A DNA stretch of 64,000 nt from Leptospiraceae bacterium (GTDB lineage Bacteria > Spirochaetota > Leptospiria > Leptospirales > Leptonemataceae). Position 1 is the stretch's first letter; every line of letters starts with the position of its first letter. Positions 1 to 64,000 of the stretch are shown piece after piece. The notes beneath the pieces are model-generated. The model saw only the letters and a list, made by a program, of their open reading frames with translations, was not told the DNA's origin and did no database searches. The position numbers and the translations under genes are program-made. The stretch covers positions 1 to 64,000 of the forward strand of contig JAOACE010000001.1 in the NCBI GenBank assembly GCA_026418015.1, written 5' to 3'.

Positions 1-366
1 AAAGACCACATAGAAAGGAAGGTTTAGAATCGGATAAACATAAGGGAAAGTAGAATAAATATGATTGTCAATAATAGTAATAATCCAAGGATGATAAAAA
101 ATATTTCCTTGTTTGTCTTGGACTTCGAAAAACGAGTCTGGTGGAAAATAAATTGCATAAGGGTTATTTTTGTTTTCTTTAAGATAGTTATCGGGTTTAC
201 CATAGAATTCGTCGAGGTTGAGGTTTTTTTCTATTAGGATGCTTATAGGAAGCAAACGAGTGTTAACAGTATCGATGGTTTTAAAATATTTTTTTGGATA
301 ATAGAATAAAAAAAGAAGGATGAAAAAGATCAAAAAATATTTAAGATTATTATAAAATCCTTTCAT
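1..366 (-). CDS. Membrane glycosyltransferase-like protein, N-terminal part only
   Basis: An open frame runs from an ATG at 366 off the left edge of the window, giving 122 codons without a stop. It begins with a short basic stretch and one hydrophobic segment (about residues 9-24). The lumenal part that follows reads like the first loop of GT-C family (PMT/GT39-type) transferases: 'TRLLPISILIEKNLNLDEFY', then 'NHIYSTFPYVYPILNLPFY' around residues 100-118. The start overlaps the 3' end of thyX by 17 bp, so the two are probably co-transcribed. The C-terminal part lies outside the window. The family call is an inference from the loop motif only. Confidence 0.6.
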   Translation of the reverse strand, partial: MKGFYNNLKYFLIFFILLFLFYYPKKYFKTIDTVNTRLLPISILIEKNLNLDEFYGKPDNYLKENKNNPYAIYFPPDSFFEVQDKQGNIFYHPWIITIIDNHIYSTFPYVYPILNLPFYVVF

Positions 367-1936
367 GATAGCGACTTAAATCAAAATCCCATATAGGTAA
401 ACCACAAAACCTATCTCCTTCTGGACAAAAAGGTTTCATATTAGCCATTTTCCGAAGATGACACGGGGCACGAAAATAGTTCTTTAAAAATGGAAATTTT
501 TCTTCGATTTGAGTGATTTCTTGTATAGAAGCATAGAAGATTTCTTCTTGTGCATTATAACATGTTCTCATCTTCCATTTATGAATCAAGTTTAAAAGAT
601 CCCCTGATTCGTAAAATCGTACGGGAAATGCATTGGGTAATAGATAACTTGCTTCTTCTAATGTCGCGCCATAATCCAAAAATTGATTGATTAAATCAAA
701 AATCTTTCTCATTATATTGTCGTAAATCTCTTTTAAAGAAGAATGTTTCTCTATTATGGTTGGGGTAATATAATCAGGATTTCCTGTATATTGTTGCATT
801 AGAAATGGTCTTGATGCGGGAACCATCCTATGTCTCTGATCTTGACTATCTGCCGTATGAGAAATTTTTTTTTGGAATGTAAAATGAATATGATATAAAA
901 CGCGATTTAATTTAGAATGCATAGTTTCGTTTAAAGTAGAACCTAAATGCTTGTTATATTCGGGATGGAGTAGATATTCTATCAGTGTTTCTTCTGGTAG
1001 ATTTTCATCATAGTATCCTAATACACTTCTTATGCTATCTATAAGAATTTCTTTTATGTTGGTTTGATAGCTCACTAATTTAGAATAAAGATTACCAATC
1101 TGCTTGTCAAAATGTTGTATCCATTGTTTTTGTGTTTTCGAAGAATTTTCAAAAAAATTCATAAAAAAATTATATTCTGGTGTCTCTTCAATAGGAAAAG
1201 AATCGACCATCTCTTTTGCATATAAAGGATCAATTTGGTATACACATTCCCACATTTTTTGAACCAAATCTTTGGTTTCTTTGGGAACATCGCTGATTTC
1301 TGCCATTTTTTTATAACGATATAAGGTTATTCCACTAATTGTATGATATAAATACGTATACGTCGCAAGAGGAAGTACATATCTTGCAATTTCCATCGCT
1401 TTTTTGTAGATTACCTTTTCCCATTTTTGGGAATTCTTTTTTCTATAAGGAAAAATTTTATAGTATTCTTCTTGTACGTAAGGCATTAAAATTTTAATCA
1501 AATTTTGATACGATTCGATTTGATATTGTATAGTAATTTTATAAGCATCTTTAATATTCTGGTTTCGATCTAATGAATTAGGATAATAAAATTGATGAGG
1601 TTGAACCTCTACATATCTTTGACTGACTTGTTCAGAATTATAAAAAGGATGAGAATGTAGAAAAGACCAGACAGCCATCCTGCTAATATTTTCAATTGCA
1701 AAAACAAAATGAGGATGTTGTCTTGTAGTTAAGTGTCCAGCTTTCAATGTAGAATCAGCGATTTTATCTCTTAATAAAATAGATTTTTCGTCTTTCGAAA
1801 CATCGTTTGGATAAACAATTCCTTTTGAAGAATAGCAGGTTCTTGCAGAAGCAATAGATAGGTTATATGGTTCATTAGTATAAGCAATTAAAGATACTTT
1901 AAGCATATCTAAATTTTTTTCGGTAGAAAACACCAT
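350..1936 (-). CDS. thyX: FAD-dependent thymidylate synthase, tandem-domain form
   Basis: Makes dTMP from dUMP with methylene-tetrahydrofolate, FAD and NAD(P)H. At 528 residues it is about twice the usual ThyX and contains two ThyX-like halves. The N-terminal half (about 11-245) has 'SRMAVWSF' and then SHPFYNSEQVSQRY at 95-108, where the usual first RHR is replaced by SHP, while the SxRY end is kept. The C-terminal half (about 295-528) has RHRMVPASRP from residue 368 and the helix with RTCYNAQEE, but lacks the SxRY end. The two halves therefore look complementary. ATG at 1936 follows the subtilase stop by 14 nt without a clear ribosome site; Met11 is an alternative start. Family certain; exact division of labour inferred. 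Confidence 0.9.
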   Translation of the reverse strand: MVFSTEKNLDMLKVSLIAYTNEPYNLSIASARTCYSSKGIVYPNDVSKDEKSILLRDKIADSTLKAGHLTTRQHPHFVFAIENISRMAVWSFLHSHPFYNSEQVSQRYVEVQPHQFYYPNSLDRNQNIKDAYKITIQYQIESYQNLIKILMPYVQEEYYKIFPYRKKNSQKWEKVIYKKAMEIARYVLPLATYTYLYHTISGITLYRYKKMAEISDVPKETKDLVQKMWECVYQIDPLYAKEMVDSFPIEETPEYNFFMNFFENSSKTQKQWIQHFDKQIGNLYSKLVSYQTNIKEILIDSIRSVLGYYDENLPEETLIEYLLHPEYNKHLGSTLNETMHSKLNRVLYHIHFTFQKKISHTADSQDQRHRMVPASRPFLMQQYTGNPDYITPTIIEKHSSLKEIYDNIMRKIFDLINQFLDYGATLEEASYLLPNAFPVRFYESGDLLNLIHKWKMRTCYNAQEEIFYASIQEITQIEEKFPFLKNYFRAPCHLRKMANMKPFCPEGDRFCGLPIWDFDLSRYHERIL

Positions 1937-1950
1937 TTTGTTTATTAAAA

Positions 1951-3606
1951 TTAATTTGTCCTACCATAAATGGTTAAATCCCATTTTTTAAAATAACCTG
2001 CATCTTGTACTGCTTTATCTTGTACAGAGATTCTAAATTTTCCTTCCGCAGTTTCGTCGAGAAACCGAGCAATACCAAATCGCCAATCCATATTACCCGT
2101 TTGACATCCTGTTCGCGTTCCATTAACATCGGAACAATTGTGTGGTTCCATTAATATTGATTCTGTTCCAGAAGGAGAGTAGAATTGAATTAATAGATCC
2201 CCCCAATATCCATGATTTAGATGAACCGTTGCATCTACCCACTCAATCTTTTTTATACCTGTAAAAGATGCATCGAATTCGTTTATAGTTGCAGGACCAT
2301 TATCCACAATATCTTTATAAACAGGTATATTTCTGATGACACATTTTCGATATCCACCGAAGTTTGTCCATGTCTTAGCTGTATTTACTGCATAAGAAAC
2401 GTTTAGTAAACCAAATCCATATTTATGGTTGATTTTAATTCCTGCTGCGTTAGATGTCCAATTACTATCCGTAGGATCATTTTTTTGGGTAGTTTTTGCT
2501 AATATATATCGAACATCCCTCCAAGTTAGAGAAGGATTTGCTTGTAGCATTAAAGCAATAGCACCAGAAACAATAGGCGTAGAACCCGATGTTCCATTAA
2601 AATTTTTGGTATAATTAGTATTCGGAAGATCAGTGGCTCCATAGTACTTTGAATTTAAACCATTCGAACCCGTTAGATCTGTTGTAACCAATCCATTTTG
2701 ATTATCCCCCATAGAAGGTGCACAAAGCCAAAGATTTGCTCCTTTTTCTGAGTAGCTTGCTTTGACGTTGTTGTCTCCCACAGCACAAACACTGATTACA
2801 CCGTGATAGTTCGAATATCCATCGTAATTAGAATTGTCAGCATAAAAGGAAGTATTATTGTAAGTATAATATGCACCATTCCCAGCTGCAAATACATAGA
2901 TAGTTCCTAAACCAAATCGTCCACTGGTTAAACCTTCTTCCACAGCAAGTTGCCATAAACTATCAGAACCGATTAAATAACCTGTTCCATCGGGTGGTCC
3001 CCAGCTATTGTTAGAAATCCAAATATTTTGTATATCTCTTTTTGTTGCATCGATAATATTGGATGTATAACGAGTTTTTATTGCATTATAGCCTCTTAAC
3101 TTAGAACGAGGAGCAACTCCTCTTACACCTAATGTGTTATCTTTTGCAGCAATTAAACCAGATACTGCTGTTCCATGCATCGAATTATCCAAAGAAGGAT
3201 TTCCCGTAGGATCGGTATCATTTTCAGAATAATCATAGCTTTTTGATGGTTCAATGTTTGCAGTTAGATCTTCGTGGTTTATTTCTATCCCATCATCGAT
3301 TACACTAATCGAAATATTGCTTCCACAATAAGATTGCCAAGATGTTCCCATATTGATTTTAGTAAAATGCCATTGTAGACTATATAGAGTATCAGAATTA
3401 ATGCTGCAATCTTCTGTTGGTGTTGTAATCGTTGTAGTGGGTTGATTTGCAGGGATATCTTCGCATGTGATAGATAAAGGTTCAGGTTGATTTAGTAAAT
3501 AATATAGTAATAATAAGTTAAGTTGTTCATCTTTATTGTTTTTTTTAATACATGAAAACAAGAGAAAAACGTTAAATATTATCAGAACCTTTTTTAATTG
3601 AAGCAT
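1951..3606 (-). CDS. Subtilase (S8) lipoprotein with C-terminal P-domain
   Basis: Predicted secreted serine endoprotease anchored by lipid: the N-terminus is a signal peptide ending in the lipobox LFSC with Cys19. The S8 catalytic triad is visible: Asp104 in VIDDG, His144 in MHGTAVSG and Ser340 in GTSGSTP, with the oxyanion Asn in 'NNSWG' near 200. Residues about 425-551 form a P/homoB domain as in kexin and furin-type proteases. There is no obvious propeptide; a Thr/Pro-rich linker lies at 55-65. It is upstream of thyX on the same strand. A TTGACA lies 37 nt upstream of the ATG and there is no Shine-Dalgarno site. Substrate unknown. Confidence 0.92.
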   Translation of the reverse strand: MLQLKKVLIIFNVFLLFSCIKKNNKDEQLNLLLLYYLLNQPEPLSITCEDIPANQPTTTITTPTEDCSINSDTLYSLQWHFTKINMGTSWQSYCGSNISISVIDDGIEINHEDLTANIEPSKSYDYSENDTDPTGNPSLDNSMHGTAVSGLIAAKDNTLGVRGVAPRSKLRGYNAIKTRYTSNIIDATKRDIQNIWISNNSWGPPDGTGYLIGSDSLWQLAVEEGLTSGRFGLGTIYVFAAGNGAYYTYNNTSFYADNSNYDGYSNYHGVISVCAVGDNNVKASYSEKGANLWLCAPSMGDNQNGLVTTDLTGSNGLNSKYYGATDLPNTNYTKNFNGTSGSTPIVSGAIALMLQANPSLTWRDVRYILAKTTQKNDPTDSNWTSNAAGIKINHKYGFGLLNVSYAVNTAKTWTNFGGYRKCVIRNIPVYKDIVDNGPATINEFDASFTGIKKIEWVDATVHLNHGYWGDLLIQFYSPSGTESILMEPHNCSDVNGTRTGCQTGNMDWRFGIARFLDETAEGKFRISVQDKAVQDAGYFKKWDLTIYGRTN

Positions 3607-3637
3607 ATTCTAATAATCAAAAAAAATTCATGTATTA

Positions 3638-3643
3638 TGTCAA
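3638..3643 (-). promoter_or_regulatory. -35 element (TTGACA) of the subtilase gene
   Basis: TTGACAT on the minus strand with its first base 37 nt before the A of the ATG at 3606. No Shine-Dalgarno sequence lies between, and no good TATAAT at standard spacing. Geometry places the transcript start at or within a few bases of the ATG. Confidence 0.5.
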
Positions 3644-3671
3644 TCCTTTAATGCAACAAGATTCTATTCCA

Positions 3672-3677
3672 TTGACA
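3672..3677 (+). promoter_or_regulatory. -35 element (TTGACA) of the MBOAT gene
   Basis: TTGACAT on the plus strand, 37 nt before the ATG at 3709, divergent to the element at 3638-3643. The -10 is not clear (TAAAAT at 3691-3696 is too close). No Shine-Dalgarno sequence precedes the ATG. Confidence 0.5.
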
Positions 3678-3708
3678 TAGTAAAATTTTCTAAAATTTTG
3701 ACCCAAAA

Positions 3709-5139
3709 ATGAGATTTATCACTTTTGGTTACTTAATATTTTTTGTTCTGGTTTTTGTCCTTTATTGGCAGTTAAAGAATAAACACCACAAACTTTTGTT
3801 GATTGCATTTGCATCTTCTCTATTTTATGCATCCTGGTCTATTCCGTTTTTTATCCATTTTGCATTTTTAATTCTTTTAAATTATTTTTTCTCTCTAAGG
3901 ATTCGTACTAATACAAATCATAAAAAAATTTATTTTATTACCATTGTTTTAATCGATATTTTCAATTTGATTTTTTTTAAATATTTTTATTTACTTTTCC
4001 AGTTTCTGTATGATTTAACAAAAATAGAACTTTTTCAAAAACAAGTATTGAACAGTTTTCTTTTTGAACATTTTTATCAAGAATCCATTGTATTACCATT
4101 AGCTATTAGTTTTTATACGTTTCAGTTATTAGCTTATATCATCGATTGCTATAACGAAAAAATTCAAAGAAGAGATAGTTTATTAGAATTCTATGTATTT
4201 ATATTATTTTTCCCTCAATTAGTTGCAGGGCCAATTATGAGACATTCGGATTTTTTCTTTCAGTTGGATTCAGAACCTCGTTTAACCCACGAAAAAGTAA
4301 TAAAAGGATATTTTTTAATTTTGATGGGATTAATCAAAAAAGCATTCATTGCAGACAATTTAACCAATACAATCCAACCGGTTTTTTTAAATCCGTTAGA
4401 ATATAATGGTTTTACCAATTTTCTATCCGCAGTTGGTTATGCTGTTCGCGTTTATGCGGATTTCTCTGGATACACTGACATTGCAAGGGGTAGTGCTTAT
4501 TTGTTAGGACTTCACATACCCGAAAACTTCGATAGCCCTTTTTTTAGCACAACAATTTCTGAATTTTGGCGGCGATGGCATGTTACCCTTTCTTCTTGGC
4601 TTAGAGACTATATTTATATACCCTTAGGAGGTAATAGAATTTCTGAATTTCGAACAAACATCAATCTTATTGTTACCTTTACATTAGGTGGATTATGGCA
4701 TGGAGCAAATTATACGTATATTGTTTGGGGATTTTTTTATGGAGTTCTATTAGTTCTAGAAAAACCTTTTTTAAAATCTTTTCAGAATATAATAAACAAG
4801 CATATCTTTTTTAAGTTTTTAGCAATTCTTTATACATTTTTATTTTTTAGTATTGGTTTTTGTTTTTTTAATGCACCTAATATATTAAACTCTTTTTATA
4901 TGCTAAAACAAATCTTTTTGGGTGGTGTTGGTAATTCTTTTCATAAAGATCAATTGATACAGATCTTGGGTTTTTTGGTAATTGTCTTTGGTTTTAATTA
5001 TCTTCAGTATATTAGAAATAAGTTTATTTTAAATATAAAAAGAGACTATTTTATCTTATTTCTATTAGGTTTATTTGTGATTTGGCTTTTAGGAAATTAT
5101 TCACCACAAACGCAAAGTTTTATATATTTTCAATTTTAA
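3709..5139 (+). CDS. MBOAT family membrane O-acyltransferase (AlgI/DltB-like)
   Basis: Polytopic membrane protein of 476 residues predicted to move an acyl (usually acetyl) group across the membrane onto an extracytoplasmic glycan or polymer. The MBOAT signature is clear: 'FWRRWHVTLSSWLRDYIYIP' followed by LGGN near 282-305, and the catalytic His region 'LGGLWHGANYTYIVWG' near 323-338. About ten hydrophobic segments span the length. The gene is 9 nt upstream of an SGNH-like partner gene, the usual arrangement for AlgI/AlgX- or DltB/DltD-type pairs. The acceptor polymer cannot be told from sequence. Confidence 0.93.
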   Translation: MRFITFGYLIFFVLVFVLYWQLKNKHHKLLLIAFASSLFYASWSIPFFIHFAFLILLNYFFSLRIRTNTNHKKIYFITIVLIDIFNLIFFKYFYLLFQFLYDLTKIELFQKQVLNSFLFEHFYQESIVLPLAISFYTFQLLAYIIDCYNEKIQRRDSLLEFYVFILFFPQLVAGPIMRHSDFFFQLDSEPRLTHEKVIKGYFLILMGLIKKAFIADNLTNTIQPVFLNPLEYNGFTNFLSAVGYAVRVYADFSGYTDIARGSAYLLGLHIPENFDSPFFSTTISEFWRRWHVTLSSWLRDYIYIPLGGNRISEFRTNINLIVTFTLGGLWHGANYTYIVWGFFYGVLLVLEKPFLKSFQNIINKHIFFKFLAILYTFLFFSIGFCFFNAPNILNSFYMLKQIFLGGVGNSFHKDQLIQILGFLVIVFGFNYLQYIRNKFILNIKRDYFILFLLGLFVIWLLGNYSPQTQSFIYFQF

Positions 5140-5148
5140 AGGAAATTT

Positions 5149-6321
5149 ATGTTAAAAAATATTATCCAAAAACCTTTTATTAGTACGATTTTATTAGCAT
5201 TAGCACTCTTCTTAACAGATAAAATCTTTTTAATACCTTCTATAAAAAAAATTGTTTTATATTATAAAAAAGTAGAAATATTTTTCTATGAATCTCGTTT
5301 CGAATTGTTCGAATATTTAAAAACTTATCGCGATAGAGAATATGCATTAATATTAGGAAGTTCGCGTTCTGGAATGTTCTCTTACAAAGAATTTCAGCAA
5401 GAAATGGGTAAAGAAAGCTATATTTTTAATTTTAGTGCACCTCTTGCAGGTACATCTTATTATTATTACTGGTTAGAAAAGATTGATTCATCTCTACAAA
5501 AAAAACCTCAATGGATTTTGATGGAACTGGATGCTATAAATTTAGGTAATCCTTCTGTTTACATCTCCCTACCCTATTCTTATGATCCCATATTTATGCT
5601 TCGATATATGGATTTTTATAGAGATATTCCACAAAATATCCCTCAAGAGAAACAAAAAAAATACATAGATTTGATCTTTTCTAGTGATACAATTTTTAAG
5701 GGTTTTAGCGCGGACGAAGTAGATACATATTTTATGAAGTACTTTTTTATTATAAATCGTTATAGCATTCATCCCAATAAGATTTTCGAAAATTTTAAAA
5801 AAATTGATTATTTTGACGAAACAAAAAATACTCTAATCAAAATTCCTTTGTACGAATTTGCTCATCGTACTAAGCTCAAAAATTTAGAAAATTTTAAGCA
5901 TACGTTGGGAGGAATTCCTGTTGAATTTTATACTCAAATTCCAGAAAAAGATCTTTCGATTGATGCACAAAGAAACTTTTTAAGACTTTTGCCTTCTTCA
6001 GAATTATCCAGTACTCAGCTAATTTTTCTAAAAAAGATCTTAGACCTTACACACCAACAAAATATACCACTGATTATTTATAAACCATCAATGACAGAAT
6101 ATGCAAATCAAATATTAAAAACTTATCATTTATACGATTTAGAAGATTTAATAAAACAATTTGAAAGATATCAAAACATAATCTACATTGATACAACTTC
6201 GATATCGTGTAAAAAATTTTCTGATTCTGTACATCTAAGCCCTGAATGCTACAAAGAGCTAACCAAGTTTATATCTACTTATGCGAAAAAGAAGGTTCCC
6301 AATCGATCAAAAAGTTTTTAA
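5149..6321 (+). CDS. SGNH-like partner of the MBOAT acyltransferase (DUF1574-type)
   Basis: A 390-residue protein with one N-terminal membrane segment (about 8-30) and an extracytoplasmic domain. LGSSRSG (69-75) resembles the GDS nucleophile block of SGNH hydrolases, and DSVHLSPE (359-366) the C-terminal Asp-x-x-His block. Preceded by AAAGGAAATTT as ribosome site. Directly downstream of the MBOAT gene, so it probably performs the final acyl transfer outside the membrane. From memory, spirochaete MBOAT genes are commonly paired with DUF1574 proteins of this type. Its last 47 bp overlap the convergent sulfatase-fold gene. Confidence 0.7.
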   Translation: MLKNIIQKPFISTILLALALFLTDKIFLIPSIKKIVLYYKKVEIFFYESRFELFEYLKTYRDREYALILGSSRSGMFSYKEFQQEMGKESYIFNFSAPLAGTSYYYYWLEKIDSSLQKKPQWILMELDAINLGNPSVYISLPYSYDPIFMLRYMDFYRDIPQNIPQEKQKKYIDLIFSSDTIFKGFSADEVDTYFMKYFFIINRYSIHPNKIFENFKKIDYFDETKNTLIKIPLYEFAHRTKLKNLENFKHTLGGIPVEFYTQIPEKDLSIDAQRNFLRLLPSSELSSTQLIFLKKILDLTHQQNIPLIIYKPSMTEYANQILKTYHLYDLEDLIKQFERYQNIIYIDTTSISCKKFSDSVHLSPECYKELTKFISTYAKKKVPNRSKSF

Positions 6322-8047
6322 GTTCTCCCTCGAGAAAATACGTATTGATTTGGTTATCGTCCAAATCCAATTCTTGAATTTCGCTTTGTTCGTAGAAGAT
6401 TAACCATTTTTTATTAGATTTTATGATACCAATTTTGCTTTTATCTCCCCAAGGATAGAGAAAAAAATAAAATTGATAATCTTCAGCAAAAATACTTTTT
6501 CCAGGATATAGATGATCTACCTCCATTTCTATAAGATCATAGATAGTTGGAACAATATCTAAAAGATTCCCATAAGAAATTTTATTTTTATCAAAGATAT
6601 AGGGAAAATAACTCGAATGCATAACAAACGGTACCTGAACCTCTGGATTATACAGAGAAAAATCATGCAGGATGTAATTATAATCTCCAAAAGATTCTCC
6701 ATGGTCCGAAAGTAGAATAAAAATTGTATTTTTATAATAAGGACTATGAGAATACAAATCCATGATTTGATCGATTATATCAATGGTATATTCAACTACG
6801 TTTTGATATCGTCCTAATCTGTCGCGATTACTATATTTATTATATACTTCTGGTTTTGGGTTAAAATAAGGTGTATGTGTATTCGAAAAAACATAGAGAA
6901 TAAAAAAAGGATTATGAATCGTTTGGATGATTTCTTGTGTTTTTAAATAGAGGGCATAATCATCTATTCCCCATTCAAATTCTTGTAAACCATAATTTTC
7001 TAAATCCTTTTTTTCGATGATGTTCAATTGCAAAAACTCTAAAAACGATCGTTCCCTTTCAAAAGAGGTATCATTCGTTGTTATGTAATAGGTTTGATAA
7101 TTTCGCTTTTTTAACTGGTAGATTAGGTTTTTTTCTGACAATTCTCGAAAAAAATCTGTGTTTAGGTTATAAAAAAGATAATGGATTTTTCTCGGGCTAT
7201 AATGTCCTGTTAACAAAGTAAAATGTGTATTCGTACTATGGGGAATAGGAACATAAAAATGATCTACAAATATGTTATTAGGATGATTTGGATTAAAATA
7301 ACGAGAACGTTCGAGTGTAATTTTATCTTTTCGAACACTTTCTAACAAAAAAATTACTATGTTAGGATTTTTGTTGATAGAAAACCCCCACCTATTTTTA
7401 AAATAATGTTTAACAGGATTATAAGATACATTAAACCATTCTTTCTTTGGTTTTTGGTTTGATTCTAAACCAGTTGCATTAAGATGCGATTTATTCATGT
7501 AATGATTATAATTAATAAAGAAACTAAAACTAATAAATAAAATAAATATAATAATAAAAAAATATGTAATTTTATATAATAATTTATTTGATTTTTTTAT
7601 ATATTTTTTAAATAATAGATATAAACTAAAATAAAACAAAAAAATTACGAGATAAAAATAGTCTCCAGAAAATAATACAACTACATCATTCAAAAATAAA
7701 GATGTATGCTCCAATAGATATTTATACATTTCTAAAATTGTGTTTATTTCTAAATTCAGTTTAAAAAGATCCTGCACATAATATTTGATTAATATAATAA
7801 CAGCAAATAAAAATAGAAAAACATCCAAATATTTCTGATATCTTTTTATAATATTCTTAAAAGAATTATATAACTTTATCATTAGAGCTAAAACAATAAA
7901 AAATAACAACATTTCTATCCGTAATAGGGGATCTTCGTAAAGAACATATAGAAATCTTTTGATTAAATATTCCAGTGTAGGAGCATTTTTATAATAGTTA
8001 TAGAATAATATCGTAAAATAAAAAAATAATGCGAAAAAAATTGGCAT
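6275..8047 (-). CDS. Membrane sulfatase-fold phospho/sulfo-transferase (LtaS/EptA-like)
   Basis: A 590-residue protein with about five N-terminal membrane segments (to about residue 182) and a C-terminal alkaline-phosphatase-superfamily domain. Metal-site blocks: 'NIVIFLLESVRKD' from about 229, and LLSDHGESFGDY further on. The nucleophile block STNTHFTLLTG starts at Ser271, aligned with the Cys/Ser of sulfatases, so Ser (or a nearby Thr) is the likely nucleophile. This layout fits lipoteichoic-acid-synthase or phosphoethanolamine-transferase relatives acting on envelope lipids or glycans. Convergent overlap of 47 bp with the SGNH-like gene. Substrate not determinable. Confidence 0.8.
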   Translation of the reverse strand: MPIFFALFFYFTILFYNYYKNAPTLEYLIKRFLYVLYEDPLLRIEMLLFFIVLALMIKLYNSFKNIIKRYQKYLDVFLFLFAVIILIKYYVQDLFKLNLEINTILEMYKYLLEHTSLFLNDVVVLFSGDYFYLVIFLFYFSLYLLFKKYIKKSNKLLYKITYFFIIIFILFISFSFFINYNHYMNKSHLNATGLESNQKPKKEWFNVSYNPVKHYFKNRWGFSINKNPNIVIFLLESVRKDKITLERSRYFNPNHPNNIFVDHFYVPIPHSTNTHFTLLTGHYSPRKIHYLFYNLNTDFFRELSEKNLIYQLKKRNYQTYYITTNDTSFERERSFLEFLQLNIIEKKDLENYGLQEFEWGIDDYALYLKTQEIIQTIHNPFFILYVFSNTHTPYFNPKPEVYNKYSNRDRLGRYQNVVEYTIDIIDQIMDLYSHSPYYKNTIFILLSDHGESFGDYNYILHDFSLYNPEVQVPFVMHSSYFPYIFDKNKISYGNLLDIVPTIYDLIEMEVDHLYPGKSIFAEDYQFYFFLYPWGDKSKIGIIKSNKKWLIFYEQSEIQELDLDDNQINTYFLEGELKNFLIDWEPSFSHK

Positions 8048-8074
8048 AGAGTAAATTTTTTTTGTATCAATCCC

Positions 8075-8689
8075 ATGAAAATCAATTTACAACACTATTG
8101 CAAAATAAAACAAGATTCTATGAACGGTTTTAATTTTTTTAAGGTAGTTTCGTCGAATCGTTTTATACCCGAAGATGCATCTTTAATTACACCTTTTTAT
8201 AAAAATATGTTTATAAAATTGATATATTATTTTTTATATTGTTTTTTAATCTATTTAGTTTTTAAAAATCTGATTCTTTATAGTTTTATTTTAATAGATT
8301 ATTTTATCGTTAAATTTAAAATCATGGATATCTTTCAATCAAGTTTTTTAACAAAAGAAAAGATACTGAGTTTAAAACATCCTTTTATATTCATCTTAAA
8401 ACTATACATGTTTTTTTTATATCTTTATATTCTTAATCAACAACTATGGATAAAAGTATATATAAATAAAAACGCTTTATTAATTATTAAAAAAAGCTTA
8501 TGGGATAAGAGTTTGATTCATATTCCGTTAGAAAAAATTCAACAATTAGAGATAAAGCAAAACCTAATACAAAAATTATTTCGATTATATTCGATAAATA
8601 TAATTCATAATGCATCATTTATCATAAATAATATCAATCTCGAGATAGATAAATTCCATGAATATGTTTACAAAATTTATAAAAATTAA
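8075..8689 (+). CDS. bPH2-domain (YdbS-like) membrane protein
   Basis: 204 residues with two hydrophobic segments (about 48-73 and 105-122), then a soluble C-terminal domain. The C-terminal stretch 'IHIPLEKIQQLEIKQNLIQK' is the typical PF03703 (bacterial PH2) element that follows a beta-strand pair. Function of these domains is poorly known; they are membrane-associated and often occur in envelope-stress or transport loci. The stop overlaps the next gene by 32 bp. Divergent to the sulfatase-fold gene, from which it is separated by only 27 bp. Confidence 0.6.
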   Translation: MKINLQHYCKIKQDSMNGFNFFKVVSSNRFIPEDASLITPFYKNMFIKLIYYFLYCFLIYLVFKNLILYSFILIDYFIVKFKIMDIFQSSFLTKEKILSLKHPFIFILKLYMFFLYLYILNQQLWIKVYINKNALLIIKKSLWDKSLIHIPLEKIQQLEIKQNLIQKLFRLYSINIIHNASFIINNINLEIDKFHEYVYKIYKN

Positions 8690-10247
8690 TATTAATATTT
8701 TTATATCGTTTTTATTTTTTGCTTTTTTTGTTCTATTCCAGTTGTATTTCTTTTTTCATTATCTTGATGTGGATGTTGCAAGTTATTATGTTCAAATTCA
8801 AAAAAATCAGTTATTCCATCCCCATCATTTGCTTTATAATGTATTGGGTTATTTTTGGTTAAAACTAAATCAATGGACTCAATTGAGTAATTTTTTTCTT
8901 CTAAAATTGATGAATATTTTTGCAGGTGCATTAGGTGCATCGATACTTTATTTTATTTTTTATTCTTATTCTAAAAAAACGATTCTTTCGATATTATTTG
9001 TCTTTTATGTTATTTTTAGTTTTGATTATTTATTTTACTCTCAAATCAACGATACTGCTTTTATGCCTCTGTTTTTTAACTTAATTTTTATTTTATTTAT
9101 TGTTTTGATAAAAGAGATAAAAATTTATCATATAATCCTTTTATCCATATTACATACGATTTCAATTGGATTTCATCAGACAAATTTATTCTTAATTTTT
9201 GTAGGAATTTTTAAAATTTTCTCTTTAAAAGAACGTCGCACAATTTATGTTTTATTGTATGTAGGTTTAACACTTTCTTTTACGTTCTTAATGTATTTGA
9301 TCATTGGTCATTTGATTTTAGGTTATAGTTTAGACGAACACGTAAAAAAACCTATCATAGGTATACCAACAGGTGGCAACTTCTATGATTGGATGCTCAT
9401 GTATGGTCACTGGGATAAAGAACTTAAATGGGGAACGTTCCAAAGAAATCATCTCTTCTTGACGTCCATTACTACCTTCTCGAATGCTTTGTTTATACAT
9501 AGAATTTATTCTTTAAAATCGATTGATGCTTTATTTCAACTATTGATCGATCAAAATGCATCCATTACACTAGAACAATTTTTGTTTTCTTTATTTTTAA
9601 TCTTATTGCTTTTAAACCTTTTATTATATATTTATTTTATAAAAAATTATCTATACTATTTAGGTTTTTTATTGTGGTTTGTTTTTCAGAGTCTATTGGT
9701 AGTCTGGTGGGAACCTACGAACAAAGAATTTTGGATTACACCTTTATTTACTTTGATTTTAATACAATTTTTTAACGTAAATAGGATCTTAGCACTGACT
9801 AAAACTAAATTATTTTATTATTCATTATATTATATCATAAATCTATTTTTTCTTCTATGGGTATCTCTAATTTTTGTGAATAATTATAAGAACTTCTTAA
9901 AAATTGTTCAATATAAGACATTTTTTGGTCACTGGGAAGATTTATACGATCAAAATCAATTTATCCATATTATGAATAAAGATCTAAAAATTCCTTTTGA
10001 TTTAAAACAAGACGAAGCATTTCTAATCAAACAAAGGTTGGCATTCATAGAACAATTACGAATTAAATTGCGAAAAAAAGAAAATGAAGCATACTTTAAT
10101 TATTATATAAAACAATTCGAAGATATCATAAGTGCCCTCGAAAAATTCAACTACGAAGAAATCCATCAACTAAAAGAAGAATTAAACTTAATAAAAAATC
10201 ACTACGAAGATTGGCTAAAGATTCATGGAATCGATACTACGGAATAA
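8658..10247 (+). CDS. Polytopic membrane protein, GT-C glycosyltransferase-like
   Basis: 529 residues with about ten to eleven hydrophobic segments up to residue 410 and a hydrophilic, Lys/Glu-rich C-terminal tail (about 415-529). The first loop 'LDVDVASYYVQIQKNQ' followed by 'FHPHHLLYNVLGYF' resembles the acidic loop and helix of GT-C transferases, which use lipid-linked sugar donors. No closer family is recognised. It starts inside the preceding bPH2 gene and ends by overlapping pdxB, which runs the other way, by 33 bp. Likely part of the envelope glycan locus with the MBOAT and sulfatase-fold genes. Confidence 0.55.
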   Translation: MNMFTKFIKININIFISFLFFAFFVLFQLYFFFHYLDVDVASYYVQIQKNQLFHPHHLLYNVLGYFWLKLNQWTQLSNFFLLKLMNIFAGALGASILYFIFYSYSKKTILSILFVFYVIFSFDYLFYSQINDTAFMPLFFNLIFILFIVLIKEIKIYHIILLSILHTISIGFHQTNLFLIFVGIFKIFSLKERRTIYVLLYVGLTLSFTFLMYLIIGHLILGYSLDEHVKKPIIGIPTGGNFYDWMLMYGHWDKELKWGTFQRNHLFLTSITTFSNALFIHRIYSLKSIDALFQLLIDQNASITLEQFLFSLFLILLLLNLLLYIYFIKNYLYYLGFLLWFVFQSLLVVWWEPTNKEFWITPLFTLILIQFFNVNRILALTKTKLFYYSLYYIINLFFLLWVSLIFVNNYKNFLKIVQYKTFFGHWEDLYDQNQFIHIMNKDLKIPFDLKQDEAFLIKQRLAFIEQLRIKLRKKENEAYFNYYIKQFEDIISALEKFNYEEIHQLKEELNLIKNHYEDWLKIHGIDTTE

Positions 10248-11357
10248 TTCGTATAATTCTTTATGAAATAGATTCCAATCCTTCTTATAGGTTTGATTTT
10301 TTATATCTGCTCTTGTAGGATACTTATCCCGTATCGAAAAATAGTTTGGATCGCTTTTTAATCGATGAGTTTCTTTTAGAATTGATTCATAAATTTCTGT
10401 TTCGTAATGCTTTGGTAAAAAATCATCTATAATAAAATTAAAGCGATAATTAAAATGCCTTGCAAATTTTTCTAAAACTGTAAAAACACTTCGAAAGCGA
10501 GAAATCCAATTATAACCTGCAACATGGGGAGTGGATATTTTTAAATTATCGAAAATCAATAATTCTTTTTTTGGTGGTTCTTCGTAATAGACGTCGAATA
10601 CACATTGGTTTTGGTTTACAAGAAAACGATAAGATTCGGGCGAGAAAATTTTTCCACGAGAAGTATTGATAATAATTTGATGATTGTTTAAATGGTTTAA
10701 ATAGATTTTATCGATCATTTGATACGTAGAAAACTCCCCAGTATAGGTTAATGGTACATGAAAGGTAATTACATCACAACCAGAAATTCTAGATAATTGA
10801 ACGTTATATTCTTCGCTTAATACATAAGGATCTACTAAAACATAAGAAAAACCTAATTTTTCTAAGATATTAACCAATAATTTTCCTATTCGTCCGTACC
10901 CAATAACACCAAAACGTATAGTTCTATTTAAAAGTTTTTTTGTATCAATCACATAAGGTAATACACTTAAAACATATTCTACAACAGAATCTTTATTTTC
11001 TCCTTGTGCATCGAAAAAAGGAATTTTTAATTCTTGTAGAAAATCAAAATCTACATGATCCATACCTGTTGCAGCTGTACCAAAAGAAAGAATCTTTTTA
11101 TTAAATAAGTTATATAAATTTTTTTTAATATTGATGGATACAGGAACTAAAAACAATGCTATATTATGAACCAAAAATTCTCTTAAATCTTCGGTTAATT
11201 GATTTGCTTGAATGCTTTTTTTTAGTTCTTTTAAGGAATAGACAGAATATTGAAGCTGGTTGATTTTACAAAAAGAATCGATCAACTTATCTACCCCATA
11301 GATAGAATAAGTATGATCAGGAATTAATAGATAATCTTTACGAACCAGTACTTCCAT
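10215..11357 (-). CDS. pdxB: 4-phosphoerythronate dehydrogenase-like D-2-hydroxyacid dehydrogenase (PdxB)
   Basis: NAD-dependent dehydrogenase of the D-isomer 2-hydroxyacid family; PdxB oxidises 4-phosphoerythronate in pyridoxal phosphate synthesis. The N-terminal block 'FGTAATGMDHVDFDFLQ' and 'SVVEYVLSVL' match the PdxB pattern. Nucleotide site GVIGYGRIGKLL, then catalytic Arg in INTSRGK, Glu in YYEEPP and His in STPHVAG. The C-terminal extension (about 300-380) fits the PdxB dimerisation domain. 380 residues as expected. It overlaps the upstream ABC permease by 20 bp and the convergent GT-C gene by 33 bp. A close paralogue function cannot be fully excluded. Confidence 0.78.
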   Translation of the reverse strand: MEVLVRKDYLLIPDHTYSIYGVDKLIDSFCKINQLQYSVYSLKELKKSIQANQLTEDLREFLVHNIALFLVPVSINIKKNLYNLFNKKILSFGTAATGMDHVDFDFLQELKIPFFDAQGENKDSVVEYVLSVLPYVIDTKKLLNRTIRFGVIGYGRIGKLLVNILEKLGFSYVLVDPYVLSEEYNVQLSRISGCDVITFHVPLTYTGEFSTYQMIDKIYLNHLNNHQIIINTSRGKIFSPESYRFLVNQNQCVFDVYYEEPPKKELLIFDNLKISTPHVAGYNWISRFRSVFTVLEKFARHFNYRFNFIIDDFLPKHYETEIYESILKETHRLKSDPNYFSIRDKYPTRADIKNQTYKKDWNLFHKELYELFRSIDSMNL

Positions 11358-12159
11358 AATATCGTTCGCCTAATCTCCATAAGAATAATGCTACAACAAA
11401 CAAAAATAACCCTATAGGCAACGTTCCATAGATTAAATAGGGATGAAAGATCATCGAAGGATCTTTGCTTAAAAAATAATAGGAAGGATAATAGTTTACG
11501 AATGCAATGGGAAAAATAAACGTTAAAAATATTTGTACAGCTCTTGTATAGATATTCAACGGATACATTAGAAATTCTCTCGAAGAAAAAACAATTAAGT
11601 GTTGTAAACTTTCGTTAGAAATAGCATAAAAACAAACAGATGCAACAATAATTCGAATAGAACCTAAAATCAAACTACCACCAGCTATGGTAATGATAAA
11701 ATAAAAAATATTGGCAAAATTCCAGTTTATATGGATTAAATGATTGGTAATGACTAATGCAACAAAACCTAAACTTAAATGTGCTAATCCGGTTAGATCA
11801 AAATTCATACTTAGGATTTGTCCAATGGTGGAAAGTGGTCGAAGAAGCACTCTATCGTAATCCCCTTTTCTTATAAAATCACTAAAATCAATCATACCAG
11901 AAAATATCGTAGAAACAACGCCCATCGAAAATATAAGAAGAGTATAAAGCAAAGCTAATTCGCCAGAATTCCAACCTTTTATAGTTTTAAACTTATAAAG
12001 CATAAGAGCTATCACAGCTACTTGCGAAAGATAAAATCCTAAGATAGTTAACAAAAAAACTAAAAAGGTTCCGCGATATTCCATCTTACTTTGTATAGAA
12101 GAAACTATTAATCGAACGTAAGGATTTTCTAGTAATATCTTCATTTTATCCACCTGCAA
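11338..12159 (-). CDS. ABC-2 type transporter permease (second subunit)
   Basis: 273 residues with six hydrophobic segments. The block 'SGMIDFSDFIRKGDYDRVLL' with following 'RPLSTIGQI' is typical of the ABC-2 subfamily PF06182-like permeases, which work as a pair with an ABC ATPase to export a hydrophobic or lipidic substrate. Overlaps the companion permease gene by 14 bp and pdxB by 20 bp, so the operon is trpB-ATPase-permease-permease-pdxB. Substrate unknown. Confidence 0.82.
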   Translation of the reverse strand: MQVDKMKILLENPYVRLIVSSIQSKMEYRGTFLVFLLTILGFYLSQVAVIALMLYKFKTIKGWNSGELALLYTLLIFSMGVVSTIFSGMIDFSDFIRKGDYDRVLLRPLSTIGQILSMNFDLTGLAHLSLGFVALVITNHLIHINWNFANIFYFIITIAGGSLILGSIRIIVASVCFYAISNESLQHLIVFSSREFLMYPLNIYTRAVQIFLTFIFPIAFVNYYPSYYFLSKDPSMIFHPYLIYGTLPIGLFLFVVALFLWRLGERYYGSTGS

Positions 12160-12937
12160 TAGTCAACTTCCTTATGCCCATGCGATAAACAATACTTGAT
12201 AGAATCATTAATATAATAATATTTATAAAATAATTTAATAATAACTCATTATAATTTATCAATAATTGATTGGGTCGCAAAAGAATCATTGTAGGAAAAT
12301 AGAATAAATAAGGAAAAGGTGTAAATAGAATGATGTGTTTTAAAAATTCAGGGAAAAAATCCAAAGGAATGATTGCACCAGACATAAAAGTAATTAATGC
12401 AAAATACAAAATCCAAAATGGGAAAATCTCTACAAAATAAAAAGATAAAGAACTAATGAATAAACATATTAAATAATATATAATAAATGATAAAAAATAT
12501 AAATTAATAAACTTTAAGAATTGATTCCATTCTACTTCTATTTTTATGTTAAAAAAAAATATACAAAAAACTAGTAAAGGTATTCCTCTTGCAAGAAGTT
12601 GAAAAAGAGATTGTCCGATTATATCGCTTAAATATAACAAAGGAATGGAGTAAGGCTTCATTAAGTCGACGGCAATTTCTCCGGTTCTTACTTTTCCAGA
12701 AATAAATCCTTGAGAACGAGCGAAAGTAGATTTAATTAACGTAGATAAGACTGCATAACTGGTCATAATTTCTGGTGTTATTCCATTATCTATGCCCTCT
12801 TCAGGAATAATTGCTTTCCATATAGAAATAAAAATAAAAATATAGAGTAATGCATTTAATACAGAAGTAAAGTATTCAATTCTGTAAGTAATGGCTTTTT
12901 GGAACGATAAAGAAATATATTTTAGATAGATCTTCAT
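12146..12937 (-). CDS. ABC-2 type transporter permease (first subunit)
   Basis: 263 residues with six hydrophobic segments. 'SGKVRTGEIAVDLMKPYSIP' near 80-100 is the characteristic cytoplasmic loop of the same ABC-2 subfamily as its neighbour. Starts 1 nt after the ATPase stop and overlaps the second permease. The two permeases are diverged paralogues that presumably form a heterodimeric channel. Confidence 0.82.
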   Translation of the reverse strand: MKIYLKYISLSFQKAITYRIEYFTSVLNALLYIFIFISIWKAIIPEEGIDNGITPEIMTSYAVLSTLIKSTFARSQGFISGKVRTGEIAVDLMKPYSIPLLYLSDIIGQSLFQLLARGIPLLVFCIFFFNIKIEVEWNQFLKFINLYFLSFIIYYLICLFISSLSFYFVEIFPFWILYFALITFMSGAIIPLDFFPEFLKHIILFTPFPYLFYFPTMILLRPNQLLINYNELLLNYFINIIILMILSSIVYRMGIRKLTIAGG

Positions 12938-12938
12938 T

Positions 12939-13952
12939 TTAACCTAATTCGATTTCTTTTCCTTTGTAGATTTCTTTTAAAGTATCTGCAAGCTCTTGTT
13001 TTTTTACGGTAATATCTTGAATTCTCCCGCCCATCGTTTGTATTTTGTTGATGATATTACCTACACTTTCGTCCATAGGAACTTCTATTTCGAAAAATCG
13101 ATTCATATCGTTTTTTAAAATTTTGTAGCCGTTTAAACTATTTTCGAGTTTTACTTCTTCTTCTAAATGGATAAGAATCCTTTTACTTTTTTGATATTGA
13201 TGAATAAACTGATTCAAATCTCCATCATAACGAATTTTTCCTTTGTCTATTAAAATCAACCTATGTACAAGGTATTCGATATCTTCTAAATCATGGGTTG
13301 TAAGAATTACCGTTATCTTTTTTTGTTGGTTCAAGTGCTTGATGGTTTTTCGAACTACATCTTTTGTTAAAATATCAAGCCCAATTGTAGGTTCATCTAA
13401 AAATAAAATATTGGGATGATGGATTAAAGAAGCAGCTAAATCTGCTCTCATCCTTTGCCCTAAGGATAATTTTCTTACTTGTTGGTTTAGAAAAGATTCA
13501 AGTCCTAAAAGTTCAATGTATTCCTCTAATCGCTTTTTAAATTCTTTTGAATCAATTTTATAGATAATTCGAAGTAAATCGAAACTTTCGTATAGAGGTA
13601 AATCCCACCACAACTGAGTTCTTTGGCCAAACACAACTCCAATGTTTTTTGTTACAACTTTTCTGTTAGAGAATGGTTCTATTCCATTTACGAGTATTCT
13701 TCCTGAAGTTGGCATTAGAATACCTGTCAACATTTTGATTGTAGTAGATTTTCCAGCACCATTGGGACCTAAATATCCGACGATTTCTCCTTTTTCGATG
13801 CGAAACGATATATTGTCTACGGCATAGATAGGGTATTTTTCGGCATAAAAGAGACTCAAAATAGATCCTAAGATTCCCTGCTTTCTTTTTCGAATATAAA
13901 AAACCTTGGATAAATTTTCTACAATGATAGTTCCTGAATATTGATCTTCCAT
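12939..13952 (-). CDS. ABC transporter ATPase of an ABC-2 exporter
   Basis: 337 residues. Walker A GYLGPNGAGKSTTIK near 59-73, signature 'LSLGQRMRADLAASL', Walker B 'NILFLDEPTIGLD' and the H-loop 'ILTTHDLEDIEYL' are all present. The C-terminal 100 residues form an extra domain common in drug/lipid exporter ATPases of this family. Powers the two permeases encoded immediately downstream; separated from trpB by 1 nt. Confidence 0.92.
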   Translation of the reverse strand: MEDQYSGTIIVENLSKVFYIRKRKQGILGSILSLFYAEKYPIYAVDNISFRIEKGEIVGYLGPNGAGKSTTIKMLTGILMPTSGRILVNGIEPFSNRKVVTKNIGVVFGQRTQLWWDLPLYESFDLLRIIYKIDSKEFKKRLEEYIELLGLESFLNQQVRKLSLGQRMRADLAASLIHHPNILFLDEPTIGLDILTKDVVRKTIKHLNQQKKITVILTTHDLEDIEYLVHRLILIDKGKIRYDGDLNQFIHQYQKSKRILIHLEEEVKLENSLNGYKILKNDMNRFFEIEVPMDESVGNIINKIQTMGGRIQDITVKKQELADTLKEIYKGKEIELG

Positions 13953-13953
13953 A

Positions 13954-15207
13954 TTATTTCGATGCTTCTATTAAACGAAATACCTCAGAAACATCTTTAT
14001 CGCCCCTTCCAGACAGACAAATCAACACAGAAGGTTTTTGTTTCTTTTTGTGGTATTTTTCGATTTCTTTTTTTGCTAAACAAAATGCATGTGCTGTTTC
14101 TAATGCTGGTGTAATTCCCTCTAATCGAGAGACTTCTACAAAAGTATCTAATGCTTCTTTATCTCGAATCGCGTAGTATTCTGTTCTACCGATTTGGTGT
14201 AAATATGCATGTTCAGGTCCGACTCCTGGATAATCCAATCCAGCCGAAACACTATGTACATTCGAAATTTGTCCATCATCGTCTTGTATAAACAATGATT
14301 TGGTTCCATGAAAATATCCCACAGTACCGAACATAATCGATGCAGCATTTTCTCCTTTATGATCAGAAATTCCCCCAGCTTCTGCACCTAATAACCGAAC
14401 TTTATAGTCGGTCAAAAAACCATGAAAAATACCAATAGCATTCGAACCACCTCCAACACATGCTACCACCATATCGGGTAAACTGCCGTTGTATTTTAAA
14501 AATTGCTTTCTTGCTTCTACACCAATAATGGATTGAAAGTCTCGCACAATTGCTGGAAAAGGATGTGGTCCAATAGCAGAACCAATCACATAATGGGTGT
14601 ATTCAACAGTTTTCGCCCAATCCCTCATAGCTTCGTTTGTTGCATCTTTTAACGTCTTATTACCAGAAGTAACAGGAACAACCTCTGCACCAAGTAACTT
14701 CATTCTATATACGTTTAGGTTTTGTCTTCGAACATCTTCTTCCCCCATATAGATAGTGCATTCTAAACCAAGTTTCGCTGCAGCCGTTGCTGTTGCAACA
14801 CCATGTTGTCCTGCTCCTGTTTCTGCAATTATTCGCTTTTTCCCCATGCGTTTTGCTAACAAAGCTTGTCCTATGGCATTGTTGATTTTATGAGAACCTG
14901 TATGGTTTAAATCTTCCCTTTTTAACCAAATTTCTGCACCCCACTCTTTCGAAAGTCTATCCGCTCTGGTTAGAAGGGAAGGTCTTCCACAGAATTCTCG
15001 GTAATAATAAAACAATTCCTTGATAAACGTTTTATCTTTTAAACTTTTTTTATAATTTTTTTCTAATTCTTGAATTGCAGGAATCAATACCTCGGGGCTG
15101 TAAACACCGCCAAATTCTCCATAGTATCCATCTTCTGGAAAAAGCTTTCCAGATTTAAAAGCAAATTTTGAAAGTTTTTTTAAAAATTTTTTATGTTTTG
15201 ATTTCAT
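13954..15207 (-). CDS. trpB: Tryptophan synthase beta chain
   Basis: Condenses indole with L-serine to tryptophan, PLP-dependent. 417 residues. The PLP lysine lies in '[19 protein letters not shown]', the phosphate-binding loop in [12 protein letters not shown], and the COMM-type communication elements are present. It is a TrpB1-type protein in length and motifs. No trpA is adjacent in the window, so the alpha subunit must be encoded elsewhere. Lies 7 nt downstream of proS in the long housekeeping operon. Confidence 0.97.
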
Positions 15208-15214
15208 AAATTTT

Positions 15215-16966
15215 TTAAACTTCTACTTGTGGCAATAAATTGTATAACTCTTCTCGAATTTTTTGTATAGTAGAAATTAAATCCTCTTCTTTTACAAAAA
15301 TTTTTTTGTCAGTTTTTCTTACGTATATTTCTATCTCTTGATTTTCGAAATAATTCTTTCCAATTGTTATTCGAATCGGAAAACCTATGAGTTCTGCATC
15401 GTTAAATTTTACTCCTGGTCGCAAATCACGATTATCCCATAAAAGATCGAACTTTCCTTCGAGCTTTTGGTAGATCTTTTCTACTTTTACTTTTTCTTCT
15501 TCGTTTTTGGTAATATCTACTAAAACAATTTCAAAAGGTGCTACACTAATAGGCCAGATAATTCCTTTTTCGTCATGATTTTGTTCGATGATTGTTGCCA
15601 TGGTTCGATTGATTCCAATTCCATAACAACCCATGATGGGGAAAATACGGTTTTGGTTTTTATCAAGTATTGTAAATTCCATCGATTTGGTATATTTATC
15701 GCCTAATTTAAATATATGACCAACTTCTATCCCTCTTGATTCTTTTAAAGTTCCTTTGCCGTTGGGGCTGGGGTCTCCTTCTTTTGCTAAGGCAACATCG
15801 ACAAGTTTATTTCTCCAATCTTTATCGATGATTACTGGATGAAAGTTTTCTATATGATAATCTTTTTTATTGGCACCTGTAATCCAGGTTTTTCTTGTTG
15901 CAGAAGATAAATCATATAGAATCGTAATTTCTTCTTTTAAGTTTAGTGGACCTGCAAAACCAGGCACACTTCCAATTCTATAAAAATCTTCTTCTTTTGC
16001 TGGAAAAACTTCTATTGCTTTAAAATAATTTTTTAGCTTTGCTTCGTTAATTTGCCTATCGCCTCTAATAAGAATCATAATAAGTTTTTCCGATTCATCT
16101 TGCAATACTACCTTATATAAAAGAGTTTTTAGCAAATCTTTCGGTTCTTTTTTTAAGAACGAAGCCAACTCTTCGATGGTCTTAGCATTAGGTGTATATA
16201 TTTCGCGTATTACTTCTTTTGGTGGTTGGATTTCTTCTTCGATTAAATCTGGATAAATTACAGGGGTTTTTTCTTGGTTGCTTTTATAACTATAATCTTC
16301 GTTTAAGAGTAGGATTTCTTCTCCGATTTGTGAGGGAACCATAAATTCTTCTGAATCGCTACCCCCCATTGAACCTGTATCTGCTTCTACGGGAATCGTT
16401 TCTAAACCTACTCGCGCAAATATCTTTCTGTAAGCTTTTCGCATTGCTTGATAAGTTTCGTCCAAGGATTGCCAATCCAAATGGAAAGAATAAGCATCCT
16501 TCATAATAAATTCTCTGGAACGAATTACACCAAAACGTGGTCTAATTTCGTCACGAAATTTTGTATGGATTTGATAAACAGTCAAAGGCAGTTCTTTATA
16601 AGATTTAACAAAGCCTTTTACTAATTCTGTAAATGTTTCTTCGTGCGTTGGTCCTAATACTAAATCGTTTTCGTGCCTATCTTTTAATCGAAACATTTCC
16701 TTTCCCATTACGGACCATCTTCCTGATTTTTTCCACAATTCCGCGGGGACTAACACAGGTAATTGAAATTCCAAAGAACCTATGGCATTCATTTCTTCGC
16801 GAACGATTTGTTCAATCTTTTTTATTACTCGAAATCCTAATGGTAAGATGTTGTATAATCCTGAACCTAACTTTTCGATTAAACCAGCACGAATCATCAA
16901 TTTATGGGATGCAACAACAGCGTCTTGTGGATCTTCTCTTCGGGTATAGATAAAAAAGTTTTTCAT
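15215..16966 (-). CDS. proS: Prolyl-tRNA synthetase (bacterial type with editing insertion)
   Basis: Class II synthetase of 583 residues that charges tRNA-Pro. Motif 2 '[20 protein letters not shown]' and motif 3 '[18 protein letters not shown]' are visible, with the YbaK-like editing insertion between (about 210-370) and an anticodon-binding domain at the end. The frame is open to 17038, but that would overlap rseP by 43 bp; ATG at 16966 ([12 protein letters not shown]) matches family N-termini and is preferred. 29 nt downstream of rseP. Confidence 0.95.
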
Positions 16967-16995
16967 TGGATTCAGATTTTTTAATTCTATTATAC

Positions 16996-18618
16996 TTACA
17001 AGCCTAAAACAAAAAGAATATCCCGAAACATAATCCACAATCCCAAGGACATCAAAGTTATAAATGCAAACTTATGAAGATTTTCTATCACTGATAAAGG
17101 TAATCTTTTGCCTTTAATCGCTTCGATTAGGTATAGAACGATATGCCCACCATCAACAATGGGAAATGGAATTAAATTGATCACCATTAATGCGATGGAA
17201 ATTGATGCCATCAGTTGAAGATAATCGTAAAAATTGGTTTGCATTACAATTCCCGCAACAGCAAACATACCAACGGGTCCCATCGTATTTTCTATAAAAG
17301 ATAAGCGACCAGAAAACAATTGCGCAAAAAACTTAGGATACACACTAATGTTGTTATAAGTATGTTTAATCGCAAAAGTAATAGCACTCAAAAGCGAAGA
17401 AGCTTGTTTTATTTCGATGGGTTCGATGATATTATTAGGTCGAAATCCCATTAGTCCAATTCTTTCGATTTGAATTTCTGCTAAATAGGTTTTACTTCCC
17501 AAGGTGATTTGAACTTGTTTATTTTTAAAAATACTACTTTTTTGATAAATATCATCAAAAGAAGAGAAAGGTTGAGAATCTATGGACAAGTAGTTTAATG
17601 CTCTTAAATGTTCTGGAACATAAGACATCAATTGTAAATCACCCATAGGATAATTGTATTTTAGATCCTTCATGTTTTTAAAATAGATGCGATATTCTTT
17701 TCTAAATGGTATTTGAACCTCTACAATTTCGGTAATCCAAGGCATAATTAAAGGATATTTTTCTCTTTTGACTTTTAAACGAACAGAATTCTTATCTTCT
17801 AAAGAACCTAAAAATCGTTGTAGTTCCAGAGTAGAACCGATTTTTTTCCCTTCTACTTCGAGAATAACGTCGCCATCTTCTAAGTATTGCATTGCAGGAA
17901 AACCATACGGAGGTAAAGTACTTGGGTTTAAAATCCTATTAATTTTATATTTTATGTTATCTATAAAGGGAAAATCTACTTGTATATATCTTTCACCTGG
18001 AATTCTTATGCCAATACTAGAACGTCCAGCAGAATCCACATCCGGAACAACTACAATTTCTAAAATTTCTTTTTCTCTCTGTATTTTAAACAAAAGAGGA
18101 TTTCCCCCAGATAATAAAATCTTTTCTTGCAATTCTCTAAATGAAGAAATCGTTTCGTTATTTACCGATAAGACCAAATCTCCGTTTTTTAAACCGCTTT
18201 GTTGTGCTGGACTATTTTCGATTTCTTCCCAAAGGTTTATGATAGGTGGATTTTCTTTTGGTGCAAATCCTAAGAAAAAAAATATTAAAAAACCAAGAAT
18301 CAGGTTAAATAGTGGTCCACCGATTACAGGAATGATTCTTATTAAAGGAGGTTTCGAAAAGAAGGCACCTTCTTTGGATTCTCCTTGATAATCTTTTGTA
18401 TAATCATCTCCGTAAAATTTTACATATCCTCCTAAGGGGAATGGCGTAATTTGAAAGATTGTATCGCCAATTTTCTTTTTCCAAATCCCTTTTCCATAAC
18501 CAATAGAGAAAATTTCTGCTTTAATACCAACTAGTCGACCTAACAACAAATGACCTAATTCGTGAATTACTATGGTTATACCTAATAATAAAACACCACC
18601 AATAAACAAAACTAACAT
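16996..18618 (-). CDS. rseP: Site-2 intramembrane zinc metalloprotease RseP
   Basis: Intramembrane protease that cuts membrane-bound regulators such as anti-sigma factors. 540 residues. Zinc motif HELGH at 19-23 in the first membrane helix and the distal ligand block 'NLIPFPIVDGGHIVLYL' near 490. Two PDZ-like domains lie between (about 120-190 and 225-300). Slightly longer than the E. coli enzyme. Sits between dxr and proS as in many bacteria. The target anti-sigma factor is not in this window. Confidence 0.95.
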   Translation of the reverse strand: MLVLFIGGVLLLGITIVIHELGHLLLGRLVGIKAEIFSIGYGKGIWKKKIGDTIFQITPFPLGGYVKFYGDDYTKDYQGESKEGAFFSKPPLIRIIPVIGGPLFNLILGFLIFFFLGFAPKENPPIINLWEEIENSPAQQSGLKNGDLVLSVNNETISSFRELQEKILLSGGNPLLFKIQREKEILEIVVVPDVDSAGRSSIGIRIPGERYIQVDFPFIDNIKYKINRILNPSTLPPYGFPAMQYLEDGDVILEVEGKKIGSTLELQRFLGSLEDKNSVRLKVKREKYPLIMPWITEIVEVQIPFRKEYRIYFKNMKDLKYNYPMGDLQLMSYVPEHLRALNYLSIDSQPFSSFDDIYQKSSIFKNKQVQITLGSKTYLAEIQIERIGLMGFRPNNIIEPIEIKQASSLLSAITFAIKHTYNNISVYPKFFAQLFSGRLSFIENTMGPVGMFAVAGIVMQTNFYDYLQLMASISIALMVINLIPFPIVDGGHIVLYLIEAIKGKRLPLSVIENLHKFAFITLMSLGLWIMFRDILFVLGL

Positions 18619-18630
18619 TTTTATCCTCTA

Positions 18631-19833
18631 TTAAATTAATACGCGATTATATTTATCGTAAACAAATTCTCTTGTTTTTTGATCTTCTTGTAATAGTAAA
18701 TCAAGATTTGTGATTTCGACAAGAGGAATATTTTCCATTGCATCTTGAATAATCTTTGGTATGTCCATAAAATGAACTTTGTCTTGCAGAAATAACTCTA
18801 CTGCTACTTCGTTACTTGCATTTAAAACCAAGGGTGCAGACAATCCCCTTCTTCCGGCTTTTAAACATAGGGTAAAACCGGGATACTTGTTTTCATCTAC
18901 GGGATAAAATTTTAACGCTGGCCACTCTTCTGGTTCTTGGGATTCTTTCAAGGTATAGGGCAAAGGTTCGGGGAAATGTAATGCATGAGCAATCGGGAAT
19001 ATCATATTCGGAGGAGAGGTTGAAAGCATATAGCTTCCATCTTTTAATTGTATTAATGCATGAACATAACTTTCTTTGTGGATTCTTACATCGAGATGAT
19101 CGTAAGAAAAACCAAATAGATAATGAGCTTCGATAATTTCTAAGCCTTTGTTTATTAGACCAGCAGAATCAACAGTGATTTTTTGTCCCATCTTCCATGT
19201 TGGATGGTTTAAAACCTCTTGTTTGGTTATTTTTTTTATTTCATCCACAGACTTATCTCTTAAAGGTCCACCTGATGCAGTGAGGATCAATTTATTGATA
19301 TTTTCTGGATTTTGGTTGAACAAGAGTTGAAATGCAGCATTATGTTCAGAATCTACCGGGATAACAGGTGATCGCGACACTTTTAAATGTTCTAGAATCA
19401 AATCTCCTGCAACTATGAGAGTTTCTTTGTTCGCTAAACAGATTTTTTTGTTGTGTTTGATTGCTTCGATGGTTGCGCGAATTCCTACCGCACCAACTAC
19501 TGCGGTTAAAACAGTATCTGCATCGGAATTTTTGATAAGCTCTACAAGTCCTTCGCTACCACGAAAAAATTTTATTCTAGAATTTTGATTGTTTTTTATG
19601 TATCTATCGTAACTTTCTTCGTCTGTTATGGCTACTTGTTCTACTTGGAATTCTTCAATTATTTTATTTAAATTATGGGTAGATTGATGTACACTAATTG
19701 CTTTTAGCTTAATCGTTTTGATTCTTCTTAAATATTCTAATGTTGTCGTTCCTATCGATCCTGTTGCCCCAAGTAAAATCAAACTTTTTGTAGGTTTTGC
19801 AAAATTTAAGTTTAAACGCTCGATTAAATTCAT
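18631..19833 (-). CDS. dxr: 1-deoxy-D-xylulose 5-phosphate reductoisomerase
   Basis: Second step of the MEP isoprenoid pathway, NADPH-dependent. 400 residues. NADPH loop LLGATGSIGTTTLEYL at the N-terminus, 'NKETLIVAG' and the metal/substrate loop 'PVDSEHNAAFQLL', then TASGGPLRD and 'HPTWKMGQKITVDSA'. Overlaps cdsA by 4 bp. Gives the isoprenyl precursor used by UppS encoded two genes upstream. Confidence 0.97.
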   Translation of the reverse strand: MNLIERLNLNFAKPTKSLILLGATGSIGTTTLEYLRRIKTIKLKAISVHQSTHNLNKIIEEFQVEQVAITDEESYDRYIKNNQNSRIKFFRGSEGLVELIKNSDADTVLTAVVGAVGIRATIEAIKHNKKICLANKETLIVAGDLILEHLKVSRSPVIPVDSEHNAAFQLLFNQNPENINKLILTASGGPLRDKSVDEIKKITKQEVLNHPTWKMGQKITVDSAGLINKGLEIIEAHYLFGFSYDHLDVRIHKESYVHALIQLKDGSYMLSTSPPNMIFPIAHALHFPEPLPYTLKESQEPEEWPALKFYPVDENKYPGFTLCLKAGRRGLSAPLVLNASNEVAVELFLQDKVHFMDIPKIIQDAMENIPLVEITNLDLLLQEDQKTREFVYDKYNRVLI

Positions 19834-20762
19834 AATAAGAATTTTATTTTTATATAAAAATAAAAATATCCTAAAGGGAAAGTAAATAACATTGCATCGA
19901 TTAAATCTAATATACCTCCATGTCCAGGTATGATAGAAGATGAATCCTTGACTTTTGCATCACGTTTAATTGCACTTTCAACTAAATCTCCAAAAATAGA
20001 TATTAAAGAAAATATAAAAGTTAATATAATACTTTCTATATAGGATGGTATTACGGTTAAGCTTTGTTGCGAAATATTGGGATGAAAGTACAACCAACCA
20101 TAGATAAACCCAAGGTTAAAAAGATTGGCAAAGATTACACCACCATAGTATCCTTCCCAGGTTTTTTTGGGACTAACTTTTAAACCAGCATTGTGTTTAC
20201 CAAACCATCTTCCAGCAAAATATGCACCAACATCAGTCATAATAGTTGCTAATGCTGTATAGACAAAAACAAAGATACCCTCTACAAGTACTAACATAGG
20301 TAAGATAATTGCCAAAGGAAGTGCTACATACAAAACGCCCGTAATTGTACTCATTGAGTTATAGGTGTTTCCGTCTAAGGGACGAAACATCATACTATAT
20401 GTCTTAGCAAAAATTAAAAATAGCACAAGTATAGGTATGATAGGATTCTTTATTTCTTGATAAGTAGTAATAAACTTTAAGAATGTTTCATTCATTGTTA
20501 GAATGCTTCTTGATTCATACAAGAATTCTGTATAATAAGACAAAATAAACAAAAATGCAAAAATAAACCCTAACAAACGTATGGGACGACCATTAATTCC
20601 TCTATCGGTCATTCGATAATATTCATCGATGCCAAGAAATGCTATGATAAGAATGAATATCAACGCATGTAATCCATACAGAAAATGTAAAGAATTCAGT
20701 AATAGAATTACGAACCCCCCAATTGTAAAACCAGCAATAATACGTTTTGTTGTTTCTCCCAT
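19830..20762 (-). CDS. cdsA: Phosphatidate cytidylyltransferase
   Basis: Makes CDP-diacylglycerol from phosphatidate and CTP in the inner membrane. About eight membrane segments. The C-terminal signature is present as KRDAKVKDSSSIIPGHGG and then ILDLID; the usual Arg in the GG-x-x-DR-x-D element is Leu here. The open frame extends to 20870 into uppS, but ATG at 20762 (MGETTKRIIAG) fits family N-termini, giving 310 residues. Located between uppS and dxr in the conserved lipid/translation block. Confidence 0.93.
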   Translation of the reverse strand: MGETTKRIIAGFTIGGFVILLLNSLHFLYGLHALIFILIIAFLGIDEYYRMTDRGINGRPIRLLGFIFAFLFILSYYTEFLYESRSILTMNETFLKFITTYQEIKNPIIPILVLFLIFAKTYSMMFRPLDGNTYNSMSTITGVLYVALPLAIILPMLVLVEGIFVFVYTALATIMTDVGAYFAGRWFGKHNAGLKVSPKKTWEGYYGGVIFANLFNLGFIYGWLYFHPNISQQSLTVIPSYIESIILTFIFSLISIFGDLVESAIKRDAKVKDSSSIIPGHGGILDLIDAMLFTFPLGYFYFYIKIKFLL

Positions 20763-20821
20763 TATAACAATTTTTTTGATAATCTTAAAATTGAAAAGAA
20801 AAATTAATTTTTTAATAAAGG

Positions 20822-21557
20822 CTACTGCGAGATTAAACCACCAAATCGCCTTTCTCTTCCAGAATACCATTCAAGCGCTTTAAACAATTCTTCTCGCGAG
20901 AAATCTGGCCATAACACATCAGTAAAATAAAGCTCGGCATAAGCACATTGCCATAATAAAAAATTAGAAATTCTTTGCTCACCTCCGGGACGTATGAGCA
21001 AATCTACCGAAGGTAATGGGTAAGTATACAAATGTTTTTCGAACTCTTTTATCTTTACATCCGATATTTTTCCGGTATTTTTATATTGTTCTATTTTGAT
21101 TTGAATTATTTGATTTACTGCGCGAAGTATTTCTTGCTGGGATCCATAGTTAATACAAAAATTTGCAAGCAACCGTTTATTTTTTTTTTGTTTCTTGAAC
21201 TGCTTTATTTAAGATTTCTTGGCTTGCTTTGGGAAGTTTCGATATATCTCCCGAGACTTTTATACAAATTTGTTTTTGTTTACATTCTTCTAAATATTTG
21301 GTAAAAAATTCTTGAAGCAACTTCCAGAGGCTTTGAATTTCGGATTTGGGTCTTTTCCAGTTTTCTGTACTAAAAGTATACAAGGAAATATATGGTATTT
21401 CTAATTCTAATATTACATCTATAAGCTTTTTTAAATTTTTACCTCCTTGTCTATGACCTTCGCTTCTTGGAAGGTTTCTTTGTTTTGCCCATCTTCCATT
21501 TCCATCAAGAATTATGGCAATATGTTTCGGTAATTGATCGATTTTTCTTGAATTCAT
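20822..21557 (-). CDS. uppS: Undecaprenyl diphosphate synthase, split by an apparent frameshift in an A10 tract
   Basis: Builds C55 undecaprenyl diphosphate for wall and envelope polymers; normally essential. Two adjacent frames together make one complete enzyme. The N-terminal frame (21557 to 21177) has the catalytic Asp in [16 protein letters not shown] and the FSTENWKRP loop, then stops right after a run of ten A (minus strand, 21180-21189). The downstream frame (to 20822) carries [25 protein letters not shown] and the C-terminal end. Removing one A gives a continuous 244-residue protein joining as [12 protein letters not shown], the normal family length. Either a sequencing or assembly error, or a real +1 tract corrected by polymerase slippage. 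Confidence 0.88.
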
Positions 21558-22130
21558 TTATACATGTAAGATACTTTCTTCTTTCTTTTGCGCTAAGTCT
21601 TCTAATATTTTGATGTGCTTGTCTGTAAGTTTTTGAACCTCGTCTTGATAATGTTTTTGTTCATCCTTAGAAATACCAGTTAATTTTTTTATATCGTCGT
21701 TGGCTTCTCTACGAACATTTCGAATAGCAACTTTTGCTTCTTCTAATTTTTGTTTTACAAGTTTTACTAATTCCATTCTTCTCTCTTGAGTCATTTCTGG
21801 CAATATTAAACGAATTACACTTCCGTCATTTTGTGGGTTTATGTTTAGGTTACTTTTTTGAATTGCTTTTTCTATTGCAGTTAAGGAATTTTTATCATAA
21901 GGTTGTATCAACAAAATTCTTGGCTCTGGTACAGTAATAGTTGCTAACTGATTAATTGGAAGTTCAGTTCCATAATATTCTACCATAATACCATCTAACA
22001 TTGCTGGATTCGCTCTGTTAGAACGAATGGTATTTAATTCTTTTTTAAAAGCTTCTATACTTTTATCCATTTTTTTGTTTGCTTCTTCCAAAATGGATTT
22101 TACTTCATTGTGCGCATCACTCATATTCAA
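21558..22130 (-). CDS. frr: Ribosome recycling factor
   Basis: Splits post-termination ribosomes with EF-G. 190 residues with the expected three-helix-bundle sequence: 'SIRSNRANPAMLDG'-type segment near 35-48, 'YYGTELPINQLATITVPEPR' near 52-71 and a long Lys/Glu-rich C-terminal helix. Met3 is an alternative start. Overlaps pyrH by 14 bp. Confidence 0.96.
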   Translation of the reverse strand: MNMSDAHNEVKSILEEANKKMDKSIEAFKKELNTIRSNRANPAMLDGIMVEYYGTELPINQLATITVPEPRILLIQPYDKNSLTAIEKAIQKSNLNINPQNDGSVIRLILPEMTQERRMELVKLVKQKLEEAKVAIRNVRREANDDIKKLTGISKDEQKHYQDEVQKLTDKHIKILEDLAQKKEESILHV

Positions 22131-22848
22131 CTCCTACATCATTAGATATTAAGGTACCTATTTTGTAGCCATCGATCAATTTTTTTAAATTTCCATCTTT
22201 AAAAATATCGAAAACAATGATTGGGATATTATTTTCCATACATAATGCCAATGCTGTTGCATCCATTACTTTTAATTCTTTTTGGAGAGCTTCTCTATAT
22301 GGTAATGTTACATATCGTTTTGCGTGGGGATTTTTTTTAGGATCCGAATCATAGACTCCGTCTACTTTTGTAGCTTTTAATATTACTTGGCATCCAACTT
22401 CGATTGCGCGAAGTGCTGCCGTTGTATCGGTTGTAAAAAAAGGGTTCCCTGTTCCAGCTGCAAAGATTACGACGCGATTTTTTTCTAAATGTCGAATAGC
22501 TTTTCTTCTAACGTAAGATTCTGCTATCGATCGCATTTCTATCGCAGTTTGAACACGGGTAATTAAACCTAATTTTTCGCAAGCATCTTGTAAAGCAAGG
22601 GCATTTATGACAGTACCTAGCATTCCCATGTAATCAGCAGTTGCTCTATCTATGCCCGATTCTGCCACAAGATTACCGCGAATAATATTGCCCCCACCAA
22701 TGACAACAGCAATGTTAATCCCTTGTTTATGGATTGCTTTGATTTGTTCTGCAATGTTTTTTACTAATAAATAATTGATCCCAAACTCTCCTTTATTCGA
22801 AAAGGATTCGCCCGATAACTTTAATAAAACTCTACTATAAGGGAACAT
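22117..22848 (-). CDS. pyrH: Uridylate kinase
   Basis: Phosphorylates UMP to UDP. 243 residues from the ATG at 22848 (MFPYSRVLLKLSGESF), which lies 7 nt after the tsf stop; the longer open frame from 22908 would overlap tsf and has no homologous N-terminus. Typical amino-acid-kinase blocks: VVIGGGNIIRG, 'TADYMGMLGTVINALAL' and AAGTGNPFFTTDTTAALRA. Order rpsB-tsf-pyrH-frr is the common bacterial one. Confidence 0.96.
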   Translation of the reverse strand: MFPYSRVLLKLSGESFSNKGEFGINYLLVKNIAEQIKAIHKQGINIAVVIGGGNIIRGNLVAESGIDRATADYMGMLGTVINALALQDACEKLGLITRVQTAIEMRSIAESYVRRKAIRHLEKNRVVIFAAGTGNPFFTTDTTAALRAIEVGCQVILKATKVDGVYDSDPKKNPHAKRYVTLPYREALQKELKVMDATALALCMENNIPIIVFDIFKDGNLKKLIDGYKIGTLISNDVGVEYE

Positions 22849-22855
22849 ATTTTTA

Positions 22856-23452
22856 TCAAGAACCGATCTGATACCTTGTAAACCTTGCAACGCGAATATT
22901 TTCTCCAAATTTAGATATATATTCTTTTAAATATTCTTCTACTCTAATGTCTTGGTTTTTATAAAATGGTTGTCTTAATAGACATACTTCTTCGTAGAAT
23001 TTTTCTAATTTTCCTTGAATAATTTTATCTAAAATATGTTCTGGTTTTCCTTCTTGCTTTAATTGTTCGCGAATGATCTCTTTTTCTTTTTCGACAATTG
23101 CAGGATCTAAATCTTCTGGCGAAATGGACAAAGGATTCATCGCAGCAATTTGTACAGCAATTTCTTTTGCTAAATTCACAAACTCTTCGTTTTTAGCAAC
23201 AAAATCTGTTTCGCAATTCAATTCTACGAGAGAACCAATTTGATTCCCCATATGAATATAAGAAGCGATTACACCTTGGGTTGTTTCTCTATCCATCCTT
23301 TTTGCAGCTTTCGCAATTCCTTTTTTGCGTAAATCTTCGATTGCTTTTTCTATATTTCCTTCGAATTCGATCAATGCATTTTTACAATCGAGCATTCCAG
23401 CACCAGTCAACTCTCTTAATTTTTTGATTTCTTCCGACGATGGTTTATACAT
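22856..23452 (-). CDS. tsf: Elongation factor Ts, short form
   Basis: Nucleotide-exchange factor for EF-Tu. 198 residues, the short form lacking most of the second subdomain, as in several non-proteobacterial phyla. N-terminal UBA-like 'LRELTGAGMLDCKNAL' and the signature 'LNCETDFVAKNEEF' are clear. Preceded by a good ribosome site AAAAGGAG 7-10 nt before the ATG. Confidence 0.97.
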   Translation of the reverse strand: MYKPSSEEIKKLRELTGAGMLDCKNALIEFEGNIEKAIEDLRKKGIAKAAKRMDRETTQGVIASYIHMGNQIGSLVELNCETDFVAKNEEFVNLAKEIAVQIAAMNPLSISPEDLDPAIVEKEKEIIREQLKQEGKPEHILDKIIQGKLEKFYEEVCLLRQPFYKNQDIRVEEYLKEYISKFGENIRVARFTRYQIGS

Positions 23453-23465
23453 TCTTTTACTCCTT

Positions 23466-24341
23466 TTAGTTTTCTTCTTTATCTAGATACTGTTGATAAT
23501 CATCAGAAGTTTCGTTTTCGTAGTTTACAAATGGTTCATCTTCTACAAATTCGCCTGTTTCGTCATACTCACCTTTATATCTTAAAGAATCTTGATGATC
23601 ATCGTATTTCGCCACATCAAAATCATCATCGGTAAATTGAGAATCTTCTTTTTTACCTTCTTTTCCTTGAATGATTGCATCTGCCATCGTTTCTAAAAAT
23701 AAAGAGATGGAACGTATTGCATCGTCATTACCAGGGATAGGATAATCGACTATTTCTGGATTACAATTTGTATCGACAATTGCAAAGATCTTTATCCCTA
23801 ACTTTTTTGCTTCTTGAACTGCAATTCTTTCTCTATCAGGATCAATAATAAAAATATTTTCTGGAATAGTTACCATGTCTTTAATACCAGCAAGATGCTT
23901 TCTTAATTTTTCTAGCTCTCTTTTAAGCATCAACATTTCTTTCTTGGTTCTTGCTTCTAAATGCCAGCTGTTTTCTTCTTCCATTTTTTCGAGTTTTTTT
24001 AGACGTTCGATGGATTGACGAACAGTTCTCCAATTTGTTAATAAACCACCTGGCCATCTAGTATTAATATAATACATTCCACATCGTGTTGCTTCTCTTT
24101 GAACTGCACTTCTTGCCTGTTTTTTCGTTCCAACAAATAGAACTTTTTCTCCTCTGTTTGCTGCTTCTCTTAACGCTTCAAAAGCTTTTTTTGCTAATTG
24201 AACTGTTTTTTGCAAATCAATAATATGGATGCCATTTCGAGCCATAAAAATGTATGGCTTCATTCTTGGATCCCATTTACTGGTTTTATGTCCAAAATGA
24301 ACACCTGCTTCTAGTAATGTTTTCATCGATATAGTTGACAT
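23466..24341 (-). CDS. rpsB: 30S ribosomal protein S2 with acidic C-terminal extension
   Basis: S2 core is complete (about 1-225): '[20 protein letters not shown]', '[14 protein letters not shown]' and [17 protein letters not shown]. Total 291 residues, about 60 longer than E. coli S2. The extra tail (about 228-291) is strongly acidic and rich in Asp, Glu, Tyr and Gln. First gene of the tsf-pyrH-frr-uppS-cdsA-dxr-rseP-proS-trpB run; AAGGGT lies before the ATG as ribosome site. Confidence 0.96.
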
Positions 24342-24366
24342 ACTTTACCCTTATTATAAAAATTTT

Positions 24367-24612
24367 TTAATTATTACTTTTGTATAAATAATATATTCCA
24401 ATTGCAATTCCTATAAAGGTTGCTGGAGTCAATTGTAAATTTAATTTTTTTATGATGTAAAAATTATTCACTTCTAAGCCTTTGTTGGGCAAAACCTCGT
24501 AATTTAAATAGCCCAAACCAAAGACTGTTTCTAACAGAGACCCCATAACCGCACCTAAAAAACCGCTTAGAAGAAGCATAAATATGATAAAACATATAGA
24601 ATGCTTCTTCAT
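24367..24612 (-). CDS. DUF4321-like small membrane protein
   Basis: 81 residues with two hydrophobic segments (about 7-30 and 62-76) separated by a short loop containing NKGLEVNNFYIIKKLNLQLT. The layout, 'LGAVMGSLLE' in the first segment and the loop match the DUF4321 family as I recall it, a small membrane protein of unknown function in Firmicutes and spirochaetes. Upstream of rpsB with 25 nt between. TTGACC lies 34 nt before the ATG and no ribosome site is seen. Confidence 0.65.
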   Translation of the reverse strand: MKKHSICFIIFMLLLSGFLGAVMGSLLETVFGLGYLNYEVLPNKGLEVNNFYIIKKLNLQLTPATFIGIAIGIYYLYKSNN

Positions 24613-24640
24613 TATGTCAAAAAAAATGTGCTATATTTAT

Positions 24641-24646
24641 GGTCAA
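24641..24646 (-). promoter_or_regulatory. -35-like element (TTGACC) of the DUF4321 gene
   Basis: TTGACC on the minus strand, first base 34 nt before the ATG at 24612; one mismatch from TTGACA. Same fixed distance as in other start regions here that lack a Shine-Dalgarno site. Confidence 0.35.
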
Positions 24647-24651
24647 TTGTT

Positions 24652-25287
24652 TTATTTTTGATACTGAATTTGTGTTGTTGTATTTTCGTAGATTGTTTTT
24701 AAAAGAGAAACAAAGAATTTATATCGCGAGCTTAAAAGTATTTCTTGGTGATTTTGAGAAGTTGTTATAGGTCCAACAAAATTATATCTTAACATTAAAG
24801 GCTTGGTGGTAAAAATTAGCGTTTCGGGCGTTCCCGTTACAAACTGATCCGAATCAATCTTAAATGGTGGTTCAACAATTACAAAAGGGATTTGTATGTT
24901 TCTTCTCTGTTTTTCTTGTTCTAAGACATTTTTTAAGTATAAAAATGCTTCATTGTCAAAATCTTTATTTTTAAAAGAAGATGGAACTTCGGGTAAATTT
25001 CTTTCCAAATTGGGTTCAACTGCTAAAAACATTTCATATTGGAGTTTTTTTGCTTCTTGATAGATCATGTGTAACGCTGGCAATTCTTCCACACAAGGAA
25101 GGCAAGTTGGACTATAAAAATTGATTATTAGCACTGAAGCTTCAACTTGATTTAGAAAAAATCGATTTCCATTTAGGTCGCGAACAACGATTTGATTAAA
25201 ATATCTATCGTAATCCTTGGGATTTTTACAGCTCAAAATCAAAAGAAATATTATAATAATATAATAAATTTTTTTTATATTCATCAT
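24652..25287 (-). CDS. TlpA/ResA-like thioredoxin-fold lipoprotein
   Basis: 211 residues. Signal peptide with lipobox ILSC (Cys20), so membrane-anchored outside the inner membrane. The thioredoxin-like active site is CLPC (Cys62, Cys65) in 'INFYSPTCLPCVEELPALH'. 'FVTGTPETLIF' supplies the cis-Pro loop. Probably a thiol reductant in the periplasm, for example in cytochrome c or envelope protein maturation. Its start codon abuts the SDR stop, so it is in the same transcript. Confidence 0.85.
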   Translation of the reverse strand: MMNIKKIYYIIIIFLLILSCKNPKDYDRYFNQIVVRDLNGNRFFLNQVEASVLIINFYSPTCLPCVEELPALHMIYQEAKKLQYEMFLAVEPNLERNLPEVPSSFKNKDFDNEAFLYLKNVLEQEKQRRNIQIPFVIVEPPFKIDSDQFVTGTPETLIFTTKPLMLRYNFVGPITTSQNHQEILLSSRYKFFVSLLKTIYENTTTQIQYQK

Positions 25288-26036
25288 TATAAAGAAAGCC
25301 TTTTAAATAAAAATTCTGGTAAATATTTTATTATAAGCATTATGTACTTCCAAAACCACTTTGTATATAGTACATCTTTTTGCTTTAACATTGCTTTATA
25401 AATATCTTTTGCAACTTCCTCGGGTTGGGCTGTAAGCAAAGGAGGTAAATTCAAATCTTGGGTCATCGAAGTATACACAAAACCTGGCTTGACCGTTAAT
25501 ACATGAATTTTCTCTTTAAATAGACGATTTCTTAATCCAGAAAGATAAGCACTATATGCTGCTTTGGCACTACCATAGAAATAATTGCTTTGGCGTCCAC
25601 GATCACCTGCAACAGAACTAATTCCAACAATCATCCTTTTATTCGAAGTACTTTGCTTTATTTTTTCTAACAAGAGTTCTGTGATTATTGCAGGCATCTG
25701 GTAATTGATCTTTACGATTTTATCTACTTCTTTTGGATCGCTTTGTGCTTTACTCTGATTCCCTAAATACCCTACAAAAGAAATAAAGACATCGATTGGT
25801 TCAGAAATCTTTTTTACAAGAATTGTTGGATCATCTTTTTCTACGTCAAAAAGAACTGTTTCTACAGAAACATTGTATCGAATGTTTATATCTTTTGCAA
25901 TCTTTTCTAATTTTTCTTTATTTCGGGCAATCAATATTAATGAAATACCATGTTTTGCAACAAAATGACAAAAGGCAATTGCCATATCAGAGGTTGCACC
26001 CAGTACTGCAATTTTATTCCAGGGTTTTTGATTCAT
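25287..26036 (-). CDS. Short-chain dehydrogenase, DprE2-like
   Basis: 249 residues. NAD(P) loop 'AVLGATSDMAIAFCHFVAK', then catalytic Ser-Tyr-Lys in 'ISSVAGDRGRQSNYFYGSAK'. The sequence pattern fits the DprE2 subgroup, the NADH-dependent reductase that finishes epimerisation of decaprenyl-phosphoryl ribose to arabinose. The upstream gene, overlapping by 4 bp, is a DprE1-like oxidase, which supports the pairing. The polyprenyl-phosphate sugar actually used here is unknown. Confidence 0.75.
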   Translation of the reverse strand: MNQKPWNKIAVLGATSDMAIAFCHFVAKHGISLILIARNKEKLEKIAKDINIRYNVSVETVLFDVEKDDPTILVKKISEPIDVFISFVGYLGNQSKAQSDPKEVDKIVKINYQMPAIITELLLEKIKQSTSNKRMIVGISSVAGDRGRQSNYFYGSAKAAYSAYLSGLRNRLFKEKIHVLTVKPGFVYTSMTQDLNLPPLLTAQPEEVAKDIYKAMLKQKDVLYTKWFWKYIMLIIKYLPEFLFKRLSL

Positions 26037-27418
26037 TTTTTTGCTCCTTGGGTTAAATATAATCCTAATCGTTCTGCTTGTTTCGATAAAAGTCGATTAT
26101 AGGGGTCAAACTTTTGTTTAAGTTTTAAGAATTCCTCCACTGGATAGGTAGAATAAAAAAATTCTTTGGACATCTTCGAATCTTTTGCCAAATATAACTT
26201 CCCCTTGCAATCTTTTACTATTGCATCAAGCCTTTCTAAAAATGCAGGCAATTTTTTATCAAGGGGAAAATCTATCGCCAATGTATAACCTTTTTCTGGA
26301 AAGGATAATGGATTTTTTAGAACCTTGTTTTTCTTCGTTCCTTTTTGAGGAATTTTATCGGGATCACCAAAAAGTTTAAAAACTACCAAAAAGGAGCCCA
26401 CTTTACTTTTTGCAATTTCTTCGATGATCTTTTTTGTTCCTTCGTATCCATTTTTTTCTGGTAAAACATACTGGTATTGAACAAAGCCTTTTTTCCCATA
26501 GATGCGATTCCAATGATGAATAGAATCCAAGGGATAAAAGAACTTGTCATAATCTACAATGGTAGTTCTTGTTTTACCAATATGTGAATGATAAACAAAA
26601 AAATTAAAGAGTTTTACGGTAAGGGAATTTAAAACAAAAGAAGGAAAATAAAATGGTACATTCAACTTTAATTTTTTCTTAACAGTTAACGGATTTTTGT
26701 AGTAAGGAGTATTTAATAAATCTTCTATTGTTGCATGTTCCCCAGTAAATAATATTCCCCTACCGAGACTTTTTCCTTTCGATAGACAATCCATCCATGC
26801 CACCGTATAAGTAGAATTTTTGGATTGTTCGAAATAATCTAACATCTCGTCGATATTTTTGGCTTTATAAGTAGTTTGTTTGATGTACGCTGTTTCGATC
26901 TTTTTTAAATAAAATTTCGCTTTTAGGATAATTCCACAAAGTCCCATGCCACCACAAACTGCACGAAATAAATCTTCGTTTTTTTCTGGACTACATTCTA
27001 TAACTTTTCCGCTGGGTAAAAGTACTTCCATCCATACAACATGTTTACAAAAAGATCCTTCGCAGTGATGGTTCTTTCCGTGGACATCGCTACTGATTGC
27101 ACCACCAACAGTGACAAATTTTGTTCCTGGTGTAACTGGCAAAAACCATCCCTTAGGAACAAAAGTATTCAATATCTCTTCTAGGGAAACACCCCCTTCG
27201 CATGTCAATAAACCTGAATTTTCGTCAAAGTCTAGAAAACAACGGTTTTTTGTACCATCTACAATGTGATTCGCTAAACTTGCATCTCCATAAGAACGTC
27301 CTAATCCCCTGACTATAAAGGAATTTTCTGACTTTAACAAAAAATTCAACCTTTCGAAAGGATGGATTTCCGCCTCTACAACTGGATAGTTGCCCCAATT
27401 AGAAATAGGTTTTACCAC
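26033..27418 (-). CDS. FAD-dependent oxidase, DprE1-like (polyprenyl-phosphoryl pentose 2-oxidase)
   Basis: 461 residues of the VAO/PCMH flavoprotein fold. FAD motif 'VRGLGRSYGDASL' near 36-48 and 'GGAISSDVHGKNHHCEGSFC' near 107-126 are close to the DprE1 pattern; C-terminal 'FLKLKQKFDPYNRLLSKQAE' is typical of the family. Works with the downstream SDR to epimerise C2 of a lipid-linked pentose. A run of eleven A lies 10-20 nt before the ATG (27428-27438), with TAGACA further up. ATG at 27418 has no Shine-Dalgarno sequence. Confidence 0.78.
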   Translation of the reverse strand: MVKPISNWGNYPVVEAEIHPFERLNFLLKSENSFIVRGLGRSYGDASLANHIVDGTKNRCFLDFDENSGLLTCEGGVSLEEILNTFVPKGWFLPVTPGTKFVTVGGAISSDVHGKNHHCEGSFCKHVVWMEVLLPSGKVIECSPEKNEDLFRAVCGGMGLCGIILKAKFYLKKIETAYIKQTTYKAKNIDEMLDYFEQSKNSTYTVAWMDCLSKGKSLGRGILFTGEHATIEDLLNTPYYKNPLTVKKKLKLNVPFYFPSFVLNSLTVKLFNFFVYHSHIGKTRTTIVDYDKFFYPLDSIHHWNRIYGKKGFVQYQYVLPEKNGYEGTKKIIEEIAKSKVGSFLVVFKLFGDPDKIPQKGTKKNKVLKNPLSFPEKGYTLAIDFPLDKKLPAFLERLDAIVKDCKGKLYLAKDSKMSKEFFYSTYPVEEFLKLKQKFDPYNRLLSKQAERLGLYLTQGAKK

Positions 27419-27467
27419 GAAATCAGATTTTTTTTTTTATCTTATATGTCTATTCATTTAGACTGAT

Positions 27468-29378
27468 CTATTTGTTTTTTGGCGTTAAAACTCTTGTTAA
27501 GAAATCTTCGATTGATGTTGCAATATCGAACTTTTGTTGTTCAGGCATTAAGGCATTTTTTTGTTCATCTACTTCTTCCATTGCCTGTTTTAATAGTTTT
27601 TGTCCATTTCTTACGATATATCGTTTTGTAATTAGAATAGGCCAAACATAGATGGGATCGTTTAAATCGATCTTGGGAGATTTTGGGTTGTGGGGAATAA
27701 TTCTAAACGAAAAGATTTTTCCTTTTCCATATTTTTTAAGGAATTGAATCAAATAATCTTCGTTATGTTCAAAATCTGGCACTCTTTCCAAGAGAGTAAG
27801 TCGATTGGGTAATTCTTTATTATTCCATGCTTCGTCTAGGACATCGAGAACCTTGTTCATGATTTGTTCTGCTCTTTCGTCTTTTTGGATTGTTTCTTTT
27901 AATTTTTTTACATCCTCTTGATAGAGATCTACCTGTGGTTTTTCTTCACTTTGAGATTCTTCTTCTCCAATTTTTTTTCTTGCAATTTCTTTTGTTTTTT
28001 TAGAAGCTTCTTTTCGTTTGTATTCCACTTGTTTTTCTATTTCTTCTCTACGTACTTCTTCTTTGATTTTTTCTTTTTCTATATCTTTGATTTTTTTACT
28101 ACTAAAAAGAGCCCTAAATATTCGAATATACCAGGGCAATCGTAAAAACAAAAGGTGTTCTTCTGCATTCAAGTATACTTTTAGTTGTTCTCCTTCTAAG
28201 ATCCTTGCAACATCCATTTGCATCAAGATTTTCATTTCTGTATCGTCACCTTTTTCGTAAAGTTGACTACGAGCATGGACCACAGCGGGATAAACATTTT
28301 TTTTATATAATAAAAAATCCATTAATTTATTGCCATACATAAATTCTGTATGCAAAACCTCTGGATGCGATATTATACTAGGTAAATCTTCTTTGGTAAA
28401 AGATTTTAAATAGTTGCTGGGAACTACCCATTCATAACGTGAGAGCTCATCTAATATTTTTTGAATTTTTTGTTTTCTTTCAGCCTCTTCTTTGGTTTTA
28501 AAAATACGGATTAATTCATTCAAAATATGTTTTAATTCTGTAAAAAGAAGTTGATTTTTTTGAATTTGTATACTTTGAATTTTATTTAGATAATTTTCTA
28601 AATTTTTTACATTAATTTCTCCAGAAAATCCAACAGAATAATCGCTACTTAAACGTGCAATTAACAGATTCATTCGATCGATAAGACTCTCTTCGTCAGG
28701 GAATTGTAACGTAAAAAAATTATTATTTCCTTTGATGTATAATAAAACCCTATCGTTAATAAGTTCTTGTATGATAGGTTTTACAAAAGTTTTATAAGTA
28801 ATGTTTTTTTGTTCTTGGGTTTTGTCTAATTCGTTTTGTAAGTAATAACTGATCACAGCACCAGCATGACTATTAGCATAATTGGAATCGTCTAAATTTC
28901 TAAGAATAAATTCTCTATGACTTCCTTGCCATTTTGAACCTTTGCGTGCTATCCATTTCTTTATTGCATCAACACTTCTTGTTTTATAATAATCATAATA
29001 TCTTTTATATGAAGTACCATCTTGTTGTGTTGGTCGACAAAGGATTATCAGTGTGTTTAGAGAACCCGAACCAGCTATAAAGTCCACCGCAGGAAAAGAA
29101 ACCAATATCAAAGATTTTAATGATCCTCTACCGGTTAATTCTTTTATATATTCATCAAATTTTTCTTTTGGTATGGAAAGCTCTTTTTGTAATTGATATA
29201 AGTCTGGCAGAATTCGATGAGCTTGAAATCGTGAGGTAGCCTCGTAAACAGCATTAAAAAGCGCATAAATTCCTTTGTACTTAAAATCCCCTCTTGAATC
29301 TAAGGATTGTACATAATCCATGCCCTCACGATATGGCATTACATCTAATTCTTGTGTATTTATATTTTGTTCCATCAT
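27468..29378 (-). CDS. Conserved-looking protein of unknown function with charged coiled-coil region
   Basis: 636 residues, soluble, not recognised. Residues about 1-290 look globular and mixed alpha/beta; 'LILVSFPAVDFIAGSGSLN' near 91-109 is the most hydrophobic part. After a short hydrophobic/basic patch 'LPWYIRIFRALFSSKK' (about 420-435) comes a highly charged, Lys/Glu-rich stretch to about 510 that predicts a long helix or coiled coil. The C-terminal 120 residues are globular again. No signal peptide. Monocistronic, divergent to ubiE. No function is proposed. Confidence 0.75.
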   Translation of the reverse strand: MMEQNINTQELDVMPYREGMDYVQSLDSRGDFKYKGIYALFNAVYEATSRFQAHRILPDLYQLQKELSIPKEKFDEYIKELTGRGSLKSLILVSFPAVDFIAGSGSLNTLIILCRPTQQDGTSYKRYYDYYKTRSVDAIKKWIARKGSKWQGSHREFILRNLDDSNYANSHAGAVISYYLQNELDKTQEQKNITYKTFVKPIIQELINDRVLLYIKGNNNFFTLQFPDEESLIDRMNLLIARLSSDYSVGFSGEINVKNLENYLNKIQSIQIQKNQLLFTELKHILNELIRIFKTKEEAERKQKIQKILDELSRYEWVVPSNYLKSFTKEDLPSIISHPEVLHTEFMYGNKLMDFLLYKKNVYPAVVHARSQLYEKGDDTEMKILMQMDVARILEGEQLKVYLNAEEHLLFLRLPWYIRIFRALFSSKKIKDIEKEKIKEEVRREEIEKQVEYKRKEASKKTKEIARKKIGEEESQSEEKPQVDLYQEDVKKLKETIQKDERAEQIMNKVLDVLDEAWNNKELPNRLTLLERVPDFEHNEDYLIQFLKKYGKGKIFSFRIIPHNPKSPKIDLNDPIYVWPILITKRYIVRNGQKLLKQAMEEVDEQKNALMPEQQKFDIATSIEDFLTRVLTPKNK

Positions 29379-29489
29379 AGGATTTTCTTTATGACAAGTA
29401 TATTTATTTTATTTACATTTAAATAAGCAATAATTTTTTATAATAAGATGCTGTTTTTATCCATATTCGAGAAAATATAGGAGCCAATT

Positions 29490-30227
29490 ATGAAAAACAT
29501 ATCCTTATTACCCAGCAAAGAAGAAAAAGAAAGTTTTATTAAAAAGAACTTTAACGAAATTGCAGAACATTATGATCGATTCAATGATCTATTTACTTTT
29601 GGAATGCACAGAGCTTGGAAAAGAAAATTAATCCGTCTATTAAATATCGAAAAAGCAAAAAATGCAATTGATTTATGTTGTGGAAGTGGTGATATTGCAA
29701 TTTTAATGGCGAATCCTGAATACAATCCCGAACTCCAAATCGTAGCATGTGATTTTAGCGAAGGTATGTTATCTGTGATGGAAAGAAGAGTTCGAAAAAC
29801 TGATATATGGAAAAGAATAGAAATCCGAAAAGAGAATGTATTATCCTTGCCCAAATGGTATACAGAAAAATTTGATGTTGCAACAGTGGGATATGGCATA
29901 AGAAACGTAAAAGATAGAAACCAGTTCTTTAAAGAAGTTTATAGAATTTTAAAACCACAAGGTAGGTTAGGCATTTTAGAAGTAGGCAATATTGAACCTT
30001 CTTGGATTCGACCATTTGCTCATATATTTATGAAGTACATCATTCCTTTAATTGGCTATATCCTACAAGGAAAAAAGCACGAAATGTATAACTATCTACC
30101 TGCATCAGCATTAGAATTTCCACCACCAAATGTCATCATAGAAGAATTAAAATCTGTTGGGTTTAATCATATCCAGTTTAAAAGGCTTTTTTTTGGAGCT
30201 TCTGTCATCTATGTAGCATACAAATAA
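29490..30227 (+). CDS. ubiE: Demethylmenaquinone/ubiquinone methyltransferase
   Basis: C-methyltransferase that finishes menaquinone synthesis (MenG role). 245 residues. Family blocks: 'NEIAEHYDRFNDLFTFGMHR' near 16-35, SAM loop 'AIDLCCGSGDIAILM', 'VGYGIRNVKDRNQFFKEVYR' and YNYLPASALEFPP. Ribosome site AGGAG is 7-8 nt before the ATG. With mqnD elsewhere in the window, the quinone is most likely menaquinone made by the futalosine route. Confidence 0.95.
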   Translation: MKNISLLPSKEEKESFIKKNFNEIAEHYDRFNDLFTFGMHRAWKRKLIRLLNIEKAKNAIDLCCGSGDIAILMANPEYNPELQIVACDFSEGMLSVMERRVRKTDIWKRIEIRKENVLSLPKWYTEKFDVATVGYGIRNVKDRNQFFKEVYRILKPQGRLGILEVGNIEPSWIRPFAHIFMKYIIPLIGYILQGKKHEMYNYLPASALEFPPPNVIIEELKSVGFNHIQFKRLFFGASVIYVAYK

Positions 30228-30229
30228 CG

Positions 30230-31162
30230 ATGAATCAACTATACTTGATTTCTTTAAAAAGAACCAAATGGGAGCGAGACCTACAAAAATATGGTTCTGT
30301 TAAAGAATTAAAAAAAATCTATCGATTACAGAACAATATTTTTCAACGGGTTTATGCATCTCATGTAAGACAAAAAAAAGCTTTTGAAAAGCTGTACAAT
30401 GCTTTACAAAACCAAGCAGTATTTATATATCGCGAAGAACTAAACATACCTTATGTTAAAACATTTCCTTTTTTAGTAAGTTTTGGAGGCGATAATCATT
30501 TTATTTATACAGCACGATTTGCATCCCAGCCCATTATTGGTATAAATTCTGATCCAAAAACTTCTACGGGTGCATTGTTATATTTTGATGTAGACAAATT
30601 TTTAGAGTATCACAAAAAAGATGTTTTTGTAAAAAATGAATATCAAATCGAATATTGGACTCAGATAGAGGCTACACTCTATTATCCCGATAAAAGTAAA
30701 ATTTCTACGGGAAGATGTATCTCCGAAACCATTATACGAAATGAATTTGCCGACTCTATGAGCAGATATCTTGTAAGGATCAACCAAAAAGAATACGAAG
30801 AACAAAAAAGCTCTGGTTTACTTCTTGCAACTGGTGCAGGCTCTACGGGATGGTTTTACAATTGTTTACCTCATTCTATCCAGCTATTTGAAGATCCAAG
30901 ATTCCCAAAAAATTCTCCTTTTTTTAAAATGATTGCTCGTGAACCAGGGTTTAATAGAATCCATAAATTTAAGTATTTATACTGTACAATCAGAGAAAAA
31001 GAAGAATTAGAAATTATCTCCGAAATGGATGGTGTGATTGTGGTAGATTCCCATCCCGAATGCATGTTTTCTTTTCCACCCGGCACAAGAGCAGTTTTTA
31101 AATTAAGCAAAGATAAACTAAAAGTTATTCAGAATTCTAAAGAAAATATTGAAATGATATAA
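30230..31162 (+). CDS. NAD kinase-like protein
   Basis: 310 residues. NAD-kinase family blocks are recognisable but diverged: FGGDNHFIYTA (the usual GGDGT is GGDNH here), IIGINSDPKTSTGALLYF, and ATGAGSTGWFYN in place of TGTGSTAY. The C-terminal beta sandwich region is present. Resembles the plant/eukaryote NADK3-like branch more than standard bacterial NadK. Starts 2 nt after ubiE. It may be the cell's NAD kinase or a diverged lipid/nucleotide kinase; activity is inferred. Confidence 0.65.
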   Translation: MNQLYLISLKRTKWERDLQKYGSVKELKKIYRLQNNIFQRVYASHVRQKKAFEKLYNALQNQAVFIYREELNIPYVKTFPFLVSFGGDNHFIYTARFASQPIIGINSDPKTSTGALLYFDVDKFLEYHKKDVFVKNEYQIEYWTQIEATLYYPDKSKISTGRCISETIIRNEFADSMSRYLVRINQKEYEEQKSSGLLLATGAGSTGWFYNCLPHSIQLFEDPRFPKNSPFFKMIAREPGFNRIHKFKYLYCTIREKEELEIISEMDGVIVVDSHPECMFSFPPGTRAVFKLSKDKLKVIQNSKENIEMI

Positions 31163-31205
31163 AATTTTCATTTGATTTTAACAAAGATATCATTATTTTT
31201 ACTCT

Positions 31206-32216
31206 ATGCCAAAAGAAATTAGTCATATATATTTTTCAGAAGAAATCCAAAAAGGTTTAAGAGCAGAAATTCAAACTATCTTAGAAAAACACAAAAATCT
31301 TTACTATTATGGTTCCAGCTCCCCTGATTTATTTTATTACTATCTACCTTTAAAAAAAGAATATTACGAATTAGGTTCATTGGACATCGGAAAATACATA
31401 CACGACGACAAAGAAAACATGAATCCTATCTATAAATTATTAGAATGGTCAAAAAATAGCGAAGAAAACCAAAAATGGCGAATCTTCGCATTTGTTGCTG
31501 GTTACCTAACACATGTTGCAGCAGATACTATTTTTCATCCTTATATATATTCTATTACAGGTCATTATTATAACCCAGACATAAAATTACAAAAATTAGC
31601 ACAAAGAAACCATCGTATCTTCGAAACCAAAATGGATCTTTTTATTCTAAACCATCTCTATAAAACCACATTAAAAGAGTTTAAACTACTTAAAAAACTT
31701 TCTTTAGGCCCTCAACAAAAGGAAGTTCTTAAACTCTACGGAAAAGCAATTCAAGAGAGTTTTTTTCCTTCTATCGAAGGGGAAAAAATGATGGAGTTTA
31801 GTCTGTTTTGTTATAAGAATCAAATGATGCTAATAAAATTATTTCAAAATCAACCGTTAGTATCGATTCTTAATATGGTAAAAAAGTTTCATTTCGAAAT
31901 CGAAAATCATCTATGTTTATGCTATGGGAATCATTTAGACGAATATAAGATAAATTTCGAAGCTTTTGAACCTGCTCCCCATCCAATTACAGGCGAAATC
32001 ATGGAAGGGAACTTTTTTTCATTTAGAGATAAGATCCAGGAAAGGGGTATTCTATTCATCGAATCCACCTATGATTTTATCGTTAACAAAAGATTCGGTT
32101 TAGATTTCTTAAAAAAACAAATACCCCATTATTCCTTGAATACGGGATTGTTTCAAATTTCTCATCTAGAAATGAAGTATTTTAAACCCCTTGCTACGTT
32201 TTCTAATTCCATTTAA
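31206..32216 (+). CDS. Zinc-dependent phospholipase C-like (PF00882) protein
   Basis: 336 residues. 'YYYGSSSPDLFYYYLP' near 34-49 and 'AFVAGYLTHVAADTIFHPYI' near 97-116 with the following NHRIFE carry the His/Asp zinc ligands of the Zn-dependent phospholipase C fold found in many bacterial proteins. No signal peptide, so probably cytoplasmic, and substrate unknown. TTGATT lies 34 nt before the ATG with no ribosome site. Its last 14 bp overlap the convergent HEAT gene. Confidence 0.75.
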   Translation: MPKEISHIYFSEEIQKGLRAEIQTILEKHKNLYYYGSSSPDLFYYYLPLKKEYYELGSLDIGKYIHDDKENMNPIYKLLEWSKNSEENQKWRIFAFVAGYLTHVAADTIFHPYIYSITGHYYNPDIKLQKLAQRNHRIFETKMDLFILNHLYKTTLKEFKLLKKLSLGPQQKEVLKLYGKAIQESFFPSIEGEKMMEFSLFCYKNQMMLIKLFQNQPLVSILNMVKKFHFEIENHLCLCYGNHLDEYKINFEAFEPAPHPITGEIMEGNFFSFRDKIQERGILFIESTYDFIVNKRFGLDFLKKQIPHYSLNTGLFQISHLEMKYFKPLATFSNSI

Positions 32217-32880
32217 TGCTTTCTAACGCTGCTTGGGCTTCTTTTTTTACCCCTGTGGGGAAATTTGAACGAATCACTTTCATCAATGGGACAAATGCTC
32301 TTTTATCGCCAAGCGCCCCCAAAGATTGAATTACCGCTGTTATTAAACGAACATTATCGGGTTGAGGTCCTCTTGCTAATTCTTTATTCAGAGAATTGAT
32401 TAGTTCTGAGGAAGCTAAACTAGAATGGTTCCAAAACCGCCCTAAACTTCTTGCTGCTTCTATCTTAACTTCTTCGTCTTCGTTATCATCCAATAATCTT
32501 CTTCCTAAGACAGGGAAAATCGCTTCGATTCCTTTTTTGTATACAGAAAAATCACCTAATGCACGACAAATGTGTAGTCTTAATTCTTTATGATACTTTT
32601 CTTTATCGTTTGGTGTTAAAACACCAAATAAAGGATTGTATATCTTTTCTGCGGGAAAATCTGGGTTATCCCCATAAATTTGTCTTGCAATCACACCTAA
32701 TCGATCTACGGCTAATTGTTTTTCTTCGATACGAACATTGGGATCCGAAAGTAGTTTACTCAATTCTTCTATTCCTTTTTCATTTGCAGGTACGCGATTA
32801 AAAGCAGGTGCTATCTCTTGAGCCAAAACCACATTAACAAACAAGAAAATGCTTAGGATTGTATGATAAATGCTTTTCAT
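32203..32880 (-). CDS. Secreted HEAT-repeat protein
   Basis: 225 residues with an N-terminal signal peptide ending near 'VNVVLAQE'. The rest is alpha-helical HEAT-like repeats, seen in paired helices such as 'ICRALGDFSVYKKGIEAIFP', 'IEAARSLGRFW' and 'VIQSLGALGDKRAFVPLMKV'. Likely a periplasmic protein-binding scaffold. Preceded by a G-rich ribosome site (GGGGGGAA). Last gene of the PEGA-TPR-HAMP-HEAT run. Confidence 0.75.
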   Translation of the reverse strand: MKSIYHTILSIFLFVNVVLAQEIAPAFNRVPANEKGIEELSKLLSDPNVRIEEKQLAVDRLGVIARQIYGDNPDFPAEKIYNPLFGVLTPNDKEKYHKELRLHICRALGDFSVYKKGIEAIFPVLGRRLLDDNEDEEVKIEAARSLGRFWNHSSLASSELINSLNKELARGPQPDNVRLITAVIQSLGALGDKRAFVPLMKVIRSNFPTGVKKEAQAALESIKWN

Positions 32881-32892
32881 GTTATTCCCCCC

Positions 32893-33414
32893 TTATTTTT
32901 TAGAATTTACACTTTCTATGTATTCGTTAATCACTTCTACCAAATCTTGGAATTGATCTGTCTTACGTACTTTGATTTTCTTTACTTCCCCAGTCTGAAT
33001 CATCTCTCTTAATGTACGCTTAATATTGTAGATAGGTCCCGCCATACTATGAGAATAGAATAAACTAAATACGATTAGAATGATCAAATTCACCACACTG
33101 ATGAACAATATGGGTTTCCAATAGAGTTCAAATGCATTATAAGCTTTTACGGGGGTGGGATATTCTACCACCTCTCCACTTTCTTGTACACATTGAATGG
33201 TTCTATCGGGATCCATACTATACAGAACCCCTCCTTCTTTTATCAAGAGCGTATAAGGATTTTCTCTAATAAGCCACAATATCCCTAACGTGAATACCAT
33301 AACAATCAATATAATCACAGAAAAACGAATCATAAATTGATTCTGAAATCTTTTATCAATGTAATACTTCCAGCGAATGGATTTTTCTTTTTCTTGATTT
33401 TCCATCATATTCAC
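32893..33414 (-). CDS. HAMP-domain membrane protein without output domain
   Basis: 173 residues. Two membrane helices (about 31-50 and 100-120) enclose a short external loop; after the second comes a HAMP segment, 'SHSMAGPIYNIKRTLREM' and following to residue 165. There is no kinase, cyclase or methyl-accepting domain behind it, so it may relay or scaffold rather than signal alone. Ribosome site AGGGGTG is present. 12 nt before the HEAT gene and 38 nt behind the TPR gene. Confidence 0.7.
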   Translation of the reverse strand: MNMMENQEKEKSIRWKYYIDKRFQNQFMIRFSVIILIVMVFTLGILWLIRENPYTLLIKEGGVLYSMDPDRTIQCVQESGEVVEYPTPVKAYNAFELYWKPILFISVVNLIILIVFSLFYSHSMAGPIYNIKRTLREMIQTGEVKKIKVRKTDQFQDLVEVINEYIESVNSKK

Positions 33415-33452
33415 CCCTATTTAATTCATTATCGTAATAAAATTAGTGATAA

Positions 33453-36400
33453 TTAATAATATAATGTAATAATTCCATTTTTATAATTTATTAAATCAAC
33501 AAATTTTTTCTCTTGGTTGTTTTTGATGTTGATTAAATTTAAACTAAACTTCGAATCTAAATAAAATAGATCATCTTTATAGATTACAACTTTTCCTAAA
33601 TCTTTGTTCCATAAATCAACATTCTTCTGTAAGATATTGTTTTTTTTAGAAAGATCTAAGATTTTTAAAGAATTCATACTATCAGAAATTTCGTATTTTA
33701 AAAGATATTGATGGTTCAACTTATACGAATTGAAAGGATTATCGACAGATTCTTGATATGTTAAATCAAAATTAATATCAAAAATATATAAATTTTTATC
33801 TGTTTTTATCAATAAATAATTTTCTGATAACTGAATCTCCTGGGTTGTTTCTTGGTTTAAAGAAATGATTGGTTTGGGTTGGAATTTTCCTCGAAGATAA
33901 TTGCTTAGTTCTGTGTAATAGATTTGTTGATTTTCTATGTAGATGAGGTTATGATTCCAAACTGTTATTAAAGAAACATTCAAAGGATAGAGAGAATCAT
34001 TATAATATAAATATAAATTTTCTTTACAATCACTTGACAATACACCTATGAATTCTGGCAGAACACGAAACACTTTGCAAATTTTGTAAGAAAACCGTTT
34101 ATTCCATAACTCTATTCCTAAATATGGCTCGATGGCTTTGATTTCTTTTTCTTTTATCACCCACAAAAACTGATTTAATATTACGCTTTGTATATTATCT
34201 TCTTTTAAATGAAAATGAATTTTAGACGAATTGGATTCTACCGATAAGATTTCTGCTTTGTTATAAAATAAAAAGCGATTCGCATAAGATAATATCTGAT
34301 AATTACTAATATCACCAGTATAAGATAATTCGAAATAAGGTTGATTTTCGTTCAATGTTAAATAAATTTCTTTTACCCTACCAAAATAAGGAGAATTGGG
34401 ATAGGTTTTTAAAAAATATTCTACATTTTGTTTTAGTTGATCCTTTTTTAAACCAGTCTCTTTATAGAATTTTATCAAAGCCCAATAATAAACATCTTTT
34501 TTCTGAAGTTCGATTGCCTTTTTTAACAAACGTTCTGCTTCTAAAAAGTTTCGGTTTTCGTATTCAATATAAGCTAAATGATAGTATGCATCACTATATT
34601 CGGGAAATAGTTTTATCAATCGAAGTAATTCTTTTTTTGCTTTCTCTTGGTTGTTTTGATTGAGTTGAATCAACGCAACATTTAAAAATGCAATTTCTCT
34701 ACCAAAGCCTTCTTCCGAAGTGATTTGTCGAAACATCTCTTCGGATCTTTTTATATCTTTTAGAAAATATAAAGCAATTCCATATCCAATTTTCGAAGGT
34801 AAAAATTTTGGGTTATATAATATTGCATCTTCGAAATACGTTAAAGATTCTTTATATTTTTTTTTTAATAATTGGATTACTCCTAACTTGTAATAAGAAT
34901 AATAAGCATCCTCTTGAAAAGAAATAATTTCTAAAAATCCTTTTTCTGCTTCGTCTAGTTTATTTAATTCTATTAGTCTGGTGTATAAAGCTTCTAAAAC
35001 TGGAACTTCTTTGGGTTTTTCTTTTAAAGCATTTTGTAGAAGACTATTTCCTTTTAGATCATTTCCTGAATAAAACTCAATCTCTGCTAATCGAACAAGA
35101 ATTAAAGGCTTTTTCCATTTTTCGTAAACGCGTTCGTAAATTTCTTTCGCTTTTTGATAATCTTCTTTAAAATACAGTTCTTCTGCTTTTTCCAGAAGAG
35201 TAAGATATTCTTTGTATTTTTGATTTTCTTTGATAATTGCTTCGCTATTTACATACAAAGGATTTTCTTTATCGTATTGACGTGCATTGTTAATAAAATT
35301 CAATGCAGCTGGAAAGTTTTTTTTAGAATTTTCCTCTAATGCTAATAAATAATAAACATAAGCAATGCTTTTTTTTAAGAGAGTAGATTCGGGTTGATTT
35401 TTTAACAAAGTTTGGTTAAAATTGAGTGCTTCTTTAAAGTTGTTTTCTTGAATCATTAAGTTAACGTACAATAAACCAAATCCTAAATCTTTTTTGCTTT
35501 TTTGAATAATTTGGTTTCTTAATCGATTGTATTTTTCTTGGTTGTTCGCTTTTTTGTATAAATCCAAAAGTTTTTCGTATGCCAAATGATAATTTTCCGA
35601 TATTTGTATTGCGTTAACATAATTTTTTTCTGCAAGCAGTAAATTGTTTTCTTTATTGTACAGATCTCCGATTGCTACGTAGATTCTTGGATGTTGATAA
35701 ATCTTTAATGCAGACTGATAAGATTTTTCTGCTTCTTTAAAATCTCGCTTTTTTAAAAAATCATTGCCCTTTTTAAGGTAGCTTATGGCTTCGATTTTTT
35801 TATTTTCTTTTTCCCAAAATGGCTTATCGTCTTTTTCTAATTCTAAGATTTTATTTAAATGAAATTTCGCTTTTTCGATATTTTCTTCATCTAAATAAAT
35901 TAAATACAAATTCTTATGCGTAATTAGTGAATCACTCTTCTGGTTTAAAACGCGCGTTAGGATAGAAATAGATTTTTTTAAATTTCCTGTATGTTTGTAA
36001 TAAAGTGCTAATTGGTTGAGTAATGCTTCGTTATCGGGATAAAGTTTGGTTGCAGACTCTAAACAATTTAAAGCTTCGTTATATCGATTGGACTCTAAAT
36101 AAGTTCTACATAAAAAGGTATAAGGTTCTACATCCTTCGAAATGTTTACTGCCTTTTTAAACTGCTCTATTGCATGATCGTATTTTTTGGTTTCTAAATA
36201 AACTAATCCCAATTGAAAATATCCCACAGAACGATTGGGTATAAGTTGGATTACTTGTTTAAAATGATTTTCTGCTTCTAGGTATTTTTTATTTTTAAAA
36301 CTTTTGTTTCCTTCTTCTATAAAATAAGCTACTTTGGACTGCGTTTTACTATTTTTAACCTCTTCGGAATTAGGGTTTAGTTTTTCGAGTTCGTTGTAAT

Positions 36401-36995
36401 AATATTCAGATTTCTGAAAATCTTTTAACTCAAAATAGATATCTCCTAACAACAATAAAACATTATTACGATAGGGAAATTCTTTTTGATCTGCTTTCTC
36501 TAAATAAGGAATTGCCCTTTCGTACTGTTGAATTTCTTTATAAGTTAGTCCTAAGCGATAAAGATAATAAGGATCGTTAGGGTTTAACGTTAAAAGCTTT
36601 TCAAAACGTAAGATTGCTTGTTCGTATTGTTTTTGCGAAGAATAGATCAAACCTAACGTTAAAAGCAACTGTTCTTGATTCGGTTGTATTTGTTCTGCCA
36701 ATAAGAGGTTTTTAAGGCCATTCGGAAAATCACCCAATTGATAATAAGACATACCTTTTATATAATAACCATCGAATAGAATAAATTCTTTTAAGGATTG
36801 ATCCGCAAGTTCAATAGATTTAAGATAATCTTTTTTTTGGTAATAAAAAGAAGCTTGTTTTATTAAATCTTCTGCTCGAACCTTTTTTTCGTAATTTTCA
36901 ATTTCTAATTTTTTAATATCTTTATATTCGATTGTCTTACAATAAAATATCGAAACAAACACAAAAATATATAAAATAATTTTATAAACTTTCAT
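33453..36995 (-). CDS. Large TPR lipoprotein with C-terminal beta-propeller-like domain
   Basis: 1180 residues, the largest gene in the window. Signal peptide with a relaxed lipobox IFYC (Cys19). Residues about 40-880 are many tetratricopeptide repeats, for example 'LLTLGLIYSSQKQYEQAILR' near 111-130 and 'SVGYFQLGLVYLETKKYDHA' near 256-275. From about 890 to the end the sequence turns beta-rich, with PQQ/WD-like blades such as IKAIEPYLGIELWNKRF. Probably a periplasmic or outer-membrane scaffold. Starts 2 nt after the PEGA lipoprotein stop. Confidence 0.85.
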   Translation of the reverse strand: MKVYKIILYIFVFVSIFYCKTIEYKDIKKLEIENYEKKVRAEDLIKQASFYYQKKDYLKSIELADQSLKEFILFDGYYIKGMSYYQLGDFPNGLKNLLLAEQIQPNQEQLLLTLGLIYSSQKQYEQAILRFEKLLTLNPNDPYYLYRLGLTYKEIQQYERAIPYLEKADQKEFPYRNNVLLLLGDIYFELKDFQKSEYYYNELEKLNPNSEEVKNSKTQSKVAYFIEEGNKSFKNKKYLEAENHFKQVIQLIPNRSVGYFQLGLVYLETKKYDHAIEQFKKAVNISKDVEPYTFLCRTYLESNRYNEALNCLESATKLYPDNEALLNQLALYYKHTGNLKKSISILTRVLNQKSDSLITHKNLYLIYLDEENIEKAKFHLNKILELEKDDKPFWEKENKKIEAISYLKKGNDFLKKRDFKEAEKSYQSALKIYQHPRIYVAIGDLYNKENNLLLAEKNYVNAIQISENYHLAYEKLLDLYKKANNQEKYNRLRNQIIQKSKKDLGFGLLYVNLMIQENNFKEALNFNQTLLKNQPESTLLKKSIAYVYYLLALEENSKKNFPAALNFINNARQYDKENPLYVNSEAIIKENQKYKEYLTLLEKAEELYFKEDYQKAKEIYERVYEKWKKPLILVRLAEIEFYSGNDLKGNSLLQNALKEKPKEVPVLEALYTRLIELNKLDEAEKGFLEIISFQEDAYYSYYKLGVIQLLKKKYKESLTYFEDAILYNPKFLPSKIGYGIALYFLKDIKRSEEMFRQITSEEGFGREIAFLNVALIQLNQNNQEKAKKELLRLIKLFPEYSDAYYHLAYIEYENRNFLEAERLLKKAIELQKKDVYYWALIKFYKETGLKKDQLKQNVEYFLKTYPNSPYFGRVKEIYLTLNENQPYFELSYTGDISNYQILSYANRFLFYNKAEILSVESNSSKIHFHLKEDNIQSVILNQFLWVIKEKEIKAIEPYLGIELWNKRFSYKICKVFRVLPEFIGVLSSDCKENLYLYYNDSLYPLNVSLITVWNHNLIYIENQQIYYTELSNYLRGKFQPKPIISLNQETTQEIQLSENYLLIKTDKNLYIFDINFDLTYQESVDNPFNSYKLNHQYLLKYEISDSMNSLKILDLSKKNNILQKNVDLWNKDLGKVVIYKDDLFYLDSKFSLNLINIKNNQEKKFVDLINYKNGIITLYY

Positions 36996-36997
36996 AA

Positions 36998-38575
36998 TTA
37001 CTTGATTTTATATTCTCCTCTAAACATATAATTTAAATTCTTTCCCAGAAAATAAAAAGGTTTAATAAAAGTATTTTTATATTCTTTTTCAGATAACCAA
37101 AATTCTTTTAATATTAGATGATTAAAACCAATGGTAACCGTTTTAGCATCCATCACTTTGTTGTAAATCTTTTGGGAATTTAGGTAAATCGAAAGATTTT
37201 TTGTTTCGTTATTAAAATCAAAATAGAGATAATGATGATTGTTAGAAAATTCATAAACTTTATATAATTTTAACAAATCTACCCCATCGTAGATAGATAC
37301 CCATTGATCGTGCTTTTTGATCACAATTCTTTCTTTATCTAGATAGAAGGTCACAACACAACTTTGACATTGATAGATTGCTTCTCCTCTAAGGTTGTCT
37401 AATAGAATGTCCGGTGTCTGGATTTCTTGGTTCTCTTTAACAATTAGTCCCTCTTGATTTATTTCGATTTTAGATTGTGGGTTAATAAACCAAAATAACT
37501 GCTTCGCATTTTTAAAAAAAGATTCCTGAAAATTCTCGTAATATTCCATTGGATAAAATAAATTCAATGTTTCGTTTAAAGGTAAAAAAATCTTATCTTT
37601 ATATAAAGTTAACCAATCATTCTCTTGTTTGTATAAAAGTTCCACTTGATAATCATTTTGGTATAATTCAGAAATAAAAATAGGCAATGAACCTTTAAAA
37701 TCATCATCTACTAAAACAGATAATGGTTGGTTAGAATAAATATTTAAATTCGACGTTGTTTCTTCGTCTTTCCATTTAATAAAAACATTCTTCGAATTTT
37801 TTTCGTTTAAAATGATTTCTGTGATATTGGTGGGATTTCCACGTTTATAAGATTCTATTTTGTATTTTCCTTCGAATAGTTGAAGTTGAATTGGCGTACT
37901 GCCTTGATATACAACACTTTCTTTGTTGTTTGAGAATTTTTTTATTATAACATTACTACTGGAAGAACTTAAAACATTTAACGATCCTTTACCAATAAGG
38001 TCGAAATTTTTTATAAACTCGTTTAACTTATCCTGATCTAACGAAACAAAATAACTCTTCAAAGGGAGTATAATATTCCCAGATGGTTTAGCAATTTGTA
38101 CAACATCTATATCAGGTTTAGTAATGGTAATACCGGCGTATTCAAAATCATAATTGATTTGATCTTGATCTTTTCTTTGTATATGAAAGACTATAGAACC
38201 CTCATTTTGAATTTTAATCTCTAAAAAATGAGTAAATTCTAAGCCTTCTTGATTATCGGTGTTTAAAAAAATGATATTTTGATTTTTAGCCTTAACTGAT
38301 TCGAGGATGTATTTGATGATCAAATCATAAGTATTTTTAAATTCTTGATTTTCGATATTAATTTCGATTCGATTTAACTTTAAAACAATTTTATCATCTA
38401 ATAGTTTATGTTCCGTTAATTGACTTTTTTCTTCGAGTTCGATTACACTTCTTTCTTTTGAGGGAGATTTTAAAAATTCTGCAAAATATTGGTTTTTTAT
38501 TGTGTTATAGGTTAATTCTACAAGAGAAGAACATCCAAAAGAAAATAATAATACGAGGTAGAATAATTTTCGCAT
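36998..38575 (-). CDS. Lipoprotein with PEGA-like and lectin/LamG-like regions
   Basis: 525 residues with lipobox FSFGC (Cys15). N-terminal part (to about 190) is mixed alpha/beta and unrecognised. Residues about 200-270 read like a PEGA beta-sandwich ('NVIIKKF' ... 'TPIQLQLFEGKYKIESYKRG'), with a possible second copy near 270-320. The C-terminal 160 residues are beta-rich and resemble a concanavalin/LamG-type sandwich. Upstream gene of the TPR lipoprotein; the two are likely partners. TTGACA lies 35 nt before the ATG. Confidence 0.7.
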   Translation of the reverse strand: MRKLFYLVLLFSFGCSSLVELTYNTIKNQYFAEFLKSPSKERSVIELEEKSQLTEHKLLDDKIVLKLNRIEINIENQEFKNTYDLIIKYILESVKAKNQNIIFLNTDNQEGLEFTHFLEIKIQNEGSIVFHIQRKDQDQINYDFEYAGITITKPDIDVVQIAKPSGNIILPLKSYFVSLDQDKLNEFIKNFDLIGKGSLNVLSSSSSNVIIKKFSNNKESVVYQGSTPIQLQLFEGKYKIESYKRGNPTNITEIILNEKNSKNVFIKWKDEETTSNLNIYSNQPLSVLVDDDFKGSLPIFISELYQNDYQVELLYKQENDWLTLYKDKIFLPLNETLNLFYPMEYYENFQESFFKNAKQLFWFINPQSKIEINQEGLIVKENQEIQTPDILLDNLRGEAIYQCQSCVVTFYLDKERIVIKKHDQWVSIYDGVDLLKLYKVYEFSNNHHYLYFDFNNETKNLSIYLNSQKIYNKVMDAKTVTIGFNHLILKEFWLSEKEYKNTFIKPFYFLGKNLNYMFRGEYKIK

Positions 38576-38577
38576 TA

Positions 38578-38597
38578 AGCTAAAAATATATTTAGCT
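38578..38597. repeat. Inverted repeat AGCTAAA-N6-TTTAGCT in the promoter of the PEGA lipoprotein
   Basis: Perfect 7-bp arms with a 6-nt AT loop, lying between the -35 at 38605-38610 and the ATG at 38575. Could be an operator or the terminator of the gene ending at 38624. Confidence 0.45.
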
Positions 38598-38604
38598 GAT
38601 TTTT

Positions 38605-38610
38605 TGTCAA
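38605..38610 (-). promoter_or_regulatory. -35 element (TTGACA) of the PEGA lipoprotein gene
   Basis: TTGACA on the minus strand, 35 nt before the ATG at 38575. A weak -10 TATTTT is found with a 16-nt spacer. No Shine-Dalgarno sequence. Confidence 0.5.
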
Positions 38611-38623
38611 TACAAGTTATTCG

Positions 38624-39112
38624 TTATAAATATTTTTTTTCAATTTGTTGTAACCATTTCGTAAATTCCCTATGATATTGTACTAATCGTTTTAAAAATG
38701 TTCTTCGATCCTCCATTAGCAGTTCTCTTGCTTCTGTGATGATATCTGCTACTGTTTCTCTATGAAAGGTAAGATGACTAATGAATAAAAGCCGAACATC
38801 GCCGGGGATTAATCCTAAATCGATCGTAGAAAGACCATTCCAAAATTCTTCTAATCGCAAAAATGCCAATTCCAATTCTGAGGGATAAGGGCTATTCATC
38901 AAAGCAACCTTATCTGTAATTTCGCGAAGAACAGAAAAAAAACGCTCAATTTCGTCTTTGGTAATTTTTGATAGGTTGATTTTTCTTTCGAAGAATTTTT
39001 TCGCATATTCTCTTTCTTCTTGGGGTATATCTTGTTTCGAATATGCTGCTTGTAATGTATCTACTACGGTCATCTTTTCTGAACCACGCTTAAAGCCCCT
39101 TTCTTTTTCCAT
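38624..39112 (-). CDS. Small helical protein of unknown function
   Basis: 162 residues, soluble, predicted almost entirely alpha-helical; not recognised. The first 35 residues are charged and possibly flexible. The frame is open upstream to 39271, into the tRNA gene on the other strand, but the ATG at 39112 has a strong ribosome site (AAGGAG, about 6 nt away) and decides the start. Upstream of the PEGA/TPR lipoprotein genes on the same strand, 48 nt away. Confidence 0.75.
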   Translation of the reverse strand: MEKERGFKRGSEKMTVVDTLQAAYSKQDIPQEEREYAKKFFERKINLSKITKDEIERFFSVLREITDKVALMNSPYPSELELAFLRLEEFWNGLSTIDLGLIPGDVRLLFISHLTFHRETVADIITEARELLMEDRRTFLKRLVQYHREFTKWLQQIEKKYL

Positions 39113-39210
39113 AAATTTCTCCTTAATTTGAGAATTTTTATAAAATTGAAAAATTTTATTGACCAATTTTTTTTGTATACTTACTATGTAAAGCAAAAAA
39201 AAATTGTGTT

Positions 39211-39238
39211 TTGAGTAAATATAAAAGTTTTGTATTCG
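39211..39238 (+). promoter_or_regulatory. Possible promoter of tRNA-Pro
   Basis: TTGAGT (39211-39216), 16-nt spacer, TATTCG (39233-39238), ending 7 nt before the tRNA. The same TATTCG with a 16-nt spacer from TTGACA occurs before the next gene. Confidence 0.35.
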
Positions 39239-39245
39239 GAAAATT

Positions 39246-39317
39246 CGGGGTGTAGCGCAGTGGTAGCGCATCGTGTTCGGGACGCGAGGGTCGGAGGTTC
39301 AAATCCTCTCACCCCGA
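39246..39317 (+). tRNA. tRNA-Pro (anticodon CGG)
   Basis: A complete 72-nt cloverleaf. Acceptor stem CGGGGTG pairs perfectly with CACCCCG; D stem GCGC/GCGC with loop AGTGGTA; anticodon stem TCGTG/CGCGA with loop TTCGGGA, so the anticodon is CGG (codon CCG) with G37 as expected for proline. T stem GGAGG/CCTCT with loop TTCAAAT. Discriminator A, and CCA is not encoded (AAT follows). Reads codon CCG, which should be rare in a genome this AT-rich. Confidence 0.97.
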
Positions 39318-39326
39318 AATAAACTA

Positions 39327-39354
39327 TTGACATATAGAATTATTATAATATTCG
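39327..39354 (+). promoter_or_regulatory. Promoter of the MBL-fold gene
   Basis: TTGACA (39327-39332), 16-nt spacer, TATTCG (39349-39354); ATG at 39365 is 38 nt from the first T. Lies 10 nt behind the tRNA. Predicted leader at most a few bases, and no Shine-Dalgarno site. Confidence 0.5.
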
Positions 39355-39364
39355 GTAACATTAA

Positions 39365-40318
39365 ATGAACATAAAACTTTATGGTGTAAGAGGATCGATT
39401 CCAGCTCCGACATCTACAAAAGAATACAAGAAAAAGATCACTCAGATTTTAGAAAATGCGATAGAATATCAACTTAAAAATAAAGACCAATTCGATGAAT
39501 TTTTAAATCAACTTCCCCAACATTTAACCTACCTAACAGGAGGAAATACAACCTGTGTTTCTATTCGAACAGAAGAAAAATTCTACATTCTCGATGCAGG
39601 AACTGGCATTAGAACCTTAGGAGACGAAATCTTTCGCAATCAAAATCAATATCCAAAAGAATTTCATATATTTTTTACCCATACCCATTGGGATCATATT
39701 CAAGGTTTACCCTTTTTTAAACCGCTATACTTACCCCAATATACCCTTCATTTTTATTCTGGTTTTCCCGACATAGAAGAACGATTAGCATACCAAACCG
39801 ATGAACGTTTCTTTCCAATGCCAATACATAAAACAGCTAGTAAAAAATACTATCATCATGTAGACATCAATCGTCCTTTGAAAATCGAAAATTCTATTGA
39901 AATTCATTCCTTTCCACTTAAACACCCTGGAGGATGCTTTTCTTACAAATTTATCAATTTAAAAAACAACAAAATTTTTATTTTTGCTACTGACGTAGAA
40001 TTTACTGGAGAAGATTTTTTAGACAATTCAAAATACATCGAATATTTTGGTTATGCTGATATTTTAATGATAGATTCACAATATACATTAGACGAATCCT
40101 TTTTAAAAATTGATTGGGGGCATACAAGCTACACCATGGCTGTAAACTGTGCAAACCATTGGAAAGTAAAAAACTTAATCTTAACCCACCATGAACCAGC
40201 CTATGAAGACGAAAAGCTATTCTATAACTATACACATGCAATAAGACATCGAAAACATCTAGATTCCGAAAGACCAAAGATCTTTTTAGCAAAAGAAGGA
40301 ATGGAGTTCCAATTATAA
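39365..40318 (+). CDS. MBL-fold metal-dependent hydrolase
   Basis: 317 residues. Metallo-beta-lactamase motif THTHWDHIQGLPFF (His-x-His-x-Asp-His) near 103-116, then 'HPGGCFSYKF', FATDVEFTG and IDWGHTSY provide the remaining metal ligands. 'LTGGNTTCVSIR' near 60-71 is typical of a large uncharacterised MBL group related to phosphodiesterases. Substrate unknown. The stop and the next start overlap as TAATG. Confidence 0.85.
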   Translation: MNIKLYGVRGSIPAPTSTKEYKKKITQILENAIEYQLKNKDQFDEFLNQLPQHLTYLTGGNTTCVSIRTEEKFYILDAGTGIRTLGDEIFRNQNQYPKEFHIFFTHTHWDHIQGLPFFKPLYLPQYTLHFYSGFPDIEERLAYQTDERFFPMPIHKTASKKYYHHVDINRPLKIENSIEIHSFPLKHPGGCFSYKFINLKNNKIFIFATDVEFTGEDFLDNSKYIEYFGYADILMIDSQYTLDESFLKIDWGHTSYTMAVNCANHWKVKNLILTHHEPAYEDEKLFYNYTHAIRHRKHLDSERPKIFLAKEGMEFQL

Positions 40319-40818
40319 TGAAGTATAAAGCATTTTTTTTAATCAATGGATTGATGCTTCTTTTGGTCTATGGCAGTTTAAGTTTTATTGTAAGTTTGGA
40401 AAAAAAACTAACCCAAAAAAATATAAAATATATTATAAATCATCAAAATAAAAAATTTCAAACATTTGCTAAGATAGAAAGAATCCAAAATAAGTCCTTT
40501 TTTGGTTATGAGCATTATTATTTTACTCTTTCTTATTGGTATCAAGGAGAAAAGAGATTTATTCTAAAAAAGGTTTCTTCGAGTTTGTATTATAAATACA
40601 AAGAAGGCAACCAAATCGAGGCCATTGTTATTGATGATTTATGGGATAATCCACAAATCTTTTTAGTACCACAAATTTTCGAAGAAAATACCCTTTTAAA
40701 AACAAAATACAAAAATCTAGAAGAAATTACGAATATTTTTTTAGGACTAGGTCTTCTATTTTTGTTTTTTTATTTTATGTTGAACTACAAAAATAAAAAT
40801 GTCTTACATGAAGGATAG
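40318..40818 (+). CDS. Small two-helix membrane protein, DUF3592-like
   Basis: 166 residues: an N-terminal membrane helix (about 5-27), an extracytoplasmic beta-rich domain (about 40-125) with 'HYYFTLSYWYQGEKR', and a C-terminal membrane helix (about 138-157). This layout is that of DUF3592 proteins, of unknown function. Overlaps both neighbours (TAATG with the MBL gene, 20 bp with mqnD), so it is translated from the same message. Confidence 0.6.
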   Translation: MKYKAFFLINGLMLLLVYGSLSFIVSLEKKLTQKNIKYIINHQNKKFQTFAKIERIQNKSFFGYEHYYFTLSYWYQGEKRFILKKVSSSLYYKYKEGNQIEAIVIDDLWDNPQIFLVPQIFEENTLLKTKYKNLEEITNIFLGLGLLFLFFYFMLNYKNKNVLHEG

Positions 40819-41608
40819 ATTAGATTTTGGTTTATCTCCCTGCCCCAACGATACATTTATATTTTATCGATTTATACAATCAGGTAAATATCAACCCTAT
40901 TTTTTAGACATAGAAGAATTAAACGAATCTGCCATAAAAGAACGGTTTCCTTTAATCAAAGTATCTTGTGTTACAGCGGTTCAATTACCCAATTACGAAA
41001 TCTTATCTTCTGGTGGTGCTATTGGTTATGGTTGTGGACCTCTTTTAGTAAGTAGCTTAAATCTAACAGAAAAAAATTTTTTAGAACAATCAAAAAATTA
41101 TCCAATTTTTATTCCAGGCAAACATACAACAGCAAATTTTTTGTTTCATCAGTATTGTCAGTATCATCATATTGATACAAATTCATTAAGAATTGAATAT
41201 CTACGTTATGATAAAATTATTCCCGAATTAAAAAAACAAAAAGGTGTGGGTATTTTGATTCACGAAGAGAGGTTTAATTTTCAGAATCATCAACTCTACA
41301 AAATACGCGATTTAGGTGAATGGTGGGAACAAACAACCCAACTTCCTATACCATTGGGTTGTATTGTCCTCCACAAAGATTTTTTAGAATTAAAAAAAGC
41401 CATCGAATTAGACATTCAAAATAGCATTTTGTATTCCCAGAATCATTACCAGGAAGTCTTACCGTTTATTAAAAGATATGCACAGTCGATGGAAGAAGAT
41501 GTGATAAAATCCCACATAAATTTATACGTAACAGATTTTAGCTTCGACATGCATGACAAAGGAAGAGAAGCAATCATAAAATTAAAAAATTTTATAAATA
41601 ATTTATAG
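40799..41608 (+). CDS. mqnD: 1,4-dihydroxy-6-naphthoate synthase
   Basis: Converts cyclic dehypoxanthinyl futalosine to 1,4-dihydroxy-6-naphthoate in the futalosine route to menaquinone. 269 residues of the periplasmic-binding-like fold. Family blocks: 'FGLSPCPNDTFIFYRF' near 9-24, 'SGGAIGYGCGPLLVSS', 'PGKHTTANFL' and 'GVGILIHEERFNF'. Met4 is an alternative start. No other mqn gene is in the window. Its last 6 bp overlap the convergent antiporter gene. Confidence 0.93.
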   Translation: MSYMKDRLDFGLSPCPNDTFIFYRFIQSGKYQPYFLDIEELNESAIKERFPLIKVSCVTAVQLPNYEILSSGGAIGYGCGPLLVSSLNLTEKNFLEQSKNYPIFIPGKHTTANFLFHQYCQYHHIDTNSLRIEYLRYDKIIPELKKQKGVGILIHEERFNFQNHQLYKIRDLGEWWEQTTQLPIPLGCIVLHKDFLELKKAIELDIQNSILYSQNHYQEVLPFIKRYAQSMEEDVIKSHINLYVTDFSFDMHDKGREAIIKLKNFINNL

Positions 41609-42898
41609 AAAAATCAACGCCATTACAAGAAAGACAGGCTGTAAGATTAAAATAGAATAAATCATATAACCACCAAAAGAAGGCATTTTGATTCCAAATT
41701 GTTCTGCAATGGAGCGTACCATAAAATTAGGGGCATTCCCTATGTAAGTCATTGCACCCATAAATACTGATCCCAAAGATACAGCTGCTAACTCTAATGG
41801 TTTAGATAGAATAAATTCCTGAACACTCATTGTTCCTTGTGCAATAGTAAAAAACACTAAATAAGTAGGTGCATTATCAAGAAAGCTTGAAAATGCACCA
41901 CTTGCATAGAAAAACTTAATGGGAGAATCGAGCCCCAATTCATGTCCATGAAGTTTTAACAATATCAAAGCTGGAATCATCGTAATAAAAATTCCGATAA
42001 ATAATGCCGCAACCTCTACAATAGGATAAAGATTAAAATCGTTTTCTTTGCGATAATCTTCTGGTGTAGTAACTTTCGAAAGAACAATCAAAAGTAAAAA
42101 TAATGGTACTTGAATTAATTTATAAAACTCGCTTTGTTCAATAAGAGTTTTGAAAGGTTCATAGTTTTCGTTTACAAATGCAACTACAATTACTACACCT
42201 AAAAGCCATAAAAAGTTGATTGCACCAGAAATGCGAATAGGTTCAACTTGTGTTTCGTCTTTTAGAATATCTTTGATGGTTTCTTTTTTGTATGCATAAG
42301 TATCCCAGATAAAATAAATTACTAACAATACACCAACTGTAAACATCCATTCTGGAAACAACCGAAAAGTCCAAGTAAAAGGAACACCTCGAAGATATCC
42401 CAAAAACAACGGTGGATCTCCTAAGGGTGTTAATAAACCTCCAATATTAGAAACCAAAAAGATAAAAAAGATCACTGTATGGACTACGTATTTTCTTTCG
42501 GAGTTGGATTTTAAAAGCGGTCTAATCAAAAGCATCGATGCTCCAGTTGTTCCAATAAATGAAGCAAGTACAGAGCCAATAAACAAAAAGATAGAATTGT
42601 TTAATGGTGTTGCCTTAATATCGCCTCGAACAACAATACCACCACTAATATAAAACAAAGCAGCAAGCAAGCTAACAAATGGAATATAATCCAAGATAAT
42701 TTGATGTTCTAGATCATGAAATCTTCCAATAGAAATTAAATAAATGGCAATAGGTAACCCCAAAACCATCGAAACAATCAGCTTATTTTTATTGCTATGC
42801 CACCAATGTTCTGCAAACAATGGTACAATTGCTATTGCAAGTAACATCAAAACAAAAGGTATTACCGACCATATCGTAGGTTCTATTTCTGGATGCAT
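41603..42898 (-). CDS. Sodium/proton antiporter, NhaD/ArsB superfamily
   Basis: 431 residues, about 11-12 membrane segments. Family features: 'SNIGGLLTPLGDPPLFLGYL' near 150-169, the loop 'FLDNAPTYLVFFTIAQ' near 330-345 and 'GAMTYIGNAPNFMV' near 370-383, the paired discontinuous helices of the ion-transporter superfamily. Probably ejects Na+ in exchange for H+. Ribosome site AGAGAGGT precedes the ATG, with TTGATT further upstream. Confidence 0.85.
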   Translation of the reverse strand: MHPEIEPTIWSVIPFVLMLLAIAIVPLFAEHWWHSNKNKLIVSMVLGLPIAIYLISIGRFHDLEHQIILDYIPFVSLLAALFYISGGIVVRGDIKATPLNNSIFLFIGSVLASFIGTTGASMLLIRPLLKSNSERKYVVHTVIFFIFLVSNIGGLLTPLGDPPLFLGYLRGVPFTWTFRLFPEWMFTVGVLLVIYFIWDTYAYKKETIKDILKDETQVEPIRISGAINFLWLLGVVIVVAFVNENYEPFKTLIEQSEFYKLIQVPLFLLLIVLSKVTTPEDYRKENDFNLYPIVEVAALFIGIFITMIPALILLKLHGHELGLDSPIKFFYASGAFSSFLDNAPTYLVFFTIAQGTMSVQEFILSKPLELAAVSLGSVFMGAMTYIGNAPNFMVRSIAEQFGIKMPSFGGYMIYSILILQPVFLVMALIFL

Positions 42899-42926
42899 GT
42901 TTACCTCTCTTTAAATACAAAATTTT

Positions 42927-43916
42927 TTAAAGTATATTCTGTAAATCAATATATGCTCTAAATATTAAATAAATTATATAAATAAGTATAAATAATATTC
43001 CTTGACTTCGTTCCACTTCGTGTTTTTTACCCACAAATAAAGAAAAAAATAAAATTAAACTTGCCAAAACAGTCATTACTACATCTACGTTATTTTTTGT
43101 AGAAAATTCTAAAGGTCGAATTAAAGCGCTTACACCCAAAATAAAAAATACATTGAATATATTCGAACCCACTACATTTCCTATGGAAATATCAGAATTC
43201 TTTTTGTATGCAGCAACAACAGAAGTCGCCATTTCTGGAAGCGATGTACCGATTGCAACAATGGTTAAACCGATGTATGCTTCACTTATACCAAAAAATT
43301 TTGCAACGCGAACTGCACCACTTACTACCCAATCACTTCCTAATGGTAGTAAAATTAATCCGATGATAATGTATATAATGGATTTGCCCAAGGATAATTG
43401 CAATTTAGGAATTTCGTCTTCGAAAATGTTTTCTTCTTTGGCAATACTAAAAATATAATAAAGAAATATAATAAAAAAAGCTAACATTTCTAAACCATCA
43501 TTGCGAGAAATTTGGTTTTTTGTATCTGCCCCAAAAAATACATCATTCGCTTGAAGAAATACAATGATTGCTGCAAGTAAACTAAAAGGAATTTCTTTCC
43601 AAACTGTATTTTCTTTCACGGTAACATTTCTTATAATGGAAGAAACACCCAATATAAGCAAAATATTTGCAATATTACTACCTAAAACATTTGATATTGC
43701 AATATCCGTTTGTCCTTTATAAGAGGCCGAAATATTCACAGCAAGTTCTGGTGCAGATGTGCCAAATGCTACGATAGTTAAACCAATCACTAAATCCGAA
43801 ATTTTTAATCGCTTTGCCAAAGAAGAAGCTCCTTCGACAAGGATATCAGCCCCTTTAATTAAAAGATAGAAACCTGGCAAAAACAACAAATAATCGATCA
43901 CTAATGATATATCCAT
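42927..43916 (-). CDS. Calcium/sodium antiporter, CaCA family (YrbG-like)
   Basis: Two homologous halves with the alpha repeats 'LTIVAFGTSAPELAVNI' and 'LTIVAIGTSLPEMATSVV', each followed by 'NVLGSNIANI' or 'NVVGSNIFNV'. Ten membrane segments. Starts with ATG at 43916 behind TAGGA; a TTG-initiated frame from 43943 would add nine residues and is less likely. 28 nt upstream of the NhaD-like gene, so both may form an ion-homeostasis operon. Confidence 0.9.
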   Translation of the reverse strand: MDISLVIDYLLFLPGFYLLIKGADILVEGASSLAKRLKISDLVIGLTIVAFGTSAPELAVNISASYKGQTDIAISNVLGSNIANILLILGVSSIIRNVTVKENTVWKEIPFSLLAAIIVFLQANDVFFGADTKNQISRNDGLEMLAFFIIFLYYIFSIAKEENIFEDEIPKLQLSLGKSIIYIIIGLILLPLGSDWVVSGAVRVAKFFGISEAYIGLTIVAIGTSLPEMATSVVAAYKKNSDISIGNVVGSNIFNVFFILGVSALIRPLEFSTKNNVDVVMTVLASLILFFSLFVGKKHEVERSQGILFILIYIIYLIFRAYIDLQNIL

Positions 43917-44007
43917 AATTTTAGTCAAAAATCCTATTATCAAAAAAAAGAAAAGAATTTTTTAATTCAGTGATTTTAAATATTGATAAAAATTAAATAA
44001 AAATGAA

Positions 44008-44035
44008 TTGACATTATATTAAGATTTTATAAAGT
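44008..44035 (+). promoter_or_regulatory. Promoter of the barrel-like protein gene
   Basis: TTGACA (44008-44013), 16-nt spacer, weak TAAAGT (44030-44035); ATG at 44044 is 36 nt from the first T. No ribosome site. Confidence 0.45.
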
Positions 44036-44043
44036 ATTATAAG

Positions 44044-44706
44044 ATGATTTATTTAAAAAGATTCTTTTTGTTGATTTTTTTAATTTGCAATTTTAATATT
44101 TATTCTTACGACTTTTCTTTTGTGCCATTAATTCAACCATTAGAGGTTTCAATTTACAAAAATTATTTAGTCAAAACGAATCCTGCTTATTACACAGACA
44201 CTGCACAAAATTTTTTTTACAAAAATGCTCAAATCGATTATCCGATAAATTTCAAAACGCAACAACAACCTAATTACTTAGATTATTATCTAACACTTAA
44301 TTACTATCACGCGACATTCTACCAAAAAAAGGATTATTTTGAATTTGAATTGATTCCTTATCTAAAATTGAAAGAGCTTCCTTGGTCTTCTACATCAAAA
44401 ACTTATAACCTTCGCTCTTCTATTTCTTATGGATTTGCCTTAAACCAAAAACAAACCATCTTAGGGTTTGTTGGTTTTATCAATGAACAAAAATTACAAA
44501 ACAATATTCAAGATTATACTTCTATTATAGAATATGGGAAGATCTTTTTTACACCTGGTATTCAACTACGAAGTTCTGGTGTTGTATTAAAAACCTTTTT
44601 AGAAATGCCCTTATATCAATACGACTTAATCAACAAGACACAATCTATCTATCAACCTCATCAGAATAACATAGAAGCAAACATACAAATTCAAATTGCC
44701 CATTAG
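44044..44706 (+). CDS. Secreted protein, probable small outer-membrane beta-barrel
   Basis: 220 residues, not recognised. A signal peptide (about 1-20, cleavage after IYS) is followed by a Tyr-rich sequence with alternating polar/hydrophobic strands such as 'GIQLRSSGVVLKTFLEMPLY' near 173-192 and 'NIEANIQIQI' at the end, as in outer-membrane barrels. The last 4 bp overlap the convergent pseudoprotease gene. Function unknown. Confidence 0.55.
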   Translation: MIYLKRFFLLIFLICNFNIYSYDFSFVPLIQPLEVSIYKNYLVKTNPAYYTDTAQNFFYKNAQIDYPINFKTQQQPNYLDYYLTLNYYHATFYQKKDYFEFELIPYLKLKELPWSSTSKTYNLRSSISYGFALNQKQTILGFVGFINEQKLQNNIQDYTSIIEYGKIFFTPGIQLRSSGVVLKTFLEMPLYQYDLINKTQSIYQPHQNNIEANIQIQIAH

Positions 44707-46190
44707 AATATATAATGGTCTTGTGGTATATTGAACTTTATTAATATATCTTGATGTTCTTTTTCTTTCGATAGATCAATATAAATTTTTTTATAATCAG
44801 ACAACTCCAATTCTAAGATATTTTTTCTTGATTGTTTTGCCATTTGTATTTCTTCGTAGAGATGTTTAAGATTCATCAATTTTTTTTGGTTGACTTTTAC
44901 TACGGGTTTAAGCAGTATATTCTGATAACCAATATTGATAGGATCTGGTAGAACCTCAGAAATTAAAACTATTTTATCGTTCTCTTTTTCGTTTTGATAA
45001 TATTTTTTTGTATCGTATAAATAAGCAAGCTCTAAGGCTTTTGAACGCCAGTTTTTTCCCAATCGTTCCACTAAATATGAATGACTGAGCTCAACAAAAA
45101 CGATTCCATGTTGAACTATATAAGGTTGCATTCCAAAAGCTTTCCAAGGAATTCTTTCTACCTGGCTTTTTGTGTTAAACAACGATTTTAAAGGTACATC
45201 GAATTCAAGGGTTTCTTTTTTTCTTAATATTTTCGCTTTTATTATATCGTCTACTCTTCTATAAGTGCCATCGATTTTACGGGAGAACAATAGCTCAAAG
45301 CTTTGTAAACCCAACAAAGGATCGATATACGAACAATTTTTATTGGGTGTAATACCATCAATTTCTAATAGTACATCTTCTTCTTGTAGAATTCCTTTTG
45401 CACCACTACCCACAAAAACTTCATTAATAAAGCAAGCATCCATCGAATCGGAAATCCCATAATGTTTTTTTAACTCTTGTGGAATTGGTTTTAACCCTAA
45501 TCCAGAAAAAACAAAACCTTGATATTGATTCTTAAGATAATCTTCGATAAAAGTTCTTATGCGCGAAACAGGAACGAAAATATTTTTTTTCTCGGTTTGA
45601 TAAGAGATAAACCCCACGATTTCGTTGTTATAAAAAGCTAAACTACCTACATCAAAAGATTTCGAAGAAGAAACAGTATATACCGGTAGTTTGGTAAACC
45701 CATAATCCGATGTTGTAGTATATTCTAAAACAGAAAAGTCCATGTTTCGTAATTGTTCCTCTTCGTAATAATAAACTTTGATTGTTTGTTTGATTTTAGG
45801 ATCTTGACCAAAAGGATATTCCTTTATATTTAAGCTATATCCATCGAATTGTTTTGTAGTTTCTAAAGTACAAAGATTTGCTTCGGTATCAATGGTTTTT
45901 AATGTTAAATCGTATTTTTGATTTTTGTAGGTTCCTTGTATAGAGATAGCATGAATCAATTCATCGCACTGGGTTAAAATTATTCTTGGACTTATAAGGA
46001 TTCCATATTGTTTGTATTCATTACCGGGCTCTTTGATCCAAGGATATACTTTACTGTATCGTATGGTTCCATACCGTAATTCTACTAAAAGATTCGAAAG
46101 AATTTCTGGGATTGCTTCTTTTTTTTCTTTGGCACTAATTCCCGAAAAAACAAATACTAAAAAAAATAACAACATTGTTTTAATTTTCAT
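44703..46190 (-). CDS. Catalytically dead trypsin/HtrA-like protein with PDZ domain
   Basis: 495 residues with a signal peptide (cleavage near ISA-KE, residue 20). It follows the same layout as the HtrA-like gene upstream but has lost the triad: the His position is Asp76 in ILTQCDEL, the Asp position is Asn105 in EANLCTL, and the Ser position is Val181 in FDVGSLAF. A PDZ-like region follows ('GAKGILQEEDVLLEIDG', about 255-271), then a second possible PDZ. Overlaps its active paralogue by 11 bp, so they are co-expressed. Likely a regulatory or scaffold subunit; inferred. Confidence 0.75.
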   Translation of the reverse strand: MKIKTMLLFFLVFVFSGISAKEKKEAIPEILSNLLVELRYGTIRYSKVYPWIKEPGNEYKQYGILISPRIILTQCDELIHAISIQGTYKNQKYDLTLKTIDTEANLCTLETTKQFDGYSLNIKEYPFGQDPKIKQTIKVYYYEEEQLRNMDFSVLEYTTTSDYGFTKLPVYTVSSSKSFDVGSLAFYNNEIVGFISYQTEKKNIFVPVSRIRTFIEDYLKNQYQGFVFSGLGLKPIPQELKKHYGISDSMDACFINEVFVGSGAKGILQEEDVLLEIDGITPNKNCSYIDPLLGLQSFELLFSRKIDGTYRRVDDIIKAKILRKKETLEFDVPLKSLFNTKSQVERIPWKAFGMQPYIVQHGIVFVELSHSYLVERLGKNWRSKALELAYLYDTKKYYQNEKENDKIVLISEVLPDPINIGYQNILLKPVVKVNQKKLMNLKHLYEEIQMAKQSRKNILELELSDYKKIYIDLSKEKEHQDILIKFNIPQDHYIF

Positions 46191-47694
46191 AACTATTCCT
46201 TAAAACATGATCCTTATAGATAGAATAATTACTGAGGATTTCTTGATGAATCTTTTTTAAATCCTCTGCGTTAAAAATCAACGGCATTTTATTTTCTTTA
46301 AAACGAAATTCAATTCTTGGATTTTTTTGTAATTCTTGGTTTAAGACCTTCCACATGTGAGAAAGATTATCAACAGCAATTCCGTTAATAGTTTCTAATA
46401 TCTGATGTTGATAATCTTTTGCATATCGATTTTTGGAATTTACAAGTAATTGAGTAAATATAATTAATTGTTTATTGCCAACATTTGTTTTATTCTGAAT
46501 TGCATGATAATAAAAAAATAATATATCCGACCGATTGTTCGATAGCCAAGTAGAAGAATAAGTAGACATCAAATCCGATGTTAAAGGCTGAAACAACAAT
46601 CCTCCATAGAGAATATATTCTGGTGGTTTATCGTAATTTTTTCTCTGAAAATCTAATACATTGGTAATTTTCGCAGGAAATTCTAAATTCAATATTTTAT
46701 TTTTTCGAAAAACTTTAACGCGAATAGTTTCGCCTTTCTCGAAATTGTCGATAACTTCGATATAATTTCTGTACTCACCATTAAAGAAAACCTCTCGTTG
46801 ATCAGTTATCTTATAATTTTCAATTTCTAACAAAATATCTCCTTTTTCTATATAACCATCTGCACTCGAACCCGGTAAAATATCATATACAAGTACACCA
46901 TAGTCTTTATATTCTTCTGGAAGGTTAAAAAAAGACTTCATCATAGGATTATCCAATGGCTGATCTAAAACACCTAATTCGATGTAACCATCATATTGAT
47001 TATCCAAAGAAATATCTTTTAAAAATTTTTTGATTACTGGTGGTGGTATTAAGTAGCCTAAGTTTTGTCCCGTTCGCAATATCTGGAAGGCTACCCCAAT
47101 TACCTTTCCCTCTTGAATGGCTGGACCCCCAGAATTTCCTGGGTTAATTGCAGCATCTACTTGGATCACCAAATGACTGTCAACACCGCTATGGCTATAG
47201 GTATCCATATCAATACGCGAAACTATTCCTTGTGTTATAGAAACCTTTTCGCCTCCAATAGGATATCCAATAACGATTACAGGTGTATTTAGTTTAGGGA
47301 CATCTCCGATTTCGAGAGATTTTGAATTTTTATAAAATTCTTCTCGCGGGTTAAGTTTTTCGTCGATATCGATTAATGCCAAATCGCAGTCATGAGCAAT
47401 ATATTTTACTTTTGCGAAAAAATATTCTCTTTGATCGTTTCGTCGAACGCGAATCTGAAAGGCATTACTCACTACATGTGCATTTGTTAGGATCAGTTTT
47501 TTTCCTTTTAATTCTATGATAAATCCGGTTCCCCCTTCGCGAGAAATATTGGGCTGCATCCATGGTTTCTCGTAGGAATAACGAAAGGAATTTACTTCGA
47601 TCTTTACGACAGAATTTTGAACCTCTTGGATAGATACTTTCTTTGGCTGAAAAAAATCAAAGAATTGAAACAATATTACTAAAAAAAACTTCAT
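46180..47694 (-). CDS. Trypsin-like serine protease with PDZ domains (HtrA-like)
   Basis: 504 residues with an N-terminal hydrophobic export segment (about 1-16). Active-site blocks intact: His73 in ILTNAHVV, Asp104 in HDCDLALIDI and Ser188 in NPGNSGGPAI. A PDZ domain follows ('SSADGYIEKGDILLEIENYK', about 273-292) and a second, weaker one near 430-480. Probably a periplasmic quality-control or processing protease. TTGAAA lies 35 nt before the ATG. It is the first gene of a two-gene operon with an inactive paralogue. Confidence 0.88.
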   Translation of the reverse strand: MKFFLVILFQFFDFFQPKKVSIQEVQNSVVKIEVNSFRYSYEKPWMQPNISREGGTGFIIELKGKKLILTNAHVVSNAFQIRVRRNDQREYFFAKVKYIAHDCDLALIDIDEKLNPREEFYKNSKSLEIGDVPKLNTPVIVIGYPIGGEKVSITQGIVSRIDMDTYSHSGVDSHLVIQVDAAINPGNSGGPAIQEGKVIGVAFQILRTGQNLGYLIPPPVIKKFLKDISLDNQYDGYIELGVLDQPLDNPMMKSFFNLPEEYKDYGVLVYDILPGSSADGYIEKGDILLEIENYKITDQREVFFNGEYRNYIEVIDNFEKGETIRVKVFRKNKILNLEFPAKITNVLDFQRKNYDKPPEYILYGGLLFQPLTSDLMSTYSSTWLSNNRSDILFFYYHAIQNKTNVGNKQLIIFTQLLVNSKNRYAKDYQHQILETINGIAVDNLSHMWKVLNQELQKNPRIEFRFKENKMPLIFNAEDLKKIHQEILSNYSIYKDHVLRNSYEN

Positions 47695-47731
47695 TAAGAA
47701 CGTTTTTTTGTTGGATAAATTATTTTCAAGT

Positions 47732-48229
47732 CTATTCTTTAGTAAATTTTTTTATAAGATTCTCCCATTGGGGAAATTTAGAAATTAAATCCTGAGATTT
47801 TGCAATTTCGAAATCTTCGAATTCAAAGCCCGGAGAAACCGTACAACCAATAAGCGAATAGGAAGATTTATCTAAAATTTCTGCGGAAAACCAAACATTT
47901 TTAGGCACAACAACTTGAAAGACTAAATCTTTTCCCAATGTAATATTACGATACTCTTGTTTTTCTTCGTCGAGTATATGTAATAACAAAGGACTTCCTT
48001 GATAAAAATGCCAGATTTCGTCAGATTTAATGCGATGGAAAAGAGAGACATCGCTATTGACTAATAGATAATAGATAGACGTAGAAATATTCCTATAAGG
48101 TTTTTTTGCATTTTTTCGGTTTTCTAATACCTCTACTGGAATGAATTCATTCGAACGATAAATTTCTCTGTAATAGCCACCTTCTGGATGTTTCGTTAGG
48201 TTTAATGATCGAATAATTTCTTCAACCAT
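47732..48229 (-). CDS. Cupin, DUF985 family
   Basis: 165 residues. The N-terminal 'LNLTKHPEGGYYREIYRS' and the following 'STSIYYLL', 'HRIKSDEIWHFYQGSPLLLH' and 'GCTVSPGFEFEDFEI' are the strand blocks of DUF985 cupins. A small metal- or sugar-binding beta barrel of unknown activity. Overlaps trpS by 8 bp. From memory this family often occurs next to housekeeping genes without a clear link. Confidence 0.88.
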   Translation of the reverse strand: MVEEIIRSLNLTKHPEGGYYREIYRSNEFIPVEVLENRKNAKKPYRNISTSIYYLLVNSDVSLFHRIKSDEIWHFYQGSPLLLHILDEEKQEYRNITLGKDLVFQVVVPKNVWFSAEILDKSSYSLIGCTVSPGFEFEDFEIAKSQDLISKFPQWENLIKKFTKE

Positions 48230-49193
48230 AATACTTTAAACCTGTTGCTTTTCGCACTTCTTCAAGGACTTCTTCTGCTATATTTTGTGCTTTTTTTGCA
48301 CCTTCTTTTAAGATATCCATTACATCATCGATTTGATTTTCTAGTTGTTGTCTTTTCTTTCGAAAATCAGAAAAATAATCTAAGATCTTTTGGTATAATT
48401 CTTGTTTTATATGTCCATAGCCAATGCCAGGTGTTAAAAATTTATCTCTTAGGATCCTTTTTTCTTCTTCGTTTAAAAATAACGAATAGATGTGATATAA
48501 AACTGAACTATCGGGATCTTTGGGTTCATCGACTCCTTTCGAATCTGTTATTATAGACATAACTTGCTTTTTGAGTTCTTTTTCGTCTGCAAACAAATAG
48601 ATGGCATTTTTGTAACTTTTACTCATTTTTCTTCCGTCTATACCTGGTATAACAGCAACTTCTTCGCTTATATCTGGTTCGGGTAATTTAAACAATTCTC
48701 CATAACATCGATTAAAACGTTCTGCAATATCACGAGTAAACTCTAAATGCTGTTTTTGATCTTTACCAACGGGAACTTTATCTGTACGAAATGCTAAGAT
48801 ATCCGCAGCCATAAGCACGGGATAAAAAAATAAACCACCGTTAGGATTAATTCCTTGGGCAATTTTATCTTTATAAGAATGAGCTAATTCTAACTGAGAA
48901 ACATTTATAAAATTCGACAAAATCCAACATAGCTCTGTAACTTGTGGAACATCACTTTGAACCCAAAAAACAGCCTTTTTGGGATCAATGCCTACTGCTA
49001 AAAAATCTAAAACGGTGTTTAAGATTCCTTCTCGTAATTCAGTTTGATTTTGCACCGTAGTCATTGCATGATAACTTGCGATAAATACAAATAGTTCGTG
49101 ATCCTTTTGGTATTCTACCATTCGCTTCATCATAGAAAAATAATTTCCTAAATGAGGACGACCACTTGGTTGTATTCCCGAAAGAATTCTCAT
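48222..49193 (-). CDS. trpS: Tryptophanyl-tRNA synthetase
   Basis: Class I synthetase of 323 residues. HIGH-type motif in SGIQPSGRPHLGNYF (5-19), substrate helices 'QSDVPQVTELCWILSNF' and 'YPVLMAADILAFRTDKVPVG', and KMSKS in 'PGIDGRKMSKSYKN' near 192-205. Length is normal. Upstream sequence lacks a strong ribosome site. Confidence 0.96.
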   Translation of the reverse strand: MRILSGIQPSGRPHLGNYFSMMKRMVEYQKDHELFVFIASYHAMTTVQNQTELREGILNTVLDFLAVGIDPKKAVFWVQSDVPQVTELCWILSNFINVSQLELAHSYKDKIAQGINPNGGLFFYPVLMAADILAFRTDKVPVGKDQKQHLEFTRDIAERFNRCYGELFKLPEPDISEEVAVIPGIDGRKMSKSYKNAIYLFADEKELKKQVMSIITDSKGVDEPKDPDSSVLYHIYSLFLNEEEKRILRDKFLTPGIGYGHIKQELYQKILDYFSDFRKKRQQLENQIDDVMDILKEGAKKAQNIAEEVLEEVRKATGLKYYG

Positions 49194-49254
49194 ATAAATC
49201 CAATTCTTAGAATAAAACTATCTTGTCATTTGAATTTTAACAAAGAGGATTGAA

Positions 49255-49260
49255 TTGACA
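49255..49260 (+). promoter_or_regulatory. -35 element (TTGACA) of the small membrane protein gene
   Basis: TTGACAT on the plus strand, 34 nt before the ATG at 49289. The gap contains an A9 run and no ribosome site; the -10 is not clear. Confidence 0.4.
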
Positions 49261-49288
49261 TAAAAAACCATCAAAAAAAAATCATTGT

Positions 49289-49492
49289 ATGAACCTTAGT
49301 TTTTTGAATTTCTTAGGTCTTCTGATAGGGTTAGGATTTATCGTTTGGAGCGTATGGATTTTATATAACTATTATCAACTTCCGGTGGTGGGAAGAAAGT
49401 ACAAAAAAGTTAACCTTTGGATTGGGGTATTAATTTTACTCATTGGTATTGCAGATCTGTTAAAAGCTATCAAAGATATACTTCCACGCTAG
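49289..49492 (+). CDS. Small two-helix membrane protein
   Basis: 67 residues with two hydrophobic helices (about 5-26 and 42-60) joined by a short basic loop VVGRKYKKVN, ending in KDILPR. Not recognised. A -35 at the distance typical of this genome supports it being a real gene; its stop overlaps the convergent glycosyltransferase stop as CTAG. Confidence 0.6.
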   Translation: MNLSFLNFLGLLIGLGFIVWSVWILYNYYQLPVVGRKYKKVNLWIGVLILLIGIADLLKAIKDILPR

Positions 49493-51138
49493 TTTAACTG
49501 TAAATCTAATAGATAAACATATTTGAGCATTTTATCTCTTTTGTTTTTGTTAAAAAATTCCCAAGAGGGTCTCGAAACCTTATAATAAGGAAATTTCGCA
49601 ATCACGTTAATGGTAATTTTGTCGGAAAATTTACTTTTGATTTCTTCTTTAAAAGCTTCTAGGAAAATGCCTTCTACTAGGATCAATTTCTTTTTTTCTT
49701 GATTTAGTTCTTCTATAAATTGTTCTTTTTTTAATATATAAGGTCGGGTGAGTCGATTTGTGTAGAAAGCATAAGAGCGATGGGAAAAAGGAATTCCCTG
49801 AGTATACAAAACCTTTTTCGAATAAGGTTGATTTTCTTCTATCTGAAAAATAATCTTTGCTATTCTACTTGCTGGTTGATAACTTATTAACATAGGATAA
49901 AGAGAAGAAACAACATAACTATAAAATAATGCAAACGAAAAAAGTACATAAAGCATTGCATAAGAATCTTTGTGGTAGAATAAAAACAAAAGGATCAAAA
50001 CAAAAAACAAGGTAAGATAGAACAAAAATTTAAACGACTCTCCCGTATAAAAAGGTAATAAAACCAAAAGGATTAATACAATCGTTGGAATAATGTAAAA
50101 AGAATAGAGAACCTTTTTATCCAAGCTAGAAACAAACCAATCTCCTGCTAGAATTGCTGCACCAGGTATAAGCCAGAATATATATTGAGGAAGGCGAAAT
50201 TTAGAAAAACTCAATAAAATTAATACCAAAAATACCCATAGATATAATTCTATATTTTTTTTATCAATATTTTTTAACGATAGATTTTTTAACCTACGAA
50301 ACAAAACGATCACAAAAGGAATCGATACATGCAAAATAGAAAATAAAAAAGTATTGTAAAAATAAAAAGGATCCCAACCAGTATCATAAATCTTACTAAA
50401 AAACCTACCAAATGATTGTAAATACAAAAAGAAATACGGACCAAAGATACCAAAATCGCTATACAAGAAATAACACCATAACCCTACGGGAATTCCTACA
50501 ATAACGATTCCCACACCAATGCGCAATTTTTTTAATAAATCCCAATCTTTTGTTAAAAAAATTTTTCCTCCAATAGTAATGATAGGAAGAACCAAAGAAA
50601 TCGGCCCTTTGGTTATAAAACCAATACCAATAAAAAGATACATCAAATAAAAATATTTTTCGTTTACGAATAAACCATAATAATAAAAAAGAAAAACAAA
50701 AATGATAAAGGTTGTTAAATAAATATCTATAATGGGACTTGTTAGCATAGTAAACAATGCTGGCGAACTTAGATATATGAGCGACGATAGTTCTGCTTTT
50801 TTTTCTTCTTTATACAACAGTAAAGAAATTTTATAAATTCCCCAAACTGATAGTAATGCCATGATTAATGCAGGAAGTCTAAAAGCAAAGTTACTTGCAC
50901 TAAACAACTTAAAAAAAATCGACAAAATCCAGAAGGTCATAATAGGCTTGTCGAGGTATTTTCTTCCGTTGTCGCGAATAGTAAAATAATCTTGGTTTTC
51001 CACCATTTCTCTTGTAATCTCTGCATATTGAGTAGAATCTATATCCATTATATCCTGTGGCAGATAAAAAGAATAGATCACCACATAGAGTAATATCAAA
51101 AACACAAAGAGGAACTTTTCTTTTTTTAAAGTTAGCAT
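49489..51138 (-). CDS. GT39-type (ArnT/PMT-like) membrane glycosyltransferase
   Basis: 549 residues with about 11-12 membrane helices. The first loop has the family Asp-Asp-type region 'DIDSTQYAEITREM' and then 'NGRKYLDKPIMTFWILSIFF', which match ArnT-like transferases that use polyprenyl-phosphate sugars. The C-terminal soluble part (about 430-549) is the periplasmic domain. Likely adds a sugar to lipid A or another envelope lipid or protein. Starts 18 nt after a small lipoprotein gene. Confidence 0.87.
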   Translation of the reverse strand: MLTLKKEKFLFVFLILLYVVIYSFYLPQDIMDIDSTQYAEITREMVENQDYFTIRDNGRKYLDKPIMTFWILSIFFKLFSASNFAFRLPALIMALLSVWGIYKISLLLYKEEKKAELSSLIYLSSPALFTMLTSPIIDIYLTTFIIFVFLFYYYGLFVNEKYFYLMYLFIGIGFITKGPISLVLPIITIGGKIFLTKDWDLLKKLRIGVGIVIVGIPVGLWCYFLYSDFGIFGPYFFLYLQSFGRFFSKIYDTGWDPFYFYNTFLFSILHVSIPFVIVLFRRLKNLSLKNIDKKNIELYLWVFLVLILLSFSKFRLPQYIFWLIPGAAILAGDWFVSSLDKKVLYSFYIIPTIVLILLVLLPFYTGESFKFLFYLTLFFVLILLFLFYHKDSYAMLYVLFSFALFYSYVVSSLYPMLISYQPASRIAKIIFQIEENQPYSKKVLYTQGIPFSHRSYAFYTNRLTRPYILKKEQFIEELNQEKKKLILVEGIFLEAFKEEIKSKFSDKITINVIAKFPYYKVSRPSWEFFNKNKRDKMLKYVYLLDLQLN

Positions 51139-51156
51139 AAGGCAATTCCTATTAGA

Positions 51157-51441
51157 TTATTGGTTTAAAAAAACGGGCATAGTACATTCAAAAATCAACC
51201 TACATTGATCTTGGATCTTTTTTTCGTTATAACATTCAAAGATTTCTTGGTTGTAAATCATACATGCATCTACACAGTTTGCATAAAAACGATTTTCCCA
51301 ATTTCCGGTAATATTTAACGGTTGATTTTCTTTGATACATTGATTGTATTGAGTACAGAGTTTATCGCATTGTTGATATATTGGATCTTTACAAGAAATA
51401 AAAATTAAAACTAATAAAACGAAAAAGTTGTAATACTTCAC
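51157..51441 (-). CDS. Small Cys-rich lipoprotein
   Basis: 94 residues. Signal peptide with lipobox FISC (Cys17). The mature part has eight more cysteines (about C25, C29, C34, C54, C58, C67, C76 and C81), spaced as in a disulfide-stabilised helical hairpin protein. Not recognised. Upstream of and probably co-transcribed with the glycosyltransferase. Confidence 0.65.
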   Translation of the reverse strand: MKYYNFFVLLVLIFISCKDPIYQQCDKLCTQYNQCIKENQPLNITGNWENRFYANCVDACMIYNQEIFECYNEKKIQDQCRLIFECTMPVFLNQ

Positions 51442-51518
51442 ATTTACACATTTTTTGCTGCCTATTTATAGTAAAATATTTTTATTCAAAATGTTTCAAA
51501 GAACCGATAATTAAGACA

Positions 51519-52955
51519 ATGAGATATTATATATTCCTGATTTTAATGATAATACTTTTTAGTTGTAAAACCTTTCAGAAAGAAGATGGGGGCACTTCGG
51601 AAAAAGATCAACAAATCGAAAATATGTACAAAAAAAAAGATGATATTGCCCCAAATCAAAAAAAAGCATACATCGATTATTTTGTTAGCGAATCGGATTC
51701 TCCCTTGGCTTTGGATAAATTAATCAAACTTTATGATGATCCAAATTACCAAAACGAAAAGGATTATATCTTAGAAAATTTGATCGATCACATAGATAAT
51801 GAACAAGTTTATTCTTTAATAAAAAAAGAAATTGTTTCTAATCCCAATTTATACAATGCAAAGATTAAACAAAAACTTTTCGACTCTTCGAGTAAAAATT
51901 CTGCGGAATTGTTGTTAAACCTAATCTATTTAAACCAAGAAAAACTGGATCCAGAAATTATCTATTTTTTTAGAAAAACAAAGTACGAAGATGCTATACC
52001 TATTTTGATTTATACCATCGAATCAAATCAATTTGTCGAAGAATGCTTTTCTGCCATTGCTGATATACCCACAGAAGAAGCACAAAAATATCTTATTAAT
52101 TCTGCTTCCGATTACGAATACCCTTATAGAAATATTGCCCTAAGCTATCTATACAAAATCGACCAAAAAGAAACTGCGTACGCAATCTATAAAAGTATAT
52201 TAATGAATCCTTCGAGAGAAAGTACAACTACTTTACTAATTACGATTCGTTCTCTACAAGAAATTGTGCCTTATTTAAACGATGACCAAAAAAAAGAATT
52301 AATCAAAATTCTAAATCCTTTACTTACAAACAAAACACTAGAAGAACCTATTAACACACTACTTTCTCTTCTTAGAACAATAACCCAACAAGAAACAACA
52401 CAAAAAAATACGGAACAAGAAACCAAAGATAATCAAACCTTCGAACCAAAACCTACATTAGAACAAAAGAAAGAAGAAAAAAAACCAATACCAGAAATCT
52501 CTAAAATTGAGGTTCCAAAAAAGCAAATGCAAGAAAGTAAAAATAAAATGACGAAACAAGATACCCAACCCAAAAAACACCTAAGCAAAGCATTTTATTC
52601 GCAACAGTATGCACAGAAAGTTACTACAAATTTAAAAAAACTTTTTCCTGAGGATTATAAACAAACTCAATTAAACATTCACAATGCTTTTATTACTTAT
52701 TCTAATTCAAATTCAGAACGATCCAACTTCGTAAAAAATGCTTACAAACAATGCTATAAAACAGAAAAAGACGAAGATATTCAAGCACTCTTAAAACAAG
52801 GTTTATTTATTCATCAGTCTTTGTACTGTGTTTTAGTCTATACAAAAAACCAGTATCCAAGAAAAGATTTACAAATTTATGCATTAACACAGTTTTTCGC
52901 TATAAAAAGAAGTCATGCAACAAAAATTGTAGAAAATATAGAATTATTTCGATAA
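51519..52955 (+). CDS. Helical-repeat lipoprotein with charged linker
   Basis: 478 residues. Lipobox LFSC (Cys16). Residues about 40-275 are helical repeats of HEAT/ARM-like character ('AEEAQKYLINSASDY'-type helices). A Lys/Glu/Gln/Thr/Pro-rich linker covers about 285-355. The C-terminal 115 residues are a separate helical domain. No family recognised. Divergent to the small Cys-rich lipoprotein; 1 nt before the next gene, with which it is probably co-translated. Confidence 0.65.
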   Translation: MRYYIFLILMIILFSCKTFQKEDGGTSEKDQQIENMYKKKDDIAPNQKKAYIDYFVSESDSPLALDKLIKLYDDPNYQNEKDYILENLIDHIDNEQVYSLIKKEIVSNPNLYNAKIKQKLFDSSSKNSAELLLNLIYLNQEKLDPEIIYFFRKTKYEDAIPILIYTIESNQFVEECFSAIADIPTEEAQKYLINSASDYEYPYRNIALSYLYKIDQKETAYAIYKSILMNPSRESTTTLLITIRSLQEIVPYLNDDQKKELIKILNPLLTNKTLEEPINTLLSLLRTITQQETTQKNTEQETKDNQTFEPKPTLEQKKEEKKPIPEISKIEVPKKQMQESKNKMTKQDTQPKKHLSKAFYSQQYAQKVTTNLKKLFPEDYKQTQLNIHNAFITYSNSNSERSNFVKNAYKQCYKTEKDEDIQALLKQGLFIHQSLYCVLVYTKNQYPRKDLQIYALTQFFAIKRSHATKIVENIELFR

Positions 52956-52956
52956 A

Positions 52957-53436
52957 ATGAAATCAAAATATTTAATTTTTTTATTAATAAATTTTATCTT
53001 TTGCATAAAAGAATACAAAGGAGAATTCGCTTGGCGTAGTATTGATCAAACACAATTTTCGCAGATGGATACGTTATTAATATCGCCACAAGAATTTTAC
53101 CTAGGAAGAGAAAATCTCTATTTTGGAACAAACGAAACCATTTGGTGGATCTATCAATTTGACCAAAAGTTATATTTAAAACCCAAATTTCTTGTTGTAC
53201 TCTATTCCGAAATTGGCTCACCACAACCGGTGGAAATCGATTTACGAGTTGTGGAACCAGAATATCAAGATGGGATTCATTTTCTAAAACAATTTTATCC
53301 ACCCCTAGAAGAAGGAAAATATTTACTAAAAATAGCAACAACAGAAGAAAAAGTACCTTTTGATCAAGTAGAATTTTTTGTATTACCTCAAAAGGAAATT
53401 CAGCATATTTCAGGACCTGTAAATTCGATTGAATAA
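52957..53436 (+). CDS. Putative small lipoprotein, beta-rich
   Basis: 159 residues. N-terminal hydrophobic segment ends in NFIFC (Cys16), a poor but possible spirochaete-type lipobox. The rest is beta-rich, 'KPKFLVVLYSEIGSPQPVEI' followed by 'YPPLEEGKYLLKIATTEEKV', like a single Ig/FN3-like sandwich. Not recognised. Immediately downstream of the helical-repeat lipoprotein. Confidence 0.55.
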   Translation: MKSKYLIFLLINFIFCIKEYKGEFAWRSIDQTQFSQMDTLLISPQEFYLGRENLYFGTNETIWWIYQFDQKLYLKPKFLVVLYSEIGSPQPVEIDLRVVEPEYQDGIHFLKQFYPPLEEGKYLLKIATTEEKVPFDQVEFFVLPQKEIQHISGPVNSIE

Positions 53437-53480
53437 AGATTTTTGCTTTTAGTTCTTATTTTAAAAAAAATTTTGTACTT

Positions 53481-54599
53481 ATGAATGATATTTTAGAAAA
53501 CATATTTTCCGAACGAATGAATTACATCGATACCTCTCAAATTAGAAAAATGTTTGATTTGGCTCAGAAGTTAAAAAATCCCATCAACCTATCGATTGGA
53601 CAACCCCACTTTCCTACTCCAGAACCTATTATAGAAGCAATGGAAAAGGCTTTAAGGGATGGTAAAACTTCTTATACAATGACACAAGGTATTCCTGAAC
53701 TTCGCGAAAAATTAGCAGAAAAGTTTCGAACCAAAAATGGGATTTCTACAAATCCAGACAACATTCTCGTAAGTTCTGGTGTATCCAGCCTTTTGATTCT
53801 ATTATTTTTAGCTACGATAGATCCAGGAGATGAAGTATTACTTATTGAACCAGCCTTTTTAATTTACCGAGGACTTACATCTTTTTTTCGCGCAAAAGAA
53901 GTTTTACTCAACCAAAACTTTACAAAAAACGATTTAGAAAAACTCAACTTTCGAAGGTTAAAATTAATTCTTTATTCTTCCCCATCAAACCCAACGGGAT
54001 ATATTCTTACAAAAGAACAAATTCAATTACTAGGCGAATTAGCAGATAAGACTGGTGCCATCCTAGTATCTGACGAAATATACGAAATGTTCGATTACGA
54101 TAAAAAATTCATCAGTGCTGGATCCATCTACCCAAATACATTAACCTTTATGGGATTTTCTAAATCTTATAGTATGACAGGTTTAAGACTTTCTGCCGCA
54201 ACAGGTCCACAGAAGATCATCAAAGCAATGACTACTTTACAACAATATACCATTGTTTGTGCACCAACCCCTGTTCAATATGCTGGCATAAAAGCCTTAG
54301 AAGTAGATTTATCTTCTTATGTAGAATATTATAAAAAAAATCGCGATATGCTAAAAAATGCATTAGAGCCTTATACTCGTTTTTACGAACCTGATGGTGC
54401 CATCTATCTCTTCGCACAAGTTCCTTCTGGTTATACCGACATGAATTTTTGCGAAAAAGCAATCCAAGAAAAACAACTTTTGATTGTGCCAGGATATATC
54501 TTTACAAATCAAAACAATTGGGTTAGAATTTCTTTTGCTGTGGATAGGAATAACTTAGAACGTGGTATAGAAGCGTTAAAAGAGCTTTATCGTTCGTAA
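53481..54599 (+). CDS. Class I PLP-dependent aminotransferase
   Basis: 372 residues, fold type I. 'NLSIGQPHFPTPEPIIEAME' near 36-55, 'SSGVSSLLILLFLATIDPGD' near 97-116, 'YSSPSNPTGYILT', and the PLP lysine in 'FMGFSKSYSMTGLRLS' near 228-243. Best fit is the aspartate/aromatic/alanine aminotransferase group; the substrate cannot be fixed by eye. Located 41 nt before prfC. Confidence 0.9.
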   Translation: MNDILENIFSERMNYIDTSQIRKMFDLAQKLKNPINLSIGQPHFPTPEPIIEAMEKALRDGKTSYTMTQGIPELREKLAEKFRTKNGISTNPDNILVSSGVSSLLILLFLATIDPGDEVLLIEPAFLIYRGLTSFFRAKEVLLNQNFTKNDLEKLNFRRLKLILYSSPSNPTGYILTKEQIQLLGELADKTGAILVSDEIYEMFDYDKKFISAGSIYPNTLTFMGFSKSYSMTGLRLSAATGPQKIIKAMTTLQQYTIVCAPTPVQYAGIKALEVDLSSYVEYYKKNRDMLKNALEPYTRFYEPDGAIYLFAQVPSGYTDMNFCEKAIQEKQLLIVPGYIFTNQNNWVRISFAVDRNNLERGIEALKELYRS

Positions 54600-54640
54600 A
54601 AAACAATATTCTATTAAAAAACAAAAAAAAATCTGGATCT

Positions 54641-56245
54641 ATGAATTCCTATTTCGAAGAAATCCAAAAGCGACGTTCTTTTGCAATCATTGCACATCCT
54701 GATGCTGGTAAAACCACTTTAACAGAAAAACTTTTACTCTATGGTGGTGCAATCCAACTTGCTGGCCATGTTAGAGCCAAAAAGGATCGAAAAAAAACCC
54801 AATCCGACTGGATGAAGTTAGAACAAGAAAGAGGAATTTCTATCACTACTTCTGCCATGCAATTTGAATACAATGGATATATTTTAAACTTATTAGATAC
54901 ACCAGGACACGAAGATTTTTCCGAAGATACATACAGAACATTGATGGCAGTAGACTGCGCAATTATGCTCTTAGATGGAGCCAAAGGGGTAGAAGCACAA
55001 ACAATTAAGTTATTCCATATTTGTAGGCAAAGAAATATACCAATTGTTACATTTATCAACAAAATGGATCTTCCAGCAAAGGATCCTTTTGAGTTATTGG
55101 ACGAAGTGGAAAAAGTCTTAGGAATCTCTACTGTTCCTATCCTTTGGCCCATAGGTTCGGGAAAAGATTTTCGCGGTGTTTATCATATAAAAGAAAATAA
55201 GGTTTACTTGTACGAAAAAACTGTTGGCGGTTCTTACAAAGCTCCTGTGCAAGTAAAAAGTTATACAGATCAAGATTTTATCGACCAAATCGATCCAGAA
55301 ATCTACCATAGCTTTAAAGAAGGGATCGAAATCACCTCTCAATTATTACCAGAATTCGATCTAGAAGCTTTTCGCAAAGGGCAGATGACTCCTGTTTATT
55401 TTGGTAGTGCCTTAACCAATTTTGGTATTGAACTATTTCTGAACGAATTTATTCAAATTGCACCACCTCCAACTTCAATGAAGTTAGCCGACGGAAACGA
55501 AATTCAAATCCAACCAAATCGCTTTATTGGGTTTATTTTTAAACTTCAAGCAAATATGAACAAAGCCCATAGAGATAGAGTGGCATTTATTCGTATCGCT
55601 TCTGGAAAGTTCGAAAGAGGGATGGATGTACAAATTGCTTTTAAGAAAAAGAATGTTAAGCTATCCAGTCCTGTTTCTTTTTTTGGTCAAAAACGTTCTA
55701 CTATTGACGAAGCATATCCAGGAGACATCATTGGTTTAATCAATCCGGGTATTTTTCAGATAGGAGATGTGCTATATACTGGAGAAGAGCCGCAAATAAT
55801 TCCTTTACCACAATTTGCACCAGAACTTTTTGCTAGAATTATTCCCACAGATACCTCTAAAATGAAAGGTTTTCGTAAAGGTGTTAAGGAATTAGCAGAA
55901 GAAGGTGTTATACAAATCTTTTTCTTACAAGATGGTTCAACCATTATTGGAGCAATTGGAGAGTTGCAATTCGAAGTCTTCCAAGCACGTTTACTCGACG
56001 AATACAATGCTCCATGTAGAATCGAAAAAATGCCATTTGAATGTTCTAGATGGATCTTAGAAGAACACAAAGATAAATTTAGTAGTTATGATTTAATTGT
56101 AAAAGATATTTATGACAACTATGTTGTTTTATTCAAAAGCAATTATAGAATGCAGAGCTTTCAAAAAGAAAATCCTAATGTACCTCTATTCGAATCTGTA
56201 TTAGAGCTAAGAAAATACAAAGAATCTTTGACAAAATCAGGCTAA
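54641..56245 (+). CDS. prfC: Peptide chain release factor 3
   Basis: GTPase that recycles RF1/RF2 from the ribosome. 534 residues, normal length. G1 'IIAHPDAGKTTLTEKL', switch 'EQERGISITTSAMQFEY', G3 LLDTPGHEDFSEDTYR and G4 TFINKMDLPAKDP; C-terminal 'QDGSTIIGAIGELQFEVFQA' is typical of RF3. Its stop lies inside the convergent unknown gene, a 9-bp overlap. Confidence 0.96.
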   Translation: MNSYFEEIQKRRSFAIIAHPDAGKTTLTEKLLLYGGAIQLAGHVRAKKDRKKTQSDWMKLEQERGISITTSAMQFEYNGYILNLLDTPGHEDFSEDTYRTLMAVDCAIMLLDGAKGVEAQTIKLFHICRQRNIPIVTFINKMDLPAKDPFELLDEVEKVLGISTVPILWPIGSGKDFRGVYHIKENKVYLYEKTVGGSYKAPVQVKSYTDQDFIDQIDPEIYHSFKEGIEITSQLLPEFDLEAFRKGQMTPVYFGSALTNFGIELFLNEFIQIAPPPTSMKLADGNEIQIQPNRFIGFIFKLQANMNKAHRDRVAFIRIASGKFERGMDVQIAFKKKNVKLSSPVSFFGQKRSTIDEAYPGDIIGLINPGIFQIGDVLYTGEEPQIIPLPQFAPELFARIIPTDTSKMKGFRKGVKELAEEGVIQIFFLQDGSTIIGAIGELQFEVFQARLLDEYNAPCRIEKMPFECSRWILEEHKDKFSSYDLIVKDIYDNYVVLFKSNYRMQSFQKENPNVPLFESVLELRKYKESLTKSG

Positions 56246-56740
56246 TTCTTGTAAAAATTGAATGAATTGATTTCTGTATGTAAGGATTTCTGTGGTAGTT
56301 AAAGGGTAATTTTTTTTATAAATTTCTATCAATTGTTGTCTTTCCATAAGGGTAAAAAATTGAAAGAGCTCTATCAACATGTTTTTACTAAGGCTTCGTA
56401 AGATAACAAAAATCTTTTTGTTGGTTTGTTCGCTTTTTTCCCAATACCATTTTCTTAGGATGTCGGCAGAAGCTTGCAGGTTTGATTTTACTAAAAGTTC
56501 CATCATTTCTTTTAGTTGATCTCGATCGCTTTTTTTTGCACCAGGAGGAGTTTCTTTGGGTATGGAAGTATTTTGCAACTGTTTAGAAGGATTTTTTTTT
56601 GCATTTAATTCTTCGATTCTAGGGAATTGATATGGTTTTACAATTTTTGCGTTGCTTTGGATCTTTTCCGAAACATTTTTTTTTGCATTGTAAGTAAAAT
56701 CTGCTTTTTTAAACTCTCTTTCGGGTATCCAATCCTTCAT
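56237..56740 (-). CDS. Unknown protein, weak FliF/FliG-like C-terminal helices
   Basis: 167 residues, soluble. Residues 1-75 are charged and look disordered (Lys, Pro, Asn, Gln). Residues about 77-167 are helical: LVKSNLQASADILRKWY recalls the FliF C-terminal motif (x-IR-x-W) that binds FliG, followed by a domain resembling FliG N-terminal helices. This is a weak resemblance only. TTGACA lies 36 nt before the ATG and there is no ribosome site. Confidence 0.55.
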   Translation of the reverse strand: MKDWIPEREFKKADFTYNAKKNVSEKIQSNAKIVKPYQFPRIEELNAKKNPSKQLQNTSIPKETPPGAKKSDRDQLKEMMELLVKSNLQASADILRKWYWEKSEQTNKKIFVILRSLSKNMLIELFQFFTLMERQQLIEIYKKNYPLTTTEILTYRNQFIQFLQELA

Positions 56741-56770
56741 CAGAAATAAGATAATTTCATGATTTTATTA

Positions 56771-56776
56771 TGTCAA
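56771..56776 (-). promoter_or_regulatory. -35 element (TTGACA) of the 167-residue unknown gene
   Basis: TTGACAT on the minus strand, 36 nt before the ATG at 56740. A weak -10 TATCTT occurs with a 17-nt spacer. No ribosome site. It overlaps the 3' end of the upstream radical SAM gene region. Confidence 0.45.
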
Positions 56777-56778
56777 GA

Positions 56779-57756
56779 CTATATAAAATCATGATCAATA
56801 ATTTCAAAACCTAAACGATAAGCATACTGGACTACTTCTTTATATTCTTCTTTTGTAATTGTACGATAGATTTCTTTATAAATATCTGGCCTTAGAAGCA
56901 CCTTTGCATAAGGCCTATATTGAGACATTAAATTTAAATAAATCCTCTTAGAGATGTTAGCCAAAAAATCTAAAATCTTTTTCGACTCTTCTACAAATCC
57001 TGGCATGATCAAATGACGAACGATTAATCCCCTTTTTGCTAACCCAAATTCGTCTAATTGTATATCCCCCACTTGTCGATACATTTCTATTATCGCATTC
57101 TTTGCAAATTCGGGATAACGTTCATTTTTTAAATAACGTCGCGAAAATTCCTCACTCCAAAATTTAAAATCCGGCATGTATATATCAATGATTCCATCCA
57201 AAATCTTTAATGTTTCTAAACTAGAAAAAGCATTAGAATTATAAACGATCGGTAATTTTAATCCCATGGGTATAGCTTTATCTATTGCAAGAAGGATTTG
57301 AGGAACCACATGATCTGGGCTTACCAAATTTATGTTATGCACACCGCGATTTTGTAGTTCTATCATAACCTTTGCTAACTCTTCGGAATCTAATTCCACT
57401 GCATCAGGGTCATCATTTTGGCTAATATCAAAATTTTGACAAAATACACACCTTAAATTACACATATTAAAAAAAATTGTTCCACTACCATTCCAACCTC
57501 TTAGAATCTCTTCTTCTCCAAAGTGTGCAAAAAAAGAAGAAACCTTTACTTTTTCTCCAATGCGGCAATATCCTAAATCTTCGAAACGATTTACATTACA
57601 TTCCTGTGGACAGGTTGTACAATCTTTCAGGATTTTTTGAGCCCATTGTAATTTTCTTTTAAACTCATTAGGATACTTTTCGTATAGTAGTTGATAAGCT
57701 GGTATAAAAGAAGACGAAGATATAAGATTTGCATTTACAAATTTGTTCAAAGACAT
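56779..57756 (-). CDS. Radical SAM protein, PflX/COG1313-like (paralogue 1)
   Basis: 325 residues. The SAM-cluster motif is CNLRCVFC with Cys99, Cys103 and Cys106. An N-terminal four-cysteine element (Cys46, 49, 53, 64: CTTCPQECNVNRF) precedes it, as in the PflX group of pyruvate-formate-lyase-activase relatives. 'MPGFVEESKKILDFLANISK' and the C-terminal 'RPYAKVLLRPDIYK' fit this group. Substrate unknown. TTGACA is 37 nt before the ATG. The adjacent gene upstream is a paralogue. Confidence 0.85.
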   Translation of the reverse strand: MSLNKFVNANLISSSSFIPAYQLLYEKYPNEFKRKLQWAQKILKDCTTCPQECNVNRFEDLGYCRIGEKVKVSSFFAHFGEEEILRGWNGSGTIFFNMCNLRCVFCQNFDISQNDDPDAVELDSEELAKVMIELQNRGVHNINLVSPDHVVPQILLAIDKAIPMGLKLPIVYNSNAFSSLETLKILDGIIDIYMPDFKFWSEEFSRRYLKNERYPEFAKNAIIEMYRQVGDIQLDEFGLAKRGLIVRHLIMPGFVEESKKILDFLANISKRIYLNLMSQYRPYAKVLLRPDIYKEIYRTITKEEYKEVVQYAYRLGFEIIDHDFI

Positions 57757-57787
57757 ACAAAAAAATTAAGCCGACTTAAATCTCAAA

Positions 57788-57793
57788 TGTCAA
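57788..57793 (-). promoter_or_regulatory. -35 element (TTGACA) of radical SAM paralogue 1
   Basis: TTGACAT on the minus strand, 37 nt before the ATG at 57756. Lies between that gene and the perfect inverted repeat at 57825-57859. No ribosome site. Confidence 0.45.
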
Positions 57794-57824
57794 ACTATAT
57801 TTAAACAATTTACAAATTTTTTTT

Positions 57825-57859
57825 AATATCAATATTAAATACAATAAAATATTGATATT
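57825..57859. repeat. Perfect 12-bp inverted repeat between the two radical SAM genes
   Basis: AATATCAATATT (57825-57836) and AATATTGATATT (57848-57859) with an 11-nt AT loop. It directly follows the stop of paralogue 2 and precedes the -35 of paralogue 1. The AT-only stem is weak as a terminator, so operator function is also possible. Confidence 0.6.
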
Positions 57860-58761
57860 TATTCTAAAAAGATCCAGGAAAAGCCGCAACTTTGGGCATA
57901 TTCAAAAATGGTTCGAACTTCTTCTTGATTGGGAAGTTGATTTATATCTTGATAAATTCCTTTTTTTGGGACAATTCCAGAAGGAACATATTTCGAAGAA
58001 ATCCATATACCTATATTTAACGAAACAGCTTTTAAAAAGTCCAAAATCTCGTAATATTCCTTATAAAGATTTGGTAAAACGAGCAGTCGAACCACTAATC
58101 CTTTTTGAAGGGTATCTTGTTTTAGTGCGATATCGCCTACTTGGTTGTACAATTCAAAAACTGTATCTTTGGCTATTTCGGGATAATTTTCTTCTTTAAG
58201 GTATTTGCGAGATAAATCCGAAGAAATAAATTTAAAATCCATGAGGTAGATTTGTATTAAATCTCTTAAAAAATGAATTGTAGGTCGAAAAGCAAATCCA
58301 TTCGACTCGAAGATAATAGGTATCTTTAAGTTTCCATATTTTTTGATTGCATAAGTGATTGCAAATAAGGTATGAGGTATTAAATGATCTACATTTATAA
58401 GATGGATGGCTTTAACCTCATCATTCAGAAAATAATGATAAATCAACTCTCCATATTCCTCCAAAGAAATTTTTCCGTTAGAATCTAAATAATTTTCGTG
58501 GTGTAATGCATAATCATAACAATATACACATCGAAGATTACAATGCCGAAAATAAACCTTAGCTATTTTTTTATCCTTAGAAAAAAATTGATTATCTTCT
58601 GTTATATTAGCACTAATAAGTTTAGGATAAATTCCTGTATGACAATAAGTACTATCGCTACTCCAACGATTGATATGGCAATAGCGATAGCATCCAACAC
58701 AATCTGTGGGTATTTTTAAAGCTTCTTCTAATCGTATTTCTAAATCTTCAAGGAAATTCAC
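57859..58761 (-). CDS. Radical SAM protein, PflX/COG1313-like (paralogue 2)
   Basis: 300 residues. Same layout as its neighbour: four-cysteine element Cys21, 24, 28, 40 (CVGCYRYCHINRW) and SAM-cluster motif CNLRCVYC with Cys74, 78 and 81. 'LMDFKFISSDLSRKYLKEEN' and LVVRLLVLPNLYKEY match the corresponding parts of paralogue 1. The two are clearly related but diverged, so probably act on different targets. 42 nt behind the DUF3501 gene. Confidence 0.85.
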   Translation of the reverse strand: MNFLEDLEIRLEEALKIPTDCVGCYRYCHINRWSSDSTYCHTGIYPKLISANITEDNQFFSKDKKIAKVYFRHCNLRCVYCYDYALHHENYLDSNGKISLEEYGELIYHYFLNDEVKAIHLINVDHLIPHTLFAITYAIKKYGNLKIPIIFESNGFAFRPTIHFLRDLIQIYLMDFKFISSDLSRKYLKEENYPEIAKDTVFELYNQVGDIALKQDTLQKGLVVRLLVLPNLYKEYYEILDFLKAVSLNIGIWISSKYVPSGIVPKKGIYQDINQLPNQEEVRTIFEYAQSCGFSWIFLE

Positions 58762-58803
58762 GAAATGATTTTAATTCTTAATATCAAGAAAATCAACTCT
58801 TTT

Positions 58804-59409
58804 TTAAATTAAAGTCTTTTTAAAATCTTCTTTTACTGCTTGCAGCTGTTCTTCGTTTAAATAACCTGTAAAATAATAGGCTGGATGAGTAACTTTTATG
58901 CCAGCTCGTTTTGTTTTCAGAAATTCTTCTTGTTGTCTTTCGTTGAGTCGAAACGTAATATATTGCACAGAGGATATGCGCTCGCGATTGAATTGTTTAT
59001 CATCGAATATTCCAGCAATTTCTTCTATTGTGCCATCAGATTTTTCGTAGATTAAATAAAGAGAATTTTCTAATCCAACTAATTCTTTTAATTTATACTT
59101 TCTGTAAACTTCGTCGTCAATTTCTATAAGTAAGGTTACCTTGATCTCTCCTCTATCTGGCGCTAATTGATTGTAGGTTTCAAGTTCATGTAAAATAGCA
59201 TCTTTTTCTGTTATTCCTTCTGCTCTCAACATTTCTTGGATTTGATACCATACAGTATCTTTATTCTCGAACAAAAAGGTAAAAAGATTTCCTAAATGAA
59301 AGCGACGCGGAGCTTTGATCTGAAATATTCTTTCTCTTATTTGTGGTCTTTTTTGTGTGTATTCTTCGTTTGATAATAATTCTTCCATTGATACTTTATG
59401 GCTCATCAT
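58804..59409 (-). CDS. DUF3501 family protein
   Basis: 201 residues. 'RPQIRERIFQIKAPRRFHLG' near 20-39, 'FLFENKDTVWYQIQEMLRAE' near 45-64 and the conserved 'ISSVQYITFRLNERQQEEFL' near 141-160 fit DUF3501, a protein found with GlpC-like FeS proteins and rubrerythrins. AGGAGG precedes the ATG. 12 nt behind the FeS gene, so co-translated. Function not known. Confidence 0.82.
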   Translation of the reverse strand: MMSHKVSMEELLSNEEYTQKRPQIRERIFQIKAPRRFHLGNLFTFLFENKDTVWYQIQEMLRAEGITEKDAILHELETYNQLAPDRGEIKVTLLIEIDDEVYRKYKLKELVGLENSLYLIYEKSDGTIEEIAGIFDDKQFNRERISSVQYITFRLNERQQEEFLKTKRAGIKVTHPAYYFTGYLNEEQLQAVKEDFKKTLI

Positions 59410-59421
59410 CGACCTCCTTTT

Positions 59422-60786
59422 TTATAAGTTTTTGGAAAAACCACCTTCCTCTTTGGATTTGTATGCTCTTGCCAAAATTTGTATAGGATGCATTGGTAAT
59501 TCTTTTAATTCTGCTCCTTGTTTGATCTGAATTGCAGCCAAGGGACAATCTGTTGCAACAAAATGAGCATTCTTTTGTTTTATTTGTTCGAAGGCTTTTT
59601 TGCCACATTGTAGACTTTCTTCGAAATGTTCTTTTTTCATCGACCATGTTCCATCATGCCCACTACATTCTGCAACAAAAGCGATCTGAGTATTGGGTAT
59701 TAATCGAATTAAATCGCGTGCGGGAAATCCTTTCCACTGTGCACGTAGATGACAAGGTGCATGGTATGCTATCACTTCTGGTGTACTTTTAAAATCCTTG
59801 TTAAATTTTTCTTGTTTTTTAAGTTCCATCAGATATTCATGCAGATCTCTTGTTGCATCGGAAATAGCCTTTGCTTTTTTTGTCCATTCTTCCACTTCTT
59901 GGGGCGTTTGACCTAACATACCTGCATAGAGAGGATATTCATGTTTTAAAGTCATGGAGCATGTGGGGTTTATCACAAGGATTTTATAACCTTTTTCTAC
60001 ATATGGTAGTAAGTTTTCAATGTTGGAACGAATTTTTTTGAGGGCAAAAGAAAGATCTCCAGTGTTAAGTCCGGGCATTCCACAACAATTTTGTTTGGGA
60101 TGTTCCACATCACATTGATTTTTTTCTAAGACAAAAACAGCATCTTTACCAATTTTGGGGTTATTATAATTTACAAAACAGGTAGAAAATAATACAACTT
60201 TATTAGGCAATTCTTGTTGTTTTTGTTTTTTGTATTTTTTAAACCACTGAGAAAAACTACTCAAATGGAATTCCGGCATAAGCTTTTTTCTGTGAATCCC
60301 TAAGATTTTTTCTATAATTACGCGATGAAAATTGCTTCGGAAAGAATAATTTACAATTTTAGAAATCAAACCTGTATTAAGGATTCCAGCTAAATCTGCA
60401 TTTTCTAGTATCTTATCACGAAAAGACACGCCCTTTTCTTTTGCTTTGATGTGAACACTTCTTTGCATTAACGCTGCAAAATTTAAGTTAAAAACATGAT
60501 TATCTTTGTCTGTATAAGGACAATTTACATAACATAATTTACAATGATAACATTCTTCGATGATTTTATTTTTATCTTCTTCGATGATTTTTGTTACATC
60601 GCCATTTGCATAACTATCGAGTGCTTTAAATAGTGTAGGAAAGGAATAGCAATAATTAAAGCACATCCTACAACCATGACAAATATCAAAAGTACGTAGC
60701 AATTCTTGTTCTAAGGAACTCTTATCCCAATATTTAGGGTTTTTGGGATCGTATATAGCATTTTCTGTATTGTTTTGTTGGATCAT
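59422..60786 (-). CDS. GlpC/HdrD-like FeS-binding oxidoreductase
   Basis: 454 residues. Two four-cysteine [4Fe-4S] motifs (Cys36, 39, 42, 46 and Cys79, 82, 85, 89) are followed by two CCG-type domains, with CCGMPG near 238 and the second copy 'PCHLRAQWKGF' ... CSGHDGTW. This is the layout of GlpC and heterodisulfide-reductase D-type subunits, soluble electron-transfer partners. Encoded between rubrerythrin and DUF3501. AGGAG lies before the ATG. Confidence 0.88.
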   Translation of the reverse strand: MIQQNNTENAIYDPKNPKYWDKSSLEQELLRTFDICHGCRMCFNYCYSFPTLFKALDSYANGDVTKIIEEDKNKIIEECYHCKLCYVNCPYTDKDNHVFNLNFAALMQRSVHIKAKEKGVSFRDKILENADLAGILNTGLISKIVNYSFRSNFHRVIIEKILGIHRKKLMPEFHLSSFSQWFKKYKKQKQQELPNKVVLFSTCFVNYNNPKIGKDAVFVLEKNQCDVEHPKQNCCGMPGLNTGDLSFALKKIRSNIENLLPYVEKGYKILVINPTCSMTLKHEYPLYAGMLGQTPQEVEEWTKKAKAISDATRDLHEYLMELKKQEKFNKDFKSTPEVIAYHAPCHLRAQWKGFPARDLIRLIPNTQIAFVAECSGHDGTWSMKKEHFEESLQCGKKAFEQIKQKNAHFVATDCPLAAIQIKQGAELKELPMHPIQILARAYKSKEEGGFSKNL

Positions 60787-60806
60787 AATATACTCCTATA
60801 AGAGAG

Positions 60807-60828
60807 AAAGGAGCCTTAAAGCTCCCTT
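60807..60828 (-). terminator. Stem-loop between rubrerythrin and the FeS gene
   Basis: Minus-strand AAGGGAGC, loop TTTAAG, GCTCCTTT: an 8-bp stem with one G-T pair. Only a short, interrupted T tract follows, so it may be a partial terminator or processing hairpin setting the rubrerythrin level above the downstream genes. Confidence 0.5.
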
Positions 60829-60832
60829 GTTT

Positions 60833-61252
60833 TTAGGATATACTTTTTAATGCTTGTTGAAACCTTCCTGCGTGAGATTTTTCTGCTTTTGCTAATGTTT
60901 CGAACCAATCAGCAATTTCTGGAAAACCTTCTTCTCTTGCAGTTTTTGCCATTCCTGGATACATATCTGTATATTCATAGGTTTCGCCAGCAACAGCACT
61001 TTTTAAGTTGTTAATCGTATCTCCAAATGCGAGATCAGTTGCTGGATCCCCAACTTGTTTTAGGTATTCTAAGTGACCATGTGCATGACCAGTTTCTCCT
61101 TCCGCAGTATCGCGAAATAAACCAGCAATATCGGGATAACCTTCGATATCCGCGATCTTAGCGAAATACAAATATCTTCTGTTTGCCATGGATTCACCCG
61201 CGAAAGCATGTTTTAAGTTTTCGTGTGTTTTTGTTCCTTTTAGTTTGGACAT
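60833..61252 (-). CDS. Rubrerythrin, short form without rubredoxin domain
   Basis: Non-heme diiron peroxidase that removes hydrogen peroxide. 139 residues, only the four-helix ferritin-like domain; the usual C-terminal CxxC rubredoxin domain is absent. Ligand helices: [12 protein letters not shown], '[16 protein letters not shown]', '[16 protein letters not shown]' and '[12 protein letters not shown]'. Electrons probably come from the FeS protein encoded downstream. Strong ribosome site AGGAGG. Promoter and palindrome upstream are described separately. Confidence 0.94.
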
Positions 61253-61277
61253 ATCTGCCTCCTGTGAATTTTAAAAA

Positions 61278-61295
61278 TATTCTATTTTTAGAATA
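61278..61295. promoter_or_regulatory. Palindromic operator at the rubrerythrin promoter
   Basis: TATTCTA-TTTT-TAGAATA: perfect 7-bp arms around TTTT, covering the -10 and part of the spacer. Position and symmetry fit a dimeric repressor, for example of the Fur/PerR type; the regulator is not identified. Confidence 0.6.
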
Positions 61296-61306
61296 ATTTT
61301 AATCAA
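61279..61306 (-). promoter_or_regulatory. Rubrerythrin promoter
   Basis: TTGATT (61301-61306), 16-nt spacer, TAGAAT (61279-61284) on the minus strand. Leader of about 20 nt with AGGAGG before the ATG. Confidence 0.6.
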
Positions 61307-61402
61307 AAAAATGGCAATACTTTTTTGTTTTTTTCCCGAAAAAAAATATATTTTGAGACTAAATCTCATTTAAGATTTTGCGAAATTTTCTAAATTAAAA
61401 CC

Positions 61403-61435
61403 CTGTGTTCTAATAGAATTTTATCCAGAACACAG
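61403..61435 (-). terminator. Rho-independent terminator of thrS
   Basis: Minus-strand CTGTGTTCT, 15-nt loop, AGAACACAG, then GGTTTTAATTT. Nine perfect pairs followed by a T-rich tract, 18 nt after the thrS stop. The best terminator in the window. Confidence 0.75.
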
Positions 61436-61452
61436 AGTCTTGGAAGAATTTT

Positions 61453-63279
61453 TTAGGATGATTTAGGATTTTTTGTTTTTTCTTGGATTCTTTTAGTGCG
61501 AATTTCTTCTAAAATATATTGAACAAAATTTTCGATGTTCCATTCCTTTTGTTCACCTGTAAAATAATTTCGCACATTGATTTTTCGCGCAGATTTTTCT
61601 TTTTCTCCAATTACTAGCATATAAGGAATCTTCATTTTTTCTGCGTTTCGAATGCGTTTTGCTAATGTTTCTTCGATTTCGATATGAACCCTCAATTTAT
61701 GTTTTTTAAAAATATCTTGTAGTTCTAAACAATAATCTAAAAATACTTCGCTTACAGGCAAAATACGAATTTGTTCCGGAGCTAACCAGGTAGGAAATGC
61801 TCCAGCAAAATGTTCAATCAAAAACCCTACAAACCGTTCATGAGTTCCCAAGGGACTCCTATGAATACATACAGGTCTTTTAAACGAACCATCTTTATCG
61901 ACATATTTTAAATCGAACTTTTCTGGCATAAATAAATCTAATTGACATGTACTTGCTGTAAAGACCTTGCCAATAGAACTCTTAATCTGAAAGTCAACCT
62001 TAGGTCCATAGAATGCTGCACCATCATGTTCTACTACATAATCCACACCAGAAATTTCCATTGCTTTACGTGTTAATGCTTCTGCCTTTTGCCACATTTC
62101 TTCGTTGCCATGGTATTTGGTGTTTTTTGGGTTTCGCAGTGCTAATTCCATCCAATAATCTTTTATGCCTAATATGTTGTAATAATATTTATGGAGCTCG
62201 ATTACGCGAACAAATTCTTCGACAGCTTGTTCTTCTGTACAGTAAATATGAGCATCATTCATGGTCATAGATCGAACACGCATTAAACCAAACAAAGCAC
62301 CAGAATCTTCGTACCGATGGCATATACCATATTCTGCAAGTCTTAAAGGTAATTCTCGGTAACTTCTTGGTCTCATTGCAAAAATGGTATGATGAAAAGG
62401 ACAATTCATCGGTTTGATATAATATCTTTCGCCATCATCTAATTCCATCGGAGGAAACATATATTCTTTATAATGAGGTAGATGTTCACTCGTATAAAAA
62501 AGTTCTTCTTTTGTTATGATAGGTGTTGTAACACGTTGATAACCCCATTCTTCTTCGGTTTCTTTTGCCCATTTTTCCAACTCATCTTTGATAATATAAC
62601 CCCTTGGAAGCCAAATGATTAAACCTGGTCCAATCTTTTCGGAAGTTGTATAGATTTCTAATTCTTGTCCTAATTTTCTATGATCTCGTCTTTTTGCTTC
62701 TTCGAGCATCTTTTCGTAGTTATCGAGCTCCTCTTGTGTGTCGAAAAGGAGTCCATAAATCCTCTGTAATTGGGGTCCATTTTTATCGCCTTTCCAGTAT
62801 GCTCCCGAAACAGAAATTAGCTTAAATGCTCCAATTTCTCCTGTATGGTTTACATGAGGACCATTACACATATCGATGAAAACTTCTTGCTTTCCATCTG
62901 GGGTAATGTTTTTATAAAAAGATAGTTCTTTTTCTCCCTGATTTTTTAGTTCGAGAGCCATTTCTACTTTAAAATCTTCTCCTAGTGATTTTAGATATTC
63001 AATGGCTTCGTCAATTGGCATGTAGAAACGAACAAATTTTTGTCTTTGTTTTACGATATGTTTCATTCTTTTTTCTAATTCTTTGAGTTCTTCTTCTTTT
63101 AATGGTGGATCTACTTGAACATCATAAAAAAAACCATTTTCTGTATCTGGTCCAATGGCTAATTTAACATTATTACGTATTTGTTTTAATGCCTGAGCCA
63201 AAACATGAGCAGCACTATGCCTTTTAGTGGATACAGGAATTCGTTCTTTTCCTGTTCTTTCTTGTAATTCTTGTTTCAT
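61453..63279 (-). CDS. thrS: Threonyl-tRNA synthetase without TGS domain
   Basis: 608 residues. It lacks the roughly 60-residue N-terminal TGS domain and starts almost directly with the editing domain (HSAAHVLAQAL, DMCNGPHVNHTGE). The catalytic core has motif 2 'RLAEYGICHRYEDSGALFGL' and the zinc cysteine in MNCPFHH; the anticodon-binding domain ends the protein. AGGAG precedes the ATG. A TATAAT on the minus strand at 63315-63320 is a possible -10. No T-box-like leader is seen. Confidence 0.96.
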   Translation of the reverse strand: MKQELQERTGKERIPVSTKRHSAAHVLAQALKQIRNNVKLAIGPDTENGFFYDVQVDPPLKEEELKELEKRMKHIVKQRQKFVRFYMPIDEAIEYLKSLGEDFKVEMALELKNQGEKELSFYKNITPDGKQEVFIDMCNGPHVNHTGEIGAFKLISVSGAYWKGDKNGPQLQRIYGLLFDTQEELDNYEKMLEEAKRRDHRKLGQELEIYTTSEKIGPGLIIWLPRGYIIKDELEKWAKETEEEWGYQRVTTPIITKEELFYTSEHLPHYKEYMFPPMELDDGERYYIKPMNCPFHHTIFAMRPRSYRELPLRLAEYGICHRYEDSGALFGLMRVRSMTMNDAHIYCTEEQAVEEFVRVIELHKYYYNILGIKDYWMELALRNPKNTKYHGNEEMWQKAEALTRKAMEISGVDYVVEHDGAAFYGPKVDFQIKSSIGKVFTASTCQLDLFMPEKFDLKYVDKDGSFKRPVCIHRSPLGTHERFVGFLIEHFAGAFPTWLAPEQIRILPVSEVFLDYCLELQDIFKKHKLRVHIEIEETLAKRIRNAEKMKIPYMLVIGEKEKSARKINVRNYFTGEQKEWNIENFVQYILEEIRTKRIQEKTKNPKSS

Positions 63280-63710
63280 TATTGGACTCCTGTTAAACTA
63301 TTTATACAGAAATAATTATACGAAAAAAATATCAATATCGATAATTTTTTTTGATTTTTGTTTGTAAATGGAATTTTAAATTTTATTCTAAAAGCATAGC
63401 ATTTTGAATACTCAAAAAAGAAAGTTCTAATAATGATTATTTTTAATCACTTTAATTATTAATTCACTAATTTTGTTTATTTTTCTATTTTATAATTGCT
63501 TAATTTAAATCATTTTTTATATATTTATGATTAATTATAATCATATATTTTGATTTAATATGATTATTTTTATTCATATTTTATTTATAGTTCATATATT
63601 GCTTATTTTTGTTTATTTTATTTAATATTTTGATTTATTTTAATCACTTTAAATTTATAAAACAACAATCATTTTTGGTATTTCTTGAGAAAATTAATAG
63701 AAGGATGAGC
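63280..63710. other. 431-bp non-coding region, about 90% A+T
   Basis: The only stretch above 300 bases without a gene. It holds the thrS leader and possible -10 near 63315, then from 63434 the dyad array described separately. No credible reading frame or structured RNA is seen. Confidence 0.8.
63434..63646. repeat. Array of seven degenerate 16-bp dyads at about 30-39 bp spacing
   Basis: Copies begin at 63434, 63464, 63497, 63528, 63561, 63600 and 63631 (steps 30, 33, 31, 33, 39, 31). The best are TGATTATTTTTAATCA, TGATTAATTATAATCA, TGATTATTTTTATTCA and TGATTTATTTTAATCA; TGCTTAATTTAAATCA, TGCTTATTTTTGTTTA and TCACTAATTTTGTTTA are weaker. General form TGATTA-N4-TAATCA. The first and last copies are both followed by CTTTAA. 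Fifteen to seventeen AT bases separate most copies. Function unknown. Confidence 0.65.
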
Positions 63711-63926
63711 TTATATTTCGTATTTATTTTTTACTGTACATTTTGGGCAAACGATAAAGACTTCTCCCTTTACCCTGGTTCCAGTAGGTGTTTTAATTTT
63801 CCCCGTAGCAACAAACTCAAAATCTAATCCTTCCGGAACATAATGTCCTGGACCATACCTTGCTGTTCCCTTCATTTCGTATCCACAGGCATGACATTTC
63901 ACCTTTAGTCGAATGACTTCTGCCAT
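63711..63926 (-). CDS. Small zinc-ribbon protein
   Basis: 71 residues with CHAC (Cys11, Cys14) and CPKC (Cys60, Cys63) enclosing a beta-rich middle, 'GPGHYVPEGLDFEFVATGKI'. A single zinc ribbon of the kind seen in small RNA- or protein-binding factors; no closer family recognised. TTGACA lies 34 nt before the ATG with no ribosome site. Its 3' end abuts the dyad array. Confidence 0.72.
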   Translation of the reverse strand: MAEVIRLKVKCHACGYEMKGTARYGPGHYVPEGLDFEFVATGKIKTPTGTRVKGEVFIVCPKCTVKNKYEI

Positions 63927-63954
63927 AGTTTAATGATCTAATTTTTAGAGAAAA

Positions 63955-63960
63955 TGTCAA
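63955..63960 (-). promoter_or_regulatory. -35 element (TTGACA) of the zinc-ribbon gene
   Basis: TTGACAT on the minus strand, 34 nt before the ATG at 63926. No ribosome site and no clear -10 follow. Confidence 0.45.
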
Positions 63961-64000
63961 ATATAATTTTACTTTATCAATAGAACTTTATATATTATAA

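Follow-up and report, generated by a model that had tools for sequence, protein, structure and literature searches.

A dyad array between thrS and a Zn-ribbon gene as a putative control-site cluster of a chromosome-II-type replicon in the Leptospira class

The window, a 64,000-nucleotide stretch from the draft genome of a Leptospiraceae bacterium, carries thrS and a small Zn-ribbon gene on the same strand, separated by an AT-rich non-coding gap that holds an array of 16-bp dyads (Table 1). This gap is the longest in the window, where open reading frames cover about 96.5% of the sequence, as the initial annotation had observed. The stretch belongs to an 89,675-bp contig, C3, which continues with PhIP, mgtE, p12, a Fis/NtrC-like gene, parA, parB and rep; the Fis/NtrC-like gene, parA, parB and rep lie 5-9 kb from the window.

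Table 1. Features of the thrS–Zn-ribbon gap and of the neighbouring block (window positions unless a contig or locus is named)
Feature	Position	Strand	Description	Basis or remark
thrS, threonyl-tRNA synthetase	61453..63279	-		only full-length copy found in the genome
Non-coding gap holding the array	63280..63710		431 bp, 84% AT, between thrS and the Zn-ribbon gene	ORF list, sequence, gap ranking
Dyad 1, TGATTATTTTTAATCA	63434..63449		0 mismatches to TGATTA-N4-TAATCA	17-19 bits with a PWM from other genera only
Copy 2 of the initial annotation, TCACTAATTTTGTTTA	63464..63479		5 mismatches	indistinguishable from chance
Dyad 3, TGCTTAATTTAAATCA	63497..63512		2 mismatches to TGATTA-N4-TAATCA, 1 to the family consensus TGMYTA-N4-TARKCA	TGCTTA half-site
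Dyad 4, TGATTAATTATAATCA	63528..63543		0 mismatches to TGATTA-N4-TAATCA	
Dyad 5, TGATTATTTTTATTCA	63561..63576		1 mismatch to TGATTA-N4-TAATCA	
Copy 6 of the initial annotation, TGCTTATTTTTGTTTA	63600..63615		4 mismatches	indistinguishable from chance
Dyad 7, TGATTTATTTTAATCA	63631..63646		1 mismatch to TGATTA-N4-TAATCA	
Zn-ribbon protein gene	63711..63926	-	71 aa, CxxC...CxxC	no Pfam family; block member with orthologues on L. interrogans chromosome II and T. parva pTURPA.01
Fis/NtrC-like gene	C3:68054-69304 of the window's genome			just past the window
TGTCGGAYRTCCGACA copies	G000:C3:69353-69368, 70188-70203 (L075 14353, 15188)			before parA
TGTCGGAYRTCCGACA further copies	L122 23016, 23199; L123 7305, 7421, 7460			before parA

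The array had been described as seven copies of TGATTA-N4-TAATCA, three of them decayed, and dyads are present where these copies were placed. Four lie within one mismatch of the pattern and a fifth, at 63497, proves to be a good variant by the family consensus, whereas the copies at 63464 and 63600 stand at chance level. Only 0.024 dyads at one mismatch or fewer are expected in the gap and 0 of 3000 dinucleotide shuffles reach four, so the four good dyads are not a product of gap composition; they make up all but one of the five such sites in the window. The genome-wide scan that had been proposed, with one mismatch allowed, finds 24 sites against 6 for the reversed pattern, and no equal density elsewhere. 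Tandem Repeats Finder independently reports a 33-bp period array at 63433-63589, whose score of 104 is the highest in the window. Under a position weight matrix (PWM) trained on other genera only, two of the window's copies are the top sites of their 20-kb region.

The spacing of the dyads is less regular than had been proposed. With the five real dyads at offsets of 0, 63, 94, 127 and 197, a 31.5-bp lattice fits the first four, and the last is about 2.5 bp out of phase. Pairs 29-34 bp apart are modestly over-represented across the genus, but a Rayleigh test over the genus detects no significant 10.5-bp periodicity (p about 0.08-0.13; p values at 10.5 bp range from 0.08 to 0.58). The data favour selection acting on the sites, and strict helical phasing only weakly.

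Comparison within the genus, another check that had been suggested, finds dyads in the same gap of three other members. The order Zn-ribbon, thrS, rubrerythrin is common to many relatives, and in these three the gap at thrS measures 140 to 849 bp and has no obvious similarity to that of the window beyond the dyads. At one mismatch or fewer, G001 holds one dyad there, G002 five and G003 three, each far above shuffled sequence. Among the TGATTA-N4-TAATCA sites listed genome-wide, the thrS gap contains the densest group in G002, in G003 and in the window's genome. Because the dyads are kept in three relatives despite diverged flanks, the sites appear to be under selection while the surrounding sequence turns over. 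A strict two-dyad pattern run over the relatives gave no match, since adjacent array copies carry mismatches.

The neighbouring genes identify the setting of the array. The nearest relatives of the block's ParB are encoded on Leptospira interrogans chromosome II and Turneriella parva pTURPA.01, which database records list as separate second replicons. The order Fis-like gene, parA, parB, rep, discoidin-domain gene is the same on both, and the arrangement of parA-parB-rep relative to the Fis-like and p12 genes is conserved. This ParB affinity and gene order assign the array to a block that maintains a chromosome-II-type replicon, known here from a draft contig. L. interrogans also has dyads in an AT-rich gap 3' of its Zn-ribbon gene, where the neighbour is an acyltransferase gene, not thrS. 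The chromosomal ParB is separate and encoded on another contig, and classical parS-like sites occur nearby in five of the seven loci checked. If the replicon is a separate molecule, the only full-length thrS found would make it indispensable and chromid-like.

Two other block proteins can be described. The p12 protein (L075 12084-13061 and orthologues, alignment A3) has 282-344 aa and neither a Pfam family nor a PDB profile match; about 30 blocks conserve its gene beside that of the Fis-like protein or beside parA. A short block-conserved protein (L075 9347-9712; G000:C3:64347-64712) matches NCBIfam NF047546, the Leptospira phosphatidylinositol phospholipase family, at 115.5 bits, below the cut-off of 184.

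Across the class, the motif is found almost only beside second-chromosome replication and partition genes. The combined genera give the 16-bp consensus TGMYTA-WWWW-TARKCA, and its exact form, TGMYTAWWWWTARKCA, occurs 34 times in 44 genomes outside the genus. By reading of the listed positions, 30 of these sites lie near Fis-like, Zn-ribbon or parS-like sites on the same contig, the exceptions being three in G021 and one in G043. Five genomes in which the block was not found (G030, G034, G036, G042 and G045) have no exact consensus match, and the sole exact match in the 4.4 Mb of T. parva falls on the 25-kb plasmid. Block sequence outside the genus holds 78 sites at one mismatch or fewer, against a mean of 3.7 over 359 half-site permutations, none of which reaches 78. 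The motif also recurs in genomes of about 50% GC, at one locus genome-wide.

Within the block, the sites are unevenly distributed among the genes. They were counted by PWM scoring in the zone from -90 to +10 of each gene start; because some training sites of the matrix came from these blocks, absolute scores are biased toward them, while the gene-to-gene comparison is unaffected. A site lies at the start of the Fis-like gene in 7 of 27 genomes, of rep in 6 of 28 and of the Zn-ribbon gene in 2 of 30. No site was seen at 171 starts of parA, parB, p12, PhIP, discoidin, metF and thrS (thrS alone, 0 of 13), and the window's own genus has no dyad at the Fis-like start.

The rep coding sequence is strongly enriched, with 23 sites in 22.8 kb (1.0 site/kb) against 8 in about 221 kb (about 0.04/kb) of other block genes. 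One rep-internal group, near +540 to +760, keeps the dyad where the amino acids differ; matches at the LTGFKQ and LLKFSD codons are explained by protein conservation and were not taken as evidence. Sites at or inside rep, as expected of initiator iterons, occur in part of the genomes, and T. parva, G005 and G041 have no rep-internal sites. Further clusters, the window array among them, are found next to the Zn-ribbon gene or at a distance of 1.6-3 kb past p12, and six of the seven T. parva sites fall within coding sequence, mostly unrelated. Of the roles first considered for the array, that of a replication-type element has the strongest support: the motif is confined to the parAB-rep block and recurs at the start of rep and inside it.

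On balance, these observations make it probable that the array is a control-site cluster belonging to the replication/partition block of a secondary replicon, one of chromosome-II type in the Leptospira class, with its dyads bound by a block-encoded protein, most likely of Fis/NtrC type. Each dyad would be occupied by a dimer of this protein, an enhancer-binding relative with a Fis-type helix-turn-helix (HTH) and no GAFTGA loop. In many relatives it would bind at its own start and at that of rep and damp both genes. At distal clusters, where neighbouring dyads are often about three helical turns apart, several dimers would bind cooperatively and titrate or loop the regulator, like the inc-type sites of plasmids; an effect on replicon copy control is the predicted outcome.

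The choice of binder draws on co-occurrence in two genomes. G002 has lost this ParB genome-wide and has no TGTCGGAYRTCCGACA palindrome; of parA it keeps a remnant alone, lying between its discoidin and Fis-like genes. No rep was found on the 416-kb block contig, where the position expected from synteny is vacant, or in 1.6 Mb of the 2.4-Mb genome. The array itself is intact in G002, as are the Fis-like gene and p12. G028 keeps p12, parA, parB and the parS-like palindrome and lacks the Fis-like gene, rep and any dyad. Among the block proteins examined, the Fis-like protein alone fits both genomes, which makes it the most likely binder. Two side observations concern G002: the parA remnant occupies L077 5170-6348 (G002:C3, about 127.2-128.3 kb), and the block contig ends (L268) in 23S rRNA. 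The block may be fused there with the main chromosome, possibly a natural second-chromosome fusion.

The domain make-up of the Fis-like protein agrees with DNA binding at such sites. Against PDB profiles its AAA+ core matches ZraR/NtrC and its HTH matches Fis, the HTH being also Pfam HTH_8, so that the block itself encodes a Fis-type HTH protein, and the HTH sequence ISRGSLQYKL is nearly invariant. GAFTGA is absent from the protein in alignment A2, where ELFGEDPGERF and similar sequences take its place, and in the window's genus the AAA+ nucleotide-binding motifs are eroded too. Since the GAFTGA loop is missing, the protein should not activate sigma-54, and a sigma-54 enhancer array, which would need an activator with that loop, is not supported. 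A more specific and tentative idea, which we think less likely to be right than wrong, is that a relative of sigma-54 activators lost its activator loop and, across the whole Leptospira class, came to serve the second chromosome as a dedicated replication/copy-number control protein. Its private dyads would lie at its own gene, at rep and within it, and in distal phased arrays like that of the window.

Several findings weigh against the Fis-like protein as binder. With both rep and the Fis-like gene missing, G028 cannot separate the two; the rep-internal sites suit an initiator better than a regulator; several genomes (G007, G015 and G018) have an intact Fis-like gene and no strong dyad; the window's genus shows no dyad at the Fis-like start; the search for rep in G002 covered 1.6 of 2.4 Mb; helical phasing is not significant overall; and the position of most T. 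parva sites inside unrelated coding sequence is not explained by a simple operator.

The main rival assigns the dyads to Rep, an HTH_36 protein resembling phage O, which would bind them as iteron-like sites in and before its own gene and thereby open or control an origin; distal arrays would then serve as inc-type titration or handcuffing sites. The rep-internal sites make this a serious rival: they are partly conserved as DNA rather than as protein and resemble the origin within an O-type gene. The sites at the rep start, the AT-richness of the arrays and the resemblance of Rep to replication initiators also agree with it. Even so, we consider it rather unlikely, given that the G002 array is intact where no rep was found on the block contig or in the part of the genome covered, and that the Fis-like start bears sites as often as the rep start does.

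Plain transcriptional operators, through which a regulator would act on thrS, the Zn-ribbon gene and their neighbours with no replicon function, are distinctly unlikely. The array does lie 155-370 bp upstream of thrS in the window's genome, a site occurs at the Zn-ribbon start in two genomes, and the G002 array outlasts the loss of the par and rep genes. The motif nevertheless tracks the block and not thrS: dyads occur on L. interrogans chromosome II and on the T. parva plasmid, where the block contains no thrS, the thrS starts scored are devoid of sites, and the T. parva sites lie in coding sequence. The operator controlling thrS that the initial annotation had listed is thereby disfavoured, and thrS is probably a neighbour of the array, not the reason for it. 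An Rfam scan of the window matched only a tRNA, and a riboswitch or leader RNA was set aside together with the thrS operator.

A partition role, also among the early candidates, has a better claimant in another palindrome. TGTCGGAYRTCCGACA was found de novo before parA in L. interrogans and T. parva and recurs at one mismatch or fewer in 38 of the 48 class genomes, where its usual place is the interval separating the Fis-like gene from parA; it is the likely candidate parS of the second-replicon ParB. The dyads share several features with such sites, being 16-bp palindromes with TG..CA termini that cluster close to the parAB genes of a secondary replicon. However, in most of the 38 genomes holding it the palindrome before parA is TGTCGGAYRTCCGACA, and the dyads do not accompany the ParB: G002 keeps them without this ParB or an intact parA, and G028 has the ParB and TGTCGGAYRTCCGACA with no dyads. 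A role of the dyads as parS for the linked ParB is accordingly very improbable, and this candidate was rejected.

A low-complexity coincidence or a mobile repeat family is scarcely credible, for all the 84% AT of the gap and its weak copies, in view of the shuffles, the column-permuted controls, the recurrence at about 50% GC and the confinement to a single locus, which also answer the early caveat about low complexity; equal motif counts elsewhere in the genomes were looked for and not found, and a dispersed repeat or mobile element was dropped because the motif is not dispersed.

The closest parallels are iteron and inc arrays, as known from plasmids and, in the form of RctB 12-mers and 39-mers, from Vibrio cholerae chromosome II (PMC6090056). 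There, as here, replicon-specific repeats accompany the initiator gene, lie in AT-rich sequence and form distal regulatory clusters beside parABS. Unlike those iterons, the present site is a 16-bp dyad rather than a directional repeat and contains no Dam site; the distal array lies about 9 kb from rep and persists in G002, where rep was not found in the 1.6 of 2.4 Mb covered. NtrC-family enhancer arrays, together with Caulobacter NtrC as an NtrC-type protein devoid of GAFTGA (PMC10274813), offer a second parallel, sharing a Fis-type HTH, an AAA+ core, a frequent dyad spacing of about three helical turns and loss of the sigma-54 contact loop. In contrast to that NtrC, the gene discussed here lies in a parAB-rep block, its likely targets are replicon genes, and its AAA+ nucleotide-binding motifs are eroded in the genus. 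ParB-parS centromeres resemble the dyads in their 16-bp palindromes near parAB with TG..CA ends, but the parS of the second replicon is better assigned to TGTCGGAYRTCCGACA, from which the dyads are separate.

Leptospira chromosome II and T. parva pTURPA.01 are the nearest relatives of the locus, sharing the order Fis-like gene, parA, parB, rep, discoidin and having the Zn-ribbon and p12 genes on the same replicon. No published description of dyad sites at these loci was found in the open-access literature searched. A 2026 survey of large extrachromosomal replicons, Leptospira included, states that lineage-specific coordination mechanisms beyond V. cholerae and A. tumefaciens are still to be identified (PMC13342612). 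For the timing and control of second-chromosome replication in Leptospira, the dyads, the parS-like palindrome apart from them and the Fis-like protein linked to them offer concrete, conserved candidates.

Two further observations concern replication genes and replicon number. The DnaA of the genus (L106, G000:C17:149257-149613; L102, L105) has a very divergent AAA+ domain, with E about 1e-15 to 1e-17 compared with 1e-59 in T. parva, and keeps a C-terminal NDHTGILYA-like signature. Finally, on each of the contigs G040:C22 and G040:C102 a Zn-ribbon gene is accompanied by two TGTCGGATATCCGACA sites and one dyad, and G040 may harbour two such replicons.
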